NCBI GenBank assembly: GCA_021325435.1
Contig: JAJPHE010000115.1
Location: 1 to 64,000 of the forward strand
Reading direction: 5' to 3'
Source: Actinomycetota bacterium
GTDB lineage: Bacteria; Actinomycetota; Acidimicrobiia; Acidimicrobiales; JAJPHE01
Length of the DNA stretch: 64,000 nucleotides
In this document: piece by piece, positions 1 to 64,000 of the stretch
Position numbering within the stretch: the stretch's first letter is position 1
How the letters are laid out: every line of letters starts with the position of its first letter
The notes under the pieces: model-generated
Database searches by the model: none
Seen by the model: the letters and a program-made list of their open reading frames with translations, nothing else
Told to the model about the DNA's origin: nothing
Position numbers and translations under genes: made by a program

Positions 1-13
1 CCTCCACTGGGTC

Positions 14-36
14 GTCGGGTTGGGTAGCAACCCGAC
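14..36. repeat. Inverted repeat downstream of uvrA
   Basis: A perfect 8-bp stem (GTCGGGTT at 14-21, AACCCGAC at 29-36) encloses a 7-nt loop. It lies 124 nt beyond the uvrA stop in the uvrA transcription direction. The flank 4-21 can also pair imperfectly with 51-67, so two alternative folds are possible. No T-tract follows, so terminator function is only inferred. The rest of 1-159 shows nothing I recognise. Confidence 0.4.
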
Positions 37-159
37 ATCCCAGTCGGGCCAAACCGACGACCGGTGGATGGTCCCGCTGCTAGCGCCTATCCGCGCGGCC
101 TCTTAGTCGCGACATGTGCCACAGACCGGAATTTAGACGGTCAAAGGAGCGAAGAACGT

Positions 160-3006
160 TCACATTCCCACAAGCGGAGCCAGGAACTGCCCTGTGTGAC
201 TGTCCGGGCACTTGGCCACCGCCTCAGGCGAACCTTCGACGACGACTGTCCCTCCCCCGTCGCCACCCTCGGGCCCGAGATCGATGATCCAGTCTGCCGT
301 CTTGATCACGTCGAGATTGTGTTCGATCACCAGCACGGTGTTCCCCTGATCCACGAGTCTCGACAGCACATTCAACAACTTCCGGACGTCCTCGAAGTGG
401 AGGCCCGTGGTCGGCTCGTCGAGGATGTAGATGGTGTGGCCGGTGGATCGCTTAGAGAGCTCGCTGGCCAGCTTGACGCGCTGAGCCTCCCCGCCCGACA
501 GGGTGGGCGCCGGCTGGCCCAGCCTGACGTAGCCCAGGCCGACGTCGACCAGGGTCTGCATGTGCCGGGCGATGGATGGCTGGTTGGCGAAGAACTCCTG
601 TGCCTCCTCGCAGGACATGTCGAGCACCTCGGCGATGTTCTTGCCCTTGAACGTGATGTCCAGGGTGTCGCGGTTATAGCGGGCGCCCTTGCACACCTCG
701 CACGGGACGTAGACGTCGGGCAGGAAGTGCATCTCGATCTTGATGGTTCCGTCGCCGGCACATGCCTCGCACCGGCCCCCCTTGACGTTGAAGGAGAACC
801 GGCCCGGCTGGTAGCCGCGGACCTTGGCCTCCTGGGTCTGGGTGAACAGCTTCCGGATCGAGTCGAACACGCCGGTGTAGGTGGCCGGGTTGGACCGTGG
901 GGTCCGGCCAATGGGCGACTGGTCGATGTTGATGACCTTGTCGAGGAACTCGGTGCCCTCGATCTTCTTGTGCCGGCCCGGGACGGTCTTGGACTTGTAG
1001 ACCTTCTGCATCAAAGCCCGGAAAAGGATGTCGTTGACCAGAGTGGACTTGCCCGAGCCGGAGACGCCAGTCACGGAGACGAGGCAGCCGAGCGGGATCT
1101 CGACGTCGATGTCCTTGAGGTTGTGCTCGCGGGCGCCCCGGACGACCAGCCACTCCTCCCCCGGCTCGCGCCTCATGGCCGGCACCGGGATGGTCTTCGT
1201 TCCCTTCAGGTACTGACCGGTGATCGACCGCTTGGTCGAAAGCAGCTTCGAGAGGGGCCCGGACACGACGATCTCGCCGCCGTGCTCCCCGGCGCCGGGG
1301 CCGATGTCGACCACGTGGTCGGCGACCCGGATGGTCTCCTCGTCGTGCTCCACCACGATGACCGTGTTGCCCAGGTCGCGCAGGCGCAGGAGGGTGTCGA
1401 TGAGCTTGCGGTTGTCGCGCTGGTGCAGCCCGATCGACGGCTCGTCGAGCACGTAGAGCACGCCGACGAGGCCGGAGCCGATCTGGCTGGCCAGGCGGAT
1501 GCGTTGGGCCTCACCGCCGGCCAGGGTGCCGGCCGACCGGTTGAGGCTGAGATAGTCGAGGCCGACGTCGAGGAGGAACTGGATCCGCGCCCGGATCTCG
1601 CGCAGGACCCGGTCGGCGATCAGGTGGTCGCGCTCGGTGAGGGTGAGGGCGTTGAGGGCAGCAGCCGCGTTCCTGATCGACAGGTTGCACAGCTCGTAGA
1701 TGTTGCGACTGTCGACTGTCACCGCCAGCGACTCGGGCCGGAGGCGGGCGCCGTTGCACTCCGGGCAGGGCACTTCGCGCATGTAGCCCTCGATCTGCTC
1801 GCGCATGTAGTCGGAGTCGGCCTCCGAGTGGCGGCGCTGCAGGTAGGGCACCACGCCCTCGTAGTGGGTGTGGTAGGAGCGGACCCGGCCGTAGCGGTTG
1901 CGGTACTGGACGTGGATCTGCTTGGTGCCCGAGCCGAACAGGACGACCTTCTGCTCCGCCTTCTTCAGCTTCTTCCAGGGGGTCTTGGGGGAGAAGCTCC
2001 AGGTCTCGGCCACGGCGTGGAGGACCCGCGAGAAGTACTCCAGCCGGGCGCCCGACCAGGGGGCGATGGCGCCCTCCTCGATCGACAGGTCGGGGTCAGG
2101 GACGACCAGCTCGGGGTCGACCTCGTACTTGGTGCCGAGCCCGGCACAGTGCGAGCACGCCCCGTAGGGGGAGTTGAACGAGAAGTTGCGGGGGGCGAGC
2201 TCGTCGAAGGACAGCCCGCAGTTGTTGCAGGCCAGGTGCTGGCTGAAGATGAGGGTCTCCCCCTCGCCGGCGGCGTCGTCACCCTTACCCGGCACCAGCT
2301 GGACCTCGGCCACCCCCTCGGCCAGGCGCAGGGCCGTCTCGAGCGAGTCGGTGAGGCGGCGCTCGATCCCCTGCCGCTTGACCAGCCGGTCCACGATGAC
2401 CTCGATGGTGTGGTTCTCGTAGCGGGCCAGCTTGGGCGGGTCGGACAGCTCGTGGACCTCGCCGTCGATTCGGGCCCGGGCGTAGCCGGAGGTGGCCAGC
2501 TCCTCCAGCAGGCCCTCGTACTCCCCCTTGCGCCCCCGGACGACCGGGGCCAGCACCTGGAACCGGGTGCCGTCGGCCAGCTCGAGGACCCGGTCCACGA
2601 TCTGCTGGGGGGTCTGGCGGGTGATGGGGTTGCCGCAGTTGGGGCAGTGCGGCACGCCGATGCGGGCGTGGAGCAGGCGGAGGTAGTCGTAGATCTCGGT
2701 GATGGTGCCGACCGTCGACCGGGGGTTGCGCGAGGCCGACTTCTGGTCGATCGAGATGGCGGGGGACAGCCCCTCGATGAAGTCGACGTCGGGCTTGTCC
2801 ATCTGGCCGAGGAACTGGCGGGCGTAGGAGGACAGCGATTCGACGTAGCGGCGCTGGCCTTCGGCGTAGATGGTGTCGAAGGCCAGGGATGACTTGCCCG
2901 ACCCGGACAATCCGGTGAACACGATCAGCTGGTCGCGGGGCAGCTCCAGGGAGACGTTCTTCAGGTTGTGCTCGCGGGCTCCCCGAACCAGCAGCTTGTC
3001 GGACAA
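160..3006 (-). CDS. uvrA: Excinuclease ABC subunit A
   Basis: This is UvrA, the damage-sensing ATPase dimer of nucleotide excision repair, which loads UvrB on distorted DNA. The 948-residue length is normal for the family. Two ABC modules are visible. The first has Walker [11 protein letters not shown] near residue 32 and signature [12 protein letters not shown]; the second has [10 protein letters not shown] and [12 protein letters not shown]. Both zinc modules are intact, each as a CxxC pair about 20 residues from a second CxxC pair. The start is TTG at 3006, one base after the uvrB stop, with GGGAG about 10 nt upstream, so the two genes almost certainly share a transcript. Long ORFs on the opposite strand are composition shadows. 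Confidence 0.98.
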
Positions 3007-3007
3007 C

Positions 3008-5017
3008 TCAGACCAGCTCCCTCAGCTCACGCTTCAGGTCGTTGATTTCATCACGTAGGCGGGCGGCGTACTCGAAGCGCAGCTCGGCAGCGGCGTCGTG
3101 CATCTCCTCCTCGAGGGTCCGGATGAGCCGGTCGAGCTCCTCGCGGGGCATCTCGGCGAAGTCACTCTTGGCCGACCGGCGTGAGCGGCGCTCGCGGGTC
3201 GGGGTCGGGGCCCCCTCGGCCGGTCGGAGGTGGGCCAGGATGTCGGTGACCGCCTTGCGGATCGTCTGGGGGTCGATGCCGTGCTCGGCGTTGTAGGCCT
3301 GCTGGAGGGCCCGACGGCGCTGGGTCTCGGAGATGGCCCGCTTCATCGAGTCGGTGACGCTGTCGGCGTACATGATCACCTGGCCGTCGACGTTCCGGGC
3401 GGCCCGGCCGATGGTCTGGATCAGCGACGTCTCCGACCGCAGGAAGCCCTCCTTGTCGGCGTCGAGGATGGCCACCAGGGAGACCTCGGGCAGGTCGAGG
3501 CCCTCGCGCAGCAGGTTGATGCCGACCAGGACGTCGAACTCGCCGAGGCGCAGGTCGCGCAGGATCTCGATGCGCTCGATGGTGTCGATGTTGGAGTGCA
3601 GGTAGCGGACCCGCAGCCCCATCTCGAGCAGGTAGTCGGTCAGGTCCTCGGCCATCTTCTTGGTCAGGGTGGTGACCAGCACCCGGTCCCCCATGGCCAC
3701 CCGGGTGTTGATCTGCTCGATCAGGTCGTCGATCTGACCCTTGGTCGGCTTGACGATGACCTCGGGGTCGACCAGGCCGGTCGGGCGGACGATCTGCTCC
3801 ACCACCTGAGCGGACTGGGAGATCTCGTAGGCCGACGGGGTGGCCGACAGGAACACGCACTGGTTGACGTGCTCGTAGAACTCGTCGAAGCGCAGGGGCC
3901 GGTTGTCGACCGCCGATGGCAGCCGGAAGCCGTGCTCCACCAGGGTGTCCTTGCGTGACCGGTCGCCCTCGTACTGGCCGTGAAGCTGGGGAACCGTCAC
4001 GTGGCTCTCGTCGATGACGAGGAGGTAGTCCTTGGGGAAGAAGTCGAGCAGCGTGTAGGGGGGCTCACCCGGTGAGCGGCCGTCGATGTGGCGGCTGTAG
4101 TTCTCGATGCCGTTGCAGAACCCGACCTCGGTCATCATCTCGAGGTCGTACTGGGTGCGCATCCGCAGCCGCTGGGCCTCGAGGAGCTTGCCCTCCCTCT
4201 CGAAGAAGGCCAGGCGCTCCTGCAGCTCGGCCTCGATGCCCGAGATGGCCTTGCGCATCCGCTCCTCACCGGCCACGTAGTGGGTGGCCGGGTAGATCAC
4301 CAGTTCCTCGAGGTCACCCAGCTGCTCGCCGGTCAGCGGGTCGAACTGGCTGATCCGCTCGATGTCGTCGCCGAACAGCTCCACCCGTACGGCGAAGGGC
4401 TCGTAGGCGGGGTGCACCTCGATGGTGTCGCCCCGCACCCGGAACTTGCCCCGGACCAGGTTCATGTCGTTGCGCTCGTAGCTCATGTCCACGAGGCGCG
4501 AGAGGATCGCCCGCTGGTCGTGCTCGGTCCCCTGGCGGAGGAGCAGCATCCGGCTGCGGTACTCCTCGGGGGACCCCAAGCCGTAGATGCAGGACACCGA
4601 GGCGACCACGATCACGTCGCGCCGGGTCAGCAGGGCGGCGGTGGCCGAGTGGCGGAGCCGGTCCACCTCGTCGTTGATCGACGAGTCCTTCTCGATGTAG
4701 GTGTCGCTCGAGGGGATGTAGGCCTCGGGCTGGTAGTAGTCGTAGTAGGAGACGAAGTACTCGACCCGGTTGTGGGGGAACAGCTCGCGGAACTCGTTGG
4801 CCAGCTGGGCGGCCAGCGACTTGTTGGGGGCGATGACCAGGGTGGGCCGCTGGACCGCCTCGATGGTCCAGGCGATGGTGGCGCTCTTGCCCGACCCGGT
4901 GATGCCCAGCAGGGTCTGGAACCGGTCCCCCCGATTGACCCCCTCGGCCAGGGCGGAGATGGCCTTGGGCTGGTCGCCGGCCGGCTGAAACTCGCTGACG
5001 ACCTCGAACCGGGGCAT
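3008..5017 (-). CDS. uvrB: Excinuclease ABC subunit B
   Basis: UvrB is the helicase-like subunit that verifies damage and recruits UvrC. Visible features are Walker [11 protein letters not shown] near residue 36, the tyrosine-rich beta-hairpin [20 protein letters not shown], the DESHVTVPQ box, helicase motifs with QTIGRAARN, and a C-terminal UVR coiled-coil motif (about the last 40 residues). I start it at ATG 5017 (669 aa) rather than 10 codons upstream. [10 protein letters not shown] is the family N-terminus, and a TACCCT -10 box lies exactly 7 nt before this ATG, which predicts a leaderless mRNA. It is the first gene of the uvrB-uvrA operon. Confidence 0.98.
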
Positions 5018-5024
5018 CCCGTCA

Positions 5025-5068
5025 AGGGTACCGGGGGGTTGTAACACCCTTGGCCCGGTTGTGACACC
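5025..5068 (-). promoter_or_regulatory. Leaderless uvrB promoter with two GTYACAACC boxes
   Basis: On the minus strand TACCCT (5030-5025) is followed by 7 nt and the uvrB ATG. GTTACAACC (5045-5037) lies 6 nt upstream of the -10. A second copy, GTCACAACC (5065-5057), lies exactly 20 bp further up, within longer GGTGTYACAACC repeats. The 20-bp phase suggests a dimeric or cooperative activator. No LexA-type palindrome is visible. The same box-to--10 spacing recurs at 5744-5764 and 45534-45554. Confidence 0.5.
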
Positions 5069-5095
5069 TATCGCGGCGCCGACCGAGCTCCTCGG

Positions 5096-5722
5096 TCACC
5101 TGGTCGGGTCGGCCGTCGCCTTCTGCGCCAGAGCCTGGATCCAGGCCCACGCCCGGTCGACCTCGGCCCCCAAGTGGGCCAGGTCGCCGGAGTTGTCGAC
5201 GACGAAGTCGGCCTTGGCCAGGCGCTCCTCGCGGGTGGCCTGGGCCGCCACCCGGGCCCGGGCGTCCTCCTCCGTCATCGCCCGCTGACCGGTCAGGCGC
5301 TCCACGGCCGTCTCGACCGGGCAGTCCACCACCAGCACGCCGGCCAGGTAGTCGCGCTGGGTGGTCGACTCGGCCAGCAGCGGGATGTCCAGCACCACCA
5401 CGTGGTCGGTCGCCGCCTCGGCGGCCATGCGCTCGGCCATGACTTTTCCCACGGCCGGGTGGACCAGGCCGTTCAGGTCGGCCAGGGCCTGCTTGTCGTT
5501 GAAGACGATGGCGGCCAGCGCCGGTCGATCGATGGCCCCGTCGGGAGCCAGGATGTCGGTGCCGAACCGGTCGACGATGCCCTGGTAGGCCTGACCGCCG
5601 GGCGCCTGGACCTCACGGGTGATCTGGTCGGCGTCGATGATGACCGCGCCCCGCTCGGCGAGCAGGGCCGAAACGCTCGACTTGCCCGACCCGATTCCTC
5701 CTGTGAGGCCGATCACCAGCAC
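5096..5722 (-). CDS. coaE: Dephospho-CoA kinase
   Basis: CoaE phosphorylates the 3'-hydroxyl of dephospho-CoA in the last step of coenzyme A synthesis, in the cytosol. The 208-residue protein begins with the P-loop GLTGGIGSGKSSV and has DADQITREV shortly after, plus the lid-type segment with RVAAQATREERL. Length matches the family. The start is GTG 5722, supported by TACCGT (5735-5730) exactly 7 nt upstream, so it is probably leaderless. In relatives coaE sits between rpsA and uvrB. Here uvrB follows directly (78 bp) but rpsA lies about 26 kb upstream, implying an insertion. Confidence 0.96.
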   Translation of the reverse strand: MLVIGLTGGIGSGKSSVSALLAERGAVIIDADQITREVQAPGGQAYQGIVDRFGTDILAPDGAIDRPALAAIVFNDKQALADLNGLVHPAVGKVMAERMAAEAATDHVVVLDIPLLAESTTQRDYLAGVLVVDCPVETAVERLTGQRAMTEEDARARVAAQATREERLAKADFVVDNSGDLAHLGAEVDRAWAWIQALAQKATADPTR

Positions 5723-5729
5723 TCACCGG

Positions 5730-5764
5730 ACGGTAGCCGCGCCGTCACAACCTCTCTTTAGGCT
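5730..5764. promoter_or_regulatory. Candidate divergent promoter pair (coaE and rightward)
   Basis: A single GTCACAACC box (plus strand, 5744-5752) sits between two -10 elements. TACCGT on minus (5735-5730) lies 7 nt before the coaE GTG. TAGGCT on plus (5759-5764) lies 6 nt after the box and 6 nt before a GTG at 5771. The rightward transcript would read into the 62-bp tandem repeat. The GTG reading frame at 5771 encodes only repeat-derived sequence and then runs antisense to the VOC gene, so I regard it as non-coding RNA or noise rather than a protein gene. Confidence 0.4.
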
Positions 5765-5823
5765 TGTCGTGTGCGAGGCCGGAGTGCGACGCCCGTAGCC
5801 GGTGTGGGCCCATCGATCGGCGG

Positions 5824-5985
5824 CCTGTGGACGAGTCTTCAGCTGGGGACTGCCGGCCGCGCCGGCGGTCTCCCGGAGGAGACTGCCTGTGGACGAGTCT
5901 TCAGCTGGGGACTGCCGGCCGCGCCGGCGGTATCCCGGAGGAGAGTGCCTGTGGACGAGTCTTCACGTGGGGACTGCCCGGGCGG
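5824..5985. repeat. 62-bp tandem repeat, about 2.6 copies
   Basis: Units start at 5824, 5886 and 5948. The first two differ at two positions by eye; the third is truncated after about 38 bp and more diverged. Each unit begins CCTGTGGACGAGTCTTC. Units one and two carry a GCCGGC-CGC-GCCGGC hairpin. Each contains TGTGGACGA (5826, 5888, 5950), the complement of TCGTCCACA, which fits the degenerate Streptomyces DnaA-box consensus. The period is not a multiple of three and no gene crosses it. It fills the gap between the VOC gene and coaE. Confidence 0.9.
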
Positions 5986-5995
5986 GGCGGCCCGC

Positions 5996-6445
5996 TCAGG
6001 AGCTCGAGGGAGCGGCGTCGAAGGCGAAGTACTGGACCTCGACCATCAGGGGCAGCAGGTAACCGACATAGAAGCTGGTGAGCGACAGGGCCGGGTGCTG
6101 CTCGGTCTTCTTGTCGATGATCGACACCCGCTCGTCCTTGGCTCGATAGTCCAGGGCCCGCTGGTAGAAGGCGTCGAGCTCCTCCATGCTGCCAACGCCG
6201 AGGCCGAAGTGGTCGAGGCGGGGTGCCCTCATCGGCTCGTCGTCGGCGATGAGGAAGACGAACTGGTCGAAGGTGTAGGCGCTGAGGATCAGGCGTTGGC
6301 GGTCGATGGTCTCGGTCGGCAGCTCGTTCCAGCCGAAGACCTCCGAGTAGAAGCTGACGATGTCCCGTCGCCCTTCCTCGCCGAGTAGGTCGGCCGGAAC
6401 GCTCATGGCGATGTGGTTGAAGCGGGGCTGACCGGGCTTAGGCAT
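5996..6445 (-). CDS. VOC-family (glyoxalase/dioxygenase-like) protein
   Basis: This 149-residue protein has the look of the vicinal oxygen chelate fold. It opens with FNHIAMSV, the usual first beta strand with a potential metal-binding His, followed by DIVSFYSEVFGW, and has a second half beginning RLDHFGLGVGSMEELDAFYQRA. Two beta-alpha-beta-beta-beta modules would fit this length. The substrate cannot be read from sequence. It overlaps the end of the alcohol dehydrogenase gene by 8 bp, so both are probably co-transcribed and may act on related metabolites (inference). Start ATG 6445. Confidence 0.8.
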   Translation of the reverse strand: MPKPGQPRFNHIAMSVPADLLGEEGRRDIVSFYSEVFGWNELPTETIDRQRLILSAYTFDQFVFLIADDEPMRAPRLDHFGLGVGSMEELDAFYQRALDYRAKDERVSIIDKKTEQHPALSLTSFYVGYLLPLMVEVQYFAFDAAPSSS

Positions 6446-7469
6446 GGGGCGCCACCAGGACCTTGCCGGCCAGCTCGCCGGCGACCAGGCGCTCCATGGC
6501 CCGTTGCACTCCGTCCAGGGGCACGTCTTCCGGTTCGATCAGGGCGCCGGTCGGCAGGGTGCCGGAGGCCAGCAGCTCCAGGGCCGATTCGTAGTCGCCG
6601 GGCGTGTACTCGACCGTTCCGGTGACCACCAGCTCGTTGAGGATGATCCGGTTGGCGTCGAACCGGGGACGGCGCATTCCGGTGCCCGACAGGACGAGGG
6701 TGCCGGCCCGGTCCAGGTGGTTCAGGGCGGCCTCCATGGCGTCGGGGCGGCCGGAGCAGTCGAAGGCGATGTCGAAGGGTGATTCGACCAGCTCCATCGG
6801 CATCGCCGGCATCTCCAGGTCCTCGGGGCTCACTATTTCGGTCGCTCCTATCCGCTGGGCCAGGGTGCGGCGGCCTTCCTCCGGCTCGCTGACCGTCACC
6901 TCGGTGACTCCGCTGGCCCGCAGGGCCGCCACCGTCAGCAGCCCGATCGGTCCGGCGCCCGTCACCAGCGCCCGCATTCCTGCCACCGCCCCCGCCTTGC
7001 GCACGCCGCGCCACGCCACGGCCAGCGGCTCGGTCAGCGCCGCGGTGCGGAGGTCGACCCCGTCGGGCACCCGGAAGAGCCGGTCGGCGGCGAGGAGCTT
7101 GTAGGAGGCGAAGGCACCGGGCCCCGCCATGATCGGCCCGGGGTGGGTGGCGCACAGGTTGGGGCTGCCGGCCCGGCAGGCCCGACAGGTTCCGCAACCG
7201 GGCCCCGGGCCGCCCACCGCCCGGTCCCCCGGCGCCCACCCGTCGACGTCGGCGCCGACCTCGACCACCACCCCCGAGTACTCGTGGCCGCCGATGGTGC
7301 CCGGCCGGCCCCAGTCCTCCATCATCAGATGGAGGTCGCTGCCGCAGATGCCGCAGTGGCTGACCTCGAGGAGGACCTCCCCGGGCCCGACCTCGGGCAC
7401 CGCCACCTCCTCCACCACCACCGTGCGGGCCCCCCGGTAGACGGCGGCGCGCATCGTCGGTCCGGACAC
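6438..7469 (-). CDS. Zinc-dependent medium-chain alcohol dehydrogenase
   Basis: A cytosolic NAD(P)-linked dehydrogenase of the MDR superfamily, about 343 residues. The catalytic zinc region SHCGICGSDLH and GGHEYSG appear near the N-terminus. The structural-zinc loop CGTCRACRAGSPNLC follows, then the Rossmann motif GAGPIGLLTVAAL. This resembles the threonine/sorbitol dehydrogenase branch; the substrate is unknown. A TACCGT box (7482-7477) stands 7 nt before GTG 7469, which decides the start five codons upstream of the first in-frame ATG (7454). It is the first gene of a two-gene unit with the VOC protein. Confidence 0.88.
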   Translation of the reverse strand: MSGPTMRAAVYRGARTVVVEEVAVPEVGPGEVLLEVSHCGICGSDLHLMMEDWGRPGTIGGHEYSGVVVEVGADVDGWAPGDRAVGGPGPGCGTCRACRAGSPNLCATHPGPIMAGPGAFASYKLLAADRLFRVPDGVDLRTAALTEPLAVAWRGVRKAGAVAGMRALVTGAGPIGLLTVAALRASGVTEVTVSEPEEGRRTLAQRIGATEIVSPEDLEMPAMPMELVESPFDIAFDCSGRPDAMEAALNHLDRAGTLVLSGTGMRRPRFDANRIILNELVVTGTVEYTPGDYESALELLASGTLPTGALIEPEDVPLDGVQRAMERLVAGELAGKVLVAPHA

Positions 7470-7476
7470 CGGGGCG

Positions 7477-7482
7477 ACGGTA
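7477..7482 (-). promoter_or_regulatory. Leaderless -10 box of the dehydrogenase gene
   Basis: TACCGT on the minus strand, 7 nt before GTG 7469. It fits the spacing repeated across the window and explains the chosen start. The remaining gap up to the acyltransferase gene (7483-7616) shows no other feature I recognise. Confidence 0.45.
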
Positions 7483-7616
7483 CTGCGGGAACAGCGGCCC
7501 GGCGCTCCGCGTTGACCAGGGTGTCCTTCAGCTCCGGCCGGCCCGGACGATGAGGAGACACATCCCGCGCCCGCCCAGCCGGAGAAGAGGCCATCCGCAC
7601 GACCGACCATCGCCAC

Positions 7617-9707
7617 ATGCCGGCCCTCGACGGGCTGCGGGCGTTGGCCGTCGCCGCCGTCATGGCCTACCACCTCGGCTTCGGGTGGGCCGGCGGCGGC
7701 TACCTGGGCGTCGACCTCTTCTTCGTCCTGTCCGGCTTCCTCATCACCGGCCTGCTGGTGTCCGAGCGGTCGGCGACCGGCTCGATCCGGCTCCCGTCGT
7801 TCTGGTCCCGGCGGGCCCGGCGGCTGCTGCCGGCCTTGTTCGGGGTGCTGGCCGCCGTCACCCTCTACGCCGGGCTCGGCGGGCCGGGCCTCAACCGCCA
7901 GCTGCTCCGGGGCGACGGGCTGGCCGCCCTGGCCTACGTGGCCAACTGGCACTTCATCGCCGCCCACCAGTCCTACTTCGCCCAGTTCAGCGCCCCGTCG
8001 CCGCTCGAGCACACCTGGTCCCTCGCCATCGAGGAGCAGTTCTACGTCGTATGGCCCCTGTTGCTCCTGCTGGTCGCCAAGGTGGCCGGCCGGCGGTGGC
8101 GGGCGGCCACCATGGCTCTCACCGCCACCTTGGCGGCGGCGTCCGTGGTCGCCATGGCCGTGCTCGCCGGCAACGGCGGCGACCCGAGCCGGGCCTACTT
8201 CGGCACCGACTCGCGGGCCTTCGAGCTGCTGATCGGAGCGGGCCTGGCCCTGCTGCTGGCCCGCCGGCCCGCCTGGTCCCCCCGCCGGCCCCGGGTCCTA
8301 CACGGCGCCGGGGCGGCGTCCCTCGTCGCCCTGCTCGCCGGCTGGAGCGTGCTGTCGGGTACGCCGGTGTGGATGTTCCGCGGCGGGTTCCTCGCCGCCT
8401 CGGTGCTGGGCGCGGTGGTCATCGCCGGCGTCAGCCGCCCCGCCCCGGGGCCCCTCGGAGCGCTCCTATCGCGCCGGCCGATCCGCTGGGTCGGCGCCAT
8501 CTCCTACGGCCTGTACCTGTGGCACTGGCCGGTGTTCCGGGCCCTCTCCCCCGCCAACCTCGCCGTGCCGGCGTGGGTCGCCCACCTCGCCGCCGTGGCC
8601 GCCACCTTCGGGCTGGCCGCCGCCAGCTACTACCTGATCGAGCTGCCCATCCGGCGGGGGGCGCTGGCCGGTTGGCGCCGGCGCCTGGCCCTGCCCGCTG
8701 CGGTGGGCGCCACGGCTGTCGGCATCGTGGCCGTGTCGATGCCGGTGGCCACGGCGGCGGCGGTGGCCCCTCCGTCGATGCTGGCCGCCTCGGTCGCCTC
8801 GGCCTCCCCAGCCGGTTCGTCCGCGCCGGCCGGCGCGCCGTCGCCCGCCGGCCCGGCCAACGTCGCTCAGATCGGGACGGTCAGGTCGACCGCCCCGACC
8901 TCCTCCGCCGCCCCGCCGGCGGCGCCGACCCCGGCGCTGTTCTCGATCGGCCGGGTGCCCACCGCGGCCGACCCCCTGCGGGTTCTGGTGATCGGCGACA
9001 GCGTCATGAACACGACCGAGCCGGGCCTGGCCGCCGCCCTCCAGGCGACCGGGGCGGCCCGGGTGACGAACCTGGCCTTCCCGGGCTGGGGGCTGACGAT
9101 CACCTCGTCGTGGCGGACCGACTGGCCTGGCATCATCGCCCGCGACCACCCCGAGGTCGTCATCGGCAGCTGGAGCTGGGACAACCCGGCCGCCGCTACC
9201 GACCCCGCCGGCTACACCCGCCTGCTCGGCCAGGCCCTCGACGTGCTGCTGGCGCCGGGCGACGGGGTCAAGGGAGTGGTCTTCCTCCAGTTCCCCAAGG
9301 TCGGCCAGCGACTGGCGGAGACCCCGGCCCACATGGCCCTGGTCGAAGCCCAGCGTGACGCCTGGGACTCGGTCGTCGCCGGTGCCGCCGCCTCCCGGCC
9401 CCAGCAGGTCGCCTACCTGCCGGTAGCGGGGGCCCTCGAGCTGAAGGGGGCCTTCTCCCCCTGGCTGCAGGGAGCCGACGGCAGCTGGAGCCGGGCCCGC
9501 ATGATCGACAACACCCACCTGTGCCCGTCGGGCGCCGCCCGCCTCGGGTCGGCCGTGCTGGCCTCGGTCAGCCCGGCGTGGAGCCTGCCGGCGCCGGTCG
9601 CCGGCTGGTGGAAGGGGTCGTGGACGGCCGACCCGCGGTTCAACGACCCGCCCGGGTCCTGCGCCGCCGACCAGCCCCCCGCCTCCGTCCTGCACGCCGC
9701 CGCCTGA
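7617..9707 (+). CDS. OafA-type membrane O-acyltransferase with SGNH domain
   Basis: A 696-residue membrane enzyme that likely O-acetylates surface polysaccharide. The N-terminal acyltransferase-3 part (about residues 1-350, ten or so membrane helices) starts MPALDGLRALAV, with MAYHLGFGW carrying the conserved His and LEHTWSLAIEEQFY in the usual place. An Ala/Pro/Ser-rich linker (about 370-450) leads to an extracytoplasmic SGNH domain with VIGDSVM near residue 459 and DNTHLCPSG near 630. This is the complete OafA layout. ATG 7617 matches the family start, though no clear ribosome-binding site precedes it. The adjacent SGNH gene may act on the same polymer (inference). Confidence 0.92.
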   Translation: MPALDGLRALAVAAVMAYHLGFGWAGGGYLGVDLFFVLSGFLITGLLVSERSATGSIRLPSFWSRRARRLLPALFGVLAAVTLYAGLGGPGLNRQLLRGDGLAALAYVANWHFIAAHQSYFAQFSAPSPLEHTWSLAIEEQFYVVWPLLLLLVAKVAGRRWRAATMALTATLAAASVVAMAVLAGNGGDPSRAYFGTDSRAFELLIGAGLALLLARRPAWSPRRPRVLHGAGAASLVALLAGWSVLSGTPVWMFRGGFLAASVLGAVVIAGVSRPAPGPLGALLSRRPIRWVGAISYGLYLWHWPVFRALSPANLAVPAWVAHLAAVAATFGLAAASYYLIELPIRRGALAGWRRRLALPAAVGATAVGIVAVSMPVATAAAVAPPSMLAASVASASPAGSSAPAGAPSPAGPANVAQIGTVRSTAPTSSAAPPAAPTPALFSIGRVPTAADPLRVLVIGDSVMNTTEPGLAAALQATGAARVTNLAFPGWGLTITSSWRTDWPGIIARDHPEVVIGSWSWDNPAAATDPAGYTRLLGQALDVLLAPGDGVKGVVFLQFPKVGQRLAETPAHMALVEAQRDAWDSVVAGAAASRPQQVAYLPVAGALELKGAFSPWLQGADGSWSRARMIDNTHLCPSGAARLGSAVLASVSPAWSLPAPVAGWWKGSWTADPRFNDPPGSCAADQPPASVLHAAA

Positions 9708-9844
9708 GCGGCCAGGCCGGGCGCCACCCCGGGCAGGACGACGGCACCCACCTGCCGAAGCCCTAACCGACGCCGGCTGCGGACAGTGGGTCGCATCTCA
9801 CGTCCCGCATCCGGACCGGGCCGGTTGGGTACTTCAAAGGTGGA

Positions 9845-10636
9845 ATGTCCAGGATCAGGCTCATGGCCGTGGTGGCGTCGGTGCTGGCCCTCGGACTCAT
9901 CGGGTGGGCCACCGCCGGCTACGGCCTGGGCGCGGTGGCACAGCCCACCCACCACGTCCTTCTCATCGGCGACTCCCTGGTCTGGGAGGCCGACACCTAC
10001 CTGATCCCCGACCTGACCGCCCACCAGCGGGCGTCGGTCGACACCTTGGTGTTCGGCGGCACCGCCCCGTGCGACTGGCTGCCCAAGCTGCCGGCTGAGC
10101 TGGCCCGCTTCCGCCCGGAGGCGGCGGTGGTGGAGTTCTCGGGTGACGCCTTCACCCCGTGCATGCACGACCCGGTGACCGGCCGGCCCTACTCGGGGCC
10201 GACACTGGTGGCCAAGTACACCTCCGACGTGTCGCAGATGATGAGCCTCCTCGAGCGGGCCCACGTCACCACCTACTGGGCCAGCCCGCCGCCGTTCCGC
10301 AGCGGCGCCCTCGAGCCGGTCGAGCTGACCGCCCTGTACCGCACCCTTCCGTTCGTGTGGCCCCACGCCCGTTTCGTCGACGCCGGCCAGTCCGTCACCC
10401 GCAACGGCGCCTACACCGACTATCTCCCCTGCCTGGCGTCCGAGCCGTGCACCGCGGTCGACCCGGCCACCCGGGCCCCGGCAGCGAGGGTGCGGGCGCC
10501 GGACGGGGTCCACTTCTGCCCCAGCGGGCACCCGGCGCGCGCCGGCATCACCGAGCCGTGCGCCACGTGGTCGTCGGGGGCGTGGCGCTACGCCTCGACC
10601 GTGGCCGCCCCGGTCATCGCCCAGCTGCACCTCTGA
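9845..10636 (+). CDS. Membrane-anchored SGNH-hydrolase-like protein
   Basis: A 263-residue protein with one N-terminal hydrophobic segment (about residues 5-30, signal anchor or uncleaved signal). A compact SGNH domain follows: LIGDSLV with the candidate nucleophile Ser, FGGTAPCDW, VVEFSGDAFTPC and DGVHFCPSGH, which would supply the Asp/His pair. It resembles the C-terminal domain of the upstream OafA-type enzyme as a stand-alone copy. A role in esterification or de-esterification of surface glycan is plausible but inferred. Its last 23 bp overlap the end of the convergent methyltransferase gene. Confidence 0.82.
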   Translation: MSRIRLMAVVASVLALGLIGWATAGYGLGAVAQPTHHVLLIGDSLVWEADTYLIPDLTAHQRASVDTLVFGGTAPCDWLPKLPAELARFRPEAAVVEFSGDAFTPCMHDPVTGRPYSGPTLVAKYTSDVSQMMSLLERAHVTTYWASPPPFRSGALEPVELTALYRTLPFVWPHARFVDAGQSVTRNGAYTDYLPCLASEPCTAVDPATRAPAARVRAPDGVHFCPSGHPARAGITEPCATWSSGAWRYASTVAAPVIAQLHL

Positions 10637-11414
10637 TCGGCCGGCGGGCCACGGCCATCAGCACCAGGGTGGTGTCGTCCACCTCGTCGGTCACGAAGAA
10701 GTCGTCGGCGGTTATGCCGGTGCTGCCCCCACTGTCCCCCCGGGCCATCAACCGGTAGGCGACGGGCAGGGCCCGGGTGTAGAGCCCGATGTACCACCGC
10801 CTCGGGATGCGGTGACGCAGGTGGAGGAAGTCGAGGGCCAGGACCCGGTTGGCCTTGGCCCGCCGGGCGGCGAAGTCCTCCTTCACCGCGGGCTTCCCGT
10901 CGAGGCCCCCGACCCACACCTCGGCGAAGTGCCGGCCCAGGAGCTCCTCCAGCTCGGAGCGGACGAACAGCACCAGGTGGAAGGGGTTCTCGAAGTCGGC
11001 CGGCCGGTTCGGCGTCACCAGCAGCAGGGTGCCGTCGTCGGCCAGCACCCGGGCCAGCTCGGCCACGTGGTGGGCCGGTTGGCTGAAGTGCTCGACCAGG
11101 TGGGACGAGCAGGCGTAGTCGAACGACCCGGTGCGCAGCCCCAGCCGGGCGGCGTCCATGCAGGCGGTGGTCAGCCCGGCGTCGCCGTACCGGCGGCGGG
11201 CCTCGACGGCCGTGGCCGCGTCGTAGTCCACTCCGACCACGGTGCGACCGGGGCCGGCCAGCTTGGCCGACTCGAAGCCCAGGCCGCACCCGGCGTCGAG
11301 GACCCGGCCCGGCCCCAGCCGGCCGGCGAGCTCGCGGTAGCCGGCGTCGTGCAGGGCCAGCAGCGAGTCGGGCGTCACCCCCTCGAGGGGACGCTCGCCG
11401 GTCATGCGGGCCAC
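10614..11414 (-). CDS. Class I SAM-dependent methyltransferase
   Basis: About 266 residues. SAM-binding motif I is VLDAGCGLGFESAKLAG, followed by VVGVDYDAA and a YACSSHLVEHF segment typical of UbiE/class I methyltransferases, then LLLVTPNRPADFENPFH. The substrate is unknown. Placed among glycan genes, it could methylate a sugar or lipid carrier (inference). GGGAGG lies 6 nt before GTG 11414, which favours this start over ATG 11405. It is divergent from the AftD-like gene and overlaps the convergent SGNH gene by 23 bp. Confidence 0.85.
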   Translation of the reverse strand: MARMTGERPLEGVTPDSLLALHDAGYRELAGRLGPGRVLDAGCGLGFESAKLAGPGRTVVGVDYDAATAVEARRRYGDAGLTTACMDAARLGLRTGSFDYACSSHLVEHFSQPAHHVAELARVLADDGTLLLVTPNRPADFENPFHLVLFVRSELEELLGRHFAEVWVGGLDGKPAVKEDFAARRAKANRVLALDFLHLRHRIPRRWYIGLYTRALPVAYRLMARGDSGGSTGITADDFFVTDEVDDTTLVLMAVARRPIRGAAGR

Positions 11415-11516
11415 GTCGCGCCTCCCGGCCCTGACACGTGAGCGCTCATGACCGGACGTAAGGTACCGGGCCCCTGCCGGCCCGCCGTCGACCTCGGCAG
11501 ACCGGGCGGCCCACCG

Positions 11517-14500
11517 GTGTCCGACAGCCCAGCCACCACGCGCCCCGATCGCCTCCGCCGGCTGAGGCAGCCCGCTGCGTGGGCCCAGCACCTCTTCCTG
11601 GCGGCGGTGGCCTATGTGCCGCTGCTGTTGACCAAGCCCGGCCAGGTGGGGTCGGACACCAAGCAGTACCTGTACCTCGACCCGGGCCGGCTGATGTCGC
11701 GGGCGCTGTCGATGTGGGACCCGCACATCGCCATGGGGACGGTGTCGCACCAGACCATCGGGTACCTGTTCCCCATGGGGCCCTACTACTGGGTCCTCGC
11801 CCACCTCGGCTCCCCGGTGTGGGTGGCCCAGCGCATCTGGCTGGCGTCGCTGCTGTTCGCCGCCGGAGCCGGAACCCTGTTCCTGCTGCGCAGTCTCGAG
11901 CGGCCACGACCGGGTGCGGCCCGGGTGGGGGCCACGGTGGCGGCGCTCGCCTACATGCTGTCGCCCTACCTGCTGGCCTACGAGGCCCGGCTGTCGGCGC
12001 TGCTGATGCCGTGGGCCGGGCTGCCGTGGCTGGTCGGCCTGACCGCCCGGGGGGTGCGGCGCGGGGGGTGGCGGCATCCGGCGGCCTTCGCCGTGGTGGT
12101 GGCGGTCATCGGCGGGGTCAACGCCAGCTCGCTCATCTACGCCGGCATCGGGCCCGTCCTGTGGGTCCTGTGGGCGGTGGTGACCGGCGAGGCGGGGTGG
12201 CGGAGGGCGCTGTGGGTCGCGGCCAAGATCGGCGTCCTGTCGGCGCTGGTGTCGTTGTGGTGGATCGCCGGGCTCGCCGTCGAGGGCGGCTACGGCATGG
12301 ACATCCTCCGCTACACCGAGAGCGTCAAGACCGTCGCCCGCACCAGCACGGCGGCCGAGGCGGTGCGGGGGCTCGGCTACTGGTACTTCTACGGGCAGGA
12401 CAAGCTCGGCCTGTACCTGCCGGTGGCGGCGGGCTACATGACCTCGCTGTGGCTCATCGCCGTCAGCTTCGCCGTGCCGGCGTTGGCGTTCGTGGCCGCC
12501 GTGGCCGTGCGCTGGCGGCACCGGGCCTACTTCGTGGCCTTGGTGGTGGTGGGCACCATCCTGTCGGTCGGCGCCCACCCGTTCGACCATCCCTCTCCGA
12601 TCGGCGCCGCCTTCAAGGCCACGGCCACCGGCACCACCGCCGGCTTCGCCCTGCGCAGCACCAACCGGGCGGTGCCGCTCATCGTGCTGGGGATCGCCGT
12701 CTTCCTCGGCGCCGGTGTCACCGCCCTGATCACCCGGTTGCGGGTCGCCGGCGTGTTGGCCGCTGTCATCGTTGCCGGTCTGGTGGCCGCCGACCTGCCG
12801 CCGCTGTGGCTGGGCCAGATGGTGGCGCCCAACCTGGCCCGGGCCGAGAACATCCCGAACTACTGGAACCAGGTCGCCGCCTACCTCGACCGCGGTCCCC
12901 ACGACACCCGGGTGCTGGCCCTGCCCGGCATCGACTTCGCCGCCTACCGCTGGGGGGACACGGTCGACCCGGTGCTACCCGGGTTGATGGACCGTCCGTT
13001 CGTGGCCCGCGAGCTCGTCCCCTACGGCTCGCCGGCGTCGGTGAACCTGCTCGGCGCGCTCGACCGCCCCCTGCAGGAGGGAACCTTCGAGCCTTCCGGC
13101 CTGGCCCCGCTGGCCCGCATGATGAGCGTCGGTGAGGTGCTGATCCGCTCCGACCTGCAGTACGAGCGGTACAACACGCCCCGTCCCCGGCCGACCTGGC
13201 AGCTGTTCAGCCCGTCGCCGCCCGGACTCGGCGACCCCGTCGGCTTCGGCGACCCGGCCGTCACCGCCGCCCGCCCCGACCATTACCCGCTGATCGACGA
13301 AACCGAGCTGGGCCTACCCGAGGACGCCCCCTACCCGCCGCCGGTCGCCCTCGAGGCGGTGCCGGACGCCCGGCCCATCCTCCGGGCCGAGAGCGGCGCC
13401 GACCCGGTGGTGGTCGACGGCGACGGCGAGGGCCTGGTCGCCCTGGCCCCCACCGGGCTGCTCGGGGGGGACCCGACCGTTCTCTACAGCCCGTCGCTCA
13501 CCCCGGGCGCCCTGAGCGCCGCCCTCGATTCCAACGCCGCCCTGGTGGTGACCGACACCAACCGCCGGCAGGCGCAGCGGTGGGGAACGGTGCGCGAGAA
13601 CCTCGGCTACACCGAGGCCGCCGGCGAGCAGCCGATCACGTCCGACCCGACCGACGCCCGCCTGCCGCTCTTTCCGGGGCAGACCGACACCAGCCGGACC
13701 GTCGCCCAGCAGCGGGGCGTCAAGAGCATCCGGGCCAGCGACTACGGCAACCCCATCACCTACACGCCGGAGAACAGGGCGGCCAACGCCATGGACGGCA
13801 ACCTCGAGACGGCGTGGACCGTGGCCGCCTTCGACGACCCTGTCGGCCAGTACCTCGAGGTGCGGTTCCTGGCGCCGGTCACCACCGACCAGGTGAACCT
13901 GGTTCAGCCGCTCGTCGGTCCCCGCAACCGGTGGATCACCACAGCGACGCTCACCTTCGACGGCGGCCAGCCGGTGACCGTGGCCCTCGGCGACTCGTCG
14001 CGCACGCCGACCGGCCAGACCGTCACCTTCCCCACCCGCACCTTCTCCACCCTGCGCATCCGGGTGGACGGCACCAACACCGGGAAGCGCTCCTTCTACG
14101 GCGGGCTCTCCGGGGTCGGCTTCGCCGAGGTGCGGGTGGCGGACCAGCGGGTGGACGAGGTGCTGCGCATGCCGGTCGACCTGCTGAAGGCGGCGGGGGC
14201 CGACTCGCTGTCGCACCGGCTCACGTTGGTGATGAGCCGGTGGCGGGCCCCGACCGTGCCGCCCCGCACCGACCCGGAGGTGGACCTGGCCCGCACCTTC
14301 AACCTCCCGACGGCGCGCACCTTCAGCGTGTCGGGCACGGCTCGCATCTCCGCTCTGGTTCCCGACGACGTCATCGACCGGCTGCTCGGGTCGGCCGCCG
14401 GCGGCGTCGTCGCCTACTCGTCGGGCCGGCTGCCCGGCGACGTGCGGGCCCGGGCGTCGGCCACCATCGACGGAGACCCGACGACGGTGTGGAGCCCGGG

Positions 14501-16025
14501 GCTCGGCCCCCAGGACGGGGCGTGGCTCGAGTACGACCTGGCCAAGAAGATCTCCTTCCACCACCTCGACCTCACCGTGGTCGCCGACGGCCGCCACTCG
14601 GTGCCGACCCGGCTGCGCATCGACACCGACACCGGCAGCCGCACCGTCGACCTGCCGGCCGTGAACGACTCGACGACGCCGTGGGCCACCACGACGATCC
14701 CCGTCGACTTCGCCGCCCTGTCCGGTCGGCGGGTCCGGCTCACCTTCGAGGCCGTCCGCCCGGTGAAGTCGACCGACTACTACTCGGGCCAGCCCATCGA
14801 GCTGCCGTTGGGCGTGGCCGAGGTCCGCCTGCCCGGGCTGCACGCCAGGCCCACCCCCGGGGAGCTGCCGGGAACGTGTCGCGACGACCTGCTCAGCGTC
14901 GACGGTCGCCCGGTGCCGCTGCGGATCACCGGCGACACCCAGACCGCCCAGCAGCTCGGCGGCCTGGCCGTCTCCCCGTGCGGCTGGGCGGCCCAGGGCA
15001 TCGCCCTCGGCCCCGGGGACCACGTGGTGCGGACCACTCCCGGTCACGCCGCCGGGGTCGACGTCGACCGCCTGGTCCTCGACTCCGCCCCCTACGGGGC
15101 CCCCGAGCCGGCGCCGGCGCCCGGCGCCGTCCCCCCGGCCGCCTCCGCCGCCGCCCCGTCAGTCTCGGTGGCGGCTCTCGGCACCACCACCGCCCGCCTC
15201 GTCGTCCACCAGCCCCAGGCCCCCTTCTGGGTGGTGCTGGGCGAGAGCCAGAACGCCGGCTGGCACGCCCGGGTCGAGCACGGACCCGACCTGGGTCCAC
15301 CGCAGATCGTCGACGGCTACGCCAACGGGTGGCTGGTGCGCCCGGTCGGGGGCGGCGACGTGGTCGTCGACCTGTCGTGGGCGCCGCAGCGGGGGGTGTG
15401 GGCCGCCCTCGCCGTCTCCGCCGTCGCCCTGCTCGGCTGTCTGGCAATGGCCCTGTGGCCCGGGCGGCGCCGCCGGCTGGCAACCGCCGCCGTCGACGTG
15501 CCCGAGGATCGGCTCCGCCTGGTGGGCGGGGGCCGGGCCAGGAGGGCCCCGCTGCCCGCCGCCCTGGCGGCGGCGGTGGTGGCGGGCGGGTTGGCGGCCG
15601 CCGCCGTGCGGCCGTGGGTCGGCGCGCCGGTGGCCGTGGCCGCCCTCGCCGGAGCCCTCCTGCCCTACGGCCGCCTGCTACCGGCCCTCGGCGCCGTCGG
15701 GCTCCTCGGGGCGACGGGGTGGACGGTGGTGGCCGGCCAGGCCACCCACCACTACGTCGACGAGTTCGCCTGGCCCACCAACTTCGAGACCGCCGCCCTG
15801 TTGGCCGGGCTCGCCGTGTTCCTGCTGGCGGCGGACGCCGCCGCCGAGGCGGCCCGCCGGCGGTGGCGGCCCTGGAGGGCGACGCCGGTGGCCGACCAAC
15901 CGCCGCCCGAGCCGGTGGAGCCGGCGGCGGTCGAGGAGGCCCCCGTCGGGGCGGCGGCCGAGGCGCGCGGAGCCGGGGGCGGGTGGAGCCGCTGGTACTC
16001 GGGGGGCCGGCCCCAGGCCGGCTGA
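11517..16025 (+). CDS. aftD: AftD-like alpha-(1->3)-arabinofuranosyltransferase
   Basis: A very large (about 1,500 aa) polytopic GT-C glycosyltransferase of the DUF3367/AftD family, which in mycobacteria branches arabinan from decaprenyl-phosphoarabinose outside the membrane. The N-terminal block has VGSDTKQYLYLDPG (near residue 45), GYLFPMGPYYW and WVAQRIWLASLL, all strongly AftD-like. Multiple membrane helices extend to about residue 440. The extracytoplasmic part contains two discoidin-like (F5/8 type C) carbohydrate-binding segments near 735-880 and 960-1110. More helices follow near 1290-1450. Start choice is uncertain: GTG 11517 lies downstream of a TAAGGT box (11459), while ATG 11448 is also in frame. 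Confidence 0.9.
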   Translation: MSDSPATTRPDRLRRLRQPAAWAQHLFLAAVAYVPLLLTKPGQVGSDTKQYLYLDPGRLMSRALSMWDPHIAMGTVSHQTIGYLFPMGPYYWVLAHLGSPVWVAQRIWLASLLFAAGAGTLFLLRSLERPRPGAARVGATVAALAYMLSPYLLAYEARLSALLMPWAGLPWLVGLTARGVRRGGWRHPAAFAVVVAVIGGVNASSLIYAGIGPVLWVLWAVVTGEAGWRRALWVAAKIGVLSALVSLWWIAGLAVEGGYGMDILRYTESVKTVARTSTAAEAVRGLGYWYFYGQDKLGLYLPVAAGYMTSLWLIAVSFAVPALAFVAAVAVRWRHRAYFVALVVVGTILSVGAHPFDHPSPIGAAFKATATGTTAGFALRSTNRAVPLIVLGIAVFLGAGVTALITRLRVAGVLAAVIVAGLVAADLPPLWLGQMVAPNLARAENIPNYWNQVAAYLDRGPHDTRVLALPGIDFAAYRWGDTVDPVLPGLMDRPFVARELVPYGSPASVNLLGALDRPLQEGTFEPSGLAPLARMMSVGEVLIRSDLQYERYNTPRPRPTWQLFSPSPPGLGDPVGFGDPAVTAARPDHYPLIDETELGLPEDAPYPPPVALEAVPDARPILRAESGADPVVVDGDGEGLVALAPTGLLGGDPTVLYSPSLTPGALSAALDSNAALVVTDTNRRQAQRWGTVRENLGYTEAAGEQPITSDPTDARLPLFPGQTDTSRTVAQQRGVKSIRASDYGNPITYTPENRAANAMDGNLETAWTVAAFDDPVGQYLEVRFLAPVTTDQVNLVQPLVGPRNRWITTATLTFDGGQPVTVALGDSSRTPTGQTVTFPTRTFSTLRIRVDGTNTGKRSFYGGLSGVGFAEVRVADQRVDEVLRMPVDLLKAAGADSLSHRLTLVMSRWRAPTVPPRTDPEVDLARTFNLPTARTFSVSGTARISALVPDDVIDRLLGSAAGGVVAYSSGRLPGDVRARASATIDGDPTTVWSPGLGPQDGAWLEYDLAKKISFHHLDLTVVADGRHSVPTRLRIDTDTGSRTVDLPAVNDSTTPWATTTIPVDFAALSGRRVRLTFEAVRPVKSTDYYSGQPIELPLGVAEVRLPGLHARPTPGELPGTCRDDLLSVDGRPVPLRITGDTQTAQQLGGLAVSPCGWAAQGIALGPGDHVVRTTPGHAAGVDVDRLVLDSAPYGAPEPAPAPGAVPPAASAAAPSVSVAALGTTTARLVVHQPQAPFWVVLGESQNAGWHARVEHGPDLGPPQIVDGYANGWLVRPVGGGDVVVDLSWAPQRGVWAALAVSAVALLGCLAMALWPGRRRRLATAAVDVPEDRLRLVGGGRARRAPLPAALAAAVVAGGLAAAAVRPWVGAPVAVAALAGALLPYGRLLPALGAVGLLGATGWTVVAGQATHHYVDEFAWPTNFETAALLAGLAVFLLAADAAAEAARRRWRPWRATPVADQPPPEPVEPAAVEEAPVGAAAEARGAGGGWSRWYSGGRPQAG

Positions 16026-16031
16026 GATCGT

Positions 16032-17249
16032 TCAGCCGGTGTGACGGCGGCGGAGGGCCTCGGCGGCGAGGACCTGCAGCGTGCCCCGGGCGGTCGCCTC
16101 CCACGTGAAGCGCGCCGCCTGCTGGCGGGCCGCCCGCCCCAGCCGGCGCCGCAGCAACGGGTTGGCGATGACGGCGTCGAGGTGGGCGACCAGCTGGGCG
16201 GGTGACGTGGCCAGCAGCCCGGTGGCCCCGTCGACCACGGCGTCGCGGTGACCGGCGATGTCGGTCGCCACCGCCGGGGTGCCGCAGGCGGCCGCCTCGG
16301 TGATCGTCATCCCCCACCCCTCGCGCGCCGAGGCGGACGCCACCACCCACGCCCGCCGGTACAGCCCCACCAGCGCGTCGTCGTCGACCCGCCCGGGCAG
16401 GGTCAGCCAGTCCGACGCCCCCGCCGCCGCCACCCGGGCCTCGAGGGCGGGACGCTCGTAGCCCTCCCCCACGATCACCGCCTGCAGCGTCGGGTGGGTG
16501 CGGCGCAGGGCGACCAGGGCGTCGATCAGCACGTCGAAGCGCTTGACCGGAACCAGCCGGCCGACGGCGACGACGAGGGGATGCTCGCAGCGGGGCCCCG
16601 GTCCGGGGACGAAACGGGAGTCGACGCCGGGTGCCACCACCGACACGTTCTCGGCCGGCAGCCCGAGCCGGTCCACGATCTCGCGGCGCGACGACTCCGA
16701 CAGGGTGACGATGGGGGTGCGCCGGTAGAGGGGCGGCGCCAACCGGAACTCGACCAGCTGGCCCAGCCGGGCGAGCCGGGGCGGCAGCACCATCTTCCAC
16801 ATCTCGGCGTGGACGTGGTGGAGGAACACGGTGCGGGGGCAGTGGGCCCACAGCGGTGACATGAACGGCATGCCGTTCCAGATCTCCACCAGGCCGTCGC
16901 GCCGGCCGGCCCGGCGCATGCCACCGCTGACCGCGGTGCGGGGGAACACCAGGTAGCGCCCGGACTTGCGGATCACCCGGTAGCCGTCGCGGCGGATGTC
17001 GACCGGCCACGGCTCGAAGCTCGACGTCCGCACCGTCACGTCGATGCCGGCCGCCGCCCACGAGGCGGCGACCATGGCGGCGTGGAGCTCGGAGCCGCCG
17101 GCTTCGGGGTCCTCGAGGTCGCGCCAGGCCACCACCTGCAGGCGGCGCAGGCCAGCCTCGGCCGCCACGTCGGCCAGCGAGGGCGGCGAAGGGTCTCCTG
17201 GGGCGACGGCCGCCACGGGAGCGGCGGCGGTCTCGTGGACGGGGGTCAC
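16032..17249 (-). CDS. GT4-family glycosyltransferase
   Basis: A 405-residue cytoplasmic GT-B enzyme. The N-terminal domain has WRDLEDPEAGGSELH (the G-rich acceptor-side loop) and the C-terminal domain has VAVGRLVPVKRFDVLIDAL, VIVGEGYERP and the E-x7-E motif EGWGMTITE, which binds the nucleotide-sugar. Donor and acceptor are unknown. GTG 17249 overlaps the flippase stop as GTGA, so translation is coupled. It is the last gene of the minus-strand glycan operon and ends 6 bp from the convergent aftD stop. Confidence 0.9.
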   Translation of the reverse strand: MTPVHETAAAPVAAVAPGDPSPPSLADVAAEAGLRRLQVVAWRDLEDPEAGGSELHAAMVAASWAAAGIDVTVRTSSFEPWPVDIRRDGYRVIRKSGRYLVFPRTAVSGGMRRAGRRDGLVEIWNGMPFMSPLWAHCPRTVFLHHVHAEMWKMVLPPRLARLGQLVEFRLAPPLYRRTPIVTLSESSRREIVDRLGLPAENVSVVAPGVDSRFVPGPGPRCEHPLVVAVGRLVPVKRFDVLIDALVALRRTHPTLQAVIVGEGYERPALEARVAAAGASDWLTLPGRVDDDALVGLYRRAWVVASASAREGWGMTITEAAACGTPAVATDIAGHRDAVVDGATGLLATSPAQLVAHLDAVIANPLLRRRLGRAARQQAARFTWEATARGTLQVLAAEALRRRHTG

Positions 17250-18631
17250 GGGTGGCGCCGGGCGGGGTTGTGGACGGCGATGACCATGCTGGCGGCCACC
17301 CCGGCCAGGGCGGCCTGCAGGGCGAGGTCCCTCCAGGCGGTGGCGTAGGGGGAGCCGCCTCCCTGGGTGATAACGACCACGCCGGCGACGGCGGCGGCGG
17401 CGAGCAGGCCCACGATGCGGCGGTGGCCCACGCCGAGCAGGTAGTGGGTGAGCAGCACGGTCGTGCCCAGCAGCCACATGGCCGCCACCAGCGGGGCGAA
17501 CGCCGGCGCCGCCGCCGTCAACCGGGGGCCGAACACGATCGACAGCAGCTGGCGGCCGAAGGTCATTGAGGCCAGCAGGAGGCCGGCGGAAGGGACGGCC
17601 AGCACGCCGAGGGCGACCATCAGCTCGTGGATGGCGTGCTCGCCCCGCTTCCACCGGGTGGCCGCCTCGGGGAGGAGGAACCCGCACAGCACCAGGGCCG
17701 CGAACACCAGGGCCTTGGCCGCCACCGAGACGGCGGCGTAGGCGCCGATCCCCCCGGGCGACAGTCGCCCGACGATGACCACATCGGCGCTCTGCAGCAC
17801 GGCCAGCAGGGCGAGAGAGGCCAGGGCGACGCCCAGGTCGGTCATGAGGTGGCGCCGGTCGCGGGCCGAGACCGTTCCCGTCGAGGCGGCCGCGGCCAGC
17901 GGCGCCGCTCCACCGGCGGCGGGCGGGGCGCCCGCGACCTCGATCGGAGCGGACGCCTCCACCAGCACCTCCGCCGGCGTCGTCCGGGCGGAGCGGCGGG
18001 CGTCGACCAGGGCGCACAGCACCCCGCCGAGCAGGCCGCCGGTCGCCCCGGCCACGCCCCACCCGGCCACCACGAAGCCGAGGGTGAGCACGGTGCGACC
18101 GGCCCCTTCCACGGCCAGGTTGCGGGCCAGCCGGTGATAGGCGAGGCGCGACTGGAGAAGCCCCCGCTCGACGCACAAGAGGGCCCAGACGGCGCCGGCG
18201 GCGAGGGTCTCGGGGACGCCGGCCGGGCTGGGCAGCGACAACCGCCCGGCCACCCACCCCTGGGCCAGCCATCCGACGGCGGCGAAGACGACGGCGGCGG
18301 CCACCCCGCGCCGCCGGACCGTGCGGGCCCAGTCGGGGACGCGGTCCCCGAGCCCGACGACCTCCCAGGCCGCCACCCGACGCACCACCGCCACCAGCAG
18401 GGCCGAGCCCGGCATGGACAGCACGAGGAACACGCTCACCAACTCGTTCAGCGATCCGTAGCCCCGCACCGACAGCAGGCGGGCCACCACCACGGTCACG
18501 ACCAGGTTGGCGGAGTTGGCCCCCAGACCGGCGAGGGCGAGCGGACCGGCCATGCGCACACCCCGGCGGGCCCGGTCGGAGTGATACGGGCGGCCGCCGG
18601 ACGGGGCGGGGGTGACGACGGTGACGGTCAT
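17246..18631 (-). CDS. Polysaccharide flippase (Wzx/MATE-like)
   Basis: A 461-residue polytopic membrane protein with about 12 predicted helices and no soluble domain beyond a short Ala/Pro-rich cytoplasmic loop near residues 235-260. The opening helix with LGANSANLVVTVVVARLLSVRGYGSLNELVSVF is typical of polysaccharide exporters of the MOP superfamily, which flip lipid-linked oligosaccharides. It sits between an acyltransferase and a GT4 gene, overlapping both by 4 bp (ATGA and GTGA), which fits a role in exporting the product of this operon (inference). Confidence 0.85.
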   Translation of the reverse strand: MTVTVVTPAPSGGRPYHSDRARRGVRMAGPLALAGLGANSANLVVTVVVARLLSVRGYGSLNELVSVFLVLSMPGSALLVAVVRRVAAWEVVGLGDRVPDWARTVRRRGVAAAVVFAAVGWLAQGWVAGRLSLPSPAGVPETLAAGAVWALLCVERGLLQSRLAYHRLARNLAVEGAGRTVLTLGFVVAGWGVAGATGGLLGGVLCALVDARRSARTTPAEVLVEASAPIEVAGAPPAAGGAAPLAAAASTGTVSARDRRHLMTDLGVALASLALLAVLQSADVVIVGRLSPGGIGAYAAVSVAAKALVFAALVLCGFLLPEAATRWKRGEHAIHELMVALGVLAVPSAGLLLASMTFGRQLLSIVFGPRLTAAAPAFAPLVAAMWLLGTTVLLTHYLLGVGHRRIVGLLAAAAVAGVVVITQGGGSPYATAWRDLALQAALAGVAASMVIAVHNPARRHP

Positions 18632-19884
18632 GGGGCGTCCCCGGCGGCGACGGCGAGGGCGGGGGCGGCCAGCGGTTCGACCACCAGGACCCCGGCGCCG
18701 TCGGACTCATCCTCGGCCGGCAGGGACGCCGGAGGCGGCGCGGCCGCCGGCCGCCGGCCCGGCTTCAGCCGCAGGAACCACCGCTCGACCCCGGCGTAGC
18801 TGACGGCGGCCACGGCCGTGCTGAGACCCACCGTCGCCCACAGCAACGTGGGGGCGGGGATGTGGAACATCTTGCGCCCGGTCCACGAGAACAGCTCGGT
18901 CACCACGCCCTGGTGCCACAGGTAGATCCCGTAGGAGACGACGCCGATCAGGGCGACCGGGCGCCAGGCGAGGGCGCGCCGCACCAGCCCCCGGTCCTGG
19001 GGGCCGAACACCGCCGGAATCAGGAGGAGAAGGGCGAACAGGCCGTAGAGCTCCTGGCGCTCGAGGGACTGGGCGTAGGTGGCGCGATACAGCGGGGTCA
19101 CCGGCAGGTGGGCGTGGGAGACCCCCCAGTAGACCATCCCGGCGGCCGCCCAGCTGACCCACGGCACGGCCGGGTGGCCGAGCACGGCCGGCTCGGTGCC
19201 CCCGGTGTGGTGCCAGGCGCTGAGCACAGCCAGGGCCATGCCGGCGGCGAACAGGTCGAGATAGGAGGGGAGCCAGATCGCCATCTGGTCGGTCATCGGG
19301 GGGTGGGCCAGGAACAGCCAGGCCCGGAAGCCGACGCTGACGGCGAGCAGGACGGCCACCCCCACCAGCTCGGCCCGCACCTGGGCCCGCCCCGTCCGCC
19401 GCCGCCCGGCGATGGCCAGGGCGTAGAGGGGCAAGAAGAGGTAGAAGGTGACCTCGGTGCACAGCGACCACGCCTGGGTGATGCCGCCGAGGACGTGCTC
19501 TCGGCTGTAGATCTGCAGGAAGCCGTAGTGCAGCAGGGCGCCCCGGACCCCGCCCATGTTCACCGCGTGCAGGCCGTAGCCGAGGACGGTCAGGGCGACC
19601 CAGTAGGCGGGCACGATGCGCAGCGCCCGCCGCACGAGGAACTGGCCGGGCCGGAGGGTGGCCGGGCCGCCCAGGTGGGCGACGGCCATGGGCCGGTAGA
19701 GCAGGAACCCGGAGATGAGGAAGAACACCGACACGCCGATCTCCAGGCGGGAGGTGTAGATCCCCCAGCCCGACCGGAAGGTGAAGCCGGACGAGAAGGC
19801 GGTGTGCACCCCGACCACCGACAGGGCGGCGAAGGCCCGCAGGCCGTCGAAGCAGGGGAACCGGCCGGGGCGCCCGGCGCTCAT
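18628..19884 (-). CDS. Membrane acyltransferase, family 3
   Basis: A 418-residue acyltransferase-3 protein without an SGNH domain. It begins FPCFDGLRAFAALSVVGVHT, including the conserved Arg and His, followed by GVSVFFLISGFLLYRPM and the AWSLCTEVTFYLFLPLYA segment. About ten membrane helices and a Pro/Ala-rich cytoplasmic tail are visible. Such enzymes move an acetyl or other acyl group onto surface sugars. The ATG (19884) overlaps the stop of the upstream glycosyltransferase (ATGA), and its own stop overlaps the flippase start, so it is translationally coupled on both sides. Confidence 0.9.
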   Translation of the reverse strand: MSAGRPGRFPCFDGLRAFAALSVVGVHTAFSSGFTFRSGWGIYTSRLEIGVSVFFLISGFLLYRPMAVAHLGGPATLRPGQFLVRRALRIVPAYWVALTVLGYGLHAVNMGGVRGALLHYGFLQIYSREHVLGGITQAWSLCTEVTFYLFLPLYALAIAGRRRTGRAQVRAELVGVAVLLAVSVGFRAWLFLAHPPMTDQMAIWLPSYLDLFAAGMALAVLSAWHHTGGTEPAVLGHPAVPWVSWAAAGMVYWGVSHAHLPVTPLYRATYAQSLERQELYGLFALLLLIPAVFGPQDRGLVRRALAWRPVALIGVVSYGIYLWHQGVVTELFSWTGRKMFHIPAPTLLWATVGLSTAVAAVSYAGVERWFLRLKPGRRPAAAPPPASLPAEDESDGAGVLVVEPLAAPALAVAAGDAP

Positions 19885-21191
19885 CCGACACCCACCGGGG
19901 CCCGGGCGATGATCGGGGCGCTCGCCTCCGGCTCCGGGGCCTCCGGACGCCGCCACGACCCGACAGCGGCGTCCACGGCCACGGCGGCGAGGACCGCCAT
20001 GCCGGCCTCGGCCGCCGCCCGGTAGCGGGTGTTGCCGTAGGTGATGGCCGTGGCCACGCTGACCACCACGGCCAGCCCGGCCAGGGGCAGGACCGGCACC
20101 CGGCGCCGGCGCAGGATCAACGCCCCGGCCACGGACAACCCGGCCACGGGATAGAGCCAGGCGAGGGCGAGGTCGGAGACCCACAGCTCGCGCCCTTCGA
20201 TCAGGTCGAGGCGGGCCTGTTGCAGCGGGCGGTAAAGCCCCCACACCCGGCCGACCCGGACCGCCATCACCAGCGGCACCCGGGCCGGATGGGCCCGCAT
20301 GTAGTCGAAGGCCAGCCGGCGATACCAGATGCCCTGCACCGACTCGTCCCCGCCCGGGGGCGGCGGATGGTCGGTGGCGCACTCGATCCGCCAGTAGCCG
20401 AGGTAGTCGCCGTGGTAGGTGGGCGGGCAGTTGGCCACGGTCAGGGTGACGTCCAACCCGTCGGAGAGGTACACCGGATGCTCGAAGGCCAGCAGGTTGC
20501 GCACCACCCAGGGGGCGATGACCACGCCGGCAGCGCCGACGACGATGGCCGACAGCTCGGCCGCCCTCCGCAGGGATCCCGCCGCCCAGGCGGCGAGGGG
20601 CACGGCCACCAGCGGCACCAGCAGGATCATCTCCGCCCGAGCCAGGGCGGCCGCCCCGCAGGCCACCCCCAGACCGGCCGCCGCCGCCCTCCCGGGCCGG
20701 GACCACAGCCGGTAGCACAGAAGGACCGTCACCGCCGCCGCCAGCAGCACGACGGTCTCCGACTCGACCAGTCCGTCGTTGACCCAGAAGCTCGGGTCGA
20801 CGGCGGCGATGCCGGCGGCGATGAGCCCGACCCGCTCCCCGCCCACCCGCCGGCCGGCCAGGCCCACCACCACGATGGTGCCGGTTCCGATGAAGGCCAT
20901 GGCCACGCGGTGGGCGGCGAAGCTGCGCAGGCCCACCAGGTCGAGGCCGGCCAGGGTGAGGGTGAACAGGGGCGGGTGGTCGGCCGCGGTGGTGACCCGG
21001 TGGAACTTGAGGTAGTCGAGCGGGACGATGAAGCCGTGGCCCCGCAGCAGCAGGTCGGCCTGGTGCTGGTAGTAGTAGGCGTCGCCCCACAGCGGGGCGT
21101 GGCGGCGGGCGACGACCACGTAGGCCAAGCGGACAGCGAGGCCGGCGACGGCTACGCCGCTGAGCCAGCGAGCGAAGCGACGCCCGTCCAC
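19881..21191 (-). CDS. GT39/PMT-like membrane glycosyltransferase
   Basis: About 436 residues with around 10 membrane helices and the GT-C layout. An acidic residue sits in the first outer loop (PLWGDAYYYQHQADLLL, near residue 39) and WVNDGLVESETVVLL follows further on. Such enzymes transfer a sugar from a polyprenyl-phosphate carrier on the outer face of the membrane. The donor is unknown. I place the start at GTG 21191, 8 nt after the stop of the mutase-like gene; the reading frame is open further upstream, but that part overlaps the neighbour and has no family similarity that I can see. Confidence 0.82.
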   Translation of the reverse strand: MDGRRFARWLSGVAVAGLAVRLAYVVVARRHAPLWGDAYYYQHQADLLLRGHGFIVPLDYLKFHRVTTAADHPPLFTLTLAGLDLVGLRSFAAHRVAMAFIGTGTIVVVGLAGRRVGGERVGLIAAGIAAVDPSFWVNDGLVESETVVLLAAAVTVLLCYRLWSRPGRAAAAGLGVACGAAALARAEMILLVPLVAVPLAAWAAGSLRRAAELSAIVVGAAGVVIAPWVVRNLLAFEHPVYLSDGLDVTLTVANCPPTYHGDYLGYWRIECATDHPPPPGGDESVQGIWYRRLAFDYMRAHPARVPLVMAVRVGRVWGLYRPLQQARLDLIEGRELWVSDLALAWLYPVAGLSVAGALILRRRRVPVLPLAGLAVVVSVATAITYGNTRYRAAAEAGMAVLAAVAVDAAVGSWRRPEAPEPEASAPIIARAPVGVG

Positions 21192-21199
21192 TGGCGTCG

Positions 21200-22777
21200 T
21201 CAGGCCACCACCGCGTCGTCCCCAGAGTGCTCCACCGCGCCGGCCAGCTCGATGGCGGGGCGCACGGCCGGCCACGGAGGCAGGGTCGGCGGGCGGTGCG
21301 GCAGGAGCGGGGCGTCGCGCCCGGTGGCCGGCGCCGCCTTCTCCTCGTGGTATTCGGATTCGACATTGACCGACCAGATGTCGTGGGAGGCCCCGAGGAT
21401 GTTCTCGACGGTCAACATCGCCGTGTACATGGAGTGGTCCTGGTTGTTGTAGCGGTGCATGCCGTTGCGCCCGACCGGGTGCACGTTGGGCACGTTCGCC
21501 TCCAGCCACTGCCGGATGACCTCGACCCGCTCGGCGTAGCCCTCGTCGTACACCGGATAGGCCTTGGGCATGCGCACCACGTAGCCCGCCTCGACCTGCT
21601 CGGGCCGGACCAGCCCGAGGCGGGCCAGCTCGCTGGTGCCCAGGGCGACCAGATCGTCGTCGGCCATCGTCCACAGGTCGTCGCCTTCGAACACGAAGTA
21701 CTCGAGCCCGAGACAGGTGCGACCGTCCTTCACCATGTGCGGCGACCATGAGCCAAAGTTCTGGATGCGGCCCAGGCGCACGTCGGGGGCGTGCACGTAG
21801 ATCCAGTTGTCCGGGAACCCGGCGCTCTCCGGCACGACGAGAGCGATGGTGAGGAAGTCGCGGTAGGACAGCCGGGCGGCGGTGTCGAGCACCTCGTCAG
21901 GGGCGGGCGGGTCCATGACGGCCAGCAGCTCGGTGATCGGCATGGACGACACGACGTGGGACGCCGGGTACACCAGTCGCTGGCCGGTGGGCCCTTCGGC
22001 GGCCACGGCCACCGCCCCCGACCCGTCGCGGTGCACAGCCGTCACCCGGGTGGAGAGGCGTACCTCGCTGCCCGCGGCGCTGACGTGTTCGGCAGCCCGC
22101 TCCCACATCATGCCGGGACCGTGCTTCGGGTACTGGAACTCCTCGATGAGGCTGGTGATGTCCGTCTGGTTGCGTCGGGGCAGCAGGGAGTTGACCACTG
22201 CCTTCCACAGCGACAGGTTCTTGATGCGCTGGGCGGCCCAGTCGGCGCGGATCTCGCTCGCCGGCACTCCCCACACCTTCTCCGTGTAGGTCTTGAAGAA
22301 CGTGCGGTACAACCGCCAGCCGAAGCGGGCGGCGGTCCAGCCCTCGAACGTGTCCTGGTCGCGCGGGGGACGGACCCGCACCCACAGATACGACATGACG
22401 CAGAGGAAGGCCTCGACCACGCCCAGGCCGGCCAGGGCGTTGAAGGCCCGCAGGGGGTAGTCGAAGAACTTGCCGTTGTAGTAGATGCGGCTCAGGCGGG
22501 GCCGGAGCAGGAACTCGTCGTCGGGGAGGATCTCGTGCCAGAGGTCCTCGACCGGGCGGACCTTGGTGAAGAACCGGTGGCCGCCGATGTCGAAGCGCCA
22601 ACCGTCGCGCTCGACGGTGCGGCTGATGCCCCCGACGGTGGAGTCAGCCTCGAGAACGGTGGAGCGCACGCCCTTCTTGGCCAGCTGGTAGGCGGCGGTG
22701 AGGCCTGCCGGTCCTGCTCCGACGATGACCACGTCGCCGGGGTCGGCCTGGGTCGCGCTGTCTTCAGACGGTCGCAT
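21200..22777 (-). CDS. UDP-galactopyranose-mutase-like FAD protein
   Basis: About 525 residues. The N-terminal dinucleotide fold is clear: VVIVGAGPAGLTAAYQL (residues 16-32), GGISRTVERDGW and FDIGGHRFFTK. The rest resembles the flavin amine-oxidase/UDP-galactopyranose mutase group, including FGSWSPHMVKDG and the C-terminal MHRYNNQDHSMYTAM. True mutases make the galactofuranose donor. Beside an AftD-like arabinosyltransferase this suggests a furanose-containing glycan, but a related desaturase or oxidase role is possible. ATG 22777 has GAAGGGA just upstream, and a TACCTT box lies near 22830-22825. Confidence 0.75.
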   Translation of the reverse strand: MRPSEDSATQADPGDVVIVGAGPAGLTAAYQLAKKGVRSTVLEADSTVGGISRTVERDGWRFDIGGHRFFTKVRPVEDLWHEILPDDEFLLRPRLSRIYYNGKFFDYPLRAFNALAGLGVVEAFLCVMSYLWVRVRPPRDQDTFEGWTAARFGWRLYRTFFKTYTEKVWGVPASEIRADWAAQRIKNLSLWKAVVNSLLPRRNQTDITSLIEEFQYPKHGPGMMWERAAEHVSAAGSEVRLSTRVTAVHRDGSGAVAVAAEGPTGQRLVYPASHVVSSMPITELLAVMDPPAPDEVLDTAARLSYRDFLTIALVVPESAGFPDNWIYVHAPDVRLGRIQNFGSWSPHMVKDGRTCLGLEYFVFEGDDLWTMADDDLVALGTSELARLGLVRPEQVEAGYVVRMPKAYPVYDEGYAERVEVIRQWLEANVPNVHPVGRNGMHRYNNQDHSMYTAMLTVENILGASHDIWSVNVESEYHEEKAAPATGRDAPLLPHRPPTLPPWPAVRPAIELAGAVEHSGDDAVVA

Positions 22778-22865
22778 CGATCCCTTCGGACGGGCTGGTG
22801 GGAGACCCGGTGGGCCGCCCAACAAGGTAGCGGTCCCACCGGCCCACCCCGGCGATGCCGTGGGC

Positions 22866-24005
22866 CTAGGGGACGTAGGCGTTCAGGAAGGCGAGCAGGG
22901 CGTAGCTGCCGATCGCCCCGCCGAGCAGGGTGAGCGCGACCGTCTCCACCCGGGGCCGGGCGGTCACCGTCGCGGCGCCCAGGATGAACGGGAAGGCGCC
23001 GAGGGCGTAGCGCTCGAGCGAGTCGAGATTGGTGGCCGAGACCGCGGCCACCAGTGAGGCGGCGGCAAAAACGGCGTAGGAGACCGGCCACGACCTGACC
23101 ACCACCACCAGCAGCAGGACGAGGACAGCCAGCCAGGGGACGTGGAGGGCGGTGCCGACGTGGCCGTGGGCCAGGCCGCGCAGGGAACCGGAAATGGTGG
23201 TTGCGGGATCGGCGAAGCGGCCGTGGAGGTTCCGGTGCTGCTGGATGCGGAACGGCAGCCAGAAGTCGCCGAACCTCCACGCCACCCAGCCCAGGTAGGT
23301 GGCGCAGCCGGCGGCAGGAGCGACCACGGCGGCGGCCCGGGAGCCGAGCTGGCGGGGCCGGGGGCGGGCCCCGCCCCGGAGGCCGCCGACCGCTTCGACG
23401 GCGGCGGGCAGGCCGAGCAGGACCCCGAGGGGCCGGGTGAGGCCGGCCAGGTAGCCGGCGGCCGCCGCCCGCCACCACTTTCCCGACCGCAGGCCGGAGA
23501 AGGCGACGAGAGTGAGGACGAGCAGGACGGCCTCGGAGTAGCCCATGACGAGCACGAAGGCGGACGGGGCGAGGGACAGCAGCCAGGCAGCCCGCCGGCC
23601 GAGAGACGGGTCGCCGGTCTCGGCCAGGGCCAGGCGGTAGAGGAGGGCGCCGGCGGCGAGGGCGGCCACGTTGACCACGACCAGCAGGGCAGCCCCCGTC
23701 GGCATCGCCGTCACCAGATGCACCAGCCGGGCGCACCAGGGGACCAGCGGGAAGAAGCGCAGCGCCTCGCGGGGCAGCGGGCCGTAGCCGTGGTCGGCGA
23801 TGCTGCGGTACCAGCCGGCGTCCCAGCCGAGGAGCCCCTCGTGGGCCCGCTGGGCCACCCCCGCCGCCGACGGGTGGACGTGGGAGACCAGGTAGCGGGC
23901 CAGAGCCAGAGCGGAGACGACGAGGGCTCGCGCGACCAGCCAGGGCGGGGAGGCGACCAGGACCGCGTCGCGCAGGGGGGCGGAGCGGGCCGGTCGGGGC
24001 GTCAC
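22866..24005 (-). CDS. PIG-V-like mannosyltransferase, membrane
   Basis: A 379-residue polytopic protein resembling the PIG-V/GT76 group of polyprenyl-phosphate-mannose-dependent enzymes. The signature first-loop motif WDAGWYRSIADHGY is at about residues 61-74, with the acidic residue expected to be catalytic. Later LRFFPLVPWCARLV and the paired positions before each helix fit the GT-C fold. Acceptor unknown. GTG 24005 overlaps the stop of the upstream GT39-type gene as GTGA. An 88-bp gap separates it from the mutase-like gene downstream; part of that gap looks like a promoter. Confidence 0.8.
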   Translation of the reverse strand: MTPRPARSAPLRDAVLVASPPWLVARALVVSALALARYLVSHVHPSAAGVAQRAHEGLLGWDAGWYRSIADHGYGPLPREALRFFPLVPWCARLVHLVTAMPTGAALLVVVNVAALAAGALLYRLALAETGDPSLGRRAAWLLSLAPSAFVLVMGYSEAVLLVLTLVAFSGLRSGKWWRAAAAGYLAGLTRPLGVLLGLPAAVEAVGGLRGGARPRPRQLGSRAAAVVAPAAGCATYLGWVAWRFGDFWLPFRIQQHRNLHGRFADPATTISGSLRGLAHGHVGTALHVPWLAVLVLLLVVVVRSWPVSYAVFAAASLVAAVSATNLDSLERYALGAFPFILGAATVTARPRVETVALTLLGGAIGSYALLAFLNAYVP

Positions 24006-25600
24006 GCCGGCCAGTAGCGGACCAGCCCGGCGTGCTCGAAGTAGTGGGCCGGCTCGGCCAAGAGAACGGCGGCGGAGTGCGGGCGGAGCACGGCCAAGGA
24101 GGACTCGAGGGCGTCGCACTTGCCTTCGAAGGTGCGGTAGTCGTTGGCCCACACCAACCAGACCTGATGGCCGGCGGCCAGCGCCTGCACCCGCCGGGCG
24201 AAGGCGGCCGGGTCGGCGGCCTTGTTGCGGGCCGCGTAGTCGACCCAGTCGACGCGGGCGGGGCCGGCCCCGGTGGGGAAGACGACCTGCCGGTAGGCGC
24301 CGGCGGGCAGGAGGCGGCTGGTGCTGGGGCCGAGCTGGTCGGGGCAGTACACGACCACGTCGCCCGGTGCCGCCGACTGGCGGATGGCGGCGGCGATCTT
24401 GCCCACCTCGGTGCGGTTGGTGGTCACGTTGGTGACCGAGCCGGCCAGGCCGAACACGACGGCGGCGGCGAGGACGCCCCGGCGGACGCGGACGTCGGCG
24501 AAGGACAGCATGCCGAGGGCGACCAGCAGCACGAAGGGGATGAACACGACCGCGGCGTAGCGGGCGGTGAAGGCGGACCGCAGGGCCAGGCCGGCGACGA
24601 TGGCGAGGGCCAGGGCGGCGGCGCTGACGAAGGCGACGGCCCGGGCCCGGGGACGGGTCCGCAGGTCGAGCTCGATGCGGTGACCGTCGACGGCGGCGCC
24701 GAACAGACCCACGCCGGCCAGCCCGAAGAACACCAGCCCGAGGGCCCGCCCCTGGTTGGTGCCGCCCCCGGCGAAGTCACTGACGGCGTTGACCATGGCA
24801 CTGAAGTTGGCCGGCTCCGACCACGGAGTACCGGTGTGGCGCAGCTGAAAGGCGAGGATGCCGACCCAGGGGACCAGCAACAGGAAGCCGCCGACCACGG
24901 CCAGCACCACCCGCCGGGCGGCCCCGGCGTGGTGACGCCCCCGGGCCGCCACCCACGCCAGCACCAGCAGCACCGCCCCGACCAGGTACAGCGTCCAGTA
25001 GTGGCAGAGGAGCAGGAGCCCGGTGGTGAGGGCCACCCCGGCCAGCCGGCCGACGGTCGGGCGCTCGAGCGCCGAGGTCACCGCCAGGTAGCCGACCGCG
25101 GTCAGCAACACGATCAGCATGTACATCCGGTTCTCCGTCGAGTACCGGACGGCGAAGGGCGAACTGGCCACCAGCAGCAGGGTCGCCCAGGCCACCGGTC
25201 GTCCCCCGATGCGGCGCCCGGCCAGCCAACCGACCGGCAGGGTGGCGACCCCGAGGACGCCGGACAGGGACCGGACGGCGAGGTCCCCTTGGCCGAAGGC
25301 CCGCATCCAGAAGTGGAGCAGGTAGTAGTAGAGGGGCGGGGAGCCGTCGTGGCGCAGGGCGCCGGCGATCTGGCCGATCGGCAGGCGGGCGATGTTGACC
25401 GTCAGGGCCTCGTCGAGCCACAGGTCCGACCGGGTCCAGAAGCGCAAGACCACCCCGGCGGCAATGACCGCCACGGCCGCCCCGGCCAGCCACCAGGGCA
25501 CGGACCGGGCCGGAGGCCCCGCATCGTCGGCCAACGACGACGGCAGGGTCGGTCGCTCGACCGGGGCGGGGCCGTCCCCGCGCAGGCCGGCAACCTTCAT
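24002..25600 (-). CDS. GT39/ArnT-like membrane glycosyltransferase
   Basis: A 532-residue GT-C enzyme, first gene of the minus-strand glycan operon. The outer-loop RSDLWLDEALTVNIARLP holds the DE pair (residues 63-64) typical of the PMT/ArnT superfamily; HDGSPPLYYYLLHFWMRAFG and SLSGVLGVATLPVGWLAGRR follow, as in that family. About ten membrane helices precede a soluble C-terminal region (about residues 400-532) facing outward. Donor is probably a polyprenyl-phosphate sugar (family knowledge). ATG 25600 has a TACCAT box 8 nt upstream, so transcription of the operon may be leaderless. Confidence 0.88.
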   Translation of the reverse strand: MKVAGLRGDGPAPVERPTLPSSLADDAGPPARSVPWWLAGAAVAVIAAGVVLRFWTRSDLWLDEALTVNIARLPIGQIAGALRHDGSPPLYYYLLHFWMRAFGQGDLAVRSLSGVLGVATLPVGWLAGRRIGGRPVAWATLLLVASSPFAVRYSTENRMYMLIVLLTAVGYLAVTSALERPTVGRLAGVALTTGLLLLCHYWTLYLVGAVLLVLAWVAARGRHHAGAARRVVLAVVGGFLLLVPWVGILAFQLRHTGTPWSEPANFSAMVNAVSDFAGGGTNQGRALGLVFFGLAGVGLFGAAVDGHRIELDLRTRPRARAVAFVSAAALALAIVAGLALRSAFTARYAAVVFIPFVLLVALGMLSFADVRVRRGVLAAAVVFGLAGSVTNVTTNRTEVGKIAAAIRQSAAPGDVVVYCPDQLGPSTSRLLPAGAYRQVVFPTGAGPARVDWVDYAARNKAADPAAFARRVQALAAGHQVWLVWANDYRTFEGKCDALESSLAVLRPHSAAVLLAEPAHYFEHAGLVRYWPA

Positions 25601-25608
25601 GGGTCGGC

Positions 25609-25614
25609 ATGGTA
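25609..25614 (-). promoter_or_regulatory. Leaderless -10 box of the glycan operon
   Basis: TACCAT on the minus strand, 8 nt before ATG 25600. Same architecture as the other leaderless starts in the window. Confidence 0.4.
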
Positions 25615-25744
25615 CGCGGGACCTGGTGGGCTCCCCGGCATCCCTGAGGACCTCGGCGGCTGACTAGTCCGGCCGAAGCAGACGGGCGGTTGACACCTCT
25701 AGCCCCACGAAATGGTCCTTGCTGGCGCGACCCGCGGGCGACAG

Positions 25745-25834
25745 ACTCCGGATACCGGCCGGTGGGAAGGATCTGCCAGACCGGAGGAACGGGACTAGCC
25801 AGAAGGGCCGGCAAACGGTCCTGGGTTCCAGGAG
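25745..25834 (+). promoter_or_regulatory. Structured leader with hairpin hiding a ribosome-binding site
   Basis: Leader of the BldC-like gene. TCCTGG (25819-25824), loop GTT, CCAGGA (25828-25833) form a perfect 6-bp hairpin whose 3' arm contains most of the AGGAG ribosome-binding site (25830-25834). Further up, ACTCCGGATACCGGCC (25745-25760) matches 14 of 16 positions of the cobalamin-riboswitch B12 box as I remember it, but the other conserved riboswitch blocks are not recognisable. A TTGACA at 25690 lacks a good -10 partner. Regulation of translation by RNA folding is possible, not shown. Confidence 0.3.
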
Positions 25835-25840
25835 ACTGAG

Positions 25841-26080
25841 ATAAGGGCGAGCAGGAGCGAGCTTCTCGAGGAGCTGTTCGGGGAGAACGGTGTCCCCGAG
25901 ACCGTCTCCGAGCGCCTGCTGCGCACCAGCGAGGTGGCCACCCTGTTCCAGGTCTCCGAGCGAACCGTTTCCGAGTGGGGACGGAGGGGGCGGATCCCCT
26001 CGGTCCGGACCCCGAGCGGTCACCGGCGGTATCCCGCCGGGCCAATCAAGGAGCTGTTAGAGAAGGCGAGCGCGCTGTGA
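25841..26080 (+). CDS. BldC-like small MerR-type DNA-binding protein
   Basis: A 79-residue protein whose second half, LLRTSEVATLFQVSERTV through GHRRYPAG, closely matches BldC and related single-domain MerR/excisionase winged helices: helix-turn-helix, then the wing SVRTPSGHRRYP. No ATG, GTG or TTG exists between the in-frame stop at 25796 and the start of the helix-turn-helix. The only codon at proper distance (6 nt) from a ribosome-binding site (AGGAG, 25830) is ATA 25841, so either AUA is used, the base is wrong, or the gene is decayed. It contains a TTA leucine codon (26057). It lies directly upstream of the peptide transporter and may regulate it (inference). Confidence 0.65.
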   Translation: MRASRSELLEELFGENGVPETVSERLLRTSEVATLFQVSERTVSEWGRRGRIPSVRTPSGHRRYPAGPIKELLEKASAL

Positions 26081-26103
26081 GGCCGAACGGTCTGCGGTCG
26101 CCG

Positions 26104-26117
26104 CGCACGATCGTGCG
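26104..26117. promoter_or_regulatory. 14-bp perfect palindrome before the peptide-transport operon
   Basis: CGCACGATCGTGCG reads the same on both strands. It lies 24 bp after the BldC-like stop and 66 bp before the binding-protein start. Either an operator or, less likely, a weak terminator. No second copy was noticed nearby. Confidence 0.4.
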
Positions 26118-26182
26118 GGCCAACCGACCCGCAGGAAACGACCCGGTCGGCGCCCCCGGCCGGCCCGGAAAGGGGAACGAAG

Positions 26183-27856
26183 GTGGCTGATCGGTACAAC
26201 CGGCGTGACTTCATGTCTCGGGGCGCCAAGTTCGCGGCCGGCGCCGCCATCCTCGGCTCGGGCGGCGGCCTCCTCGAGGCCTGCGGCAGCTCGTCGCCCA
26301 GCAAGGGCAGTACGGCGACGACGGCCGGCAGCCCCGGCGCCTCGAACCTCACCCCCAAGCGGGGTGGCTCGCTGACCATCGGAACTGAAGCCGAGGACAA
26401 CGGCTTCAACCCCGGCGTGGCCAGCTGGGACGTGTCGGGCCTCATGTACGGGACCACCTTCTTCGATCCCCTCGTGTACGTCGACAGCAACGGCAAATGG
26501 AAGCCGTTCCTCGCCCAATCGATCACACCCAATGCCGACTACACCCAGTGGACCATCAAGGTCCGGCCCAACGTCGTCTTCCATGACGGGACTCCGTGCG
26601 ACGCCAGCGCCATCGTAGGGAGCCTCAAGGCGGCCAAGGCCTCCGTTCAGCTGGGATTCTTCCTCCAGAACATGTCCAGCGTCGGCAACCCCGACTCTTC
26701 AACCGTCGTGATCACCTGCGGCGAGCCCTGGTACGCGTTCCCCTATTACCTGCAGAACGGCATCGGCTCCATCCTGGCCCCAGCCATGGTCGAGGCCAAG
26801 GACGGCGGCAACACCCACCCCATCGGCACGGGCCCCTTCACGTTCCATGACTGGGTGCCCAACGATCACGCCACCGGCACGCGCAACACCCGCTACTGGA
26901 TGTCGAACCTCCCCTACCTGGACCAGGTCACGTTCAAGCCGATTCCGGATCACCAGGCTCGAGAGAACGCCCTGCGGGCCGGCAACATCGACATCATGCA
27001 CACCGACGACACCCAGACGGCCGTCGACTTCATGCACAACTCGTCGTTCCAGTACATCAACGACGTCAACAACGCCGCCACCGAGCACGAGCAGGACATG
27101 GTCATGCTCAACTGCGCCAAGCCGCCCCTGGACGACGTCCGTCTTCGCCAGGCACTGGCCTATGCGATCGATCGCCAGCGAATCATCGACACCCTCTACA
27201 ACGGGATCAGCCCCAACTCGAACGGCCCCTTCTCGAAGGGCTCCCCGTACTACACGGACACCGGGTACCCCTCCTTCAACCTGACCAAGGCCAAGCAGCT
27301 CGTCCAGCAGGTAGCCAAGGACAAGGGCGGCCCCATCAGCTTCGAGCTGTCGATCATCAACGACGCCAAGGACCAGGCGGTGACCACCCTCGTGCAGAGC
27401 ATGTTCAAAGCCGCCGGGGTCAACACCACTCTCGTGGTCGTCGAGCAGAGCCAGTACATCGTCCAGGCCCTGTTCGGAAACTACGCAGCCCGTGGATGGC
27501 GGCAGTTCGCGGCCTCGGATCCGGACGAGAACTACGCCTACTGGAGCACCAAGACCCTCGCGCCCATCGGCGGGCTCTCCCTGAACATCGCCCGGAACAA
27601 CGATCCCCAGATCCAGGCCGACCTGGAGAAGGGGCGCACCAGCCTGGACACCGCCACCCGGACCGCCGCCTACCAGGACATCGCCAAGCGGTTCGGGCAG
27701 GACTGCCCGTTCCTGTGGATCAATCAGGCGTACTGGAGCGTTGTCGCCAAGCCGACGGTCATGAACTTCAACAAGGGCACTCTGCCTGACGGGTCACGCA
27801 CGCTGGGCATGACCGGAGGTTTCATCGACCCGCGCTTCATCTGGGTCAACGCTTAG
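26183..27856 (+). CDS. Peptide/oligopeptide ABC substrate-binding lipoprotein
   Basis: A 557-residue family-5 extracellular binding protein (DppA/OppA type). The N-terminus has a twin-arginine signal (NRRDFMSRGAKF, Arg7-Arg8) and lipobox LLEAC with Cys34, so it is probably exported folded by Tat and lipid-anchored. The mature part shows GTEAEDNGFNP, NVVFHDGTPCDASAI, GTGPFTFHDW and DDVRLRQALAYAIDRQRI, the hallmark stretches of this family. GTG 26183 follows AGGGGAACGAAG. It is first in the transporter operon. The bases look less GC-rich than the flanking glycan genes. Confidence 0.93.
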   Translation: MADRYNRRDFMSRGAKFAAGAAILGSGGGLLEACGSSSPSKGSTATTAGSPGASNLTPKRGGSLTIGTEAEDNGFNPGVASWDVSGLMYGTTFFDPLVYVDSNGKWKPFLAQSITPNADYTQWTIKVRPNVVFHDGTPCDASAIVGSLKAAKASVQLGFFLQNMSSVGNPDSSTVVITCGEPWYAFPYYLQNGIGSILAPAMVEAKDGGNTHPIGTGPFTFHDWVPNDHATGTRNTRYWMSNLPYLDQVTFKPIPDHQARENALRAGNIDIMHTDDTQTAVDFMHNSSFQYINDVNNAATEHEQDMVMLNCAKPPLDDVRLRQALAYAIDRQRIIDTLYNGISPNSNGPFSKGSPYYTDTGYPSFNLTKAKQLVQQVAKDKGGPISFELSIINDAKDQAVTTLVQSMFKAAGVNTTLVVVEQSQYIVQALFGNYAARGWRQFAASDPDENYAYWSTKTLAPIGGLSLNIARNNDPQIQADLEKGRTSLDTATRTAAYQDIAKRFGQDCPFLWINQAYWSVVAKPTVMNFNKGTLPDGSRTLGMTGGFIDPRFIWVNA

Positions 27857-27868
27857 GCGGGGGTGGCG

Positions 27869-28825
27869 ATGGCGCGACTCGCAGGACGGAAGTTCCTACT
27901 CCTCATCCCCGTCCTGCTGATCGTCAGCATCGCCACCTTCCTCCTGCTGAACCTGCTGCCCGGCGATCCGGCCATCAACATCCTCGGTCTCGGCGCCACC
28001 CCGGCCGCCGTCCACCAGCTCAGGCAACAGCTGCATCTGGACGACCCCATCTATCTCCGCTACACCCACTGGCTGTGGCAGACCCTCCACGGCCAGTTGG
28101 GCGAGTCCTACCTGAACAAGGAACCGGTCTCCACCGCGGTCCGCCAGCACTTCCCCGTGACCCTGGAGCTCATGGTCATCTCCCAGGTGATCGCCATCAT
28201 CGTCTCGGTGCCGCTGGGGATCTGGTCGGCGTACCGGCCGAACAGCTGGGCGGACCGGGCCGCCACTGGCTTCTCCTTCGCCATGCTGGCGGCACCGCCG
28301 TACATGCTCGGCGTGCTGATGGTCTTCGTCTTCGCCGTGCATTGGCACGTGTTCCCGGCGACGGGGTACGTCGGGTTGACGCAGAATCCATTCGAGAACA
28401 TCCGCGACCTCTTCCTGCCGTCGTTGACCTTGGCCCTGGGCTCCCTCGCCGTTTACGTGCGCTTGCTCCGAGCCGAGATGATCGCCACTCTGCAGGAGGA
28501 CTACATCACCATGGCTCGGGCCAAGGGCATGCCGACGGGCTTTATCCTGCTACGCCATGCGCTTCGACCTTCGACGTTCTCACTCGTAACCGTCGCCGGC
28601 CTCAACGTGGGCACGTTGATCGGGGGCGCCTTCATCATCGAGTACATCTTCGCCATCCCTGGTATCGGTTTATTGACCGTCAACTCGATTTACTCGCGGG
28701 ACTACCTCGTCGTACAGGCCTGCGTTCTCATCGTGGCCGTTGGGTTCGTACTCGTGAACTTCTTTATGGACCTGATGTACCCACTGCTCGATCCGAGGAC
28801 GAGACATGCACGATCCAGCGCCTGA
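27869..28825 (+). CDS. dppB: Peptide ABC transporter permease DppB-type
   Basis: About 318 residues with six membrane helices. The first is preceded by ARLAGRKFLLLIPVLLIVSIATFLLL and LLPGDPA, typical of DppB/OppB. The EAA loop that docks the ATPases is DYITMARAKGMPTGFILLRHALRP, and FIIEYIFAIPGIGLL follows. ATG 27869 is preferred; GTG 27863 is also in frame. It contains TTA at 28670, one of only two TTA codons I noticed in the window. The 3' part is visibly richer in A and T than the neighbours. The end overlaps dppC by 20 bp. Confidence 0.94.
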   Translation: MARLAGRKFLLLIPVLLIVSIATFLLLNLLPGDPAINILGLGATPAAVHQLRQQLHLDDPIYLRYTHWLWQTLHGQLGESYLNKEPVSTAVRQHFPVTLELMVISQVIAIIVSVPLGIWSAYRPNSWADRAATGFSFAMLAAPPYMLGVLMVFVFAVHWHVFPATGYVGLTQNPFENIRDLFLPSLTLALGSLAVYVRLLRAEMIATLQEDYITMARAKGMPTGFILLRHALRPSTFSLVTVAGLNVGTLIGGAFIIEYIFAIPGIGLLTVNSIYSRDYLVVQACVLIVAVGFVLVNFFMDLMYPLLDPRTRHARSSA

Positions 28826-29780
28826 ACGCCCGGCGGGCATCGCCGGGCCGAGTGACGCGCTGGCCCCCTCGGCCACGATGGTCGGCGGCGGTTCGCCCAG
28901 CGTCGAGCTCGAACCCGAGCTGCTGGGGTCGGAGCTGGCGCCCGACGCCGAGTTCGAGACTGCCCGGCGCGGTCTCGGTTTCGGCTTCTGGCTGTCGGTG
29001 GGGTGGCTGACGGTAATCGTCCTGCTGGCCGTCCTGGCCGACATCCTGCCCCTCGAAGACCCGAATGCGACCTTTGTCGGAGCTCCGGGACTCGGGCCCG
29101 GTCTCCACCACCTCCTCGGCACCGACGAGCTCGGCCGCGACCTGCTGTCGCGGGTCATCTTCGGATCGCGGGTGTCCCTGATCGTGGGCTTTACGTCGAT
29201 CGCCGTCGGGATGCTCATCGGGGGCAGCATCGGGCTGGCCGCCGGCTACTTCCGGGGCAAGATCGACGCCATCGTCACCGGGCTGGCCAACATTCTCCTC
29301 GCCTTTCCGGCCCTCGTTCTCGCCCTGGCCATCGTGACGTTCATGGGCCCGAGCCTGTTCCACGTGACCCTGGCCATCAGCATCCTCGCCATCGGCCCTC
29401 TCACCCTGCTGGTGAGGGGGAGCACGATCGTGTTCTCCCAGCGCGAGTTCGTGGTCGCCGCCCGGCTCCTCGGCGCCAAGAGCTGGCGGGTCGTCTACCG
29501 CGAGATCCTCGCCAACGTTCTCCCGGGGGCCATGTCCCTCGGTCTGATCGCCGTGGCCGTGGCGATCGTCGCCGAAGGAGCCCTCTCCTTCCTGGGCGTG
29601 TCGGTGCGGACCCCGACTGCCTCGTGGGGCAACATGATCGCCGAGGGACGCATCGTGATGGTCCAGCACCCGCTGATCACCCTCTGGCCCGCCGCCCTGA
29701 TGTTTCTCACGGTCCTCGCCCTGAACTTCGCCGGGGACCGGCTGCGGGCCTACTTCGACGTCCGGGAGGGGGCGCTGTGA
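28806..29780 (+). CDS. dppC: Peptide ABC transporter permease DppC-type
   Basis: A 324-residue second permease. A longer than usual N-terminal extension (about 55 residues, Pro/Ala/Glu-rich) precedes the first helix. Then come HHLLGTDELGRDLLSRVIFGSRVSL, the DppC/OppC signature, and the EAA loop EFVVAARLLGAKSWRVVYREILANVLP. The last part, SFLGVSVRTPTASWGNMIAEGR, is also characteristic. It starts inside dppB, 20 bp before its stop, and its own stop overlaps the dppD GTG as GTGA, so the permeases and ATPases are translationally coupled. Confidence 0.94.
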   Translation: MHDPAPERPAGIAGPSDALAPSATMVGGGSPSVELEPELLGSELAPDAEFETARRGLGFGFWLSVGWLTVIVLLAVLADILPLEDPNATFVGAPGLGPGLHHLLGTDELGRDLLSRVIFGSRVSLIVGFTSIAVGMLIGGSIGLAAGYFRGKIDAIVTGLANILLAFPALVLALAIVTFMGPSLFHVTLAISILAIGPLTLLVRGSTIVFSQREFVVAARLLGAKSWRVVYREILANVLPGAMSLGLIAVAVAIVAEGALSFLGVSVRTPTASWGNMIAEGRIVMVQHPLITLWPAALMFLTVLALNFAGDRLRAYFDVREGAL

Positions 29781-30898
29781 GCTACCGGTCGGCCCGGCGC
29801 CGGGCGTCGGCTCACCAGTATCCCGTCTACCGCGAGCCGACCGGCCCGCTTCTCGAGGTCATCGACCTCGAGACGCACTTCCGCACCGAGCGTGGGATCG
29901 TCCGAGCCGTCGACGGGGTGTCCTTCTCGCTCGACCGGGGCCGGACGCTGGGGATCGTCGGGGAGTCCGGTTCGGGCAAGACGATCCTCTCGCGCTCCAT
30001 CATGGGCCTCCTCCCCCGCAGGAACGTCACCCGCCACGGTCAGGTGATCTTCCAGGACCGCGACCTGACCGCCCTCAGCGAGGCCGAGCTGAGAGAGGTC
30101 CGGGGGGCGGAGATCAGCATGATCTTCCAGGACCCCATGACATCCCTCAATCCCGTGGTACGCATCGGCCGCCAGATCACCGAAAGCCTCCGCCACCACC
30201 TCGGTGTCGACAAGGAGGAGGCCAAGGACACTGCGGTCGGGCTCCTCCGGTCTGTCGGCATCCCCAAGCCGGAGCGGCGCTTCGACGAGTACCCGCACCA
30301 GCTGTCGGGCGGCATGCGTCAGCGGGTCATCATCGCCATCGCCCTGGCCTGTGGTCCCAAGCTCCTGTTGGCCGACGAGCCCACCACCGCCCTCGACGTG
30401 ACGGTTCAGGCCCAGATCCTCGATCTACTCGCCACCCAGCAGCGCGACCGCTACATGGCGATGATCCTCGTGACCCACGATCTGGGGGTCGTTGCCGGGC
30501 GCACGGACGAGATCGCCGTCATGTACGCGGGAAAGATCGTGGAGAAGGCACCCACCACCGTCCTGTTCAAGGACATGAAGATGCCTTACACCGAGGCCCT
30601 GGTTCAGTCGATCCCTCGGGTGACGAACTCGAGTCACACCCGGCTCCGGGCCATCCCGGGGCGGCCGCCCGACCTGGTGAACCCCATCCCCGGCTGCCGG
30701 TTCGCTCCCCGCTGCCCGTATGCCCAGGAGCGCTGCTGGGTGGACGAGCCGCCTCTCATGGAGGGGGTGAACCCCGGTCACACCTACGCGTGCTGGTTCC
30801 CGGTGGGCACCACCGAGGGCAGAGCGGCCCTCGAGCGCAACCAGCAGCAGGGCAAGCCTGCTCCTCCGGCTGCCGCTCTCGAGCGAAAGGGCGCCTAG
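29777..30898 (+). CDS. dppD: Peptide ABC transporter ATPase DppD-type
   Basis: A 373-residue ATPase with Walker A GESGSGKT, Q-loop FQDPMTSLNPV, signature LSGGMRQR and Walker B LLLADEPTTALDV, ending with the oligopeptide/dipeptide C-terminal extension (GCRFAPRCPYAQERC), whose cysteines in some relatives hold an iron-sulfur cluster. It powers uptake together with DppF. GTG 29777 overlaps the dppC stop, and its TAG stop overlaps the dppF GTG by one base. Confidence 0.95.
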   Translation: MSYRSARRRASAHQYPVYREPTGPLLEVIDLETHFRTERGIVRAVDGVSFSLDRGRTLGIVGESGSGKTILSRSIMGLLPRRNVTRHGQVIFQDRDLTALSEAELREVRGAEISMIFQDPMTSLNPVVRIGRQITESLRHHLGVDKEEAKDTAVGLLRSVGIPKPERRFDEYPHQLSGGMRQRVIIAIALACGPKLLLADEPTTALDVTVQAQILDLLATQQRDRYMAMILVTHDLGVVAGRTDEIAVMYAGKIVEKAPTTVLFKDMKMPYTEALVQSIPRVTNSSHTRLRAIPGRPPDLVNPIPGCRFAPRCPYAQERCWVDEPPLMEGVNPGHTYACWFPVGTTEGRAALERNQQQGKPAPPAAALERKGA

Positions 30899-32094
30899 TG
30901 GCCGGGAGCGGCACCGCCCATCTCCGCGATGGCGCCGATCCACTGTTGCGGGTCGAGCACCTGGTCGTCGAGTTCCCCGCCGGGGTCGGCCGCAAGGTTC
31001 ACGCGGTATCCGACGTCAGCTTCGATGTGGTCGAGGGTGAGACGCTCGGCCTGGTCGGAGAGTCCGGGTGCGGCAAGTCGACGACCGGTCGCGCCGTGGT
31101 CCAGATACCCCGGCCCACTTCCGGCTCGGTCGTCTTCGACGGACGCGACCTGACGAAGCTCCATCACGAGGAGCTGAGGCGGATCCGCCCCCAGATACAG
31201 ATGATCTTCCAGGATCCCATCTCCTCGCTCAATCCCCGGCGGCGGGTCACCGACATCGTCGCCGAGCCTCTGGTGGTGTGGGGCCGCGGCAAGTCGGCCG
31301 AACGGGAGGTGAAGGTCCGCGAAGCATTCGAGGCGGTCGGGCTGGACTACGACTCCGCCTCGGGGAGAAGGCCCCACCAGTTCTCCGGGGGCCAATGCCA
31401 ACGAATCAGCATCGCCCGGGCCCTCATGCTCGATCCCAAGCTGCTCATCTGCGACGAGCCGGTGTCGGCCCTGGACGTCTCGGTCCAGGCTCAGATCCTG
31501 AACCTGCTCGAGGACATGAAGGAGCGGTACGGACTGACCATGGTCTTCATCGCCCACGACCTGGCCGTGGTGAAGAACGTCAGCGACAGGATCGCCGTCA
31601 TGTACCTGGGGAAGATCTGTGAGGTCGCCTCGGCCGACGACCTCTACCGCTCCCCGCGGCACCCGTACACCAACGCCCTGCTCCAGTCGATCCCCGTACC
31701 CGACCCTGAGGTGCCGCCGGCCGGGGAGAACCTCGCCCTGTCAGGCGAGCTTCCGTCGCCGATCGACCCTCCCAGCGGCTGCCGTTTCCGCACCCGTTGC
31801 CCGCGCGCTCAGGCTCGGTGCGCCGAGGAGGAGCCGATCATCCGCGAGATAGACCCGACCCACTTCGTGGCCTGCCACTTCCCCGTCATGGAAGAGGCGG
31901 GCGAGGGGGCGGGCTCTGCCGGCGGGCGCCTGTTCGGCGCTCAGGCGGGCTCGTCGGCGGCCGACGAAGGCTCCGCCGGGGCCGCCTCGGACGGCCCCGC
32001 CTCGGAGGGCGCCGCCTCAGCGGAGGCCGCCTCGGCGGAGGGCGACTCGGGCGTCGCAGTCGATCCCGCGGCGCCGCCGTATTCGGCGGCATAG
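30898..32094 (+). CDS. dppF: Peptide ABC transporter ATPase DppF-type, long tail
   Basis: A 398-residue second ATPase: GESGCGKSTTGRA, FQDPISSLNPR, FSGGQCQRISIARAL, LLICDEPVSALDVSVQAQ, and the C-terminal GCRFRTRCPRAQARC cysteine segment. Family members normally end shortly after FVACHFPV. Here about 65 extra low-complexity residues (Ala/Gly/Ser/Glu-rich) follow, and they are encoded by the antisense of the rpsA 3' end: the last 154 bp (31941-32094) overlap rpsA. The extension is probably a by-product of losing the ancestral stop codon rather than a functional domain (inference). GTG 30898 overlaps the dppD stop. Confidence 0.93.
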   Translation: MAGSGTAHLRDGADPLLRVEHLVVEFPAGVGRKVHAVSDVSFDVVEGETLGLVGESGCGKSTTGRAVVQIPRPTSGSVVFDGRDLTKLHHEELRRIRPQIQMIFQDPISSLNPRRRVTDIVAEPLVVWGRGKSAEREVKVREAFEAVGLDYDSASGRRPHQFSGGQCQRISIARALMLDPKLLICDEPVSALDVSVQAQILNLLEDMKERYGLTMVFIAHDLAVVKNVSDRIAVMYLGKICEVASADDLYRSPRHPYTNALLQSIPVPDPEVPPAGENLALSGELPSPIDPPSGCRFRTRCPRAQARCAEEEPIIREIDPTHFVACHFPVMEEAGEGAGSAGGRLFGAQAGSSAADEGSAGAASDGPASEGAASAEAASAEGDSGVAVDPAAPPYSAA

Positions 32095-33377
32095 TCGGCC
32101 CAGGCCGCCTGGGCCTCGGTCTCCGGGGTGAACTCGGAGTGGCTGTACTCGCCAGTGCCGATGTAGTTGCCCGCCTCGTCGTAGGCGTGCTCGCCGAAGT
32201 GCTCGCGGTACTCGGCCGCCACCTCGCCACCCTCGGCCGCTTGCTTGATCGACAGGCTGATGCGCCGGCGCTGCAGGTCGATGTCGATGATCTTCACCCA
32301 CAGCTCCTCGCCCGGCGTCACCACCTGCTCGGGGAGGTCGACGTGGTGCACGGCCATCTCGGAGATGTGGACGAGCCCCTCGATCCCTTCGCCGACCTGG
32401 ATGAAGGCGCCGAACGGGACGAGCTTGGTCACCCGGCCGTACACGAGCTCGCCCACTCGGTGGGCGCTGGCGAACTCCTGCCACGGGTCCTGCTGGGTGG
32501 CCTTGAGCGACAGGCTGATCCGCTCCTTGTCGAGGTCGACGTCGAGGACCTGCACCTCGACCTCGTCGCCCACCTGCACCACGGAGGAGGGATGGTCGAC
32601 GTGCTTCCACGACAGCTCGGACACGTGGACCAGGCCGTCCATGCCGCCCAGGTCGACGAAGGCGCCGAAGTTGACGACGGACGACACGGTGCCCCGGCGG
32701 ACCTCACCCGGCTTCAGGTTGACGAGGAACTCCTCGCGCTGCTCGCGCTGGGTCTCCTCCAGCCACGCCCGCCGCGACAGCACGACGTTGTTGCGGTTCT
32801 TGTCGAGCTCGATGATCTTCGCCTCGAGGCTGCGGCCGACGTAGGGCTGCAGGTCGCGCACCCGGCGCAGCTCCACCAGCGACGCCGGCAGGAAGCCCCG
32901 CAGGCCGATGTCGAGGATGAGGCCGCCCTTGACCACCTCGATGACCGGGCCGGAGACAACGCCGTCGGCCTCCTTGATCTTCTCGATGGTTCCCCACGCC
33001 CGCTCGTACTGGGCCCGCTTCTTGGACAGGACCAGCCGGCCTTCCTTGTCCTCCTTCTGCAGGACGAGCGCCTCGATGTCGTCGCCGACCGACACCACCT
33101 CGGACGGGTCCACGTCGTGGCGGATCGAGAGCTCGCGGGCCGGGATCACACCTTCGGACTTGAAGCCGATGTCGAGCAGGACCTCGTCCTTGTCGACCTT
33201 CACGACCGTGCCCTTGACGATGTCGCCGTCGTCGAACTCGACGATCGTCGCCGCGATGGCATCCTCGAGGCTCATCGAGCCGAGGTCATCGGCCACCACC
33301 TCCCTCGGAACGTAGGCATCCTCGGGCGCTGAAGCAGGAGCTTCGGCCGGGGCTTCGGGAGCGGTGGGGTCGGACAT
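31941..33377 (-). CDS. rpsA: 30S ribosomal protein S1
   Basis: A 478-residue S1 protein with four S1 RNA-binding repeats, as in actinobacteria: DGDIVKGTVVKVDKDEVLLDIG (first 20 quoted region near residue 50), GPVIEVVKGGLILDIGLRG, VSSVVNFGAFVDLGGMDGLV and TKLVPFGAFIQVGEGIEGLV. The N-terminus is acidic/Ala-Pro-rich and the C-terminal tail is an Ala/Ser/Glu/Pro-rich low-complexity stretch that is antisense to the end of dppF. Binds mRNA at the ribosome. ATG 33377 has GGAAAGAAGG about 10 nt upstream. The 5' leader (33378-33466) shows no recognised riboregulator. Confidence 0.97.
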   Translation of the reverse strand: MSDPTAPEAPAEAPASAPEDAYVPREVVADDLGSMSLEDAIAATIVEFDDGDIVKGTVVKVDKDEVLLDIGFKSEGVIPARELSIRHDVDPSEVVSVGDDIEALVLQKEDKEGRLVLSKKRAQYERAWGTIEKIKEADGVVSGPVIEVVKGGLILDIGLRGFLPASLVELRRVRDLQPYVGRSLEAKIIELDKNRNNVVLSRRAWLEETQREQREEFLVNLKPGEVRRGTVSSVVNFGAFVDLGGMDGLVHVSELSWKHVDHPSSVVQVGDEVEVQVLDVDLDKERISLSLKATQQDPWQEFASAHRVGELVYGRVTKLVPFGAFIQVGEGIEGLVHISEMAVHHVDLPEQVVTPGEELWVKIIDIDLQRRRISLSIKQAAEGGEVAAEYREHFGEHAYDEAGNYIGTGEYSHSEFTPETEAQAAWADYAAEYGGAAGSTATPESPSAEAASAEAAPSEAGPSEAAPAEPSSAADEPA

Positions 33378-33466
33378 CGATCGGTTGCCTTCTTTCCGGG
33401 ACTCAACTCCCCCCGGCGCGACCGGCGGTCAGAAATCGCCAGGGGATCGAAGCGAGCAGACGACGC

Positions 33467-34192
33467 TCACCTGCGCTTCAGCGTAGCACCGGGCCTGTGC
33501 GCGACCATCAGCCACTCGGGCAGCTCGTAGGTCGGCGCCCGTCGCTGGTAGCGACCCGGGCCCACCGACCACACCGCGTCAACCTCCAGCCCGGCGGCCG
33601 ACGCCATCAGCCGCAGCTCGCGGGGCGTGAAGCAGGTGCTGTCGAGACGGAAGGGGCGCTCCTCGCCGGTGGGCCCCCGCACGGTCGTGTGCTCGGTGAG
33701 CACCCCACTGGCGGGGTCGAGGCTCTCGCCTTCCTCCATGTTCATGGCGGCGAAGTAGGCCGAGAAGGCACTGAGGGCCAGCCGGCCGCCCGGACGCAGA
33801 GCGTCGGCCATCTGGGCCAGGGCCGCTGACTCGTCGGCGCCTCCGCCAAGCAGACCGAATCCTCCCTGGCACAGACAGACCACGGCGTCGAACGCGCCGG
33901 CCCGGACGGGGAGGCGGCGGGCGTCCCCCCGCACGAAGACCGGCCCGGCCCCGCCGGCGCGCGCCTCGCGCACGAACGCCTCGGCCAGATCGACGCCGAC
34001 CACCCGGGCGCCCGCCGCAGTCAGCCCGTGGGCGTGGCGACCGGGGCCGCAGCCCACGTCGAGAACCCGGTGGCCCGGTGAGATCTCCAGCGCCTCGACC
34101 AGGAAGCCCACCTCCTGGGCGGTCCCCTTGGTGAACGAGTAACGCAGATAGGCCGAACCGGCGTGGGCGGCCAGTTCCTCCCAGGTGGTCAC
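33467..34192 (-). CDS. SAM-dependent methyltransferase
   Basis: A 241-residue class I methyltransferase. Motif I is VLDVGCGPGRHAHGL, followed by VVGVDLAEAFV, GDARRLPV, FDAVVCLCQGGFGLL and LRPGGRLALSAFSAYFA. The C-terminal half contains FTPRELRLMASAAGL, common in small-molecule methyltransferases. Substrate unknown. It starts at GTG 34192, overlapping the polA stop (GTGA), so it is co-translated with polA and lies upstream of rpsA. A similar coupling of polA with a small gene before rpsA is an odd arrangement; function in replication is not implied. Confidence 0.88.
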   Translation of the reverse strand: MTTWEELAAHAGSAYLRYSFTKGTAQEVGFLVEALEISPGHRVLDVGCGPGRHAHGLTAAGARVVGVDLAEAFVREARAGGAGPVFVRGDARRLPVRAGAFDAVVCLCQGGFGLLGGGADESAALAQMADALRPGGRLALSAFSAYFAAMNMEEGESLDPASGVLTEHTTVRGPTGEERPFRLDSTCFTPRELRLMASAAGLEVDAVWSVGPGRYQRRAPTYELPEWLMVAHRPGATLKRR

Positions 34193-36867
34193 GCCTTGGC
34201 GTCAGCCCAGTTGGATCCCCACGACACGTTGACCTCGAGAGGCACCGACAGCTGCGCCGCGCCCCGCATGGCGTCCACCGTCAGCTTGGTCGCCCGGTCC
34301 TCCTCGTCCGGCACCACCTCGAGGATCACCTCGTCGTGGACCTGGAGGATGAGACGGCTGGCCATCGCTTCGTCTTCGAGGGCGGCGTCGAGGCGGACGA
34401 GGGCGACCTTGAAGATGTCGGCGGCCAGACCCTGGATGCCGGCGTTCATGGCCTGGCGCTCCCCCGCCTGGCGCAGCCGGTAGTTGGAGGCGGCGAGCTC
34501 GGGGATCTTGCGCCGACGACCGAACAGGGTCTCGGTGTAGCCCTTCTTGCGGGCCTCGGCCACGGTGGCGTCCATGTAGCCCTTCACCTTGGGGAAGGCC
34601 CGGAAGTAGGCGGCCAGGATCTCGGCCGCCTCCTCGACCGGAACGGCCAGGCGCTGGGAGAGGCCGTAGGCCTCCATCCCGTAGGCCAGCCCGTAGGAGA
34701 CCATCTTGGCCTTCGAGCGCTGGCCTACGTCCACCGCCTCGGGCGCCACGCCGAACAGCCGGGCGGCGGTGGCCCGGTGGATGTCGGTGCCCGACTCGAA
34801 CGCCTCGACCAGGCCGGGGTCGCCGGACAGGTGGGCGATCACCCGCAGCTCGATCTGGTTGTAGTCGGCGACCAGCAGCCGGCATCCCTCGGCCGGGATG
34901 AAGGCCCGGCGGAACTGGCGTCCCTCCTCGCTACGGATCGGGATGTTGTGCAGGTTGGGCTGGTCCGACGAGAGCCGCCCGGTGCGGGCCACCGTCTGGT
35001 TGAAGCTGGCGTGGATGCGCCCGTCCGGCCCGATCTCGGCGAGGAGGCTGTCGCCGTAGGTCGAACGCAGCTTCTCCACCTCGCGGTAGCGGAGCAGCGC
35101 CTCCACGATCGGGTGCTGACCGCGCAGCTTCTCGAGGCTCTGGGCGTCGGTCGAGTAGCCGGTCTTGGTCCGCTTCTGGGGGGCGAGACCGAGCTTGTCG
35201 AACAGCACGGTGCGCAGCTGCGGGGTGGAGTTGACGTTGAACGTCTCCCCGGCCAGGTGGTGGATGTCCTCCTCGAGGACCCGGGCGTTCTCGGTCAGGT
35301 TGTCGATGACGCCCTTCAGGTAGTCGACGTCGACCCGCACGCCTACCTCTTCCATCCGGGCCAGCACCCGGACCAGCGGTCGTTCGATGTCGTCGTGCAG
35401 CCCGGCGAGGCCCTGGGCCTCCATGGCCGCCCGCAGCTTCGGGGCCACCGCGGCAATGGCCACCGCCCGCCGGCCGGCCTCCTCCGCCGGATCCGCTCCC
35501 TCGCCGGCCAGGTCCAGCTGGCCCTGGGGCGGGGCGCCGGCGGGGGCGAGCTCGACGCCGGCGTAGCGCTGGGCGATGTCCTCGAGGAGGTACTGGCTCT
35601 CCGCCGGGTCGAGCAGGTAGGCGGCCACGGCGGTGTCCATGGCCAGGGAGCGCAGGTCGATGCCCCGCCCGTACAGGCGGCGCATGAGCTCCTTGGCCCG
35701 GTGGGCGACGATCGGCGCCCCCGCCATCACCTCGGTCATGGCCTCGGCCACCGACCGGTCGTCGAGCAGGTCCCCGGTGATCCAGGTGGCTCGGGCGCCT
35801 TTGGTCTCCTCCCCGGCCACCAGGGCCAGGCCGACGATGGCCGACCGACCGGGCTGGCCGTCCCAGGCCGCCTCGACGGCCAGCGCCGCGCCGGCGCCGC
35901 CCAGCTGCTTGAGGGCGGCGGCCGCCTCCTTGGCGCCGGCGGGGCGGAGGACCTCGACCTCGACGGGCTCGCTGCCGACCGGCTCGCCGGCCTCCTCACC
36001 GACCGCCTCCAGCAGGCGGTCCCAGAGGGTGCGGAACTCGAGGAAGCCGAACAGCTGGCGGGCCTCGTCGCGGTCCCACCGCCCCATCTGCAGGTCGGTG
36101 AGGGCCACGTCGAGGGGCACGTCGCGCACTAGCGGGGTGAGCTCGGCGTTGCGCCGGACCTGCTCCTCGTGCTCGGCCAGGTTCTGGCGCAGCTTGGGGG
36201 TGCACTCGTCGAGGTGGGCGAAGATCCCGTCGAGGTCCCCGTAGTCGTTGATGAGCTTGGCCGCCGTCTTCTCTCCGACGCCGGGCACCCCGGGCAGGTT
36301 GTCGGAGGTGTCGCCCCGCAGGGCGGCGTACTGCGGGTAGTCCGCCGGCGTCACGCCCGTCCGGTCCTTGATGCCGGCCTCGTCGTAGAGGACGTAGTCG
36401 CTGACGCCCCGGCGGTTGTAGAGGACCTTGACGTAGGGATCCTCGACCAGCTGGTAGCAGTCGCGGTCGCCGGTGACGACGATGACCTCGATGCCCTCGT
36501 CGCGGGCCGAGGTGGCCAGGGTGGCCACGATGTCGTCGGCCTCGTAGCCGGCCACCTCGAGGATCGGTATGGCCAGCACCTCGACGACCCGGCGGACGAG
36601 GCCCATCTGCTGGCGCAGGATGTCGGGGGCCTCGGCCCGGCCGGCCTTGTAGTCGGCGGCCAGGGCGTGGCGGAAGGTCGGCTCGGGGCGGTCGAAGGCC
36701 ACCGCCACCCCGTCCGGACGGTGGTCGCGCAGCAGATTCACCAGCATGGAGGTGAACCCGAACACGGCGTTGGTGACCTGCCCGGAGGCGGTGGCGAGGT
36801 CAGTGGGGAGGGCGAAGAACGCCCGGTACGCCAGGGAGTTCCCGTCCAGGAGCATCAACCGCTTCAC
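34189..36867 (-). CDS. polA: DNA polymerase I
   Basis: An 892-residue family A polymerase for gap filling and Okazaki-fragment processing. The N-terminal 5' nuclease (about 1-310) has DGNSLAYRAFFALP, GYEADDIVATLA, TGDRDCYQLV and DNLPGVPGVGEKTA. The middle 3'-5' exonuclease domain looks inactive: the position of the DxE metal motif reads LAVEAAWDGQ. The polymerase shows motif A DYNQIELRVIAHLSGD, motif B RSKAKMVSYGLAYGM (Tyr at the dNTP-selecting position where Taq has Phe) and motif C QVHDEVILEV. GTG 36867 has TACCAT 8 nt upstream. Confidence 0.98.
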   Translation of the reverse strand: MKRLMLLDGNSLAYRAFFALPTDLATASGQVTNAVFGFTSMLVNLLRDHRPDGVAVAFDRPEPTFRHALAADYKAGRAEAPDILRQQMGLVRRVVEVLAIPILEVAGYEADDIVATLATSARDEGIEVIVVTGDRDCYQLVEDPYVKVLYNRRGVSDYVLYDEAGIKDRTGVTPADYPQYAALRGDTSDNLPGVPGVGEKTAAKLINDYGDLDGIFAHLDECTPKLRQNLAEHEEQVRRNAELTPLVRDVPLDVALTDLQMGRWDRDEARQLFGFLEFRTLWDRLLEAVGEEAGEPVGSEPVEVEVLRPAGAKEAAAALKQLGGAGAALAVEAAWDGQPGRSAIVGLALVAGEETKGARATWITGDLLDDRSVAEAMTEVMAGAPIVAHRAKELMRRLYGRGIDLRSLAMDTAVAAYLLDPAESQYLLEDIAQRYAGVELAPAGAPPQGQLDLAGEGADPAEEAGRRAVAIAAVAPKLRAAMEAQGLAGLHDDIERPLVRVLARMEEVGVRVDVDYLKGVIDNLTENARVLEEDIHHLAGETFNVNSTPQLRTVLFDKLGLAPQKRTKTGYSTDAQSLEKLRGQHPIVEALLRYREVEKLRSTYGDSLLAEIGPDGRIHASFNQTVARTGRLSSDQPNLHNIPIRSEEGRQFRRAFIPAEGCRLLVADYNQIELRVIAHLSGDPGLVEAFESGTDIHRATAARLFGVAPEAVDVGQRSKAKMVSYGLAYGMEAYGLSQRLAVPVEEAAEILAAYFRAFPKVKGYMDATVAEARKKGYTETLFGRRRKIPELAASNYRLRQAGERQAMNAGIQGLAADIFKVALVRLDAALEDEAMASRLILQVHDEVILEVVPDEEDRATKLTVDAMRGAAQLSVPLEVNVSWGSNWADAKA

Positions 36868-36868
36868 T

Positions 36869-36889
36869 GGCCGCCATGGTAGGGCGGCC
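36869..36889. promoter_or_regulatory. Leaderless polA promoter inside a small hairpin
   Basis: On minus, TACCAT (36881-36876) lies 8 nt before GTG 36867. The same bases form the loop of a 7-bp perfect inverted repeat (GGCCGCC 36869-36875, GGCGGCC 36883-36889), which could also end transcripts from the regulator gene upstream. No U-tract. Both readings are inference. Confidence 0.4.
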
Positions 36890-36923
36890 GTCGCGCCTCA
36901 CCGGGCGGGCGGAGCCCTGCCGG

Positions 36924-37514
36924 TCAGTCCTCCCCGCCGTCGGGGACCAGCGAGCCGTCGAGGACCTGCTCGGCGGCGGTGCGCAGGTTCACCCGCTGAC
37001 GCATGGCCGAGCTGCGGATGAACGAGAAGGCCTCGGCCTCTTTCATCCCGTGCTCGTCCATCAGCTTGCCCTTGGCCCGGTCGAGGTAGCGGCGGGTCTC
37101 CAGCTGCTCGGCCAGGCTGCGGTTCTCGTCCTCGAGGGCGCGGATCTCGGCGTGGCGGGCCAGGGCCACTTCGAGGGCGGGGACCAGCTCGGCCTTCTGG
37201 AACGGCTTGACCAGGTAGGCCAGGGCGCCGGCGTCGCGGGCGTCCTCGATGAGGTTGCGCTGGCTGAAGGCGGTGAGGATCAGCACGGCGGCCAGGCGCT
37301 CGGACGAGATGTCGCGGGCCGCCTCGAGGCCGTCCTTGCCCGGCATCTTGACGTCGAGGATGGCCAGGTCGGGCCGCAGGCGGCGGACGAGCTCGACGGC
37401 CTCGTCGCCCCGGCCGGTCTCCCCGACCACCTCGTAGCCCTCCTCTTCCAGGATCTCCTTGAGGTCGAGCCGGATGATGGCCTCGTCCTCGGCGATGACC
37501 ACGCGCACGCCCAA
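36924..37514 (-). CDS. pdtaR: ANTAR-domain response regulator PdtaR
   Basis: A 196-residue two-component regulator: an N-terminal receiver (VVIAEDEAIIRLDLKEIL; acidic pair EDE; phospho-acceptor Asp in LAILDVKMPG; Thr in LILTAFSQ; Lys in YLVKPF) and a C-terminal ANTAR three-helix domain (RRYLDRAKGKLMDEHGMKEAEAFSFIR). ANTAR domains bind paired RNA hairpins to prevent termination. In Mycobacterium the homologue Rv1626 also lies close to polA. Its kinase is not in the window. The TTG start (37514) is preceded by GGAGGAGA, 5 nt away; the next in-frame candidate is GTG 37508. Confidence 0.94.
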   Translation of the reverse strand: MGVRVVIAEDEAIIRLDLKEILEEEGYEVVGETGRGDEAVELVRRLRPDLAILDVKMPGKDGLEAARDISSERLAAVLILTAFSQRNLIEDARDAGALAYLVKPFQKAELVPALEVALARHAEIRALEDENRSLAEQLETRRYLDRAKGKLMDEHGMKEAEAFSFIRSSAMRQRVNLRTAAEQVLDGSLVPDGGED

Positions 37515-37533
37515 GGTCGTCTCCTCCGGCTCG

Positions 37534-37827
37534 TTATCGGGACTCGATCACCAGCTGGTCGAGCAGCCGGTCCTGCGCCGTCTCCAGCTCGGCGATCGAG
37601 GCTAGGACGGCGGCCCGCCCGCGGGCCATGGCGTCGGCGTGCTTGCGGGCCTCGTGGTGCTCGCGGTCGGCCAGGGGCGTTTCGGACACGAGGGCCCGGA
37701 GTCGGGCGTCCTCGGCGGTGTCGGAGAGGGCGGCCAGCTGCTCCTCGACGATGACCAGCTCCTCGCGGGCGCGCTTCAGGCGGGCGTTGACCTCCAGCAG
37801 CCGGCGCTCGACGAGGGACCTCGACAT
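37534..37827 (-). CDS. Small coiled-coil protein, unknown function
   Basis: A 97-residue protein made almost wholly of charged helix (LVERRLLEVNARLKRAREEL, then EEQLAALSDTAEDARLRALV, DREHHEARKHADAMARGRAA, and AELETAQDRLLDQLV), predicted to form a coiled coil. No transmembrane segment or catalytic motif. It lies 19 bp upstream of the ANTAR regulator on the same strand, so may share its transcript. A TAAACT box lies 10 nt upstream of ATG 37827. I do not recognise the family; comparable small helical proteins are common beside pdtaR-type genes, but I cannot assign a role. Confidence 0.7.
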   Translation of the reverse strand: MSRSLVERRLLEVNARLKRAREELVIVEEQLAALSDTAEDARLRALVSETPLADREHHEARKHADAMARGRAAVLASIAELETAQDRLLDQLVIESR

Positions 37828-37869
37828 GGGAAAGGGCAGTTTACGGGACGCCCTCGGCGCGGTGGTCGT

Positions 37870-37875
37870 TAGCGT
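37870..37875 (+). promoter_or_regulatory. Leaderless -10 box of the MBL hydrolase gene
   Basis: TAGCGT, 6 nt before GTG 37882. The 54-bp divergent gap to the coiled-coil gene also holds TAAACT (37843-37838) for the opposite direction. Confidence 0.4.
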
Positions 37876-37881
37876 GGGCGG

Positions 37882-38565
37882 GTGCTGATCGAGGGGATCC
37901 CGCTGTGGGTGGCCGAGACCAACGCCTGGATCGTGGCCCCGGCCGGACCGGGCGGCGAGTGCGTCCTGGTGGACGCCCCGCCCGACCCCACGGCCATCCT
38001 CGAGCGGCTGGCCGCCCACGGCCTGCGCCTGGTCGCCCTGCTGTCCACCCACGGCCACATCGACCACATCGGCGGGGTGGCACCGGTGGTGCGGGCCCAG
38101 GACCACGAGGTGCCGGTGCGCATCCACGACGGCGACCGCCACATGCTGCTCGACCCGGTGGGCACCAGCGGCGCCTTCGGCCGCATCCTGGCCGACGAGG
38201 GGCTCGACCTGCGCCCGCCCGAGCTGGTCTACGGGCTGGACGACGGGGAGTCGGTGTCGGGCGCCGGCATGACCTTCACGGCCGTGCACACCCCCGGTCA
38301 CACCCAGGGGTCGGTGTGCTTCCTGCTGGAGGTGGAGGGGGAGGCGCCGGTGCTGTTCAGCGGGGACCATCTCTTCGCCGGCTCCATCGGGCGCACCGAC
38401 CTGCCGGGCGGCAACTTCCAGCAGCTGATGACCTCGATGGCCGAGAAGGTCCTGCCCCTGGCCGACGATGTCCGGGTCCTGCCCGGGCACGGCCCGACGA
38501 CCACGGTCGGCCGTGAGAAGAGCACCAACCCCTTCCTGCTCGAGCTGCTGGCCGACCGTCGGTAG
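37882..38565 (+). CDS. MBL-fold metallo-hydrolase (glyoxalase II-like)
   Basis: A 227-residue metallo-beta-lactamase-fold hydrolase with the dinuclear metal ligands in order: LLSTHGHIDHIGG (HxHxDH), VHTPGHTQGS, LFSGDHLFAGSIGRTD and a final LPGHGPTTTVG. This set is typical of glyoxalase II or persulfide-dioxygenase-like proteins; the substrate is not determined. GTG 37882 is supported by the -10 box at 37870. It stands alone on plus, convergent with livF (3 bp apart). Confidence 0.9.
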   Translation: MLIEGIPLWVAETNAWIVAPAGPGGECVLVDAPPDPTAILERLAAHGLRLVALLSTHGHIDHIGGVAPVVRAQDHEVPVRIHDGDRHMLLDPVGTSGAFGRILADEGLDLRPPELVYGLDDGESVSGAGMTFTAVHTPGHTQGSVCFLLEVEGEAPVLFSGDHLFAGSIGRTDLPGGNFQQLMTSMAEKVLPLADDVRVLPGHGPTTTVGREKSTNPFLLELLADRR

Positions 38566-38568
38566 GGG

Positions 38569-39267
38569 TCAGCCGAGGTAGGTGCGGCGCAGCTCGTCGG
38601 AGCCTTCGAGAGCCGTGGCCGGCCCGTCGAAGGTGATGGTGCCCTTCTCCATGACCAGGGCCTGGTCGGCGTAGGGAAGCACCCCGGCGTTCTGCTCCAC
38701 GACGAGGACGGTGGTCCCGTCGTCGTTGATGCGGTCGATCACCTGGAACACCGTCTGAGCCAGCAGCGGCGACAGGCCGAGCGACGCCTCGTCCACCAGC
38801 AAGAGGCGGGGGCGCGACATCAGCGCCCGCCCGATGGCCAGCATCTGCTGCTCCCCACCGGAGAGGGTGCCGGCCAGCTGCCCGGAGCGTTCCTGTAGCC
38901 GGGGGAAGTAGCCGTACACCTCGTCGATGGTCTTGCGCACCTGGGCCCGCGACGTCCACGCCCCGAGCTCAAGGTTGGCCCGCACCGTCATGGCGGGGAA
39001 CACCCGCCTCCCCTCGGGCACCAGGGCCACGCCGCGGGCGACCACGTCCCACGGCTCGAGGCCGTCGATGCGCGAGCCCTCGAAGCGGATCTGGCCGGAC
39101 CAGGCCCGGAGGAGACCGGCGATGGCGTTGACCGTCGTGGTCTTGCCGGCGCCGTTGATGCCGAGCAGGACCGCGGTCTGGCCCTCGTCGATCGAAAAGG
39201 ACAGACCCTGCAGGACCGGCAGGAGGCCGTAGCCGGTGCGCAGGTCCTCGACCTCGAGGAGGCTCAC
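38569..39267 (-). CDS. livF: Liv-type ABC transporter ATPase LivF
   Basis: A 232-residue ATPase: GINGAGKTT (Walker A), EGRRVFPAMTVRANLELGAW, LSGGEQQMLAIGRAL (signature) and LLLVDEASLGLSP (Walker B region), all LivF-typical. Pairs with LivG to drive uptake of branched-chain amino acids or amides through LivH/LivM. GTG 39267 overlaps the livG stop (GTGA). It is the last gene of the operon. Confidence 0.94.
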   Translation of the reverse strand: MSLLEVEDLRTGYGLLPVLQGLSFSIDEGQTAVLLGINGAGKTTTVNAIAGLLRAWSGQIRFEGSRIDGLEPWDVVARGVALVPEGRRVFPAMTVRANLELGAWTSRAQVRKTIDEVYGYFPRLQERSGQLAGTLSGGEQQMLAIGRALMSRPRLLLVDEASLGLSPLLAQTVFQVIDRINDDGTTVLVVEQNAGVLPYADQALVMEKGTITFDGPATALEGSDELRRTYLG

Positions 39268-40151
39268 TTCTCCTCCTTGGCTGACGCCTGGCGGCGGGTG
39301 CGCCGGCGGCCGCCGCCGGCCGTGGGCGCCGTGGCCGCGGCCAGGGCGGCGTCCTCGGCCGTCTCGTGGGTGGCGGCCAGGGCGTCGGGCGCCTCCCCGC
39401 CGAGGTAGGCGGCGACCACCTCGGGGTGGCGGCGGACATCGTCGGGCCGTCCCTCGGTGAGGAGCTGGCCGAAGTTCAGCACGTACACGTAGTCGCACAC
39501 CCCGACCACGAGCGGGACGTGGTGCTCGATGAGCAGCATGGTGAGGCCCAGCTCCTTGCGCAGCGACAGCAGCCGTTCGCCGAGGGCGTGGGCCTCGTCG
39601 GGCCCCATGCCCGAGGAGGGCTCGTCGAGGAGGAGGATCTCGGGGTCGGTGGCCAGGGCGCAGCCCAGCTCGAGGAGCTTGAGGGTGCCGTAGGGGAGGG
39701 CGCCGATGGGCACCTCGGGGACGTCGGCCAGCCCGATCAGCTCGAGGATCAGGTCGGCCCGCTCCGCCAGCTCGCGCTCGGTGGCGAGGCTCACCGGGGT
39801 GCCGAGGACGCCCGACATGGGCCCGTACTCGGCCAGCGAGTGCTGGGCGATCTTCAGGTTCTCGCGGGCGCTGACCGTCTTGACCATGCCGACGTTCTGG
39901 AAGGTGCGCCCGATGCCGAGCTGTGACTTGCGGTGGGGCGGCAGCGTGGTGACGTCGTCACCCCGGTAGAAGACCTGGCCGGAGGTCGGGCGGTAGAAGC
40001 CGGTGATGCAGTTGAAGGCGGTCGTCTTACCCGCCCCGTTGGGGCCGATGAGGCCGACGATCTCCCACTCCCCCACCGACAGCGACAGGGACGAAAGGGC
40101 CTGCAGCCCGCCGAAGCGGATGGAGACGTCGCGCAGCTCAAGGACGGCCAC
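39264..40151 (-). CDS. livG: Liv-type ABC transporter ATPase LivG
   Basis: A 295-residue ATPase starting VAVLELRDVSIRFGGLQAL. Walker A is GPNGAGKTT; the LivG hallmark GIGRTFQNVGMVKTVSARENL is present; the signature region reads LPYGTLKLLELGCALATDPE (a departure from the common LSGGQ, as in other LivG proteins) and Walker B EILLLDEPSSGMGP. A C-terminal extension of about 45 residues ends in a Lys/Arg-rich stretch. GTG 40151 has GGGAGGG 5 nt upstream and lies 14 bp inside the end of livM. Confidence 0.93.
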   Translation of the reverse strand: MAVLELRDVSIRFGGLQALSSLSLSVGEWEIVGLIGPNGAGKTTAFNCITGFYRPTSGQVFYRGDDVTTLPPHRKSQLGIGRTFQNVGMVKTVSARENLKIAQHSLAEYGPMSGVLGTPVSLATERELAERADLILELIGLADVPEVPIGALPYGTLKLLELGCALATDPEILLLDEPSSGMGPDEAHALGERLLSLRKELGLTMLLIEHHVPLVVGVCDYVYVLNFGQLLTEGRPDDVRRHPEVVAAYLGGEAPDALAATHETAEDAALAAATAPTAGGGRRRTRRQASAKEEK

Positions 40152-41235
40152 TGGGACCCTCCCCGTGGCTGGCGGGCCCGTCGTCGGCCCGGGTGAAGTC
40201 GCCGCCCCGCAGCCAGGACATGAGCGGGGCGATGCCGGCGTGGATGCCACCCGGGTTGACCGCCAGGGTGACCAGCAGCAGGAGGGCGCCGATCAGGTCG
40301 GGACCGAACTGCTGGGCGTTGGTGGAGAGCTGGCCCGGCAGCACATGGGTGAGGGAGATGAACGGGTGGAAGGTGGCCAGGAAGTCGTGCAGGAGGGCGA
40401 ACAGCACCGAGCCCACCACGACCCCCGAGCGAGAGCCCACTCCCCCCACCACGGTCATCAGCACGAACGTGAGCGCCAGCTGGAAGGTGTAGCTGTTGCC
40501 GTTGAACTGCTGGCTGGCGAAGGCCAGCAGCCCCCCGGCCAGGCCGGCGGTGGCCCCGCACAGCACGAAGGCGAGCAGCTTGTAGGCGGTGACGTTGATG
40601 CCGAAGGCGGAGGCGACCCGTTCGTCGTCGCGGATGGTGATGAACGCCCGGCCGGCCTTGGACTTGGTGAGCCGGTAGTCGAGGTACATGACCAGAAGGG
40701 TGATGCCCAGGCACACGAAGTAGTAGCGGTCCGGCGCCAAGAGGGACGAGGGCCGGTTGGCGGGCTGGCCGGCGCCCCCGTTGGTCAGCGACGGCGCCTG
40801 GAATAGCGACACCTGCAGGGCGAGGCCGAACACGAGGGTGATGAGGGCGAGGTACAGGCCGCGGATGCGCAGGGCCACGAAGCCCAGCAGCAGGGCGAAG
40901 GCGGCGCCGGCCGCCACCCCGATGACCAGCGCCGGCCCGAACGGCAGGCCGACCTTGGTTGCGCTGTAGGCGGCGAACAGGGCGCCGGCGCCGACGAAGC
41001 CCTGGTGCCCGAGGGACAGCTGGCCGGTGTAGCCGAGGATGATGTTGAGCGACAGCCCGACGATCACGTAAGCGGCGGCCACCACCCCGTGCTGGGCCGC
41101 GTTCGGCCCGAGCAGCCCGACCGCCACCACGACGGCGACGATCAGGGCCCACACCCCGTAGCGGGGGCCCCAGAAGCGGGCGGCCTCGCCCAGGTCGGGC
41201 GGCTCGGCGACGGCCGGCAGGGCCTCGGTCGCCAT
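40138..41235 (-). CDS. livM: Liv-type ABC transporter permease LivM
   Basis: A 365-residue permease with about 9 helices. Family features include AYVIVGLSLNIILGYTGQLSLGHQGFVGAG, LRIRGLYLALITLVFGLA, the cytoplasmic coupling segment GRAFITIRDDERVASAFGINVTAYKL and TVVGGVGSRSGVVVG. Forms the channel with LivH. ATG 41235 overlaps the livH stop by one base (TGATG). The end overlaps the livG start. Confidence 0.94.
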   Translation of the reverse strand: MATEALPAVAEPPDLGEAARFWGPRYGVWALIVAVVVAVGLLGPNAAQHGVVAAAYVIVGLSLNIILGYTGQLSLGHQGFVGAGALFAAYSATKVGLPFGPALVIGVAAGAAFALLLGFVALRIRGLYLALITLVFGLALQVSLFQAPSLTNGGAGQPANRPSSLLAPDRYYFVCLGITLLVMYLDYRLTKSKAGRAFITIRDDERVASAFGINVTAYKLLAFVLCGATAGLAGGLLAFASQQFNGNSYTFQLALTFVLMTVVGGVGSRSGVVVGSVLFALLHDFLATFHPFISLTHVLPGQLSTNAQQFGPDLIGALLLLVTLAVNPGGIHAGIAPLMSWLRGGDFTRADDGPASHGEGPSGRP

Positions 41236-42179
41236 CAGACCTCCTGCCCGAGCAGCCCGGTCGGGCGGACCAGCAGGGTGAACAGCAGCAGGGCGGCAAC
41301 CACGACCGTGGCCCCGCCGGGCACGGCCGCCGGCATGTACTGCCCGGCGTAGGAGCTGACGACCCCGACCAACAGGCCGCCGACGAAGGCTCCGGGGAAG
41401 CTGGTGATGCCCCCGAGGATCGCCCCGATGAAGCCGTTGATGAGGGGGCCGTTGAGGGTCATGAACCCGGGCGTGAGCGCCCCGGTGAAGGGGGCGTTGA
41501 CGATGCCCGCCACTGCCCCGAGGACGCCGGCCAGGACCCAGGTGAGGGCCGAGATCGACCGCACGTTGATGCCGACCACGCCGGCGGCGGTGGGCTCCTG
41601 GGAGACGGCGAGGATGGCCATCCCGTAGCGGGTGCGGAAGAACAGGGCGGCCAGCCCGGCCACCACCAGCAGGGTGGCGACCATGGTGATCTCGGTGTAG
41701 CCGAACTTGTAGGAGTCGTTGGACTGGAGGGTGCCGAACAGGGCGAAGTGGGACTGCCCGCCCACCCGGGGGAAGACGTGGGGCGTGCTCACGCCGAGGA
41801 GGACCGCCTCGAGGCTGATGAGGAACAGGGCGATGCCGGCCGTCGCCACCAGCACCGTCGCCCGGGGCGCCCGGAACAGCCGGGTGATGATCAACCGCTC
41901 CGAGAGGAAGCCGAGCAGCCCGCCGGTGATGAGCCCGGCCACCACCGCCAACGGGGCCGGCACCTTGGGGAACGGTCCGATGCCCTGCAGGAAGGCGACG
42001 GTCACGAACGCTGACGCCGTGCCGAACTCGGCCTGGGCGAAGTTGAAGATCCGCCCCGCCTTGTAGAGCAGCACGATTCCCAGCGCCACCAGCCCGTAGA
42101 CGGCGCCGTTGACGATGCCCCCCACCAGCGGGGTGCCGACGGTCGAGCCGACCGAGGCCAGGACCAGGTGGGCGCTCAC
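41235..42179 (-). CDS. livH: Liv-type ABC transporter permease LivH
   Basis: A 314-residue permease with about 8 helices: VNGAVYGLVALGIVLLYKAGRIFNFAQAEF, typical of LivH, then FRTRYGMAILAVSQEPTAAGVVGINV (coupling loop), and NGFIGAILGGITSFPGAFVGGLLVG. Partner of LivM in the membrane channel. GTG 42179 overlaps the livK stop as GTGA. Confidence 0.94.
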   Translation of the reverse strand: MSAHLVLASVGSTVGTPLVGGIVNGAVYGLVALGIVLLYKAGRIFNFAQAEFGTASAFVTVAFLQGIGPFPKVPAPLAVVAGLITGGLLGFLSERLIITRLFRAPRATVLVATAGIALFLISLEAVLLGVSTPHVFPRVGGQSHFALFGTLQSNDSYKFGYTEITMVATLLVVAGLAALFFRTRYGMAILAVSQEPTAAGVVGINVRSISALTWVLAGVLGAVAGIVNAPFTGALTPGFMTLNGPLINGFIGAILGGITSFPGAFVGGLLVGVVSSYAGQYMPAAVPGGATVVVAALLLFTLLVRPTGLLGQEV

Positions 42180-43657
42180 GAGGTCAGGAAGGTGTTGCCG
42201 ACGGTCGTGTACTCCTGCTTGGAGCAGTCGAGCTTCACCGCCCAGGCCCCGGTGCTGCCGAAGTGACCGCCGTTGAAGTTGACCGTCGGGTAGACGTCGA
42301 GCTGCGGTCCGTAGCTGGCGGTCAGATGGGGCATGGCCGAGATGAAGTTGTCACGGGTGAGCTTGTCGATGCTGCCGACCGACTGCAGGGCGTAGTACAC
42401 GATCTCCGACGAGCCGTAGATGTCCATCTCCAGGTCGCGGGACTGCGGCTCCGGATCCGGCGCCGGGTTGTTCTGGCTGGTGAAGCCGGGCGGCTGCCGG
42501 TCGAGCCCGAAGAACGGCGAGAGGAAGGACGCCTTCACGTTGGGCTGCTCGCCGCACACGGCCGTGGCCACCAGATCCTCACCGTTGGTCACCCCGGGGC
42601 CCACCCACGCCGGCGTGTACAGCTGCTGGGCGGCGGCCTGGATCATGTCGATCCAGAAGTTCGGGTCGATGTCAAGGAAGGCGGCCGTGGCCCCCGCCTG
42701 GCGGGCCTGGGTGACGGCGTTGGCCGCGTCCTGCTGGCCGCCGTACTTGGAGGTCCGGATGGTGACGAACGAGACGTGGTGCTGGCGCAACACGTTGGCC
42801 ATCGCCGCGGTGACGTCGTCGAAATTGGGGGTCGACTCGGTGATGATCGCCCACTTCCCCTTCGACTCGGTGGGGTACAGGTTCACCGTGTTGGTGTAGA
42901 CCTCCGGCGTCTGGGCCGCGTAGGTCTGCGAGATGGCGAAATAGTTGAACAGGCCGGTCAGCCCGTTGGTGGTGACGCCGTCGGACAGGTACGGGGTGTG
43001 CGTCGACCCGAGGACGGGGTCGCTGGCGCAGGCCTGGATCTGGTCGGTGCCGGCCCCTCCGATGACGAGGAAGTCCTGGCGCGACAGCTGCTCGCACACC
43101 CGGCGGGCCACGTCCGGGTTGTACTGGTCGTCCATGAAGTCGACGACGACCCGGTAGCCGCCGAGGACGGTGTGGTTCTCCCAGAACAGCTTGCTGCCGG
43201 TCTGGAAGGCCTGCAGTGGCACCGGCGCCGCTCCCGTCTGGGGGGCGTGCAGCCCGATGTGGATGATCTTGTTGGCGGTGTCGATTCCGATCCGCTCGCA
43301 GGTGCCGCACCCCCCGCTGGGGGCGGCCACCGGCCCGCCGGAGGAGGTGGAGCCGCCGGCCCCCGACACCGCTCCGCCGGACGCGCCGCCGCTCACCCCG
43401 CCGAACCCACCGCCAGACACGCCCCCACCGCCGAGGCTGCCGCCGGCGCCGGTCGCGCCGATCTGGCCTCCGGCCCCGCCGCCGGAGGCGCCGCCTCCGG
43501 CGGCTCCTCCGGACAGGCCTCCGCCGCCACCCCCGCCGGCGCCGCCGCCCGCTTCGAGGTTGTGGACCGAGCCCGAGGTGAGGCCGCAGGCGCTCGCCAG
43601 CAGGGCGAGGCCGGCGACGGTCACCATGGCCCGCCAGGTCCGCCGGTCGTTGCTCAT
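42176..43657 (-). CDS. Liv-type substrate-binding lipoprotein, Gly-rich linker
   Basis: A 493-residue periplasmic-binding-protein type 1 (Peripla_BP_6) lipoprotein. The signal ends in lipobox LLASAC with Cys24. Residues about 35-115 are an extreme Gly/Ala/Ser repeat, ended by GGCGTCERIG with a CxxC pair. The binding domain proper then begins HIGLHAPQTGAA and contains FMDDQYNPDVARRVCEQL, GGAGTDQIQAC and the AQAGAT-like ARQAGATAAFLDIDP. The ligand is not predictable: amino acid, amide, or other. It is encoded between the DNRLRE-like protein (ATGA overlap) and livH. Confidence 0.9.
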   Translation of the reverse strand: MSNDRRTWRAMVTVAGLALLASACGLTSGSVHNLEAGGGAGGGGGGGLSGGAAGGGASGGGAGGQIGATGAGGSLGGGGVSGGGFGGVSGGASGGAVSGAGGSTSSGGPVAAPSGGCGTCERIGIDTANKIIHIGLHAPQTGAAPVPLQAFQTGSKLFWENHTVLGGYRVVVDFMDDQYNPDVARRVCEQLSRQDFLVIGGAGTDQIQACASDPVLGSTHTPYLSDGVTTNGLTGLFNYFAISQTYAAQTPEVYTNTVNLYPTESKGKWAIITESTPNFDDVTAAMANVLRQHHVSFVTIRTSKYGGQQDAANAVTQARQAGATAAFLDIDPNFWIDMIQAAAQQLYTPAWVGPGVTNGEDLVATAVCGEQPNVKASFLSPFFGLDRQPPGFTSQNNPAPDPEPQSRDLEMDIYGSSEIVYYALQSVGSIDKLTRDNFISAMPHLTASYGPQLDVYPTVNFNGGHFGSTGAWAVKLDCSKQEYTTVGNTFLTS

Positions 43658-44796
43658 GTTGCCTCCGAGGAAGGGTTGGTTCTCAGGTAGCGAAGGTGGT
43701 CGAGGGCGCGGCTGGTCGGGCCCCGCCGGGTACGCCTGGACGCCTCGTCCGACACGAACAGGGACGAGTAGAGAAGCAGCAGAAGAAAGACGATCCCAGC
43801 CGCCCAGAACCCGGCGGGCGGGATGGAGCTGGAGGATGCCGGCGCCCCGGTCCGGCCCGCCGAAGCCGACGTGCCCGGGGAGACGGTGGGGGACGGAGGT
43901 GTGGCCGCCGCCGGCGGGGTCGGAGCCACCGGGGCGGGCTCGGCCGGCAGCGGTCCGCTGGTGGCGCTGGGAGGCAGCGCCGGAGCCGGCTCGGTGGGCA
44001 CGGCCGAGCCGGTGTCGGATGGAGCCGACGGGGGCGCCGACACCGACCCGGCACCGGTGGACGGGGATGAGGAGCTGCCCGGCGGCTGGTAGGAGACCTG
44101 GCCGACGACCTTGGCCAGGGCCGCCGGGGGACCGAAGACCAGCTGGTAGGCCACGCTGGAGTTGGCCGGGTCGTCAGTGATCGCCACCCCGTTGTTCACC
44201 CCCGCGGTCACCCACCCCTGGGCGATCGGGGCGATGTCGACCTGGTAGCTCTGGCCGCCGCCGGCCGAGGCCAGGCGGGGGGCGTTCTTGGCACAGGTGT
44301 CGTGGGGCTTACCGCCGAAGGACTGCGCTCCGGGGCCGCCCGACCACGAGTTGTCGACCGCGCAGGCGATGGCCGGCGCCGGCACTCCCCCGGCCACGAA
44401 GGTGGGCCCGGACGGGTCGATCGGCAGGGACAGCTTGAACGACACGATGGTGGACCCCATGGGCACGTGGCTCATGTCGAAGGCGAGGTAGGTCTCCTTG
44501 TCCGCCTGGGTGGACCCGTCCGAGCACTTCGGCCCTTCGGGCCCGCCGACGGCGAGGTCCCCCGCCGGAAGCGGGTCCGGCACGGACGTAGCCGAGGTCG
44601 CCTGGCAGGGGTTGCCCGACTGCTCGCGCCAGTACCAGTTCGATTGGGTTAGGGCGACGGTTGCGGTCACCGGTCCGGACGCTGCGTGGGCGACACCCGT
44701 GGCGGGAGGGCCGCAGACGCCGGCCAGACCCACCACCGCCGCCACCAGAGCCCGGCCCAGGGCCACCGTTCGCGACGGTCCAGCTGTGACCTTCAT
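43654..44796 (-). CDS. Secreted DNRLRE-like, membrane-anchored protein
   Basis: A 380-residue exported protein. The signal peptide ends near residue 39 (GVAHA|AS). Residues about 42-235 form a beta-rich domain of the DNRLRE type (KETYLAFDMSHVPMGSTIVSF, AVDNSWSGG, QVDIAPIAQGWVTAGVNNGVAI), usually carbohydrate- or surface-related. A Pro/Ala/Ser-rich stalk (about 250-335) leads to a C-terminal helix FWAAGIVFLLLLLYSSLFV and a basic cytoplasmic tail. As first gene of the liv operon it probably assists the transporter at the cell surface (inference). Its stop overlaps the binding-protein ATG. Confidence 0.78.
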   Translation of the reverse strand: MKVTAGPSRTVALGRALVAAVVGLAGVCGPPATGVAHAASGPVTATVALTQSNWYWREQSGNPCQATSATSVPDPLPAGDLAVGGPEGPKCSDGSTQADKETYLAFDMSHVPMGSTIVSFKLSLPIDPSGPTFVAGGVPAPAIACAVDNSWSGGPGAQSFGGKPHDTCAKNAPRLASAGGGQSYQVDIAPIAQGWVTAGVNNGVAITDDPANSSVAYQLVFGPPAALAKVVGQVSYQPPGSSSSPSTGAGSVSAPPSAPSDTGSAVPTEPAPALPPSATSGPLPAEPAPVAPTPPAAATPPSPTVSPGTSASAGRTGAPASSSSIPPAGFWAAGIVFLLLLLYSSLFVSDEASRRTRRGPTSRALDHLRYLRTNPSSEAT

Positions 44797-44809
44797 GGGC
44801 GGGAGCGAC

Positions 44810-44815
44810 ACGATA
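44810..44815 (-). promoter_or_regulatory. Possible -10 box of the liv operon
   Basis: TATCGT on minus, 13 nt before ATG 44796. No ribosome-binding site is visible in the short leader. The 133-bp divergent gap to the next gene holds nothing else I recognise. Confidence 0.3.
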
Positions 44816-44929
44816 GTCAGGTTGGGCGCGGGAACGCTCACCGGGTGTGGCAGCTGCGGACTTCCGGCGGGAGGCGCCGGCGGGGCATGATGCCTGCCCA
44901 CTCGCCCGCCGGGATACAAGGAGGACGTC

Positions 44930-45490
44930 ATGGCCGACGAGCAGAGCCCCGCCCAGCGGGCGTCTTCGCCCGGCCGCCGGGGAGCCCCGGCGTTCGTGTC
45001 GGCCGTCCTGCGTCCCGGCCGCCTCGGAGCCCGGCTAGGCCTTGCCGTGGTCGCCCTCGGGCTGATCATCATCGGCATCGGCTGGAACGGCGCCGCCGGC
45101 GCCGGTGGCCAGATCAACCACGTGAGCGACCTGCGGGCCCAGCTGCCATGGCTGCTGTCGGGCGGCTTCCTCGGCCTCGGCGTCGTCGTCCTGGGCGCCG
45201 CCCTGGTCATCACTGAGTCCAACCGCGAGAACCGGCTGCGCCTCGAGCAGAAGCTCGACGAGATGGTCGAGGCCCTCGAGCGCACCTCCGCGGCGGGGAC
45301 AGTCACCCCCGCCGCTCCCGTAGACGCCAGCCGCCTCGTCGCCGTGGGCGCCAGCTCGTACCACCGCCCCGATTGTCACCTCGTTGACGGGCGCAAGGAG
45401 GTCGAGTACCTGACACCCGAGGAAGCGTCCGATCGGGGGCTCAAGCCGTGCCGCATCTGCGATCCCGAGCCGGCGCGGGCCGGCGCCTGA
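44930..45490 (+). CDS. Small membrane protein with Cys/His C-terminal motif
   Basis: A 186-residue protein. Two membrane helices lie at about residues 36-53 and 74-94, followed by a charged helix (RENRLRLEQKLDEMVEALER, coiled coil). The C-terminus has SYHRPDCHLVDGRKEVEYL, then LKPCRICDP: a His/Cys...CxxC pattern like the Ada-type metal-binding module, probably zinc-binding. AAGGAGG lies 5 nt before ATG 44930. Function unknown. Orientation is away from the liv operon and towards the LAGLIDADG gene. Confidence 0.78.
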   Translation: MADEQSPAQRASSPGRRGAPAFVSAVLRPGRLGARLGLAVVALGLIIIGIGWNGAAGAGGQINHVSDLRAQLPWLLSGGFLGLGVVVLGAALVITESNRENRLRLEQKLDEMVEALERTSAAGTVTPAAPVDASRLVAVGASSYHRPDCHLVDGRKEVEYLTPEEASDRGLKPCRICDPEPARAGA

Positions 45491-45533
45491 GCTCGCGCTA
45501 CTGAATCCCCGCCGGCCATGGCCGGCGATGACC

Positions 45534-45554
45534 GTTACAACCTCTTCGTACCCT
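45534..45554 (+). promoter_or_regulatory. Leaderless promoter with GTTACAACC box
   Basis: GTTACAACC (45534-45542), 6 nt, TACCCT (45549-45554), 6 nt, GTG 45561. Box and spacing match the uvrB promoter (box to -10: 6 nt) and the rightward promoter at 5744. The longer flank CCGTTACAACCTCT is nearly identical to CCGTCACAACCTCT at 5742. Confidence 0.5.
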
Positions 45555-45560
45555 CGGCCC

Positions 45561-46322
45561 GTGACGTACTCGGCCGAGAAGGTGAGACTGGTCGGCGACC
45601 TGCTCGCTCAGGGTCTGTCCCACGCGGAGATCTCGCGACGCACCGGCGTAAGCCGTTGGGCCATCCGACAATGGGAGGAGTTCGGCCCGGAGCAGCTGGC
45701 TGGCCGCCGTCTCAAGTCCGGGCAAGGTGAACCACACAGCCGGACGGAATGCGAAGCCCGCTGCACGGTGCCCCAGGCTGAATATGCCTACCTTCTCGGG
45801 CTTTATCTGGGGGACGGCTGTTTGAGCGAGACGCCGAAGGGAGTATTCAAGCTTCGCATCGTCCTCGACATGAAGTACCCGCACATCATCGGCGAGTGCT
45901 ATCGAGCCATGGGCTCTGTGCTGCCGAACCGTGTCGGTCGTGTCCGCAGACCGGGATGCGTGGAGGTGTACTCATACTCGAAGCACTGGCCGTGCCTCTT
46001 CCCTCAACACGGTAGGGGCATGAAGCACCTCCGCCCCATCCTCCTTGAGGACTGGCAGCACAAGATCGCGATCCAGGAGCATCCCCAGCGGCTCCTTCGT
46101 GGCTTGATCCACTCGGACGGATGTCGTGTCGTCAATGAAGTCAACGGAGGCGCCTATCCCCGTTACATGTTCAGCAGCGCCTCACCTGACATACAGCTCA
46201 TCTTCATCGAGGCCTGCCACGAGCTCGGGATCGTCTGGCGGCGCTGTAACGCGAGGAACTTGTCAGTTGGCCGTCGAGATTCCGTAGCGCGATTGGACGA
46301 GTTCATCGGGCCTAAGCGATGA
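45561..46322 (+). CDS. LAGLIDADG homing-endonuclease-like protein with HTH
   Basis: A 253-residue protein. The N-terminus is a helix-turn-helix (SHAEISRRTGVSRWAIRQWEEFG). Two LAGLIDADG-type motifs follow: YLLGLYLGDGC (about residue 76) and LLRGLIHSDGC (about residue 176); the glycine-aspartate pairs are intact, so a single-chain two-motif nuclease is plausible. It is free-standing, not inside an intein or intron that I can see, and it ends 1 bp from the 3' end of tRNA-Leu. Codon use is clearly less GC-biased than the neighbours (many T- and A-ending codons), suggesting recent transfer. Start GTG 45561 by promoter spacing; ATG 45528 is also in frame. Confidence 0.8.
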   Translation: MTYSAEKVRLVGDLLAQGLSHAEISRRTGVSRWAIRQWEEFGPEQLAGRRLKSGQGEPHSRTECEARCTVPQAEYAYLLGLYLGDGCLSETPKGVFKLRIVLDMKYPHIIGECYRAMGSVLPNRVGRVRRPGCVEVYSYSKHWPCLFPQHGRGMKHLRPILLEDWQHKIAIQEHPQRLLRGLIHSDGCRVVNEVNGGAYPRYMFSSASPDIQLIFIEACHELGIVWRRCNARNLSVGRRDSVARLDEFIGPKR

Positions 46323-46323
46323 G

Positions 46324-46408
46324 TGCCCGGGGCGGGATTCGAACCCGCACGCCCTTGCGGACAATCCGTTTTGAGCGGATCACGGCTGCCTGATTACGTC
46401 ACCCGGGC
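46324..46408 (-). tRNA. tRNA-Leu (anticodon CAA)
   Basis: 85 nt, class II. On minus: acceptor GCCCGGG pairs with CCCGGGC; D stem ACG/CGT; anticodon stem ATCCG/CGGAT with loop CTCAAAA, so anticodon CAA; a long variable arm (GTCC GCAA GGGC); T stem GCGGG/CCCGC with TTCGAAT loop; discriminator A. CCA is not encoded (followed by CTC). Class II shape and A discriminator fit leucine. The LAGLIDADG gene is convergent with its 3' end. Confidence 0.95.
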
Positions 46409-46416
46409 CTACACAC

Positions 46417-46422
46417 AAGTTA
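46417..46422 (-). promoter_or_regulatory. -10 box of tRNA-Leu
   Basis: TAACTT on minus, 8 nt before the mature tRNA 5' end. A TTGTCA (46442-46437) is 14 nt upstream, shorter than the usual spacer. Confidence 0.4.
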
Positions 46423-46435
46423 CCAGCGAGTCCTC

Positions 46436-46464
46436 CTGACAAAGGGGCCCCCACGGCCTAGCGT
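46436..46464 (+). promoter_or_regulatory. Promoter of the small ORF and fab operon
   Basis: CTGACA (46436-46441), 17-bp spacer, TAGCGT (46459-46464), then 7 nt to GTG 46472. The -35, spacer and -10 are all near ideal. Divergent from the tRNA promoter in the same gap. Confidence 0.55.
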
Positions 46465-46471
46465 GCGGGTG

Positions 46472-46582
46472 GTGCTCACCCTCCTCCGCCGCCTCATCCG
46501 ACCACTCCTGATAGCCGGCGTGCTGACCGCCGTCCGCCAGGCCCTCCTGGCCCGCAACGAGAAGCGGCTCGCGAAGCACTGA
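46472..46582 (+). CDS. 36-residue small ORF ahead of fabD
   Basis: The sequence reads VLTLLRRLIRPLLIAGVLTA and ends with a basic helix rich in Arg/Lys: a short amphipathic or membrane-inserting peptide. Nearly every third codon position is G or C, as in real genes here. A promoter with 7-nt spacing points exactly to this GTG (46469 is an alternative). It is 55 bp before fabD and may be a small protein or a leader peptide for the fab operon. No homologue is known to me. Confidence 0.5.
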   Translation: MLTLLRRLIRPLLIAGVLTAVRQALLARNEKRLAKH

Positions 46583-46637
46583 AACCCCCCGGCATCACCG
46601 ACGGTCGAACGACGAGAGGCGCGATCCTGGAGGCAGC

Positions 46638-47846
46638 GTGCTGATCTTCACCTTTCCGGGGCAGGGTTCCCAGAAGCCGGGCATGGGCCGGCCGTGGGTC
46701 GAGCACCCCTCGTGGGAGCTGGTGAAGGACGTCTCCGAGGCCGCCGACCGTGACGTGGCCCGGCTGCTCCTCGAGGCGGACAAGGACGAGCTGACGGCGA
46801 CCCGCAACGCCCAGCTGGCGACCTTCACGCTCAGCCTGGTGGTGCTGGACGCCATCGAGCGGCTGGGCATCTCGCCGTCGGCGTGCGCCGGCCACTCCCT
46901 GGGCGAGTACTCGGCCCTGGTGGCCAGCGGCGCGGTGGGCTTCGACGACGGGGTCCGCCTGGTCGCCGAGCGGGGCGAGGCCATGCAGGCGGCGGCCGAG
47001 GAGAACCCGGGGACGATGGCGGCCGTGCTGGGTCTCGACGACGACGACGTCGAGTCGGCTTGCCAGCGGGCGGAGAGCGAAGCGTGGGTGGCCAACTACA
47101 ACGCCCCCGGCCAGGTGGTCATCGCCGGCTCGAAGGACGGGGTGGCCGCCGCCGCCGAGGTGGCCAAGGGCATGGGGGCCCGCAAGGTAATGCCGCTGCC
47201 CGTGGGTGGCGCCTTCCACACCCCGCTGATGGCGCCGGCCCGGGCCCACCTGCGCAAGGCGCTGAGCGAGGCCACCTTCCACGAGCCCGAGGTGCCGGTG
47301 ACCGCCAACGTCGACGCCCGGGTCCACGGTGAGGCGTCCGAGTGGCCGGGTCTCCTGTCGGCCCAGCTGTGCAGTCCGGTCCGCTGGCGCCAGACCGTCG
47401 CCTCCCTGGTCGGCGAGGCACCCGGGGTGCCGGCGCTGGTGGAGGTCGGGCCGGGCGGGGTGCTGACCGGGCTGACCCGGCGGATCGCGGCCGAGGCCAA
47501 GGCCATCTCCGTCTCCGCTCCCGAGAACCTCAACAGCCTGGTGGAGGCCCTGGCCACCGAAGGGCCGCTGCTCTCGTACATCTCGAGCCACGAGGGCGAG
47601 CACCTCTACGTCTCGGAGCGTCTGGTGATCAGCCCGGCGGCCGGCCTGTTCCACCTGAGCGACGAGGGCTCGCCGGCCGACGGTGGCGAGGTGGCGGTGG
47701 GGGACCTCATCGGGCTCGTGGGCGACGTCGAGGTCCGCACACCCTTCGCCGGAAACCTCATGGGCATCCTGGCCCTGCCGGGTGAGCGGGTGACCGAGGG
47801 CCAGCCCATCGCCTGGCTGCGCAACGCCGGCGAGAACGCCGGCTGA
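46638..47846 (+). CDS. fabD: Malonyl-CoA:ACP transacylase fused to biotinyl/lipoyl-like domain
   Basis: FabD moves malonyl from CoA to ACP to supply elongation units. Residues 1-310 are the full enzyme: FTFPGQGSQKPGMG, GHSLGEYSAL with the nucleophile Ser87, and GGAFHTPLMAPA with the catalytic His near 194. Residues about 326-402 are extra (FabD is normally about 310 aa) and resemble a biotinyl/lipoyl domain: VISPAAGLF, EVAVGDLIGLVGD, VRTPFAGNLMGIL, PGERVTEGQPIAWL. The hairpin that would carry the modified lysine is shortened and has no lysine. GTG 46638 has GGAGG 4 nt upstream. First enzyme gene of the FAS II cluster. Confidence 0.94.
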   Translation: MLIFTFPGQGSQKPGMGRPWVEHPSWELVKDVSEAADRDVARLLLEADKDELTATRNAQLATFTLSLVVLDAIERLGISPSACAGHSLGEYSALVASGAVGFDDGVRLVAERGEAMQAAAEENPGTMAAVLGLDDDDVESACQRAESEAWVANYNAPGQVVIAGSKDGVAAAAEVAKGMGARKVMPLPVGGAFHTPLMAPARAHLRKALSEATFHEPEVPVTANVDARVHGEASEWPGLLSAQLCSPVRWRQTVASLVGEAPGVPALVEVGPGGVLTGLTRRIAAEAKAISVSAPENLNSLVEALATEGPLLSYISSHEGEHLYVSERLVISPAAGLFHLSDEGSPADGGEVAVGDLIGLVGDVEVRTPFAGNLMGILALPGERVTEGQPIAWLRNAGENAG

Positions 47847-47870
47847 TCGGTCGACGGAAGGCATGCGCTG

Positions 47871-48797
47871 ATGGGCGGCATCCGGATCGTGGGGTGGGGC
47901 ACCGCCCTTCCCGACAAGGTCATCACCAACGCCGACCTCGAGGCCCGTCTGGACACCACTGACGAGTGGATCACCGAGCGCAGCGGCATCCGCGAGCGGC
48001 GCGTCGGTGGGACCACGACCGAGCTGGCCGTCGGGGCCGGCCGGGCCGCCCTGGCCAAGGCCGGCCTCGAGCCCACCAACGTCGACCTGCTGGTGCTGGC
48101 CACCACCACCCCGGACCAGGCGGTGCCGGCGACCTCGGCCGCCGTGTCCCACGAGCTCGGGCTGCACTGCGGCGGCTTCGACCTGAACGCCGCCTGCGCC
48201 GGCTTCGTGTACTCGTTGGTGGCGGCTTCGGGCATGGCCACCGGCCACATCCGCAACGTCCTTCTCATCGGCTCCGAGACCCTGTCGCGGGTCACCGACT
48301 GGGAGGACCGCAGCACGGCCGTGCTCTTTGCCGACGGCGCCGGCGCCGTGGTCCTCCAGGCGGTGGAGGGGCCCGGTGACCTCCTCGGGTGGGATCTCGG
48401 CCTCGACGGGTCGCTGCGCCCGATCCTCTACGCCGACCTCGGCGGATTCATCGTCATGGAGGGCCGCGAGGTGTTCCGTCGGGCCGTGCGGGCCACCGTC
48501 GAGTCCGCCACTCAAGCGCTGCGGCGCTCCGGCGTCAGTGCCGACGAGATCGCGCTGTTCGTGCCCCACCAGGCCAACATCCGCATCATCGACGCCGCCG
48601 GTCAGCGCCTCGGCATCCCCCGTGAGCGCACGGCCGTGGTGCTCGACCGCACCGGCAACACCTCGTCGGCGTCGATCCCCCTGGCCCTGGCCGACGCCGC
48701 TGACGCCGGCCGCCTCTCCCCCGGCGACCTCGTCCTGCTGTCCGGCTTCGGCGCCGGCATGACCTGGGCCAGCGCCGTGGTGCGCTGGAGCGCATGA
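47871..48797 (+). CDS. fabH: Beta-ketoacyl-ACP synthase III
   Basis: FabH condenses acyl-CoA with malonyl-ACP to start fatty-acid synthesis. 308 residues, slightly short. The catalytic triad is complete: Cys109 in DLNAACAGFVYSL, His near 234 in PHQANIRI, Asn near 264 in GNTSSAS. TTTPDQAVPATSAAVSHELG and the dimer segment are typical. GGAAGG lies 9 nt before ATG 47871. Its stop overlaps the fabG ATG (ATGA). Confidence 0.97.
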   Translation: MGGIRIVGWGTALPDKVITNADLEARLDTTDEWITERSGIRERRVGGTTTELAVGAGRAALAKAGLEPTNVDLLVLATTTPDQAVPATSAAVSHELGLHCGGFDLNAACAGFVYSLVAASGMATGHIRNVLLIGSETLSRVTDWEDRSTAVLFADGAGAVVLQAVEGPGDLLGWDLGLDGSLRPILYADLGGFIVMEGREVFRRAVRATVESATQALRRSGVSADEIALFVPHQANIRIIDAAGQRLGIPRERTAVVLDRTGNTSSASIPLALADAADAGRLSPGDLVLLSGFGAGMTWASAVVRWSA

Positions 48798-49537
48798 GCC
48801 CGAGCGACGCCCCGTGGACCGACCGGGTGGTCATGGTCACCGGAGGCTCCCGCGGCATCGGGCGGGCCTGCGCCGAGCGGTTCGTGGCCGACGGCGACCG
48901 GGTCGTTGCCACCTCGCGCAGTGAGCCGCAGACGGCCGAGGAGGCGGACGGGCGGCTCTGGAACCTGGCCTGCGACGTGCGCTCGGCCGAGCAGGTGGAG
49001 TCGGCGTTCAAGGAGGTCGAGGAGCACTGGGGCCCGGTGGAGGTGCTGGTGGCCAACGCCGGCGTCACCCGCGACCAGCTGTTGCTGCGCATGGGCGAGG
49101 AGGCCTGGGAGGAGGTCCTCGACACCAATCTGACCGGCACCTACCGGGTGGTGAAGCGGGCCATTGGGCCCATGGTGCGGGCCCGGCGAGGCCGGGTGAT
49201 CGTGATCTCCTCGATCGTGGGCTTGGCGGGCCAGGCCGGTCAGACCAACTACGCCGCGGCCAAGGCCGGCCTGGTCGGCTTCGCCCGCTCCCTGGCCCGC
49301 GAGCTGGCCAGCCGGCAGATCCTGGTCAACGTGGTCGCACCGGGGGCGGTGCAGACCGACATGCTGGCCGCCCTGGGCGAGGACAACGTGGCCGCCCTGG
49401 TGGGACAGGTGCCGCTCGGGCGGGTCGCATCTCCCGCCGAGGTGGCGTCCGCCGTAGCCTTCCTGGCGTCGCCGGAGGCGTCCTACATCACCGGCGCCGT
49501 TCTGCCGGTGGACGGTGGGCTCGCCATGGGGCACTGA
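48794..49537 (+). CDS. fabG: 3-oxoacyl-ACP reductase
   Basis: A 247-residue short-chain dehydrogenase. The cofactor motif is TGGSRGIGRACAERF; NAGVTRD and the catalytic Ser (ISSIVGLAG) and YAAAKAG (Tyr/Lys) are all in place, and the C-terminus ends GGLAMGH, a FabG-type end. Reduces beta-ketoacyl-ACP with NADPH. Translationally coupled to fabH. Confidence 0.96.
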   Translation: MSPSDAPWTDRVVMVTGGSRGIGRACAERFVADGDRVVATSRSEPQTAEEADGRLWNLACDVRSAEQVESAFKEVEEHWGPVEVLVANAGVTRDQLLLRMGEEAWEEVLDTNLTGTYRVVKRAIGPMVRARRGRVIVISSIVGLAGQAGQTNYAAAKAGLVGFARSLARELASRQILVNVVAPGAVQTDMLAALGEDNVAALVGQVPLGRVASPAEVASAVAFLASPEASYITGAVLPVDGGLAMGH

Positions 49538-49603
49538 GCCCGGCGTGCACCCGAGCCGGACCGAGTCGAGATAGGCGGCAGCGCCGCCGAGAGAGGAGAC
49601 ACC

Positions 49604-49846
49604 GTGGACCGCGATGCGGCCTTCGAGAAGTTCAAGTCCGCCGCCGTGGAGGTGCTGCAGGTGCAGCCCGACCAGGTAGTGCCCGACGCCAAGTTCGGTG
49701 ACGACCTTGACGCCGACAGCCTTGACCTGGTCGAGCTGGTGATGGCGCTCGAGGAGCAGTTCGACATCAGCGTCGACGAGTCGGAGCTCGAGGGGATCCA
49801 GACCGTCGGCCAGGCCTTCGACCTCATAATCTCGAAGGTGGAATGA
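49604..49846 (+). CDS. acpP: Acyl carrier protein
   Basis: An 80-residue acidic helical protein. Ser39 in DADSLDLVELVMALEEQF is the phosphopantetheine site. Carries the growing chain between the FAS II enzymes. GTG 49604 has GAGAGGAG about 5 nt upstream. Its stop overlaps the fabF ATG (ATGA), giving coupled translation. Confidence 0.98.
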   Translation: MDRDAAFEKFKSAAVEVLQVQPDQVVPDAKFGDDLDADSLDLVELVMALEEQFDISVDESELEGIQTVGQAFDLIISKVE

Positions 49847-51051
49847 AGACCTACCTGGACCCTAAGGGCGGCGGCCCCGACGGCCGCAGGGTCGCCATCA
49901 CCGGCATCGGTGTGGTGGCCAGCTGCGGCATCGGCAAGGACGCCTACTGGGAGGGTCTGTGCCGGCCGGGGCCGGTCGGCACCCGCCGGGTGGAGGGGTT
50001 CGACCCGACTCAGTGGTTCGGCCCCAAGGAGGTGCGTCGGGTCGACCGCTTCGCCCAGTTCGCCGTGGCGGCGGCGGACATGGCCTTCGAGGACGCCGGC
50101 TCGCCGGAGTACGACCCCGACCGGGCGGGCGTCCTGATCGGAACCGGCGTCGGGGGGCTGCAGACGCTCGAGGAGCAGATCCTCGTGCACCACGAGAAGG
50201 GCGCCCGGCGGGTGTCGCCGTTCCTCGTGCCGATGATGATGGCCAACGCCGGGGCGGCGACGGTGTCGATGCGCCGAGGATGGCGGGGCCCGTGCGAGAC
50301 GACCGTCACCGCCTGCGCCGCCGGCACCCACGCCATCGGCAACGCCGCCCGCCTGGTGGCAACCGGGCGGTGCGACGTCATGGTCGCCGGCGGCAGCGAG
50401 GCCGCCATCACCGACGTCTCCACGGCCGGGTTCGGCAACATGACGGCCCTGTCCAACGAGGGGATCTCGCGGCCGTTCGACGCCCGCCGCGACGGGTTCG
50501 TGATGGCCGAGGGCGCGGCGTGCCTCATCCTCGAGGAGCTCGAGGCGGCCCGGGCCCGGGGCGCCCACATCTACGGAGAGGTCGTCGGGTCGGCCAGCAC
50601 CGCCGACGCCCACCACATCACCGCCCCCGCACCCGGGGGGGCGGGCGCGGCCACCTGCATGGAGTTGGCCCTCGCCGACGCCGGCGTGTCGCCGTCCGAC
50701 GTCCGCCACATCAACGCCCACGGCACCTCCACCCCCTTGAACGACGCGGCGGAGGCCGAGGCGATCATCAAGCTGTTCGGCACCCCGGGGCCGCCGGTCA
50801 CCTCCACCAAGGGAGTCACCGGCCACGCCCTCGGAGCGGCCGGGGCCCTCGAGGCGGTGGCCCTGACCCTCACCATCGAGCGGGGGCTGATCCCGCCCAC
50901 GTCCGGCTACGAGGAACCCGACCCCGCCATTCCGCTGGACGTGGTGGCGGGCGCCCCCCGGGCCTGGGAGCCGGGCCCGGCCCTGTCGAACTCCTTCGGG
51001 TTCGGCGGCCACAACGGCTGCCTGGTCCTGGTGCCGCCCTCGGACGGCTGA
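49843..51051 (+). CDS. fabF: Beta-ketoacyl-ACP synthase II
   Basis: A 402-residue elongating condensing enzyme. Cys near 156 in VTACAAGTHAIGNA, His near 294 in NAHGTSTPLNDAAE and His near 332 in TGHALGAAGALE make the Cys-His-His triad. The N-terminal 15 residues (KTYLDPKGGGPDGR) extend beyond the usual VAITGIGVV start. Ends with FGFGGHNGCLVL. Last plus-strand gene of the cluster; the stop overlaps a palindrome (51047-51062). Confidence 0.97.
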   Translation: MKTYLDPKGGGPDGRRVAITGIGVVASCGIGKDAYWEGLCRPGPVGTRRVEGFDPTQWFGPKEVRRVDRFAQFAVAAADMAFEDAGSPEYDPDRAGVLIGTGVGGLQTLEEQILVHHEKGARRVSPFLVPMMMANAGAATVSMRRGWRGPCETTVTACAAGTHAIGNAARLVATGRCDVMVAGGSEAAITDVSTAGFGNMTALSNEGISRPFDARRDGFVMAEGAACLILEELEAARARGAHIYGEVVGSASTADAHHITAPAPGGAGAATCMELALADAGVSPSDVRHINAHGTSTPLNDAAEAEAIIKLFGTPGPPVTSTKGVTGHALGAAGALEAVALTLTIERGLIPPTSGYEEPDPAIPLDVVAGAPRAWEPGPALSNSFGFGGHNGCLVLVPPSDG

Positions 51052-51062
51052 CAGCTGTCAGC
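51047..51062. terminator. 16-bp palindrome at the fabF/fabZ junction
   Basis: GCTGACAGCTGTCAGC is a perfect palindrome covering the fabF stop codon; it can fold with a 6-bp stem and 4-nt loop. It lies between convergent genes (fabZ stop at 51086), so may be a bidirectional terminator. No T-run. Confidence 0.3.
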
Positions 51063-51085
51063 TGGGGTTCGGGCGCAGGGGCCGA

Positions 51086-51514
51086 CTAGGCGTCGGCGAT
51101 GACGAACAGCAGCTCGGCATCGCAGGCGGTCTGGCCCCCCACCGAGGCCCGGCCCCTCCCCTTGCCGGCCCGGGCCGACAGGCGCCCCATCTCCACCTCC
51201 AGGTCGAGCACGTCCCCGGGGACGACCTGGCGGCGGAACCGGGCGGAGTCGATGCCGCCGAACAGGGGCAGCTTGCCGGCGTAACGGGGGTCGAGGAGAA
51301 CGGCGACCGCCCCCAGCTGGGCGATGGACTCGACCATCAACACCCCCGGCAGGGTCGGCCGCCCCGGGAAGTGCCCGGCGAGGAAGTCCTCGTCCCCCGT
51401 GATCCTCCACCGCCCCTTGGCAGACACACCGGGGTCGACCTCGGTCACCTCGTCCAGCAGCAGGAACGGGGGTCGGTGGGGCAGGACGTGCTGGGGCCGG
51501 GGGATGTCCGCCAT
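51086..51514 (-). CDS. fabZ: 3-hydroxyacyl-ACP dehydratase FabZ-like
   Basis: A 142-residue hot-dog-fold dehydratase. LPHRPPFLLLDEV opens it; the active site is GHFPGRPTLPGVLMVESIAQ with His48 and Glu62. It supplies the dehydration step missing from the plus-strand fab genes. It is on the opposite strand, after bcp, with which it overlaps by one base (TGATG), so the two are co-translated. Confidence 0.94.
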   Translation of the reverse strand: MADIPRPQHVLPHRPPFLLLDEVTEVDPGVSAKGRWRITGDEDFLAGHFPGRPTLPGVLMVESIAQLGAVAVLLDPRYAGKLPLFGGIDSARFRRQVVPGDVLDLEVEMGRLSARAGKGRGRASVGGQTACDAELLFVIADA

Positions 51515-51987
51515 CAGGCGTTCTCACTCACCCACTTGACCAGGCGGGCCGGCGTGTCCTTGGGGCTGATCTTGTACCAGGCCTCGGCGATCTTGCCCTT
51601 GGCGTCGATCAGGAAGGCGCTACGGATGATGCCCATGTACTTGCGCCCGTAGAGGCTGCGCTCCCCCCACACCCCGTACGCCTCGGCCACCTGGTGGTCG
51701 ACATCGGACAACAGCGGGAAGCCGAGGCCGTACTTGGCGTCGAACTTCGCCTGCTTATCCGGCGCGTCGGGGCTGATGCCGACAATCACCACGTCCCCCA
51801 CGTCGCCGGCCACGTCGCGCAACCCGCAGGCCTGGGTGGTGCACCCGGGGGTGTCCGCCTTTGGATAGAAGTAGATGAGGTGCGGGCTCTTGGCGCCCTT
51901 CAGGGAGTCGCCCAGGCCAAAGGGCGCTCCGCTCTGGTCCAACAACTTGAAGGCGGGGGCCTTGTCACCGGGGCTGAGCTGGCTCAC
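51514..51987 (-). CDS. bcp: Thiol peroxidase, Bcp/PrxQ type
   Basis: A 157-residue thioredoxin-fold peroxiredoxin that reduces peroxides. YPKADTPGCTTQACGLRD carries peroxidatic Cys49 and resolving Cys54, the PrxQ arrangement. Length matches E. coli Bcp. GTG 51987 is chosen because TACGGT (52000-51995) lies exactly 7 nt upstream; an in-frame GTG at 52005 lies above that box. Confidence 0.95.
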   Translation of the reverse strand: MSQLSPGDKAPAFKLLDQSGAPFGLGDSLKGAKSPHLIYFYPKADTPGCTTQACGLRDVAGDVGDVVIVGISPDAPDKQAKFDAKYGLGFPLLSDVDHQVAEAYGVWGERSLYGRKYMGIIRSAFLIDAKGKIAEAWYKISPKDTPARLVKWVSENA

Positions 51988-51994
51988 GGCGGGG

Positions 51995-52000
51995 ACCGTA
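51995..52000 (-). promoter_or_regulatory. Leaderless -10 box of bcp-fabZ
   Basis: TACGGT on minus, 7 nt before GTG 51987. Decides the bcp start. Confidence 0.5.
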
Positions 52001-52104
52001 GCCACTCCCTCCCGCCGGCGCCTGCCGACTAGGACACCAGGGGTGCGCCGGGAATGAGCGATGGGGACGGTCCTCCGCACCTGGCGCTGGCCCACCGACC
52101 CGCC

Positions 52105-52110
52105 TACCGT
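52105..52110 (+). promoter_or_regulatory. Leaderless -10 box of the UbiB-like gene
   Basis: TACCGT, 7 nt before GTG 52118. Decides the start of the next gene over an in-frame candidate at 52061. Confidence 0.5.
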
Positions 52111-52117
52111 CGCCTGC

Positions 52118-53740
52118 GTGAGCGAGGCACCGGAGGACGCCGCCGCCGGCGACCTGTCCATCGGCGCCTTCACCGACTCGGGCCCCTGGGATGTCGATCT
52201 CGACGCCATGGTGTGGCGCCGGGGCATCGACGAGCTGCGGGCCCGCACCCGCCGAGAGGTTCCGCAGCTGCTGCGCCGCAGGCTCCTGCCGCCGGGCGGC
52301 CGGGTGGTGACGGTGGGCGCCCGCCTCGGCGTCGCCCTGGGCGCCTGGTACCTGCTCGAGCGTCGCCGGTCGCGCACCGAGTCACGGGCCGGCGTGTCGC
52401 GCCGGCTGCGTAGCGCCTTCACCCATCTGGGCCCGACCTACATCAAGCTGGGCCAGATCCTCTCCTCAGGGGAGGGCATCTTTCCCGAGGAGCTGGTGTC
52501 GGAGTTCAAGCTCCTGCGCGACCGGGTGCCGGCCGAGTCCTTCCAGACCGTGCGCCGCATCGTGGAGGAGGATCTGGGCAAGCCGCTCGAGTCGGTGTTC
52601 TCGGACTTCGCCCGCACGCCGATCGCCGCCGCCTCGATCGCCCAGGTGCACGCGGCCAGGTTGCGGTCCGACGTGGCCGTGGGCGGCGGACGCGACATCG
52701 TGGTCAAGGTCCAGCGGCCCACCGTGTCCACCCTGGTCCGGCGCGACCTGGAGGCCATGAGCTGGATCGCCCCCGCCCTGGTCGGCCGCATACCGGTGAC
52801 CGCCCTGGCCAACCCGCCGGCCCTGGTCGAGCTATTCGCCGAGACGATCGTCGAGGAGCTCGACTTTCGCCTCGAGGCCCAGAACATGCTGGACGTGGCC
52901 CGCATCCTGGCCGAGACCGAGCAGCGCTCGCTGGTGGTGCCCCGGCCCCACCCGGAGCTGGTCACCCGCCGGGTCCTCGTCATGGAACGGCTGGACGGGT
53001 TCGGCTTCGACGACGTCGCCGGCATGAAGGCGGCGGGCATCGACACCTCGGCGGTCGTCCGGGCCGGCATGGTCGCCTTCCTGGAGGGGGCGATGCTGTT
53101 CGGCGTCTTCCACGGCGACCTTCACGGCGGGAACCTGTTCGTGCAGCCCGACGGCCGGGTGGCCCTGCTCGACTACGGCATCACCGGGCGGCTCGACGAG
53201 ACCCGCCGCCTGGCCTTCCTGCGTCTGCTCATGGGCGGCACCGCCAACGACGTCCGCACGCAGATCGCCGCCCTGCGCGACCTGGGGGCGCTACCGGTTG
53301 ACTGCGACATCGACGCGGTGATCCGCGACCTGGGCCTCGACCGCCCGCCGAAGGACCCGACCCAGATGTCGGCGGACGAGCTCACCGCCGAGATCCGCGA
53401 GCTGACCAAGGCGCTGCTCAGCTACGGGGCCCGCATGCCCAAGGAGCTCATGCTCTTCGTGAAGGACATGCTGTTCCTCGACAACGCCCTGGCCGTGCTG
53501 GCGCCCGACGTCAACATCTTCGACGAGATCACCCACATCGCCACCTACTTCGCCACCCGCCACGGGGATCGCATCCTCCACGACGTCGGCATCGACCCCC
53601 GTGGGGTGGAGATCGACCTCGAAGGGTTCAAGGCCTCCTTCGGGCTGACGCCCGACGTCGAGTCCCTCACCTACCGCGAGCTGCAGAAGCGACGCGAGAT
53701 CATCCAGCGACGGATGGAGGAACGCCGCCGGCGACGGTGA
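52118..53740 (+). CDS. ABC1/UbiB-family atypical kinase
   Basis: About 540 residues. The family's KxGQ motif is LGPTYIKLGQILSS; the Ala-rich loop AAASIAQVHAARL replaces the usual glycine-rich loop; the ATP lysine is in IVVKVQRP; FHGDLHGGNLFVQPDG and LLDYGITG hold the catalytic and metal Asp residues. In ubiquinone makers UbiB aids prenyl-quinone synthesis; in actinobacteria, which make menaquinone, the role is less clear. The last 41 bp overlap the convergent MarR gene. Confidence 0.92.
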   Translation: MSEAPEDAAAGDLSIGAFTDSGPWDVDLDAMVWRRGIDELRARTRREVPQLLRRRLLPPGGRVVTVGARLGVALGAWYLLERRRSRTESRAGVSRRLRSAFTHLGPTYIKLGQILSSGEGIFPEELVSEFKLLRDRVPAESFQTVRRIVEEDLGKPLESVFSDFARTPIAAASIAQVHAARLRSDVAVGGGRDIVVKVQRPTVSTLVRRDLEAMSWIAPALVGRIPVTALANPPALVELFAETIVEELDFRLEAQNMLDVARILAETEQRSLVVPRPHPELVTRRVLVMERLDGFGFDDVAGMKAAGIDTSAVVRAGMVAFLEGAMLFGVFHGDLHGGNLFVQPDGRVALLDYGITGRLDETRRLAFLRLLMGGTANDVRTQIAALRDLGALPVDCDIDAVIRDLGLDRPPKDPTQMSADELTAEIRELTKALLSYGARMPKELMLFVKDMLFLDNALAVLAPDVNIFDEITHIATYFATRHGDRILHDVGIDPRGVEIDLEGFKASFGLTPDVESLTYRELQKRREIIQRRMEERRRRR

Positions 53741-54230
53741 GCGCCTCGTCCTCGTCGCAGGGACCACATCCCCGGCTGGCCACCGTGTCGGCTATGCGCC
53801 CGAGGGCGTCCCGCAGCACGGCGAGCTCCGGCTCGTCGAGGGGGCCGGCGAAGTGCTCGAGCACTCCCCGGGCGTGCACCGGCCAGGCGTCGGCCAGGGC
53901 CCGGAGTCCTGCTTCGGTGATGGTGGCGTAGGACCCCCGGCGGTCGGACGGGCACGCCTCGCGGGTCACGTAGCCGGCCTGCTCCATGCGGTCGACGAGA
54001 CGGGTGAGCCCCGAGCGCGAAAGGAGGACGGCGCCGGCGAGCTCGCGCATGCGCAGCCGTCCCTCGGGGGCCTCGGACAGGTGCACGAGCACGTCGTAGA
54101 AGGGCAGCGGCATTCCCCGCTCCTCCTCGAGCTCTCTCGCCAGCACCTCGAGGACCAGAGCCTGGGCCCGCACGAACGCCCGCCACGCAGCCAGCTGCGC
54201 CTCGGTCAGCTGCGGTCGGGGCGGAACCAC
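53700..54230 (-). CDS. MarR-family transcriptional regulator
   Basis: A 176-residue winged-helix regulator. The helix-turn-helix core is LRMRELAGAVLLSRSGLTRLVDRMEQAGYV, with the wing ACPSDRRGSYATITEAG, both standard for MarR. It likely binds as a dimer to a nearby operator; the target is unknown. The C-terminus carries CGPCDEDEA, a CxxC that might sense oxidants (speculative). Start GTG 54230 with TAACCT 6 nt upstream. Its 3' end overlaps the UbiB-like gene. Confidence 0.92.
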   Translation of the reverse strand: MVPPRPQLTEAQLAAWRAFVRAQALVLEVLARELEEERGMPLPFYDVLVHLSEAPEGRLRMRELAGAVLLSRSGLTRLVDRMEQAGYVTREACPSDRRGSYATITEAGLRALADAWPVHARGVLEHFAGPLDEPELAVLRDALGRIADTVASRGCGPCDEDEALTVAGGVPPSVAG

Positions 54231-54236
54231 AGGGCC

Positions 54237-54242
54237 AGGTTA
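54237..54242 (-). promoter_or_regulatory. Leaderless -10 box of the MarR gene
   Basis: TAACCT on minus, 6 nt before GTG 54230. The gap to the next plus gene (about 110 bp) also holds TAGGGT near 54293 for the opposite direction. Confidence 0.4.
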
Positions 54243-54350
54243 CCCAGCACCAGGTGAGGGCAGCCCGACGGAGAGCGGCGTGGCCCGGGGGCGTAGGGTG
54301 CCACGGCAACGGCGGCGCCAGGCCGACACGCACGGACGGCAGACGGGACG

Positions 54351-56699
54351 ATGAGAGAACAGGCGGAGCTGAAGGCCACCGGGCGTCATCCCCGTGACCT
54401 CGCCCGCCTGGCCCTGTCGGCGGTTGTGGTGGGCGTGTCGTTCCTCATTGCCCGGCTGCACCAGGTCGACCCCATCGAGGCCGGCATCTACCGCGACATC
54501 GCCCGGCTGCCCTCGTGGACCCTGCCTCTGTCGCGGGGCCTCAACCAGCTGGGCTCGGTCGCCGCTATCGCAGTGGCGGCCGGTCTCGCCCTGTTCCTCC
54601 GCCAGGTGCGGGCGGGGGCCAAGCTGATCCTCGGCGGAACGCTCGGGTGGGTTACGGCGACGCTGGTGCGGGTCTTCGCCCCGGTGCGCACGATCGCCCT
54701 CCCTCACGGCGGCCCGGGGGCGCCGTCACAGCTGTTCTTGCACGCCACCTTCCCGTCGGTCCGCATGGCGGTGGCGACGGCGATGGCGACCGTCGCCAGC
54801 CCCTACCTGCCGCGCTCGCTGCGTCGCCTCCTTCCGGCCCTGATCGCCCTGGTGGCGGCGACTGAGGACTTCACCGGGCACCACCTGCCCCTCGACGTGC
54901 TCGCCGGCGCGTTCATCGGCTGGGGGCTCGGCACCCTGCTCCATCTGGTCTGGGGCGCTCCTGGCCGGGCCACGTCGGCGGAGGTGGTCGCCCGCCGGCT
55001 GCGCTCCGCCGGGCTCGAGCTGCGCTCGGTCACCCAGGTGAGGAGTCGACCGTTCGGCCCCATGCACTTCGAGGCGGCCACCAACGGCGGTGACTGCTTG
55101 CTGATCGAGGTGGTCAGGCGGGGCCAGCGGCGGGCCGGTCCGCTCTACAAGGCGAGGAGGTTGCTGGCGTCCCTCGAGGTCGAGGACGAGCCCGGCCTGT
55201 CCTCCCCCAGCCACGAGGTCGACCACGAGGCGCTGGTGACTCTCATGGCCGAGCGCAGGGGGGTGCGCACCCCCCAGGTCATGCTGGCCGGCCAGCTGGG
55301 CCACGGCCCCGCTCTCCTGGTGCGCCAGAAGATCCCCGGGCGGCGCATGCACCAGATGACCGCCGCCGACTTCGACGACGACCTGCTCGACGAGATCTGG
55401 CGCCAGATCACCATCCTCGGCTCGGCCCGCATCGCCCACCACGACCTGCGAGCCGAGAACGTGCTCGTCGACGACAAGAACGACCCCTGGATCCTCGACT
55501 TCACCTTTGCCCGGGGTGGAGCGAGCGACACCCGCATCGCCCAGGACGTGGCCGAGATGCTCGTCTCGATGACGTCGGTGGTCGGCATCGAAAGAGCCGT
55601 GTCCTCAGCCATCCGGGTGGTGCCGGAGCGGAGGCTGCGGGCGGCCGTCACCTATCTCCAACCGCTGGCCCTGCCGGCCCGGATCCGGCAGCAGCTCGGG
55701 GGCGACCGGCCGCTCCTGGCCGACCTGTCGGGCGAGCTCGCCGACCGCATCGGCGAGACCCGACCCTCCTTCCGGCCCCGTATCCGGGCCTCCACCGTGC
55801 TCACCCTCGCCGTGGGCGGGGGCGCCGTCTACCTCCTCTTGCCCCAGATCGGGACGGTCCCCGAGCTGCTCAAGGCGGTGCGCCACGCCAACTACTGGTG
55901 GCTGACGGCCGCCTTCGTCGCCGGGGCCATCACCTTCCCGATGGCGGCGGCGTCCTATTACGGGGCGGTGCGCCGGGCCATTCCGCTGGGGAAGACCACG
56001 GCCATCCAGGTGGCGTCGGCGTTCACCAGCCGCCTCACCCCCGGCGGCTTGGGCGGCATGGGCCTCAACATGATCTACCTCGAACGGCTCGGCACGCCCC
56101 GCGCCGAAGCGGTCGGGTCGATCGCCCTCAACCAGGCCGCCGGGGTCGTCGTGCACGCCACCGGCTTCTTCATCGCCGCCGCCGTCCTCGGGGCCAGCGG
56201 CTTCATCGGCAAGGTGAAGCTTCCGACCGGCTGGCCCGTCCTCGTAGCCGTGGTCGGCGTGCTCGTGGGGGCCGGCATCTTCCTCGGCTCGCCGATCGGG
56301 CGGAGACGGGTGCTGCGGCCCGGATGGCGGGTGACCCGCGACCTGGTAGGTGTGCTGCGCCACCCGATCCGGGCCCTCGCCCTGTTCGGCGGCTCGGCCG
56401 GGGTCACCATGGGCAACGCCTTCGCCCTGGTGGCCAGCCTGGCCGCCTTCTCCCACCACTTCTCAGTGCCCACGGTCATCGCCGTCTACGTCGGGGGCGC
56501 CGCCATCGCCTCGGCCGCCCCGACACCCGGCAACCTGGGCGCGGTGGAGGCCGCCCTGGTGGCCGGGCTCACCGGCATCGGCGTGGCCTCGGAGCCCTCG
56601 GTCGCCGCCGTCCTCACCTTCCGGCTCCTCACCTTCTGGTTGCCGATCCTGCCGGGCATGGCGGTGTTCCGCTACATGCAGCACCGGCGGGTCGTCTGA
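54351..56699 (+). CDS. PAP2-like / kinase-like / flippase-like membrane fusion
   Basis: A 782-residue, three-part protein. Residues about 1-200 look like a PAP2 phosphatase membrane domain, but the PSGH motif reads PSVR and only the last His-x3-Asp (GHHLPLD) survives, so phosphatase activity is doubtful. Residues about 215-430 form a kinase-like domain with HHDLRAENVLVDD near 362 and WILDFTFA (Asp retained). Residues about 470-782 are a polytopic domain of the lysylphosphatidylglycerol-synthase flippase type (TPGGLGGMGLNMIYLERLG, TPGNLGAVEAALVAG). Suggests coupling of lipid flipping to a nucleotide-dependent step. Function unknown. Confidence 0.85.
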   Translation: MREQAELKATGRHPRDLARLALSAVVVGVSFLIARLHQVDPIEAGIYRDIARLPSWTLPLSRGLNQLGSVAAIAVAAGLALFLRQVRAGAKLILGGTLGWVTATLVRVFAPVRTIALPHGGPGAPSQLFLHATFPSVRMAVATAMATVASPYLPRSLRRLLPALIALVAATEDFTGHHLPLDVLAGAFIGWGLGTLLHLVWGAPGRATSAEVVARRLRSAGLELRSVTQVRSRPFGPMHFEAATNGGDCLLIEVVRRGQRRAGPLYKARRLLASLEVEDEPGLSSPSHEVDHEALVTLMAERRGVRTPQVMLAGQLGHGPALLVRQKIPGRRMHQMTAADFDDDLLDEIWRQITILGSARIAHHDLRAENVLVDDKNDPWILDFTFARGGASDTRIAQDVAEMLVSMTSVVGIERAVSSAIRVVPERRLRAAVTYLQPLALPARIRQQLGGDRPLLADLSGELADRIGETRPSFRPRIRASTVLTLAVGGGAVYLLLPQIGTVPELLKAVRHANYWWLTAAFVAGAITFPMAAASYYGAVRRAIPLGKTTAIQVASAFTSRLTPGGLGGMGLNMIYLERLGTPRAEAVGSIALNQAAGVVVHATGFFIAAAVLGASGFIGKVKLPTGWPVLVAVVGVLVGAGIFLGSPIGRRRVLRPGWRVTRDLVGVLRHPIRALALFGGSAGVTMGNAFALVASLAAFSHHFSVPTVIAVYVGGAAIASAAPTPGNLGAVEAALVAGLTGIGVASEPSVAAVLTFRLLTFWLPILPGMAVFRYMQHRRVV

Positions 56700-56709
56700 G
56701 CATCTGCCG

Positions 56710-56715
56710 TAACCT
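56710..56715 (+). promoter_or_regulatory. Leaderless -10 box of the hydrolase gene
   Basis: TAACCT, 7 nt before GTG 56723. It lies just after the stop of the fusion gene (56699), so the hydrolase can be expressed alone. Confidence 0.45.
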
Positions 56716-56722
56716 TCGCGTC

Positions 56723-57610
56723 GTGGCCGCCGAAGACCCCGCCTGGTTCAGCGACGCCCTGGCCGTCCCCTACGAGGAGGGCGAGGTGCTGGTCGAAGGG
56801 GCGCCCATCCACTTCCTCACGTGGGGCAAGCCCGACCGTCCCCCGCTGATGCTGGTGCACGGCGGGGCCGCCCACGCCCACTGGTGGAGCTACCTGGCGC
56901 CGATGTTCGCGGCGGAGTGGTTCGTGGTCGCCCCCGACCTCAGCGGCCATGGCGACAGCGGCCACCGGGGCTCGTACTCCCAGGAGCTGTGGGCCGAGGA
57001 GCTGATGGCGGTGGCCGGTGACGCCGGCTGTGCCGGGCCTCCGGTGGTCGTAGGCCACAGCCTCGGGGGGCTGGTGACGGTGGTGGCGGCCGCCCGGCAC
57101 GGAGACGAGCTGGCGGGGGCGATCATCGCCGACTCGGGCATCCGCCGCCCGGATCCCGAGTCCCAGGAAGGCCACCGCGGCCACCACTTCCAGAATCGGC
57201 GGGTGTACCCCGACCGCCAGACGGTGCTGTCGCGGTTCAAGCTGGTGCCACCCCAGCCTTGCGAGAACGACTTCATCCTGCGCCACATCGCCGTCCACTC
57301 CGTCCGCCAGGTCGAAGGCGGGTGGACGTGGAAGTTCGACCCGAACCTGTTCGGCCGCCACCTCGAACGGCCCATGAGCGCCTACCTGTCGGATGTCGCC
57401 TGCCGGGTGGCGCTGGTGCGGGGCGAGCTGAGCCAGGTGAACCCGCCGGAGACGGCCGACTACATGTACGAGCTGCTGCACCGGCGGGCGCCGGTCATCT
57501 CGATCCCCCAGGCCCGCCACCATCTCATGCTCGACCAGCCCCTCGCCTTCGTCACCGCCGTGCGGGCCCTGCTCGGCGACTGGGACCACTCCGTGCCCCG
57601 GCACCGCTAG
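56723..57610 (+). CDS. Alpha/beta-fold hydrolase
   Basis: A 295-residue cytosolic hydrolase. The oxyanion strand is MLVHGGAAHAHWW, the nucleophile elbow GHSLGG (Ser near 113), the acid probably in RGELSQVNPPE, and the His in ARHHLML near the C-terminus. The triad looks complete. Resembles broad-range esterases or epoxide hydrolases; the substrate is unknown. Start fixed by the -10 box at 56710. Confidence 0.9.
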   Translation: MAAEDPAWFSDALAVPYEEGEVLVEGAPIHFLTWGKPDRPPLMLVHGGAAHAHWWSYLAPMFAAEWFVVAPDLSGHGDSGHRGSYSQELWAEELMAVAGDAGCAGPPVVVGHSLGGLVTVVAAARHGDELAGAIIADSGIRRPDPESQEGHRGHHFQNRRVYPDRQTVLSRFKLVPPQPCENDFILRHIAVHSVRQVEGGWTWKFDPNLFGRHLERPMSAYLSDVACRVALVRGELSQVNPPETADYMYELLHRRAPVISIPQARHHLMLDQPLAFVTAVRALLGDWDHSVPRHR

Positions 57611-57623
57611 GGCCGAAACCCCG

Positions 57624-57983
57624 TCAGCCCCGGGTCCGCACCCCTTCGGCGTGGAGCCGGTCGACCACCCAGGACACGCCGTCGGGACGGTCCATCGCCT
57701 GCTGCCACCCGGCCAGCACCCGGTCCAGCTCCTCGCGGGTCGGGACCACGCCGAGCACCCCCACCGTCACCGCCTCGGTTGGCAGGTTGGCGCCGAACAG
57801 GTCCCCGAACGGGTCCTCGACCAACCCCGGACGGGGCTCGCGCATCACGTACAGCTCGCCGGTGTCGACCACCCACGACAGCTCGTAGCGGACGCCCGAC
57901 CCGTCCTTCCAGTCGCGGCCGAACTCGATCTCCTCCGACGAGCGCCGCCGCTCGTCTGCCGAGTAGAACTCCTCGATGTCCAA
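57624..57983 (-). CDS. Conserved-looking protein of unknown function, 119 aa
   Basis: A 119-residue acidic soluble protein, no membrane segment. It begins MDIEEFYSADERRRSSEEIE and contains GRDWKDGSGVRYELSWVVDTGELYVM and TVGVLGVVPTREELDRVLAGW. The pattern of Trp, Asp and Glu and regular strand/helix alternation look like a real folded protein, but I do not recognise the family. TTG 57983 is the best start, with GGGAGGGCGGG upstream. It is convergent with the alpha/beta hydrolase gene (13 bp between stops) and divergent from the flavin-protein gene. Confidence 0.7.
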   Translation of the reverse strand: MDIEEFYSADERRRSSEEIEFGRDWKDGSGVRYELSWVVDTGELYVMREPRPGLVEDPFGDLFGANLPTEAVTVGVLGVVPTREELDRVLAGWQQAMDRPDGVSWVVDRLHAEGVRTRG

Positions 57984-58056
57984 CGCGTCCCGCCCTCCCG
58001 CTAGGTCCGGAAACGGTATCGCCTCGGACCCCGGGCGGTGGCCACCACCTCTCCGA

Positions 58057-58085
58057 TTGACACCAGCTCGATCCGGGACGATCGT
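58057..58085 (+). promoter_or_regulatory. TTGACA promoter of the flavin split-barrel gene
   Basis: TTGACA (58057-58062), 17-bp spacer, GATCGT (58080-58085, -10 with G in place of T), 6 nt, GTG 58092. A perfect -35 with correct spacing. It makes GTG 58092 the start rather than the in-frame GTG at 58038. Confidence 0.5.
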
Positions 58086-58091
58086 CACTGG

Positions 58092-58562
58092 GTGATCAGC
58101 TGGGGAAGGTTCGCCGAGGTCCGCCCCCAACTGGCCGGCGCCGGCCGCCAGCTGCTCTACCAGGTGGGCGTGGGTCTCGCCTTCCTCGGCACCGTGCGAC
58201 CCGACGGTGGGCCCCGGGTCCACCCGATGTGCCCGCTGCTCACCGCCGACGGGATGTACGCCTTCATCATCCCGTCGCCGAAACAGCGCGATCTGATCCG
58301 CGACGGCCGTTACGTCCTGCACTCGTTTCCGATGCCCGACAACGAGGACGCCTTCTACGTCTCCGGCCGGGCGACGGCGGTGACCGCGCCCGAGCTGCGA
58401 CGAGCCCTGTCGGACCAGTTCGTCGCCGAACGTGAGGCGCTGGCCGTCCCCGCCCCGGCCCACACCGACGTCCTGTTCGAGTTCCGCCTGGAGCGCTGCC
58501 TGCTCACCCGCACCTCCGGGCACGGTGACCCGGCTCCGTCGCACCAGGTGTGGGTGGCGTGA
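58092..58562 (+). CDS. Pyridoxamine-phosphate-oxidase-like flavin protein
   Basis: A 156-residue split-barrel protein that likely binds FMN or F420. The first strands VGLAFLGTVRPDGGPRVHPMCPLLTADGMYAF are typical of this fold; then SPKQRDLIRDGRYVLHSF and a closing strand LFEFRLERCLLTRTSGHGD. Too short and lacking the substrate residues for true PNPOx; probably a reductase or heme/flavin-binding relative. Start chosen from promoter spacing; GTG 58038 would add 18 residues with no family match. Confidence 0.82.
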   Translation: MISWGRFAEVRPQLAGAGRQLLYQVGVGLAFLGTVRPDGGPRVHPMCPLLTADGMYAFIIPSPKQRDLIRDGRYVLHSFPMPDNEDAFYVSGRATAVTAPELRRALSDQFVAEREALAVPAPAHTDVLFEFRLERCLLTRTSGHGDPAPSHQVWVA

Positions 58563-58659
58563 CCGGTAGTGGCCGGTGGAGACGGGGGCGACGTGATAGG
58601 GAAGGGCCCGTCGGGAAGCTATTGAAGGTGGGGGCAGCCGCGCCCAGGAGGAGGCCGAC

Positions 58660-60498
58660 TTGAACGACCACGAACTGTGGCACGAGCTCGCCCAGCAGCT
58701 GCGGGTCGACTCGGTGCGGGCCAGCGCCGCCGCCGGGTCGGGGCACCCCACGTCGTCGATGTCGGCGGCCGAGCTGATGGCGGTGCTGTTGGCCAAGCAC
58801 CTGCGCTACGACTTCTCCGACCCCGACAACCCGGCCAACGACCACCTGATCTTCTCCAAGGGCCACGCCTCCCCGCTGCTGTACTCGATGTACAAGGCGG
58901 CCGGCGCCATCAGCGACGAGGAGCTCCTCAGCTTCCGCAAGTTCGGCAGCCGCATCGAAGGGCACCCGACGCCCATCCTGCCCTGGGTCGACGTGGCCAC
59001 CGGGTCGCTGGGCTTCGGTCTTCCCGTCGGCGTCGGCGTGGCCCTGGCCGGCAAGCGCCTCGACCAACTGGGCTACCGGGTGTGGGTGCTGTGCGGGGAC
59101 AGCGAGATGGCCGAAGGCTCCATCTGGGAGGGTTTCGAGCACGCCGCCCACGAGGAGCTCGACAACCTGACGGCGGTGATCGACGTCAACCGCCTCGGCC
59201 AGCGGGGCGAGACCATGCACGGCTGGGACCTCGACAGCTACGCCCGCCGGGCCCAGGCCTACGGCTGGCACACCATCGAGATCGACGGCCACGACGTGGC
59301 CGAGGTCGACCGGGCCTACACCGAGGCGGTGTCGGTGACCGGACGGCCCACGGTCGTCGTCGCCCGGACGGTCAAGGGCAAAGGCGTCAAGGCGGTCGAG
59401 AACGTCAACGGCGCCCACGGCAAGCCTCTCGACCATCCCGAGGAGGCCATCGCCGAGCTGGGTGGGGAGCGCAACCTCGAGATCCGGGTGAACGTGCCGG
59501 CCGCCAACGGCAAGCCCCACCAGTTCGCCACTGGCGGTGGCGAGCTGCCCTCCTACGAGGTGGGTTCGAGCGTGGCCACCCGCAAGGCCTACGGCGAGGC
59601 GCTGGCCGCCCTCGGAAACATCCGGGGTGACGTGGTCGCCCTCGACGGCGAGGTGGGCAATTCGACGTATTCGGAGATCTTCGGCGAGGCCCACCCCGAC
59701 CGGTACTTCGAGATGTTCATCGCCGAGCAGCAGATGGTCGCCGCCGCCGTGGGCATGCAGGTGCGGGGCTGGGTGCCGTTCGCGTCGACCTTCGCCGCCT
59801 TCTTCACCCGGGCCTACGACTTCATCCGCATGGGGGCGGTCAGCCGGGCCGCCGTGCGGCTGTGCGGCTCTCACGCCGGCGTGTCCATCGGTGAGGACGG
59901 CCCGTCGCAGATGGGCCTCGAGGACCTGGCCTCGTTCCGGGCGGTCGAGGGCAGCACGGTGCTGTACCCGTGCGACGCCAACCAGACGGCCCGGTTGGTG
60001 GCGGCCATGGCCGACCTGCCCGGCATCTCCTACCTGCGGACCACGCGGGGCAACACCGCGGTCATCTACGGGCCCGACGAGTCGTTCGCCGTCGGGGGCT
60101 CGAAGGTGGTGCGCTCCTCGGACGCCGACCGGGTCACCATCGTGGCCGCCGGCATCACCCTGCACGAGGCCCTCTCGGCGGCCGACACCCTGGCGCAGGA
60201 GGGGATCTCCGCTCGGGTCATCGACGCCTACTCGGTGAAGCCGATCGACGCCGCCACCCTGGCCGACGCCGCTCGGATCACCGAAGGGCGGGTGGTGACG
60301 GTCGAGGACCACTGGGCCGAGGGAGGCCTGGGGGACGCCGTGATCGCCGCCCTGGCCCCTCTCGGGCTCACCCTGCGGGTCCACAAGCTGGCGGTCACCG
60401 AGATGCCCACCTCGGGCAAGCCCGCCGAGTTGCTGGGGGCGGCGGGCATCGACGCCGGCCACATCGCCGACGCCGCCCGCCGGCTGGCGAAGGGCTGA
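58660..60498 (+). CDS. tkt: Transketolase, short (animal-like) type
   Basis: A 612-residue thiamine-diphosphate enzyme of the pentose phosphate pathway. AAGSGHPTSSMSAAELMAVL, the ThDP motif CGDSEMAEGSIWEGFEHA...NLTAVIDVNRLGQ, and the C-terminal IAEQQMVAAAVGMQVRGW (activating Glu) are in place. It is 50-60 residues shorter than the usual bacterial TktA, and the spacing DVATGSLGFGLPVGVGVALAGK and DINRLGQ resemble the short enzymes of animals and some prokaryotes. TTG 58660 has AGGAGGAGG 5 nt upstream, decisive for the start. Stands alone on plus. Confidence 0.95.
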   Translation: MNDHELWHELAQQLRVDSVRASAAAGSGHPTSSMSAAELMAVLLAKHLRYDFSDPDNPANDHLIFSKGHASPLLYSMYKAAGAISDEELLSFRKFGSRIEGHPTPILPWVDVATGSLGFGLPVGVGVALAGKRLDQLGYRVWVLCGDSEMAEGSIWEGFEHAAHEELDNLTAVIDVNRLGQRGETMHGWDLDSYARRAQAYGWHTIEIDGHDVAEVDRAYTEAVSVTGRPTVVVARTVKGKGVKAVENVNGAHGKPLDHPEEAIAELGGERNLEIRVNVPAANGKPHQFATGGGELPSYEVGSSVATRKAYGEALAALGNIRGDVVALDGEVGNSTYSEIFGEAHPDRYFEMFIAEQQMVAAAVGMQVRGWVPFASTFAAFFTRAYDFIRMGAVSRAAVRLCGSHAGVSIGEDGPSQMGLEDLASFRAVEGSTVLYPCDANQTARLVAAMADLPGISYLRTTRGNTAVIYGPDESFAVGGSKVVRSSDADRVTIVAAGITLHEALSAADTLAQEGISARVIDAYSVKPIDAATLADAARITEGRVVTVEDHWAEGGLGDAVIAALAPLGLTLRVHKLAVTEMPTSGKPAELLGAAGIDAGHIADAARRLAKG

Positions 60499-60504
60499 GC
60501 CGGC

Positions 60505-61767
60505 TCAGCCGTGCCGGAGCCGCCACGAGGCCGGCGGCGGCTTCAGCGACACCGCCGCCCGGGCGGGGAGCTGCACGGTCGTGGTTCCGGCGGTCAGGCT
60601 CACTGTCGCCACTGAGGAGCCGGCGGGCACGTTGTGCCCGAGCCGGGCGGCCCGCACCCGAGCCGTCACGACCATCCCCGGCCAGCCGACGAAGGTGGCC
60701 GGACCGCTGGTGACGACCTTCACCGGGCTCGACCAGGCGCTGTCGATGCGGCCGACCACCTGGCCCGCCGGCAGGGCCAGCACCCTTCCCACCGCCCCTG
60801 CGGCGGCGTCGGCCAGCGTCTGACTGGCCTTCAGCACCGCCGCCAGCTCGCTGCGGCCCCGTTGGCTCAACACCGCGCCGAGGATCAGGCGGGGCTCGCC
60901 GAGGATGGGTCGGCGCACGGCGAACACGAAGCAGCCGCCGGCGTCGCTGGTCGACCCGGTCTTGATGCCCACGAAGCCGTCGTGGCCCACCAGATAGTCG
61001 TAGTTGTAGACGGTGCCGGCCACGGGCAGGTCGGCCTGAGGCTCCGCCACGATGCCGGCGAAGGTCGGAATGGCCATGGTCCGCTCGGCCAGGACGACGA
61101 GGTCGGTGGCGGTGCTGACCGACCCGGCGTCGAGCCCGATGGCGTCGGCGTAGTGGGTGTGGGTCATGCCGAGCTCCGCGGCCTGGGCGTTCATCTTGGC
61201 CACGAACGCCGCCTCGCTGCCGGCGTCCCAACGGGCGAGGGCGGCGGCCACGTTGTTGGCCGAGGCCACGAGGATCGCCTCGAGCGCCTGGCGCTCGCTC
61301 AGCGCCTCGCCGGCGGCCACCTTGACCACCGACTGGCCCTGGGCCACCCCTACCCGCCAGTCGTCCACGTCGGCCTGGGTCATGGTGATCGGCGGCCCTT
61401 CGGCCCCGTCGGGCACCGGATGGTCGCGCAGGATGAGGTACGCGGTCATCATCTTGGTGATGCTGGCGATCGGCACCGGCCGGTCGCCGCCGACCGAGCC
61501 GAAGCTGCCCAGTCCGACCACCCCGATGGTCGCCTGGCCGGTGGACGGCCATGGCAGCGGGGGTGGAGGCCCGGGGATCCGGAAGCTGGCCGGCAGGGTG
61601 GTGGCGAAGGAGGGCGGCGGCACCACCCGGAGCAGCTGGACGACGGCGCCCACCGCAACCAGGACGGCCATGACGACGACCACCACCGCCACCGCCCGCA
61701 GCGAGCGCCGGCGGCGGCGGGGGGGACGGCCCCAGTCGATGCGGTGGCGGCGGTCCAACGTCCTCAC
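60505..61767 (-). CDS. D-alanyl-D-alanine carboxypeptidase (S11 family)
   Basis: A 420-residue low-molecular-weight penicillin-binding protein. An N-terminal hydrophobic helix (about residues 25-47) after a very basic stretch anchors it. The active-site motifs are SITK (Ser102, Lys105), SANN near 167 and KTGSTSDAGG near 270, all complete. It trims peptidoglycan stem peptides outside the membrane. The C-terminal part (about 330-420) is a beta-rich domain. GTG 61767; CATTCT lies 8 nt upstream as a possible weak -10. Confidence 0.93.
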   Translation of the reverse strand: MRTLDRRHRIDWGRPPRRRRRSLRAVAVVVVVMAVLVAVGAVVQLLRVVPPPSFATTLPASFRIPGPPPPLPWPSTGQATIGVVGLGSFGSVGGDRPVPIASITKMMTAYLILRDHPVPDGAEGPPITMTQADVDDWRVGVAQGQSVVKVAAGEALSERQALEAILVASANNVAAALARWDAGSEAAFVAKMNAQAAELGMTHTHYADAIGLDAGSVSTATDLVVLAERTMAIPTFAGIVAEPQADLPVAGTVYNYDYLVGHDGFVGIKTGSTSDAGGCFVFAVRRPILGEPRLILGAVLSQRGRSELAAVLKASQTLADAAAGAVGRVLALPAGQVVGRIDSAWSSPVKVVTSGPATFVGWPGMVVTARVRAARLGHNVPAGSSVATVSLTAGTTTVQLPARAAVSLKPPPASWRLRHG

Positions 61768-61812
61768 GGCTGCCCAGAATGGCCCGGCCGCCGGGGCCGT
61801 GCGGGGACCCGC

Positions 61813-62475
61813 TCAGGCGCCGAGGCGCCCCAGCCCGGAGATGACGTCGGCCAGCCCCGAGAAGGGTCGGTAATCCACGCCCACGTCGTCGCACCAGTCG
61901 GCCAACGCCGCCTTGGCGAAGAGGACGTCGGCCAGCAGGGCCGCTTTGCAGTCGCTGATGCCGTCCCCGACGAACACAGTGGCCCGGCCCCGCCGGCGGG
62001 CGTCGCGGATCGGCGCCTGCTTGCACGTGCCGCAGCTGGCGCACGGGCAGCAGCGGTCGGCGTTCGGGTAGCCCAGCTCGCCGCGGCCCCAGTCCACCTC
62101 GTTGGTGAGAAGGTCCACCCCGACCTCGGCGCACACCTCCGCCGCCCGAAAGCCGAACCCGTCGGACACCACGGTGACCTCGGCCTCCCGCTGGCGCAGG
62201 AACTCGACCAGGGGGACGAAGCCGGGGTCGAGGGGAACCTCGCGGGCCACCGAGCGCAGCAGGTCCTCGTCGTGGGACAGCAGCGCCCACTCGCGGGTCT
62301 GGCACTCTCGAGAGCCCATGGTCCCCTCGGCGTAACCCTGGCCGACCGACCTCCAGCCGGGCGGCGCCAGTCGGTCGAGGAGATGCACGCCCGTGTCAGC
62401 GACGGTGATGGTGCCGTCGAAGTCGAGGAAGACCGACGTCTGGGCCAGGTCCAACCTCTCCGGGGCCCAGCTCAT
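61813..62475 (-). CDS. HAD-superfamily phosphatase, MtnX-like
   Basis: A 220-residue HAD hydrolase. VFLDFDGTIT carries nucleophile Asp18 and acid Asp20; VVSDGFGF and VGDGISDCKAALLAD give motifs II-IV. A cysteine-rich insert CCPCASCGTC (about residues 141-150), as in MtnX/phosphoserine-phosphatase-like enzymes, may bind zinc. Could act in methionine salvage or as a small phosphatase; no other salvage gene is near. TACCCT (62488-62483) lies 7 nt before ATG 62475. Confidence 0.88.
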   Translation of the reverse strand: MSWAPERLDLAQTSVFLDFDGTITVADTGVHLLDRLAPPGWRSVGQGYAEGTMGSRECQTREWALLSHDEDLLRSVAREVPLDPGFVPLVEFLRQREAEVTVVSDGFGFRAAEVCAEVGVDLLTNEVDWGRGELGYPNADRCCPCASCGTCKQAPIRDARRRGRATVFVGDGISDCKAALLADVLFAKAALADWCDDVGVDYRPFSGLADVISGLGRLGA

Positions 62476-62482
62476 CGGACGA

Positions 62483-62488
62483 AGGGTA
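62483..62488 (-). promoter_or_regulatory. Leaderless -10 box of the HAD phosphatase gene
   Basis: TACCCT on minus, 7 nt before ATG 62475. Confidence 0.45.
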
Positions 62489-62515
62489 ACCGCAGCGTCG
62501 GAGCGGGTCGGCGGG

Positions 62516-64000
62516 CTACGCCCCCGCCTCCTTCTCCCAGTAGGGACGGCGCAACTCGCGCTTGAGCGGCTTCATCGCCCCCGACAGGGGCAGGGGCTCG
62601 GCGCGGAACTCGACCGACTTGGGCACCTTGTAGCCGGCGATGCTCGCCCGGGCATGCTCCTGGATCTCCTCAGCCGTGGCGCTCATCCCCGGCTTGAGCA
62701 CCACGATGGCGTGGACCTGCTCGCCCCAGATGTCATGGGGGATGCCGATCACCGCCACCTGGTCCACCGCCGGGTGGGTGGAGATGGCGTTCTCCACCTC
62801 GATGGAGTACACGTTCTCCCCCCCGGACACGATCATGTCCTTCACCCGGTCCACCAGGTACAGATAGCCGGCCTCGTCCATGTGGCCGGCGTCGCCGGTG
62901 TGGTACCAGCCGCCCCGGAAGGCGTCGGCCGTCTCCTGCTGGCGGTTCCAGTATCGCTGCATGAAGTTGCCGGCCCGAGCGCAGACCTCGCCCTCCTTGC
63001 CGGAGCCCAGGATCTCGCCGTCCTGGTTCTGGATCGAGAGCACCACCCCCATGGCGGGTCGGCCGGCCGACCGCAGCTTCTGTCCGCCACCGCGATGGTC
63101 CTCGGGGGTGAGGAAGGTGAGAACCGACGACGACTCGGTCATGCCGTACCCCTGCCAGATGTTCATCTCCGGGAAGGTCGACAGCAGCCGGTCGAGCAGG
63201 GCGGCGGGCATGGGCGAAGCCCCGTAGACCAGCTCGCGCAGGCTGGCCATCCGCTCGGCACGGAACTCAGGGTGGGCCATGACCATGGCGATCATGGTCG
63301 GCACCATCACCGTCCAGTCCACCGAGTAGGTCTCGATCGCCTCCATGACGGCGGCGGGCTCGAACAGGGGCACGAACACCGACGTGGCGCCGGCGGCCGG
63401 AATGCCCAGGACCGCCCCCATCGACGCGGCGTGGAACATGGGAGTCTGGTGCAGGTAGACGCGGTGCTCGCTGAAGCCCACCGAGCTGGCGATGTGGTAG
63501 AGGTTCAGCATCTCGGCTCGCTGGTCGAGCAACACCCCCTTGGGCAACCCGGTGGTGCCCCCCGTGTACATCAGGATGACGGGGTCCTCCTCCTCCGGCT
63601 CCTCGGGTACGACCGGATGTCCGGAGGCGATCAGGTCCTCGTAGCGCACGTCGTGGGGGGCGTCGCCGTCACCGATGAGAACCACGTGGCGTAGGGGCAG
63701 GTCGGCGCGCACCTCGTGGATGGACCGGTGGAAGTGGTCGGCGAACATGGCGTCGACGAAGGCCACCTCGGTGCCCGAGTCGGCCAGGATGAACTGCAGC
63801 TCCTTGCCGGCCAGGCGGAGGTTCAGCGGGTTGACGACGCCGGATCCCAGATAGCCGGCGTGGTAAAGCTCGAGGTACTGCTGGCAGTTGGCCGCCATCA
63901 CCGCGAACCGGTCTCCGGGTCGCACCCCGAGCTCGCGCCGAAGGGCGTCGCCGAGGCGCAGGACCCGGTCGCCGTGCTCGGCGAAGGTGAGGTGGCGGTC
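62516..64000 (-). CDS. Acyl-CoA ligase, AMP-forming (5' end outside window)
   Basis: At least 495 codons of an ANL-family ligase; the start lies beyond the window edge. The AMP-binding P-loop is ILMYTGGTTGLPKGV, the A5 motif WQGYGMTESSSVLTFL, and the hinge YLVDRVKDMIVSGGENVYSIEVE is complete, with the C-terminal lysine region GYKVPKSVEFRAEPLPLSGAMK. It activates a carboxylic acid, probably a fatty acid, to its CoA ester. The exact acid is not predictable. Confidence 0.92.
   Translation of the reverse strand, partial: DRHLTFAEHGDRVLRLGDALRRELGVRPGDRFAVMAANCQQYLELYHAGYLGSGVVNPLNLRLAGKELQFILADSGTEVAFVDAMFADHFHRSIHEVRADLPLRHVVLIGDGDAPHDVRYEDLIASGHPVVPEEPEEEDPVILMYTGGTTGLPKGVLLDQRAEMLNLYHIASSVGFSEHRVYLHQTPMFHAASMGAVLGIPAAGATSVFVPLFEPAAVMEAIETYSVDWTVMVPTMIAMVMAHPEFRAERMASLRELVYGASPMPAALLDRLLSTFPEMNIWQGYGMTESSSVLTFLTPEDHRGGGQKLRSAGRPAMGVVLSIQNQDGEILGSGKEGEVCARAGNFMQRYWNRQQETADAFRGGWYHTGDAGHMDEAGYLYLVDRVKDMIVSGGENVYSIEVENAISTHPAVDQVAVIGIPHDIWGEQVHAIVVLKPGMSATAEEIQEHARASIAGYKVPKSVEFRAEPLPLSGAMKPLKRELRRPYWEKEAGA

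Follow-up and report, generated by a model that had tools for sequence, protein, structure and literature searches.

A BldC-like transcription regulator encoded in a draft genome of the Acidimicrobiales has no usable canonical start codon, and we put at roughly three in four the probability that it is a functional protein translated from AUA at position 25841, on a Shine-Dalgarno (SD) sequence, at a low level limited by IF3. Positions refer throughout to the window, the whole 64,000-nucleotide stretch of contig JAJPHE010000115.1 that we analyzed, which comes from a draft assembly of 4.0 Mb in 160 contigs with 96% completeness (genome G000). Our sample of the family comprises three genomes: G000, G001, and G002.

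A BldC-like gene with a probable ATA start codon

The gene occupies positions 25841 to 26080 on the forward strand, with 79 codons counted from ATA and a TGA stop at 26078 to 26080. Its frame is open from 25799, immediately after an in-frame TAG (25796 to 25798), and AGGAG (25830 to 25834, forward strand) lies six bases 5′ of the ATA codon (25841 to 25843, forward strand), a well-spaced arrangement; on both the open frame and the placement of ATA, an earlier interpretation of the window from its letters (the sequence-only reading) was correct. Its statement that the gene lacks ATG, GTG, and TTG holds for the 14 codons from the in-frame stop to ATA, none of which is canonical, but does not extend to the gene body, where GTG (25934 to 25936, forward strand), within the helix-turn-helix (HTH), is the first canonical codon in frame. 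Read by eye, an in-frame ATG at 25712 is separated from the gene by the TAG, so that a start there would need stop readthrough, and G001 has no ATG just 5′ of its own stop in the regulator frame. The genome is GC rich, and ATA is rare, accounting for 6 of 15,746 codons in the long open reading frames of the window and, when the training set is enlarged, for 74 of 91,184.

The encoded protein matches the Pfam MerR family at 37.3 bits (cutoff, 28.2) as a MerR/HTH_17 winged helix, and its nearest solved structure by sequence is BldC (6ama; E = 1.3e-10), bearing out the earlier description of an intact BldC-type winged helix. Against the NCBIfam model NF033787 (HTH_BldC), the window protein scores 60.8 bits and its G001 counterpart 53.7 bits, neither reaching the curated cutoff of 77, while a paralogue elsewhere in the window genome (G000:C76) scores 99.6 bits and has an ATG start in place. 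Judged by these profile scores, the regulator is BldC-like but is not BldC, and the true BldC is the predicted product of another locus in the genome. An AlphaFold model (pLDDT, 86.6; pTM, 0.77) has the BldC-type winged-helix fold without an effector domain, plus an extra helix at residues 5 to 13 that covers a conserved LLxELFG segment. The best structural match in the PDB is DNA-bound BldC (6ama_H; E = 1.5e-4; TM score, 0.85 by target). Like BldC (6ama/6amk), to which it is 45% identical in the structural match, the regulator is a lone MerR-like winged helix; unlike BldC, it falls under the curated cutoff and carries the N-terminal helix with LLxELFG. The Streptomyces BldC is described as both repressing and activating sets of genes (PMC6428758).

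The ATA codon is kept in a second genus

Among 59 genomes searched, the closest orthologue is in G001, which belongs to the same family but to a different genus; the matched frame is 72% identical. At the first aligned residue this orthologue has ATA, with AGGAG seven bases before it and no ATG, GTG, or TTG in the 39 in-frame codons upstream, while the G002 orthologue has TTG at the position aligned with ATA. The conservation of ATA is thus one comparison, between two ATA genomes among the three of the family, on contigs from drafts of 160 and about 430 contigs. The sequence-only reading had proposed comparing start codons among orthologues and had taken frameshifts in relatives as counterevidence; we found ATA in the nearest copy, TTG in the second nearest, and ATG, GTG, or TTG only further out, with no frameshift in either of the two nearest copies. 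Since G002 manages with TTG, AUA would not be essential to the family.

Codon-position identities between G000 and G001 change sharply at ATA: they are 0.83, 0.83, and 0.40 for the first, second, and third positions of codons 2 to 31 and 0.21, 0.14, and 0.36, a background level, for the 14 codons 5′ of ATA. Because identity of the type expected under selection sets in at ATA and upstream identity is background, the protein should begin at ATA or within a codon or so of it. Nei-Gojobori estimates for the same pair are a dN of 0.27 and a dS of 1.02 for the N-terminal part and a dN of 0.14 and a dS of 0.75 for the remainder of the protein, and by these comparisons codons 2 to 31 have the pattern of a protein under selection. 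The three family copies are also orthologous by position: both G001 and G002 share synteny with the window for a divergent PMT_2 glycosyltransferase-type gene (24002 to 25600, reverse strand) and for two more genes. Proteins of the neighboring genes are just 53 to 73% identical between G000 and G001, so the ATA codon has persisted through a long divergence. With ATA as rare as it is in the window, its conservation at this one position in another genus exceeds what chance would give.

Across the order, canonical starts are the rule. An order-wide search (24 of 397 genomes matched) together with a named collection (21 loci) gave 45 loci, which came to 33 distinct orthologues once one unplaceable locus (L078, in G271) and 11 duplicates were removed. 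An in-frame ATG, GTG, or TTG lies upstream of the HTH in 31 of these 33, the only two without one being G000 and G001. The 21 named records are labeled Acidimicrobiia, Acidimicrobiales, Acidimicrobiaceae, Actinomycetes, Actinobacteria/Actinomycetota, and, once, Acidobacteria. One record, from Acidiferrimicrobium, which we take to belong to the Acidimicrobiales, is the same locus as that of a same-order genome (G233) and so points to that order.

infC and the initiator tRNA

The infC gene has ATA as its start, a few bases 3′ of AGGAG, in all three family genomes, from which it follows that the lineage uses ATA as a start. This fact, which lay outside what the sequence-only reading could see, carries the mechanism proposed below. 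We detected infC in 55 of the 59 genomes searched and read 30 fetched loci (L091, L092, L093, L114 to L140). In 28 of them, the 15 codons preceding the conserved block (or fewer, where a stop intervenes) include no canonical one, with ATA (22 loci) or ATC (6 loci) as the start-like codon; the two ambiguous loci are L115 (ATG nearby) and L136 (GTG nearby). Taken at the level of these genes, ATA starts are a normal part of the predicted translation of this lineage, with a known regulatory meaning.

Initiator tRNAs are marked by mismatched 1-72 ends and by three G-C pairs in the anticodon stem. Scanning 30 of the 47 tRNA matches in G000, which were fetched for this purpose, we found one initiator-type tRNA gene; it is normal, with anticodon CAU, a mismatched 1-72 pair, and three G-C pairs in the anticodon stem. 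Given this anticodon, decoding of AUA would involve a third-base C-A mismatch. In the literature, infC starts with ATT in Escherichia coli and with ATC in Streptomyces, IF3 is described as rejecting non-canonical starts, and infC is treated as a known autoregulated case (PMC5472188); in reconstituted translation, weak third-base pairs are reported to be excluded by IF3 (PMC10158994).

A predicted IF3-limited regulator

These elements suggest a mechanism in which the initiator tRNA (CAU) would pair with AUA except for the third-base mismatch, and IF3 would destabilize the mismatched complex, so that most initiation complexes would be rejected and the level of the regulator would be low. That level would rise when free IF3 is short, and, with infC carrying the same AUA start, the regulator and infC would both answer to the same factor. 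We infer that IF3 probably serves to hold the regulator at a deliberately low abundance. Of the two outcomes that the sequence-only reading had offered, strongly throttled translation or a sequence error, the first gains support from ATA in a genome of another genus and from the ATA start of infC.

This kind of control is already known from sigR and ccpN. Streptomyces sigR, which starts with GTC, is reported to be repressed by IF3 (PMC5472188). In Staphylococcus aureus, ccpN, a gene for an HTH repressor, is reported to have a conserved AUA start with reporters at about 10 to 30% of AUG; non-canonical sites there are given as about 10% of the AUG reporter in poor medium, with the ccpN AUA reaching up to 30% in rich medium, and infC is also AUA started (PMC13009471). 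Like our gene, sigR specifies a transcription regulator of actinobacteria and has a conserved non-canonical start behind an SD; it differs in its GTC codon, in an extensive ribosome-binding site (AGGAGGTG), in having experimental proof, and in encoding a sigma factor instead of an HTH regulator. The ccpN gene of Staphylococcus and Bacillus shares with ours an HTH product, a conserved AUA, and an infC with AUA in the same genome, but its product is of another protein family and its hosts of another phylum, and its start was demonstrated by Ribo-Ret and reporters. The SD of our regulator is AGGAG alone, compared with the extended SDs reported at sigR and ccpN. As in infC, where AUU, AUC, or AUA serves in autoregulation, an AUN start stands behind an SD and would be discriminated by IF3, but the product here is a transcription regulator and not IF3, and no autogenous loop is implied.

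It is quite possible, if short of even odds, that AUA acts as a weak start that simply holds the regulator at a steady low amount, with no regulation by the abundance of IF3. The direct evidence concerns the codon and not its regulation. One AUU site in S. aureus is reported to have no medium-dependent effect (PMC13009471), and the authors of the sigR study state that they could not demonstrate a rise in GTC-initiated translation on oxidative stress (PMC5472188). Against a constant level stands the infC of the lineage, which has AUA and is a known autoregulated case, so that IF3 sensitivity of an AUA start is to be expected.

The hairpin over the Shine-Dalgarno sequence

The sequence-only reading had also placed AGGAG in the 3′ arm of a perfect hairpin that would hide the ribosome-binding site. 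A perfect 6-bp inverted repeat is indeed present at 25819 to 25833 on the forward strand (TCCTGG at 25819 to 25824, loop GTT, CCAGGA at 25828 to 25833), although only AGGA of the SD falls within the arm. We consider it unlikely that this hairpin works as a regulatory switch between a sequestered and a free ribosome-binding site. In favor of a switch, the minimum-energy fold contains a competing predicted hairpin (25804 to 25822, forward strand) that shares the 5′ arm of the inverted repeat, making the two mutually exclusive, and their total folds are close in energy (−22.5 versus −21.9 kcal/mol, forcing the 25819 to 25833 hairpin costing 0.6 kcal/mol); taken alone, the hairpin cores have −9.8 kcal/mol (25804 to 25822) and −7.3 kcal/mol (25819 to 25833). 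The inverted repeat, however, is absent from G001, and the leaders of the three genomes fold no better than shuffled sequence (z = −0.16 in G000 and −0.55 to 0.60 across G000, G001, and G002), leaving no conserved stable structure; a comparable 6-bp hairpin over the SD arose in 179 of 20,000 leader shuffles. The claim of a hidden ribosome-binding site is accordingly not supported, as the hairpin is neither conserved nor the predicted minimum-energy structure. The SD is predicted to be partly or largely paired in all three genomes, with mean unpaired probabilities over three fold windows of 0.40 to 0.59 in G000, 0.07 to 0.20 in G001, and 0.01 to 0.20 in G002; because these include the TTG genome, SD pairing does not distinguish the ATA genes.

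Other starts and sequence error

Initiation at GTG 25934 would yield a truncated HTH of 48 residues. It is the first canonical codon in frame, and G001 also has GTG there, but no SD precedes it, some orthologues have GTC at this position, as for a plain valine codon, and the shortened product would lose the N-terminal helix with part of the first HTH helix, including the LLxELFG segment, which is under purifying selection and is helical in the model. With conservation extending upstream of the GTG, we rejected this start as very improbable. Slightly less probable again is entry from an upstream open frame, by frameshifting or by termination and reinitiation at AUAA: in G000 a frame of 41 codons runs from a TTG at −122 to the TAA within ATAA, and in G001 ATGs at −124 and −16 open a different frame across the start, but frames and starts differ between the two genomes, none is conserved, and upstream identity is at background. 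Least probable of all is that ATG became ATA through an artifact of sequencing or assembly or through a recent inactivating mutation. A single base would suffice, and the contigs come from draft genomes, but the same ATA stands in G001, which is independent and only 0.40 identical at third positions over the adjoining 30 codons, dN lies below dS, and the HTH is intact; as far as sequence can decide, we therefore rejected the sequence error that had been the second outcome proposed at the outset.

Neighboring genes and likely target

Returning to a regulator translated from AUA 25841, its likeliest target is the transporter that adjoins it in both ATA genomes. In the window, the next gene downstream encodes a family 5 extracellular solute-binding protein of a peptide-type ABC transporter (26183 to 27856, forward strand), followed by two permease-type genes (27863 to 28825 and 28806 to 29780, forward strand), which we presume from sequence and context to be Dpp/Opp permeases. 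In G001, the regulator is directly followed by homologues of these two permease-type genes, which in the window lie beyond the solute-binding gene, and the permease start is six bases 3′ of the regulator stop. These adjoining peptide-type transporter genes are probably under the control of the regulator. Around the TTG copy of G002, the 19 kb fetched contained no transporter match.

The TTG orthologue of G002 (L008) has an altered wing motif (GPRGIRSYP in place of TPSGHRRYP); in that genome the absence of AUA, the changed wing residues, and, over the 19 kb, the absence of the transporter neighbor occur together. A separate observation concerns the sequence AATGGTCC, which lies upstream of 5 of 59 BldC-type genes (window 25661 to 25718; L022, L025, L038, and L005) and is perhaps a shared promoter. 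In L022, L025, and L038, TGACTAGT stands 16 to 17 bases 5′ of it, and a search of the three family genomes for exact copies of the spaced promoter-like pattern TGACTAGT...AATGGTCC gave none.

Other candidate non-canonical starts

A screen of 22 sources (the window and L093 to L113) found 20 of 318 frames with no canonical start close to where the coding signal begins at its 5′ end, ranking an mreB gene first and the window gene third. In each of the three family genomes, one of the two mreB paralogues (L104:10544-11539, reverse strand) lacks an in-frame canonical start ahead of its conserved DLGT block, and CTG occupies the place of the usual first residue, preceded by AGGAGG or GGAGG. We then counted 28 mreB loci from 27 matching genomes of 31 in the order (L182, L183, and L189 to L213 among their labels): 14 have CTG and no canonical start in frame, 2 combine CTG with a canonical codon located further 5′, and 12 have ATG, GTG, or TTG. 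In all three family genomes, this mreB appears to start with CTG behind a strong SD.

More tentatively, and with some doubt on our part, start codons might wire a small set of genes in this order to IF3, namely, infC (AUA or AUC), one mreB (CUG, in roughly half of the species surveyed), and the BldC-like regulator (AUA, in one family), by which the cell would read its IF3:ribosome ratio into the control of cell shape and peptide uptake. Few bacterial genes with conserved non-canonical starts are described as characterized, and start prediction as blind to such starts (PMC5472188). The results listed by our literature searches included no account of an AUA-initiated BldC-type gene, of the start codons of infC in this order, or of an mreB beginning with CUG; one listed paper, PMC10783764, mentions Acidimicrobiia and IF3. 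Our example is a further transcription regulator, from a lineage with no such report among those results and with AUA or AUC as the infC start. It also suggests a simple computational screen for IF3-controlled genes, combining a conserved coding frame, an SD, the lack of a canonical codon, and the same codon as infC.

An AUA/AUU screen covered 840,673 bases of G000 (the window and 60 further stretches, about a fifth of the genome) and retained frames with a coding score of at least 15 in which an SD precedes ATA or ATT and neither the upstream codons nor the 12 that follow include a canonical one; it is blind to infC, whose frame has canonical codons far upstream. Two of 967 coding frames passed, the window gene and L163:104-451 (reverse strand). 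The latter has ATA after GAGG and no canonical start, but we did not count it, as it has no Pfam match and no match in G001 or G002; it has a weak match, with an internal stop, elsewhere in G000. Two beta-lactamase-fold genes (L110:1299-2132, reverse strand, and L107:4558-5301, forward strand) lack a canonical start near the beginning of their coding signal and could be using CTG or another non-canonical codon as the start.

Follow-up and report, generated by a model that had tools for sequence, protein, structure and literature searches.

The fabD gene of the 64,000-nucleotide stretch of DNA analysed here (the window) codes for a malonyltransferase that carries, at its C-terminus, a domain with the predicted fold of a biotin carrier and without the lysine that biotin would require. 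Analogous to plant BADC, such a non-catalytic pseudo-BCCP may dock acetyl-CoA carboxylase (ACC) to the FAS II enzymes FabD and FabH, or help to assemble them, a role which we propose tentatively and to which we give slightly less than an even chance.

The FabD fusion and its operon

The features of the fusion gene and of the genes around it are listed in Table 1. The N-terminal part of the product is identified as FabD by TIGR00128 (280.7 bits over residues 3-286, curated cut-off 260.9). Since Q9, S87, R112 and H194, representing the catalytic Ser-His pair together with Gln and Arg, are invariant in 17 aligned relatives, the enzyme looks active. Matches of the window protein to the PDZ and M23 families of Pfam were partial and sub-threshold, and were dismissed. 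No carboxylase gene adjoins the fab operon in the window, the five carboxyltransferase genes of this genome being located on other contigs. Just upstream of fabD (45528-46322) lies a stand-alone ORF of 264 aa resembling an HTH protein and a homing endonuclease.

Table 1. Coordinates of the fabD fusion gene, its parts and the neighbouring genes in the window
Feature	Position	Strand	Remarks
fabD fusion gene, ACP S-malonyltransferase with C-terminal lysine-less BCCP-like domain	46638..47846	+	402 aa, GTG start, stop included
AT (acyltransferase) domain, residues 2-308	46641..47561	+	
Linker, flexible, residues 309-324	47562..47609	+	pLDDT <50, poorly conserved
Lysine-less AccB-type biotinyl (barrel-sandwich) domain, residues 325-397	47610..47828	+	
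GDVEVRTPF, shortened hairpin at the position of BCCP (E)AMKM, no Lys	47721..47747	+	
fabH (beta-ketoacyl-ACP synthase III), constant downstream neighbour of the domain	47871..48797	+	sequence and tblastn to relatives
fabG (3-ketoacyl-ACP reductase)	48794..49537	+	sequence resemblance
acpP (acyl carrier protein)	49604..49846	+	sequence resemblance
fabF (beta-ketoacyl-ACP synthase II)	49843..51051	+	sequence resemblance
fabZ-like dehydratase, convergent with the operon	51086..51514	-	also near the operon in L231, L233-L235

Sequence and predicted fold of the tail domain

The FabD tail reads SPAAGLF ... VAVGDLIGLVGDVEVRTPFAGNLMGILALPGERVTEGQPIAWL at its C-terminal end, exactly the string of motifs on which an earlier reading of the sequence alone had based its proposal of a fused biotinyl/lipoyl-like domain. 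The same reading had placed this domain at 47613-47843, which is roughly right; the actual span begins at 47592 or 47610 and ends at 47828 (residues ~319 or 325 to 397). It had also held that the hairpin with the modified lysine is replaced by GDVEVRTPF. Indeed, this hairpin is 4 residues shorter than that of biotinyl domains, and there is no lysine anywhere in residues 309-402 of the window FabD. Judging from these residues, the domain cannot carry biotin or lipoate. Attachment to a different lysine is impossible in the lysine-free tail of the window protein, and a lipoyl domain was ruled out for the same lack of lysine and because AccB-type domains match better.

Sequence comparison of the single protein gives marginal scores only. 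The tail reaches an E-value of 0.047 and 14.0 bits with Pfam Biotin_lipoyl (PF00364), which is below the gathering cut-off of 22.1, and E-values of 0.2-0.8 with the BCCPs of the PDB. Hence, the HMM search suggested in the sequence-only reading fell short for the window tail itself and succeeded for relatives bearing the same tail (L070 and L073), which exceed the Pfam cut-off with 23.1 and 25.2 bits. An AlphaFold2 model of the tail, built from an alignment of 15 tails, was obtained with a pLDDT of 85 and a pTM of 0.72, and the biotinyl sandwich anticipated in that reading was predicted. The top Foldseek matches to the model are biotinyl domains (5gua, E 5.9e-5; 1bdo, E 9.6e-5), and VIA-align 2 ranked E. 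coli AccB (4hr7_G) first with Z 11.9 and an rmsd of 1.3 Å over 69 aligned residues, the value for 1bdo being Z 11.6. The biotinyl barrel-sandwich fold is thus confirmed at the level of the predicted structure; it is the combination of relatives passing the Pfam cut-off, the profile alignment with AccB described below and the predicted fold that settles the matter. The central claim made from the sequence, namely a FabD fused to a biotinyl-like domain devoid of the target lysine, is upheld.

Conservation of the domain

The mean pairwise identity amounts to 64% in the AT domain, 58% in the core of the tail domain and 32% in the linker. Residues E321, E327, R328, P333, G336, G355, G359, F370, G372, G382-V385, Q389, P390 and W393 are invariant in the aligned set, the charged and aromatic ones within the domain including E327, R328, F370, E383, R384 and W393. 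In four of the five close pairs compared, the dN/dS of the domain was 0.06-0.14, similar to that of the AT part, while the divergence of the fifth pair was too small to be informative. The domain is therefore under purifying selection. A diverged subfamily was noticed in family f29 (L068, L070, L072), the fused tails of which lack the GER and W motifs and are nearer to the Pfam biotinyl profile.

Distribution and linkage to fabH

As to the distribution of the fusion, another check suggested along with the original claim, 396 genomes of Actinomycetota were searched with a profile and the context of the matches was read; genes of the relatives were named by their resemblance in tblastn searches with the window proteins and two carboxylase genes. 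The domain was found at more than 100 related loci, and most of the sampled families of the order to which the window belongs carry the tail. Such a spread, along with a core identity near that of the AT domain, excludes chance. A frameshift or assembly artefact was ruled out as well, since dozens of independent genomes have the fused frame intact. None of the aligned domains of the family has the biotinyl lysine motif, and 67 of 102 are free of lysine altogether.

In other families of the class, FabD ends near residue 300 and the domain is encoded by its own small ORF before fabH. Many further families carry it as well, mostly as a small protein (~75-115 residues) whose gene lies between those for FabD and FabH. 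The end of the domain lies from -1 to ~140 bp upstream of the fabH match at nearly all loci, with few exceptions. Because the domain also exists as a free-standing gene tied to fabH, the fusion to FabD emphasised in the sequence-only reading is one of its forms only, and a partnership with FabH is just as plausible. On the FabH tree, fusion to FabD accounts for three changes, at least two of which are forced by well-supported branches, and it appears to have arisen about three times.

Meanwhile, many relatives possess fabD-fabH without the domain, which is therefore dispensable. Its presence or absence changes 15 times on the FabH tree, and these changes may be mostly losses; the number of "none" states is possibly slightly overcounted, as at least one such locus (L187) looks like a frameshifted copy. 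There, between fabD (ending at ~1759) and fabH (2001), the stretch ILAPMRGRRAGG resembles, out of frame, the domain at L123, its sister locus, and represents either a copy in decay or an error in the sequence. Another copy in G321 lies near the 3' end of L194 3935-5497, between DegT-like aminotransferase and sulfotransferase-like genes, remote from fab and acc genes. In G195, a second, tail-less FabD paralogue (L081) accompanies the main FabD, which bears the domain. In seven genomes of family f9 of the same order (G089, G097, G179, G192, G231, G260, G293), the search for FabD found nothing at E 1e-20, and this family may rely on another fatty-acid synthase.

The many lineages without the domain, as well as the possible frameshifted remnant at L187, would suit a stabilising or vestigial tail, that is, a partnerless remnant of accB before fabH, retained for the sake of translating the operon or folding FabD. 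However, charged, aromatic and turn residues are conserved across distant families, selection on the domain resembles that on the AT domain, and the intact domain has been independently fused and relocated. This explanation is thus given only a slim chance.

Ancestry of the domain

Aligned by hhalign, the family profile matches AccB-type BCCPs from end to end (probability 99.2, E 9.1e-20, 84 columns), compared with E-values of 1.9e-13 for PCC-type biotinyl domains and 3.8e-13 for the YqeB domain. Likewise, the window tail scores 22.0 bits with the AccB profile versus 8.9 bits with the PCC-type one. These profiles suggest that the domain descends from AccB. Among the NCBIfam models, the best match of the tail is YqeB (TIGR03309; E 1.1e-5, 25.0 bits), which covers the barrel-sandwich part only and does not reach the cut-off of 220 bits; YqeB was rejected as the parent since its profile matches more poorly than that of AccB. 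YqeB-like proteins observed at L126, L132 and L133 contain a barrel-sandwich-like stretch with an ER-V-SPAAGVF-like start and no biotinyl motif.

In the genome of the window, no AccB-type biotinyl fold was found apart from the FabD tail. The lysine-bearing carriers found (L002, L003, L004) are all of PCC type, most of them being fused to BC; with the assembly at 96% completeness, an AccB could have been missed. It is plausible that, as PCC-type carboxylases with fused BC-BCCP took over, the lysine disappeared from the AccB of a fab-acc operon, while the body of this carrier was kept.

Gene links to the carboxylase and the proposed role

In bacteria, acetyl-CoA carboxylase catalyses the committed step, and the FAS II enzymes to which this step is coupled are soluble and dissociated. 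The docking of this carboxylase to FAS II, put forward together with the fusion, is treated here as a hypothesis, which the gene context, with its AccB-like domain and accD in the operons, favours. In eight families (f8, f10, f33, f65, f80, f86, f87, f94) the operon, in the order domain-fabH-(fabG)-acpP-fabF, extends to a carboxyltransferase gene of accD type. In roughly every second domain-bearing family examined, no such gene is present in the stretch read, for which contig ends may account; it is also found 3' of domain-less fabD-fabH operons (f90). By our count, accD occurs in ~8 of 16 domain-bearing and in 1 of 5 domain-less families, an enrichment that is suggestive only.

In two genomes the domain adjoins accD. 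In G552 (L191) the domain ORF ends at 3013 and an AccD-like ORF starts at 3017, there is no fabH nearby, and fabD resides without the domain in a separate cluster ~380 kb away. In G321, accD and a second fabG-like gene (fabG2) flank the domain. Both cases speak against the strongest rival explanation, which owes this position to fabH being the most constant neighbour: the domain would be a FabD-FabH (or ACP) coupling module that binds FabH and keeps FabD near, the carboxylase being uninvolved. The domain gene is situated directly upstream of fabH nearly everywhere, even where there is no upstream fabD (L125, L127, L169, L190), and the roughly three fusions to FabD on the FabH tree agree with such coupling too. 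Nevertheless, in G552 and G321 the domain is away from fabH, the AccB-like profile indicates surfaces for a carboxylase, and many FabD-FabH pairs function without any such domain, so that this explanation is considered unlikely.

In the operon of G371, accA (CT alpha) and fabD flank an AccB-like ORF devoid of the lysine; next come accC, a lysine-bearing BCCP, fabH, fabG, acpP and fabF. In this genome (L257, 678-1475 and 3794-4276; also L263) the BCCP with the lysine (EALKHLN) stands directly before fabH. The layout may be an ancestral acc-fab arrangement or a bacterial BADC-like pair. An AccB-like protein of 119 aa without the biotinyl lysine was also seen in G397 (L250, 7171-7527), where it adjoins a DRE-TIM carboxyltransferase-like gene ~3 kb from an accB-accC pair; fabH of this genome lacks the domain.

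A lysine-less AccB paralogue beside an active-looking ACC, as in G371, could also be read as a regulator. According to this explanation, the domain competes with the real BCCP for the active sites of BC and CT, and free FabD-domain throttles the supply of malonyl-CoA. A BCCP fold without lysine is what such a competitor would have, and inhibition was once proposed for plant BADC (PMC11926652). Yet the fused forms have a shortened version of the hairpin that reaches into the active sites, the carriers of the window's genome are of PCC type and mostly fused to BC, leaving less scope for subunit exchange, and fusion to FabD fits tethering better than inhibition. Regulation is accordingly judged improbable.

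With the biotinyl lysine gone, the domain is, on the likeliest reading, a docking piece between the maker of malonyl-CoA and its users. This docking role is favoured by the AccB-like character of the domain, by accD in the operons of several families and by the two genomes in which the domain lies beside accD. In the proposed mechanism, the domain would be an AccB-derived, biotin-free carrier that binds the carboxylase through its BC or CT subunit. Either fused to FabD or made from a gene beside fabH/fabD, it would keep the carboxylase next to FabD and FabH, and malonyl-CoA could be handed over for malonyl-ACP formation and the first condensation, with a putative benefit for channelling or assembly. 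A bolder version, which we regard as somewhat unlikely, is that widespread and undescribed pseudo-BCCPs of Actinomycetota join ACC to FabD/FabH as a channelling complex, having arisen when PCC-type carriers replaced AccB and the old carrier was kept as a dock.

The lysine-less BCCP-like family seems to be undescribed. No FabD-BCCP-like fusion was found in the open-access literature, where plant BADC was found, and the scanned members gave no NCBIfam model above cut-off and only marginal Pfam matches. A conserved lysine-less carrier domain at FabD, or beside fabH or accD, offers a concrete and testable candidate for the link between ACC and FAS II, and numerous small genes that actinobacteria carry between fabD and fabH would gain a name and a hypothesis.

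Comparison with known systems

The window protein agrees with FabD (TIGR00128) throughout its N-terminal 308 residues, with the active-site residues intact; ordinary FabD, however, stops at the equivalent of ~308, and the tail is extra. The biotinyl domain of E. coli AccB shares with the tail the fold (Z 11.9, 1.3 Å, 69 residues), a full-length profile match, an inserted segment after the second strand and a neighbourhood of fatty-acid and ACC genes. In contrast to AccB, domains of the window's family lack the Lys/AMKM, have a hairpin shorter by 4 residues in the fused forms, and are either fused to FabD or present as a lone small protein, mostly without the N-terminal region of AccB. YqeB (TIGR03309) has in common the lysine-free hairpin region and the ER-V-SPAAGVF start, but its barrel-sandwich is internal to an unrelated selenium-dependent molybdenum enzyme maturation protein and gives the weaker profile match.

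A functional parallel is offered by plant BADC, a BCCP-like protein without the AMKL motif, which acts as a "glue" helping the BC-BCCP complex to assemble; the older inhibitory model is reported in the same paper (PMC11926652). The BCCP-like fold, the missing biotinylation motif and the tie to fatty-acid synthesis are common to both. BADC proteins bind BCCP and BC as separate subunits of the heteromeric ACC of plastids, whereas the bacterial domain is either a covalent part of FabD or the product of a gene beside fabH, and the lysine-bearing carriers found in the window's genome are of PCC type. Hence, the pseudo-BCCP is most likely analogous to plant BADC rather than a member of that family, and a docking role would provide a bacterial parallel to it.
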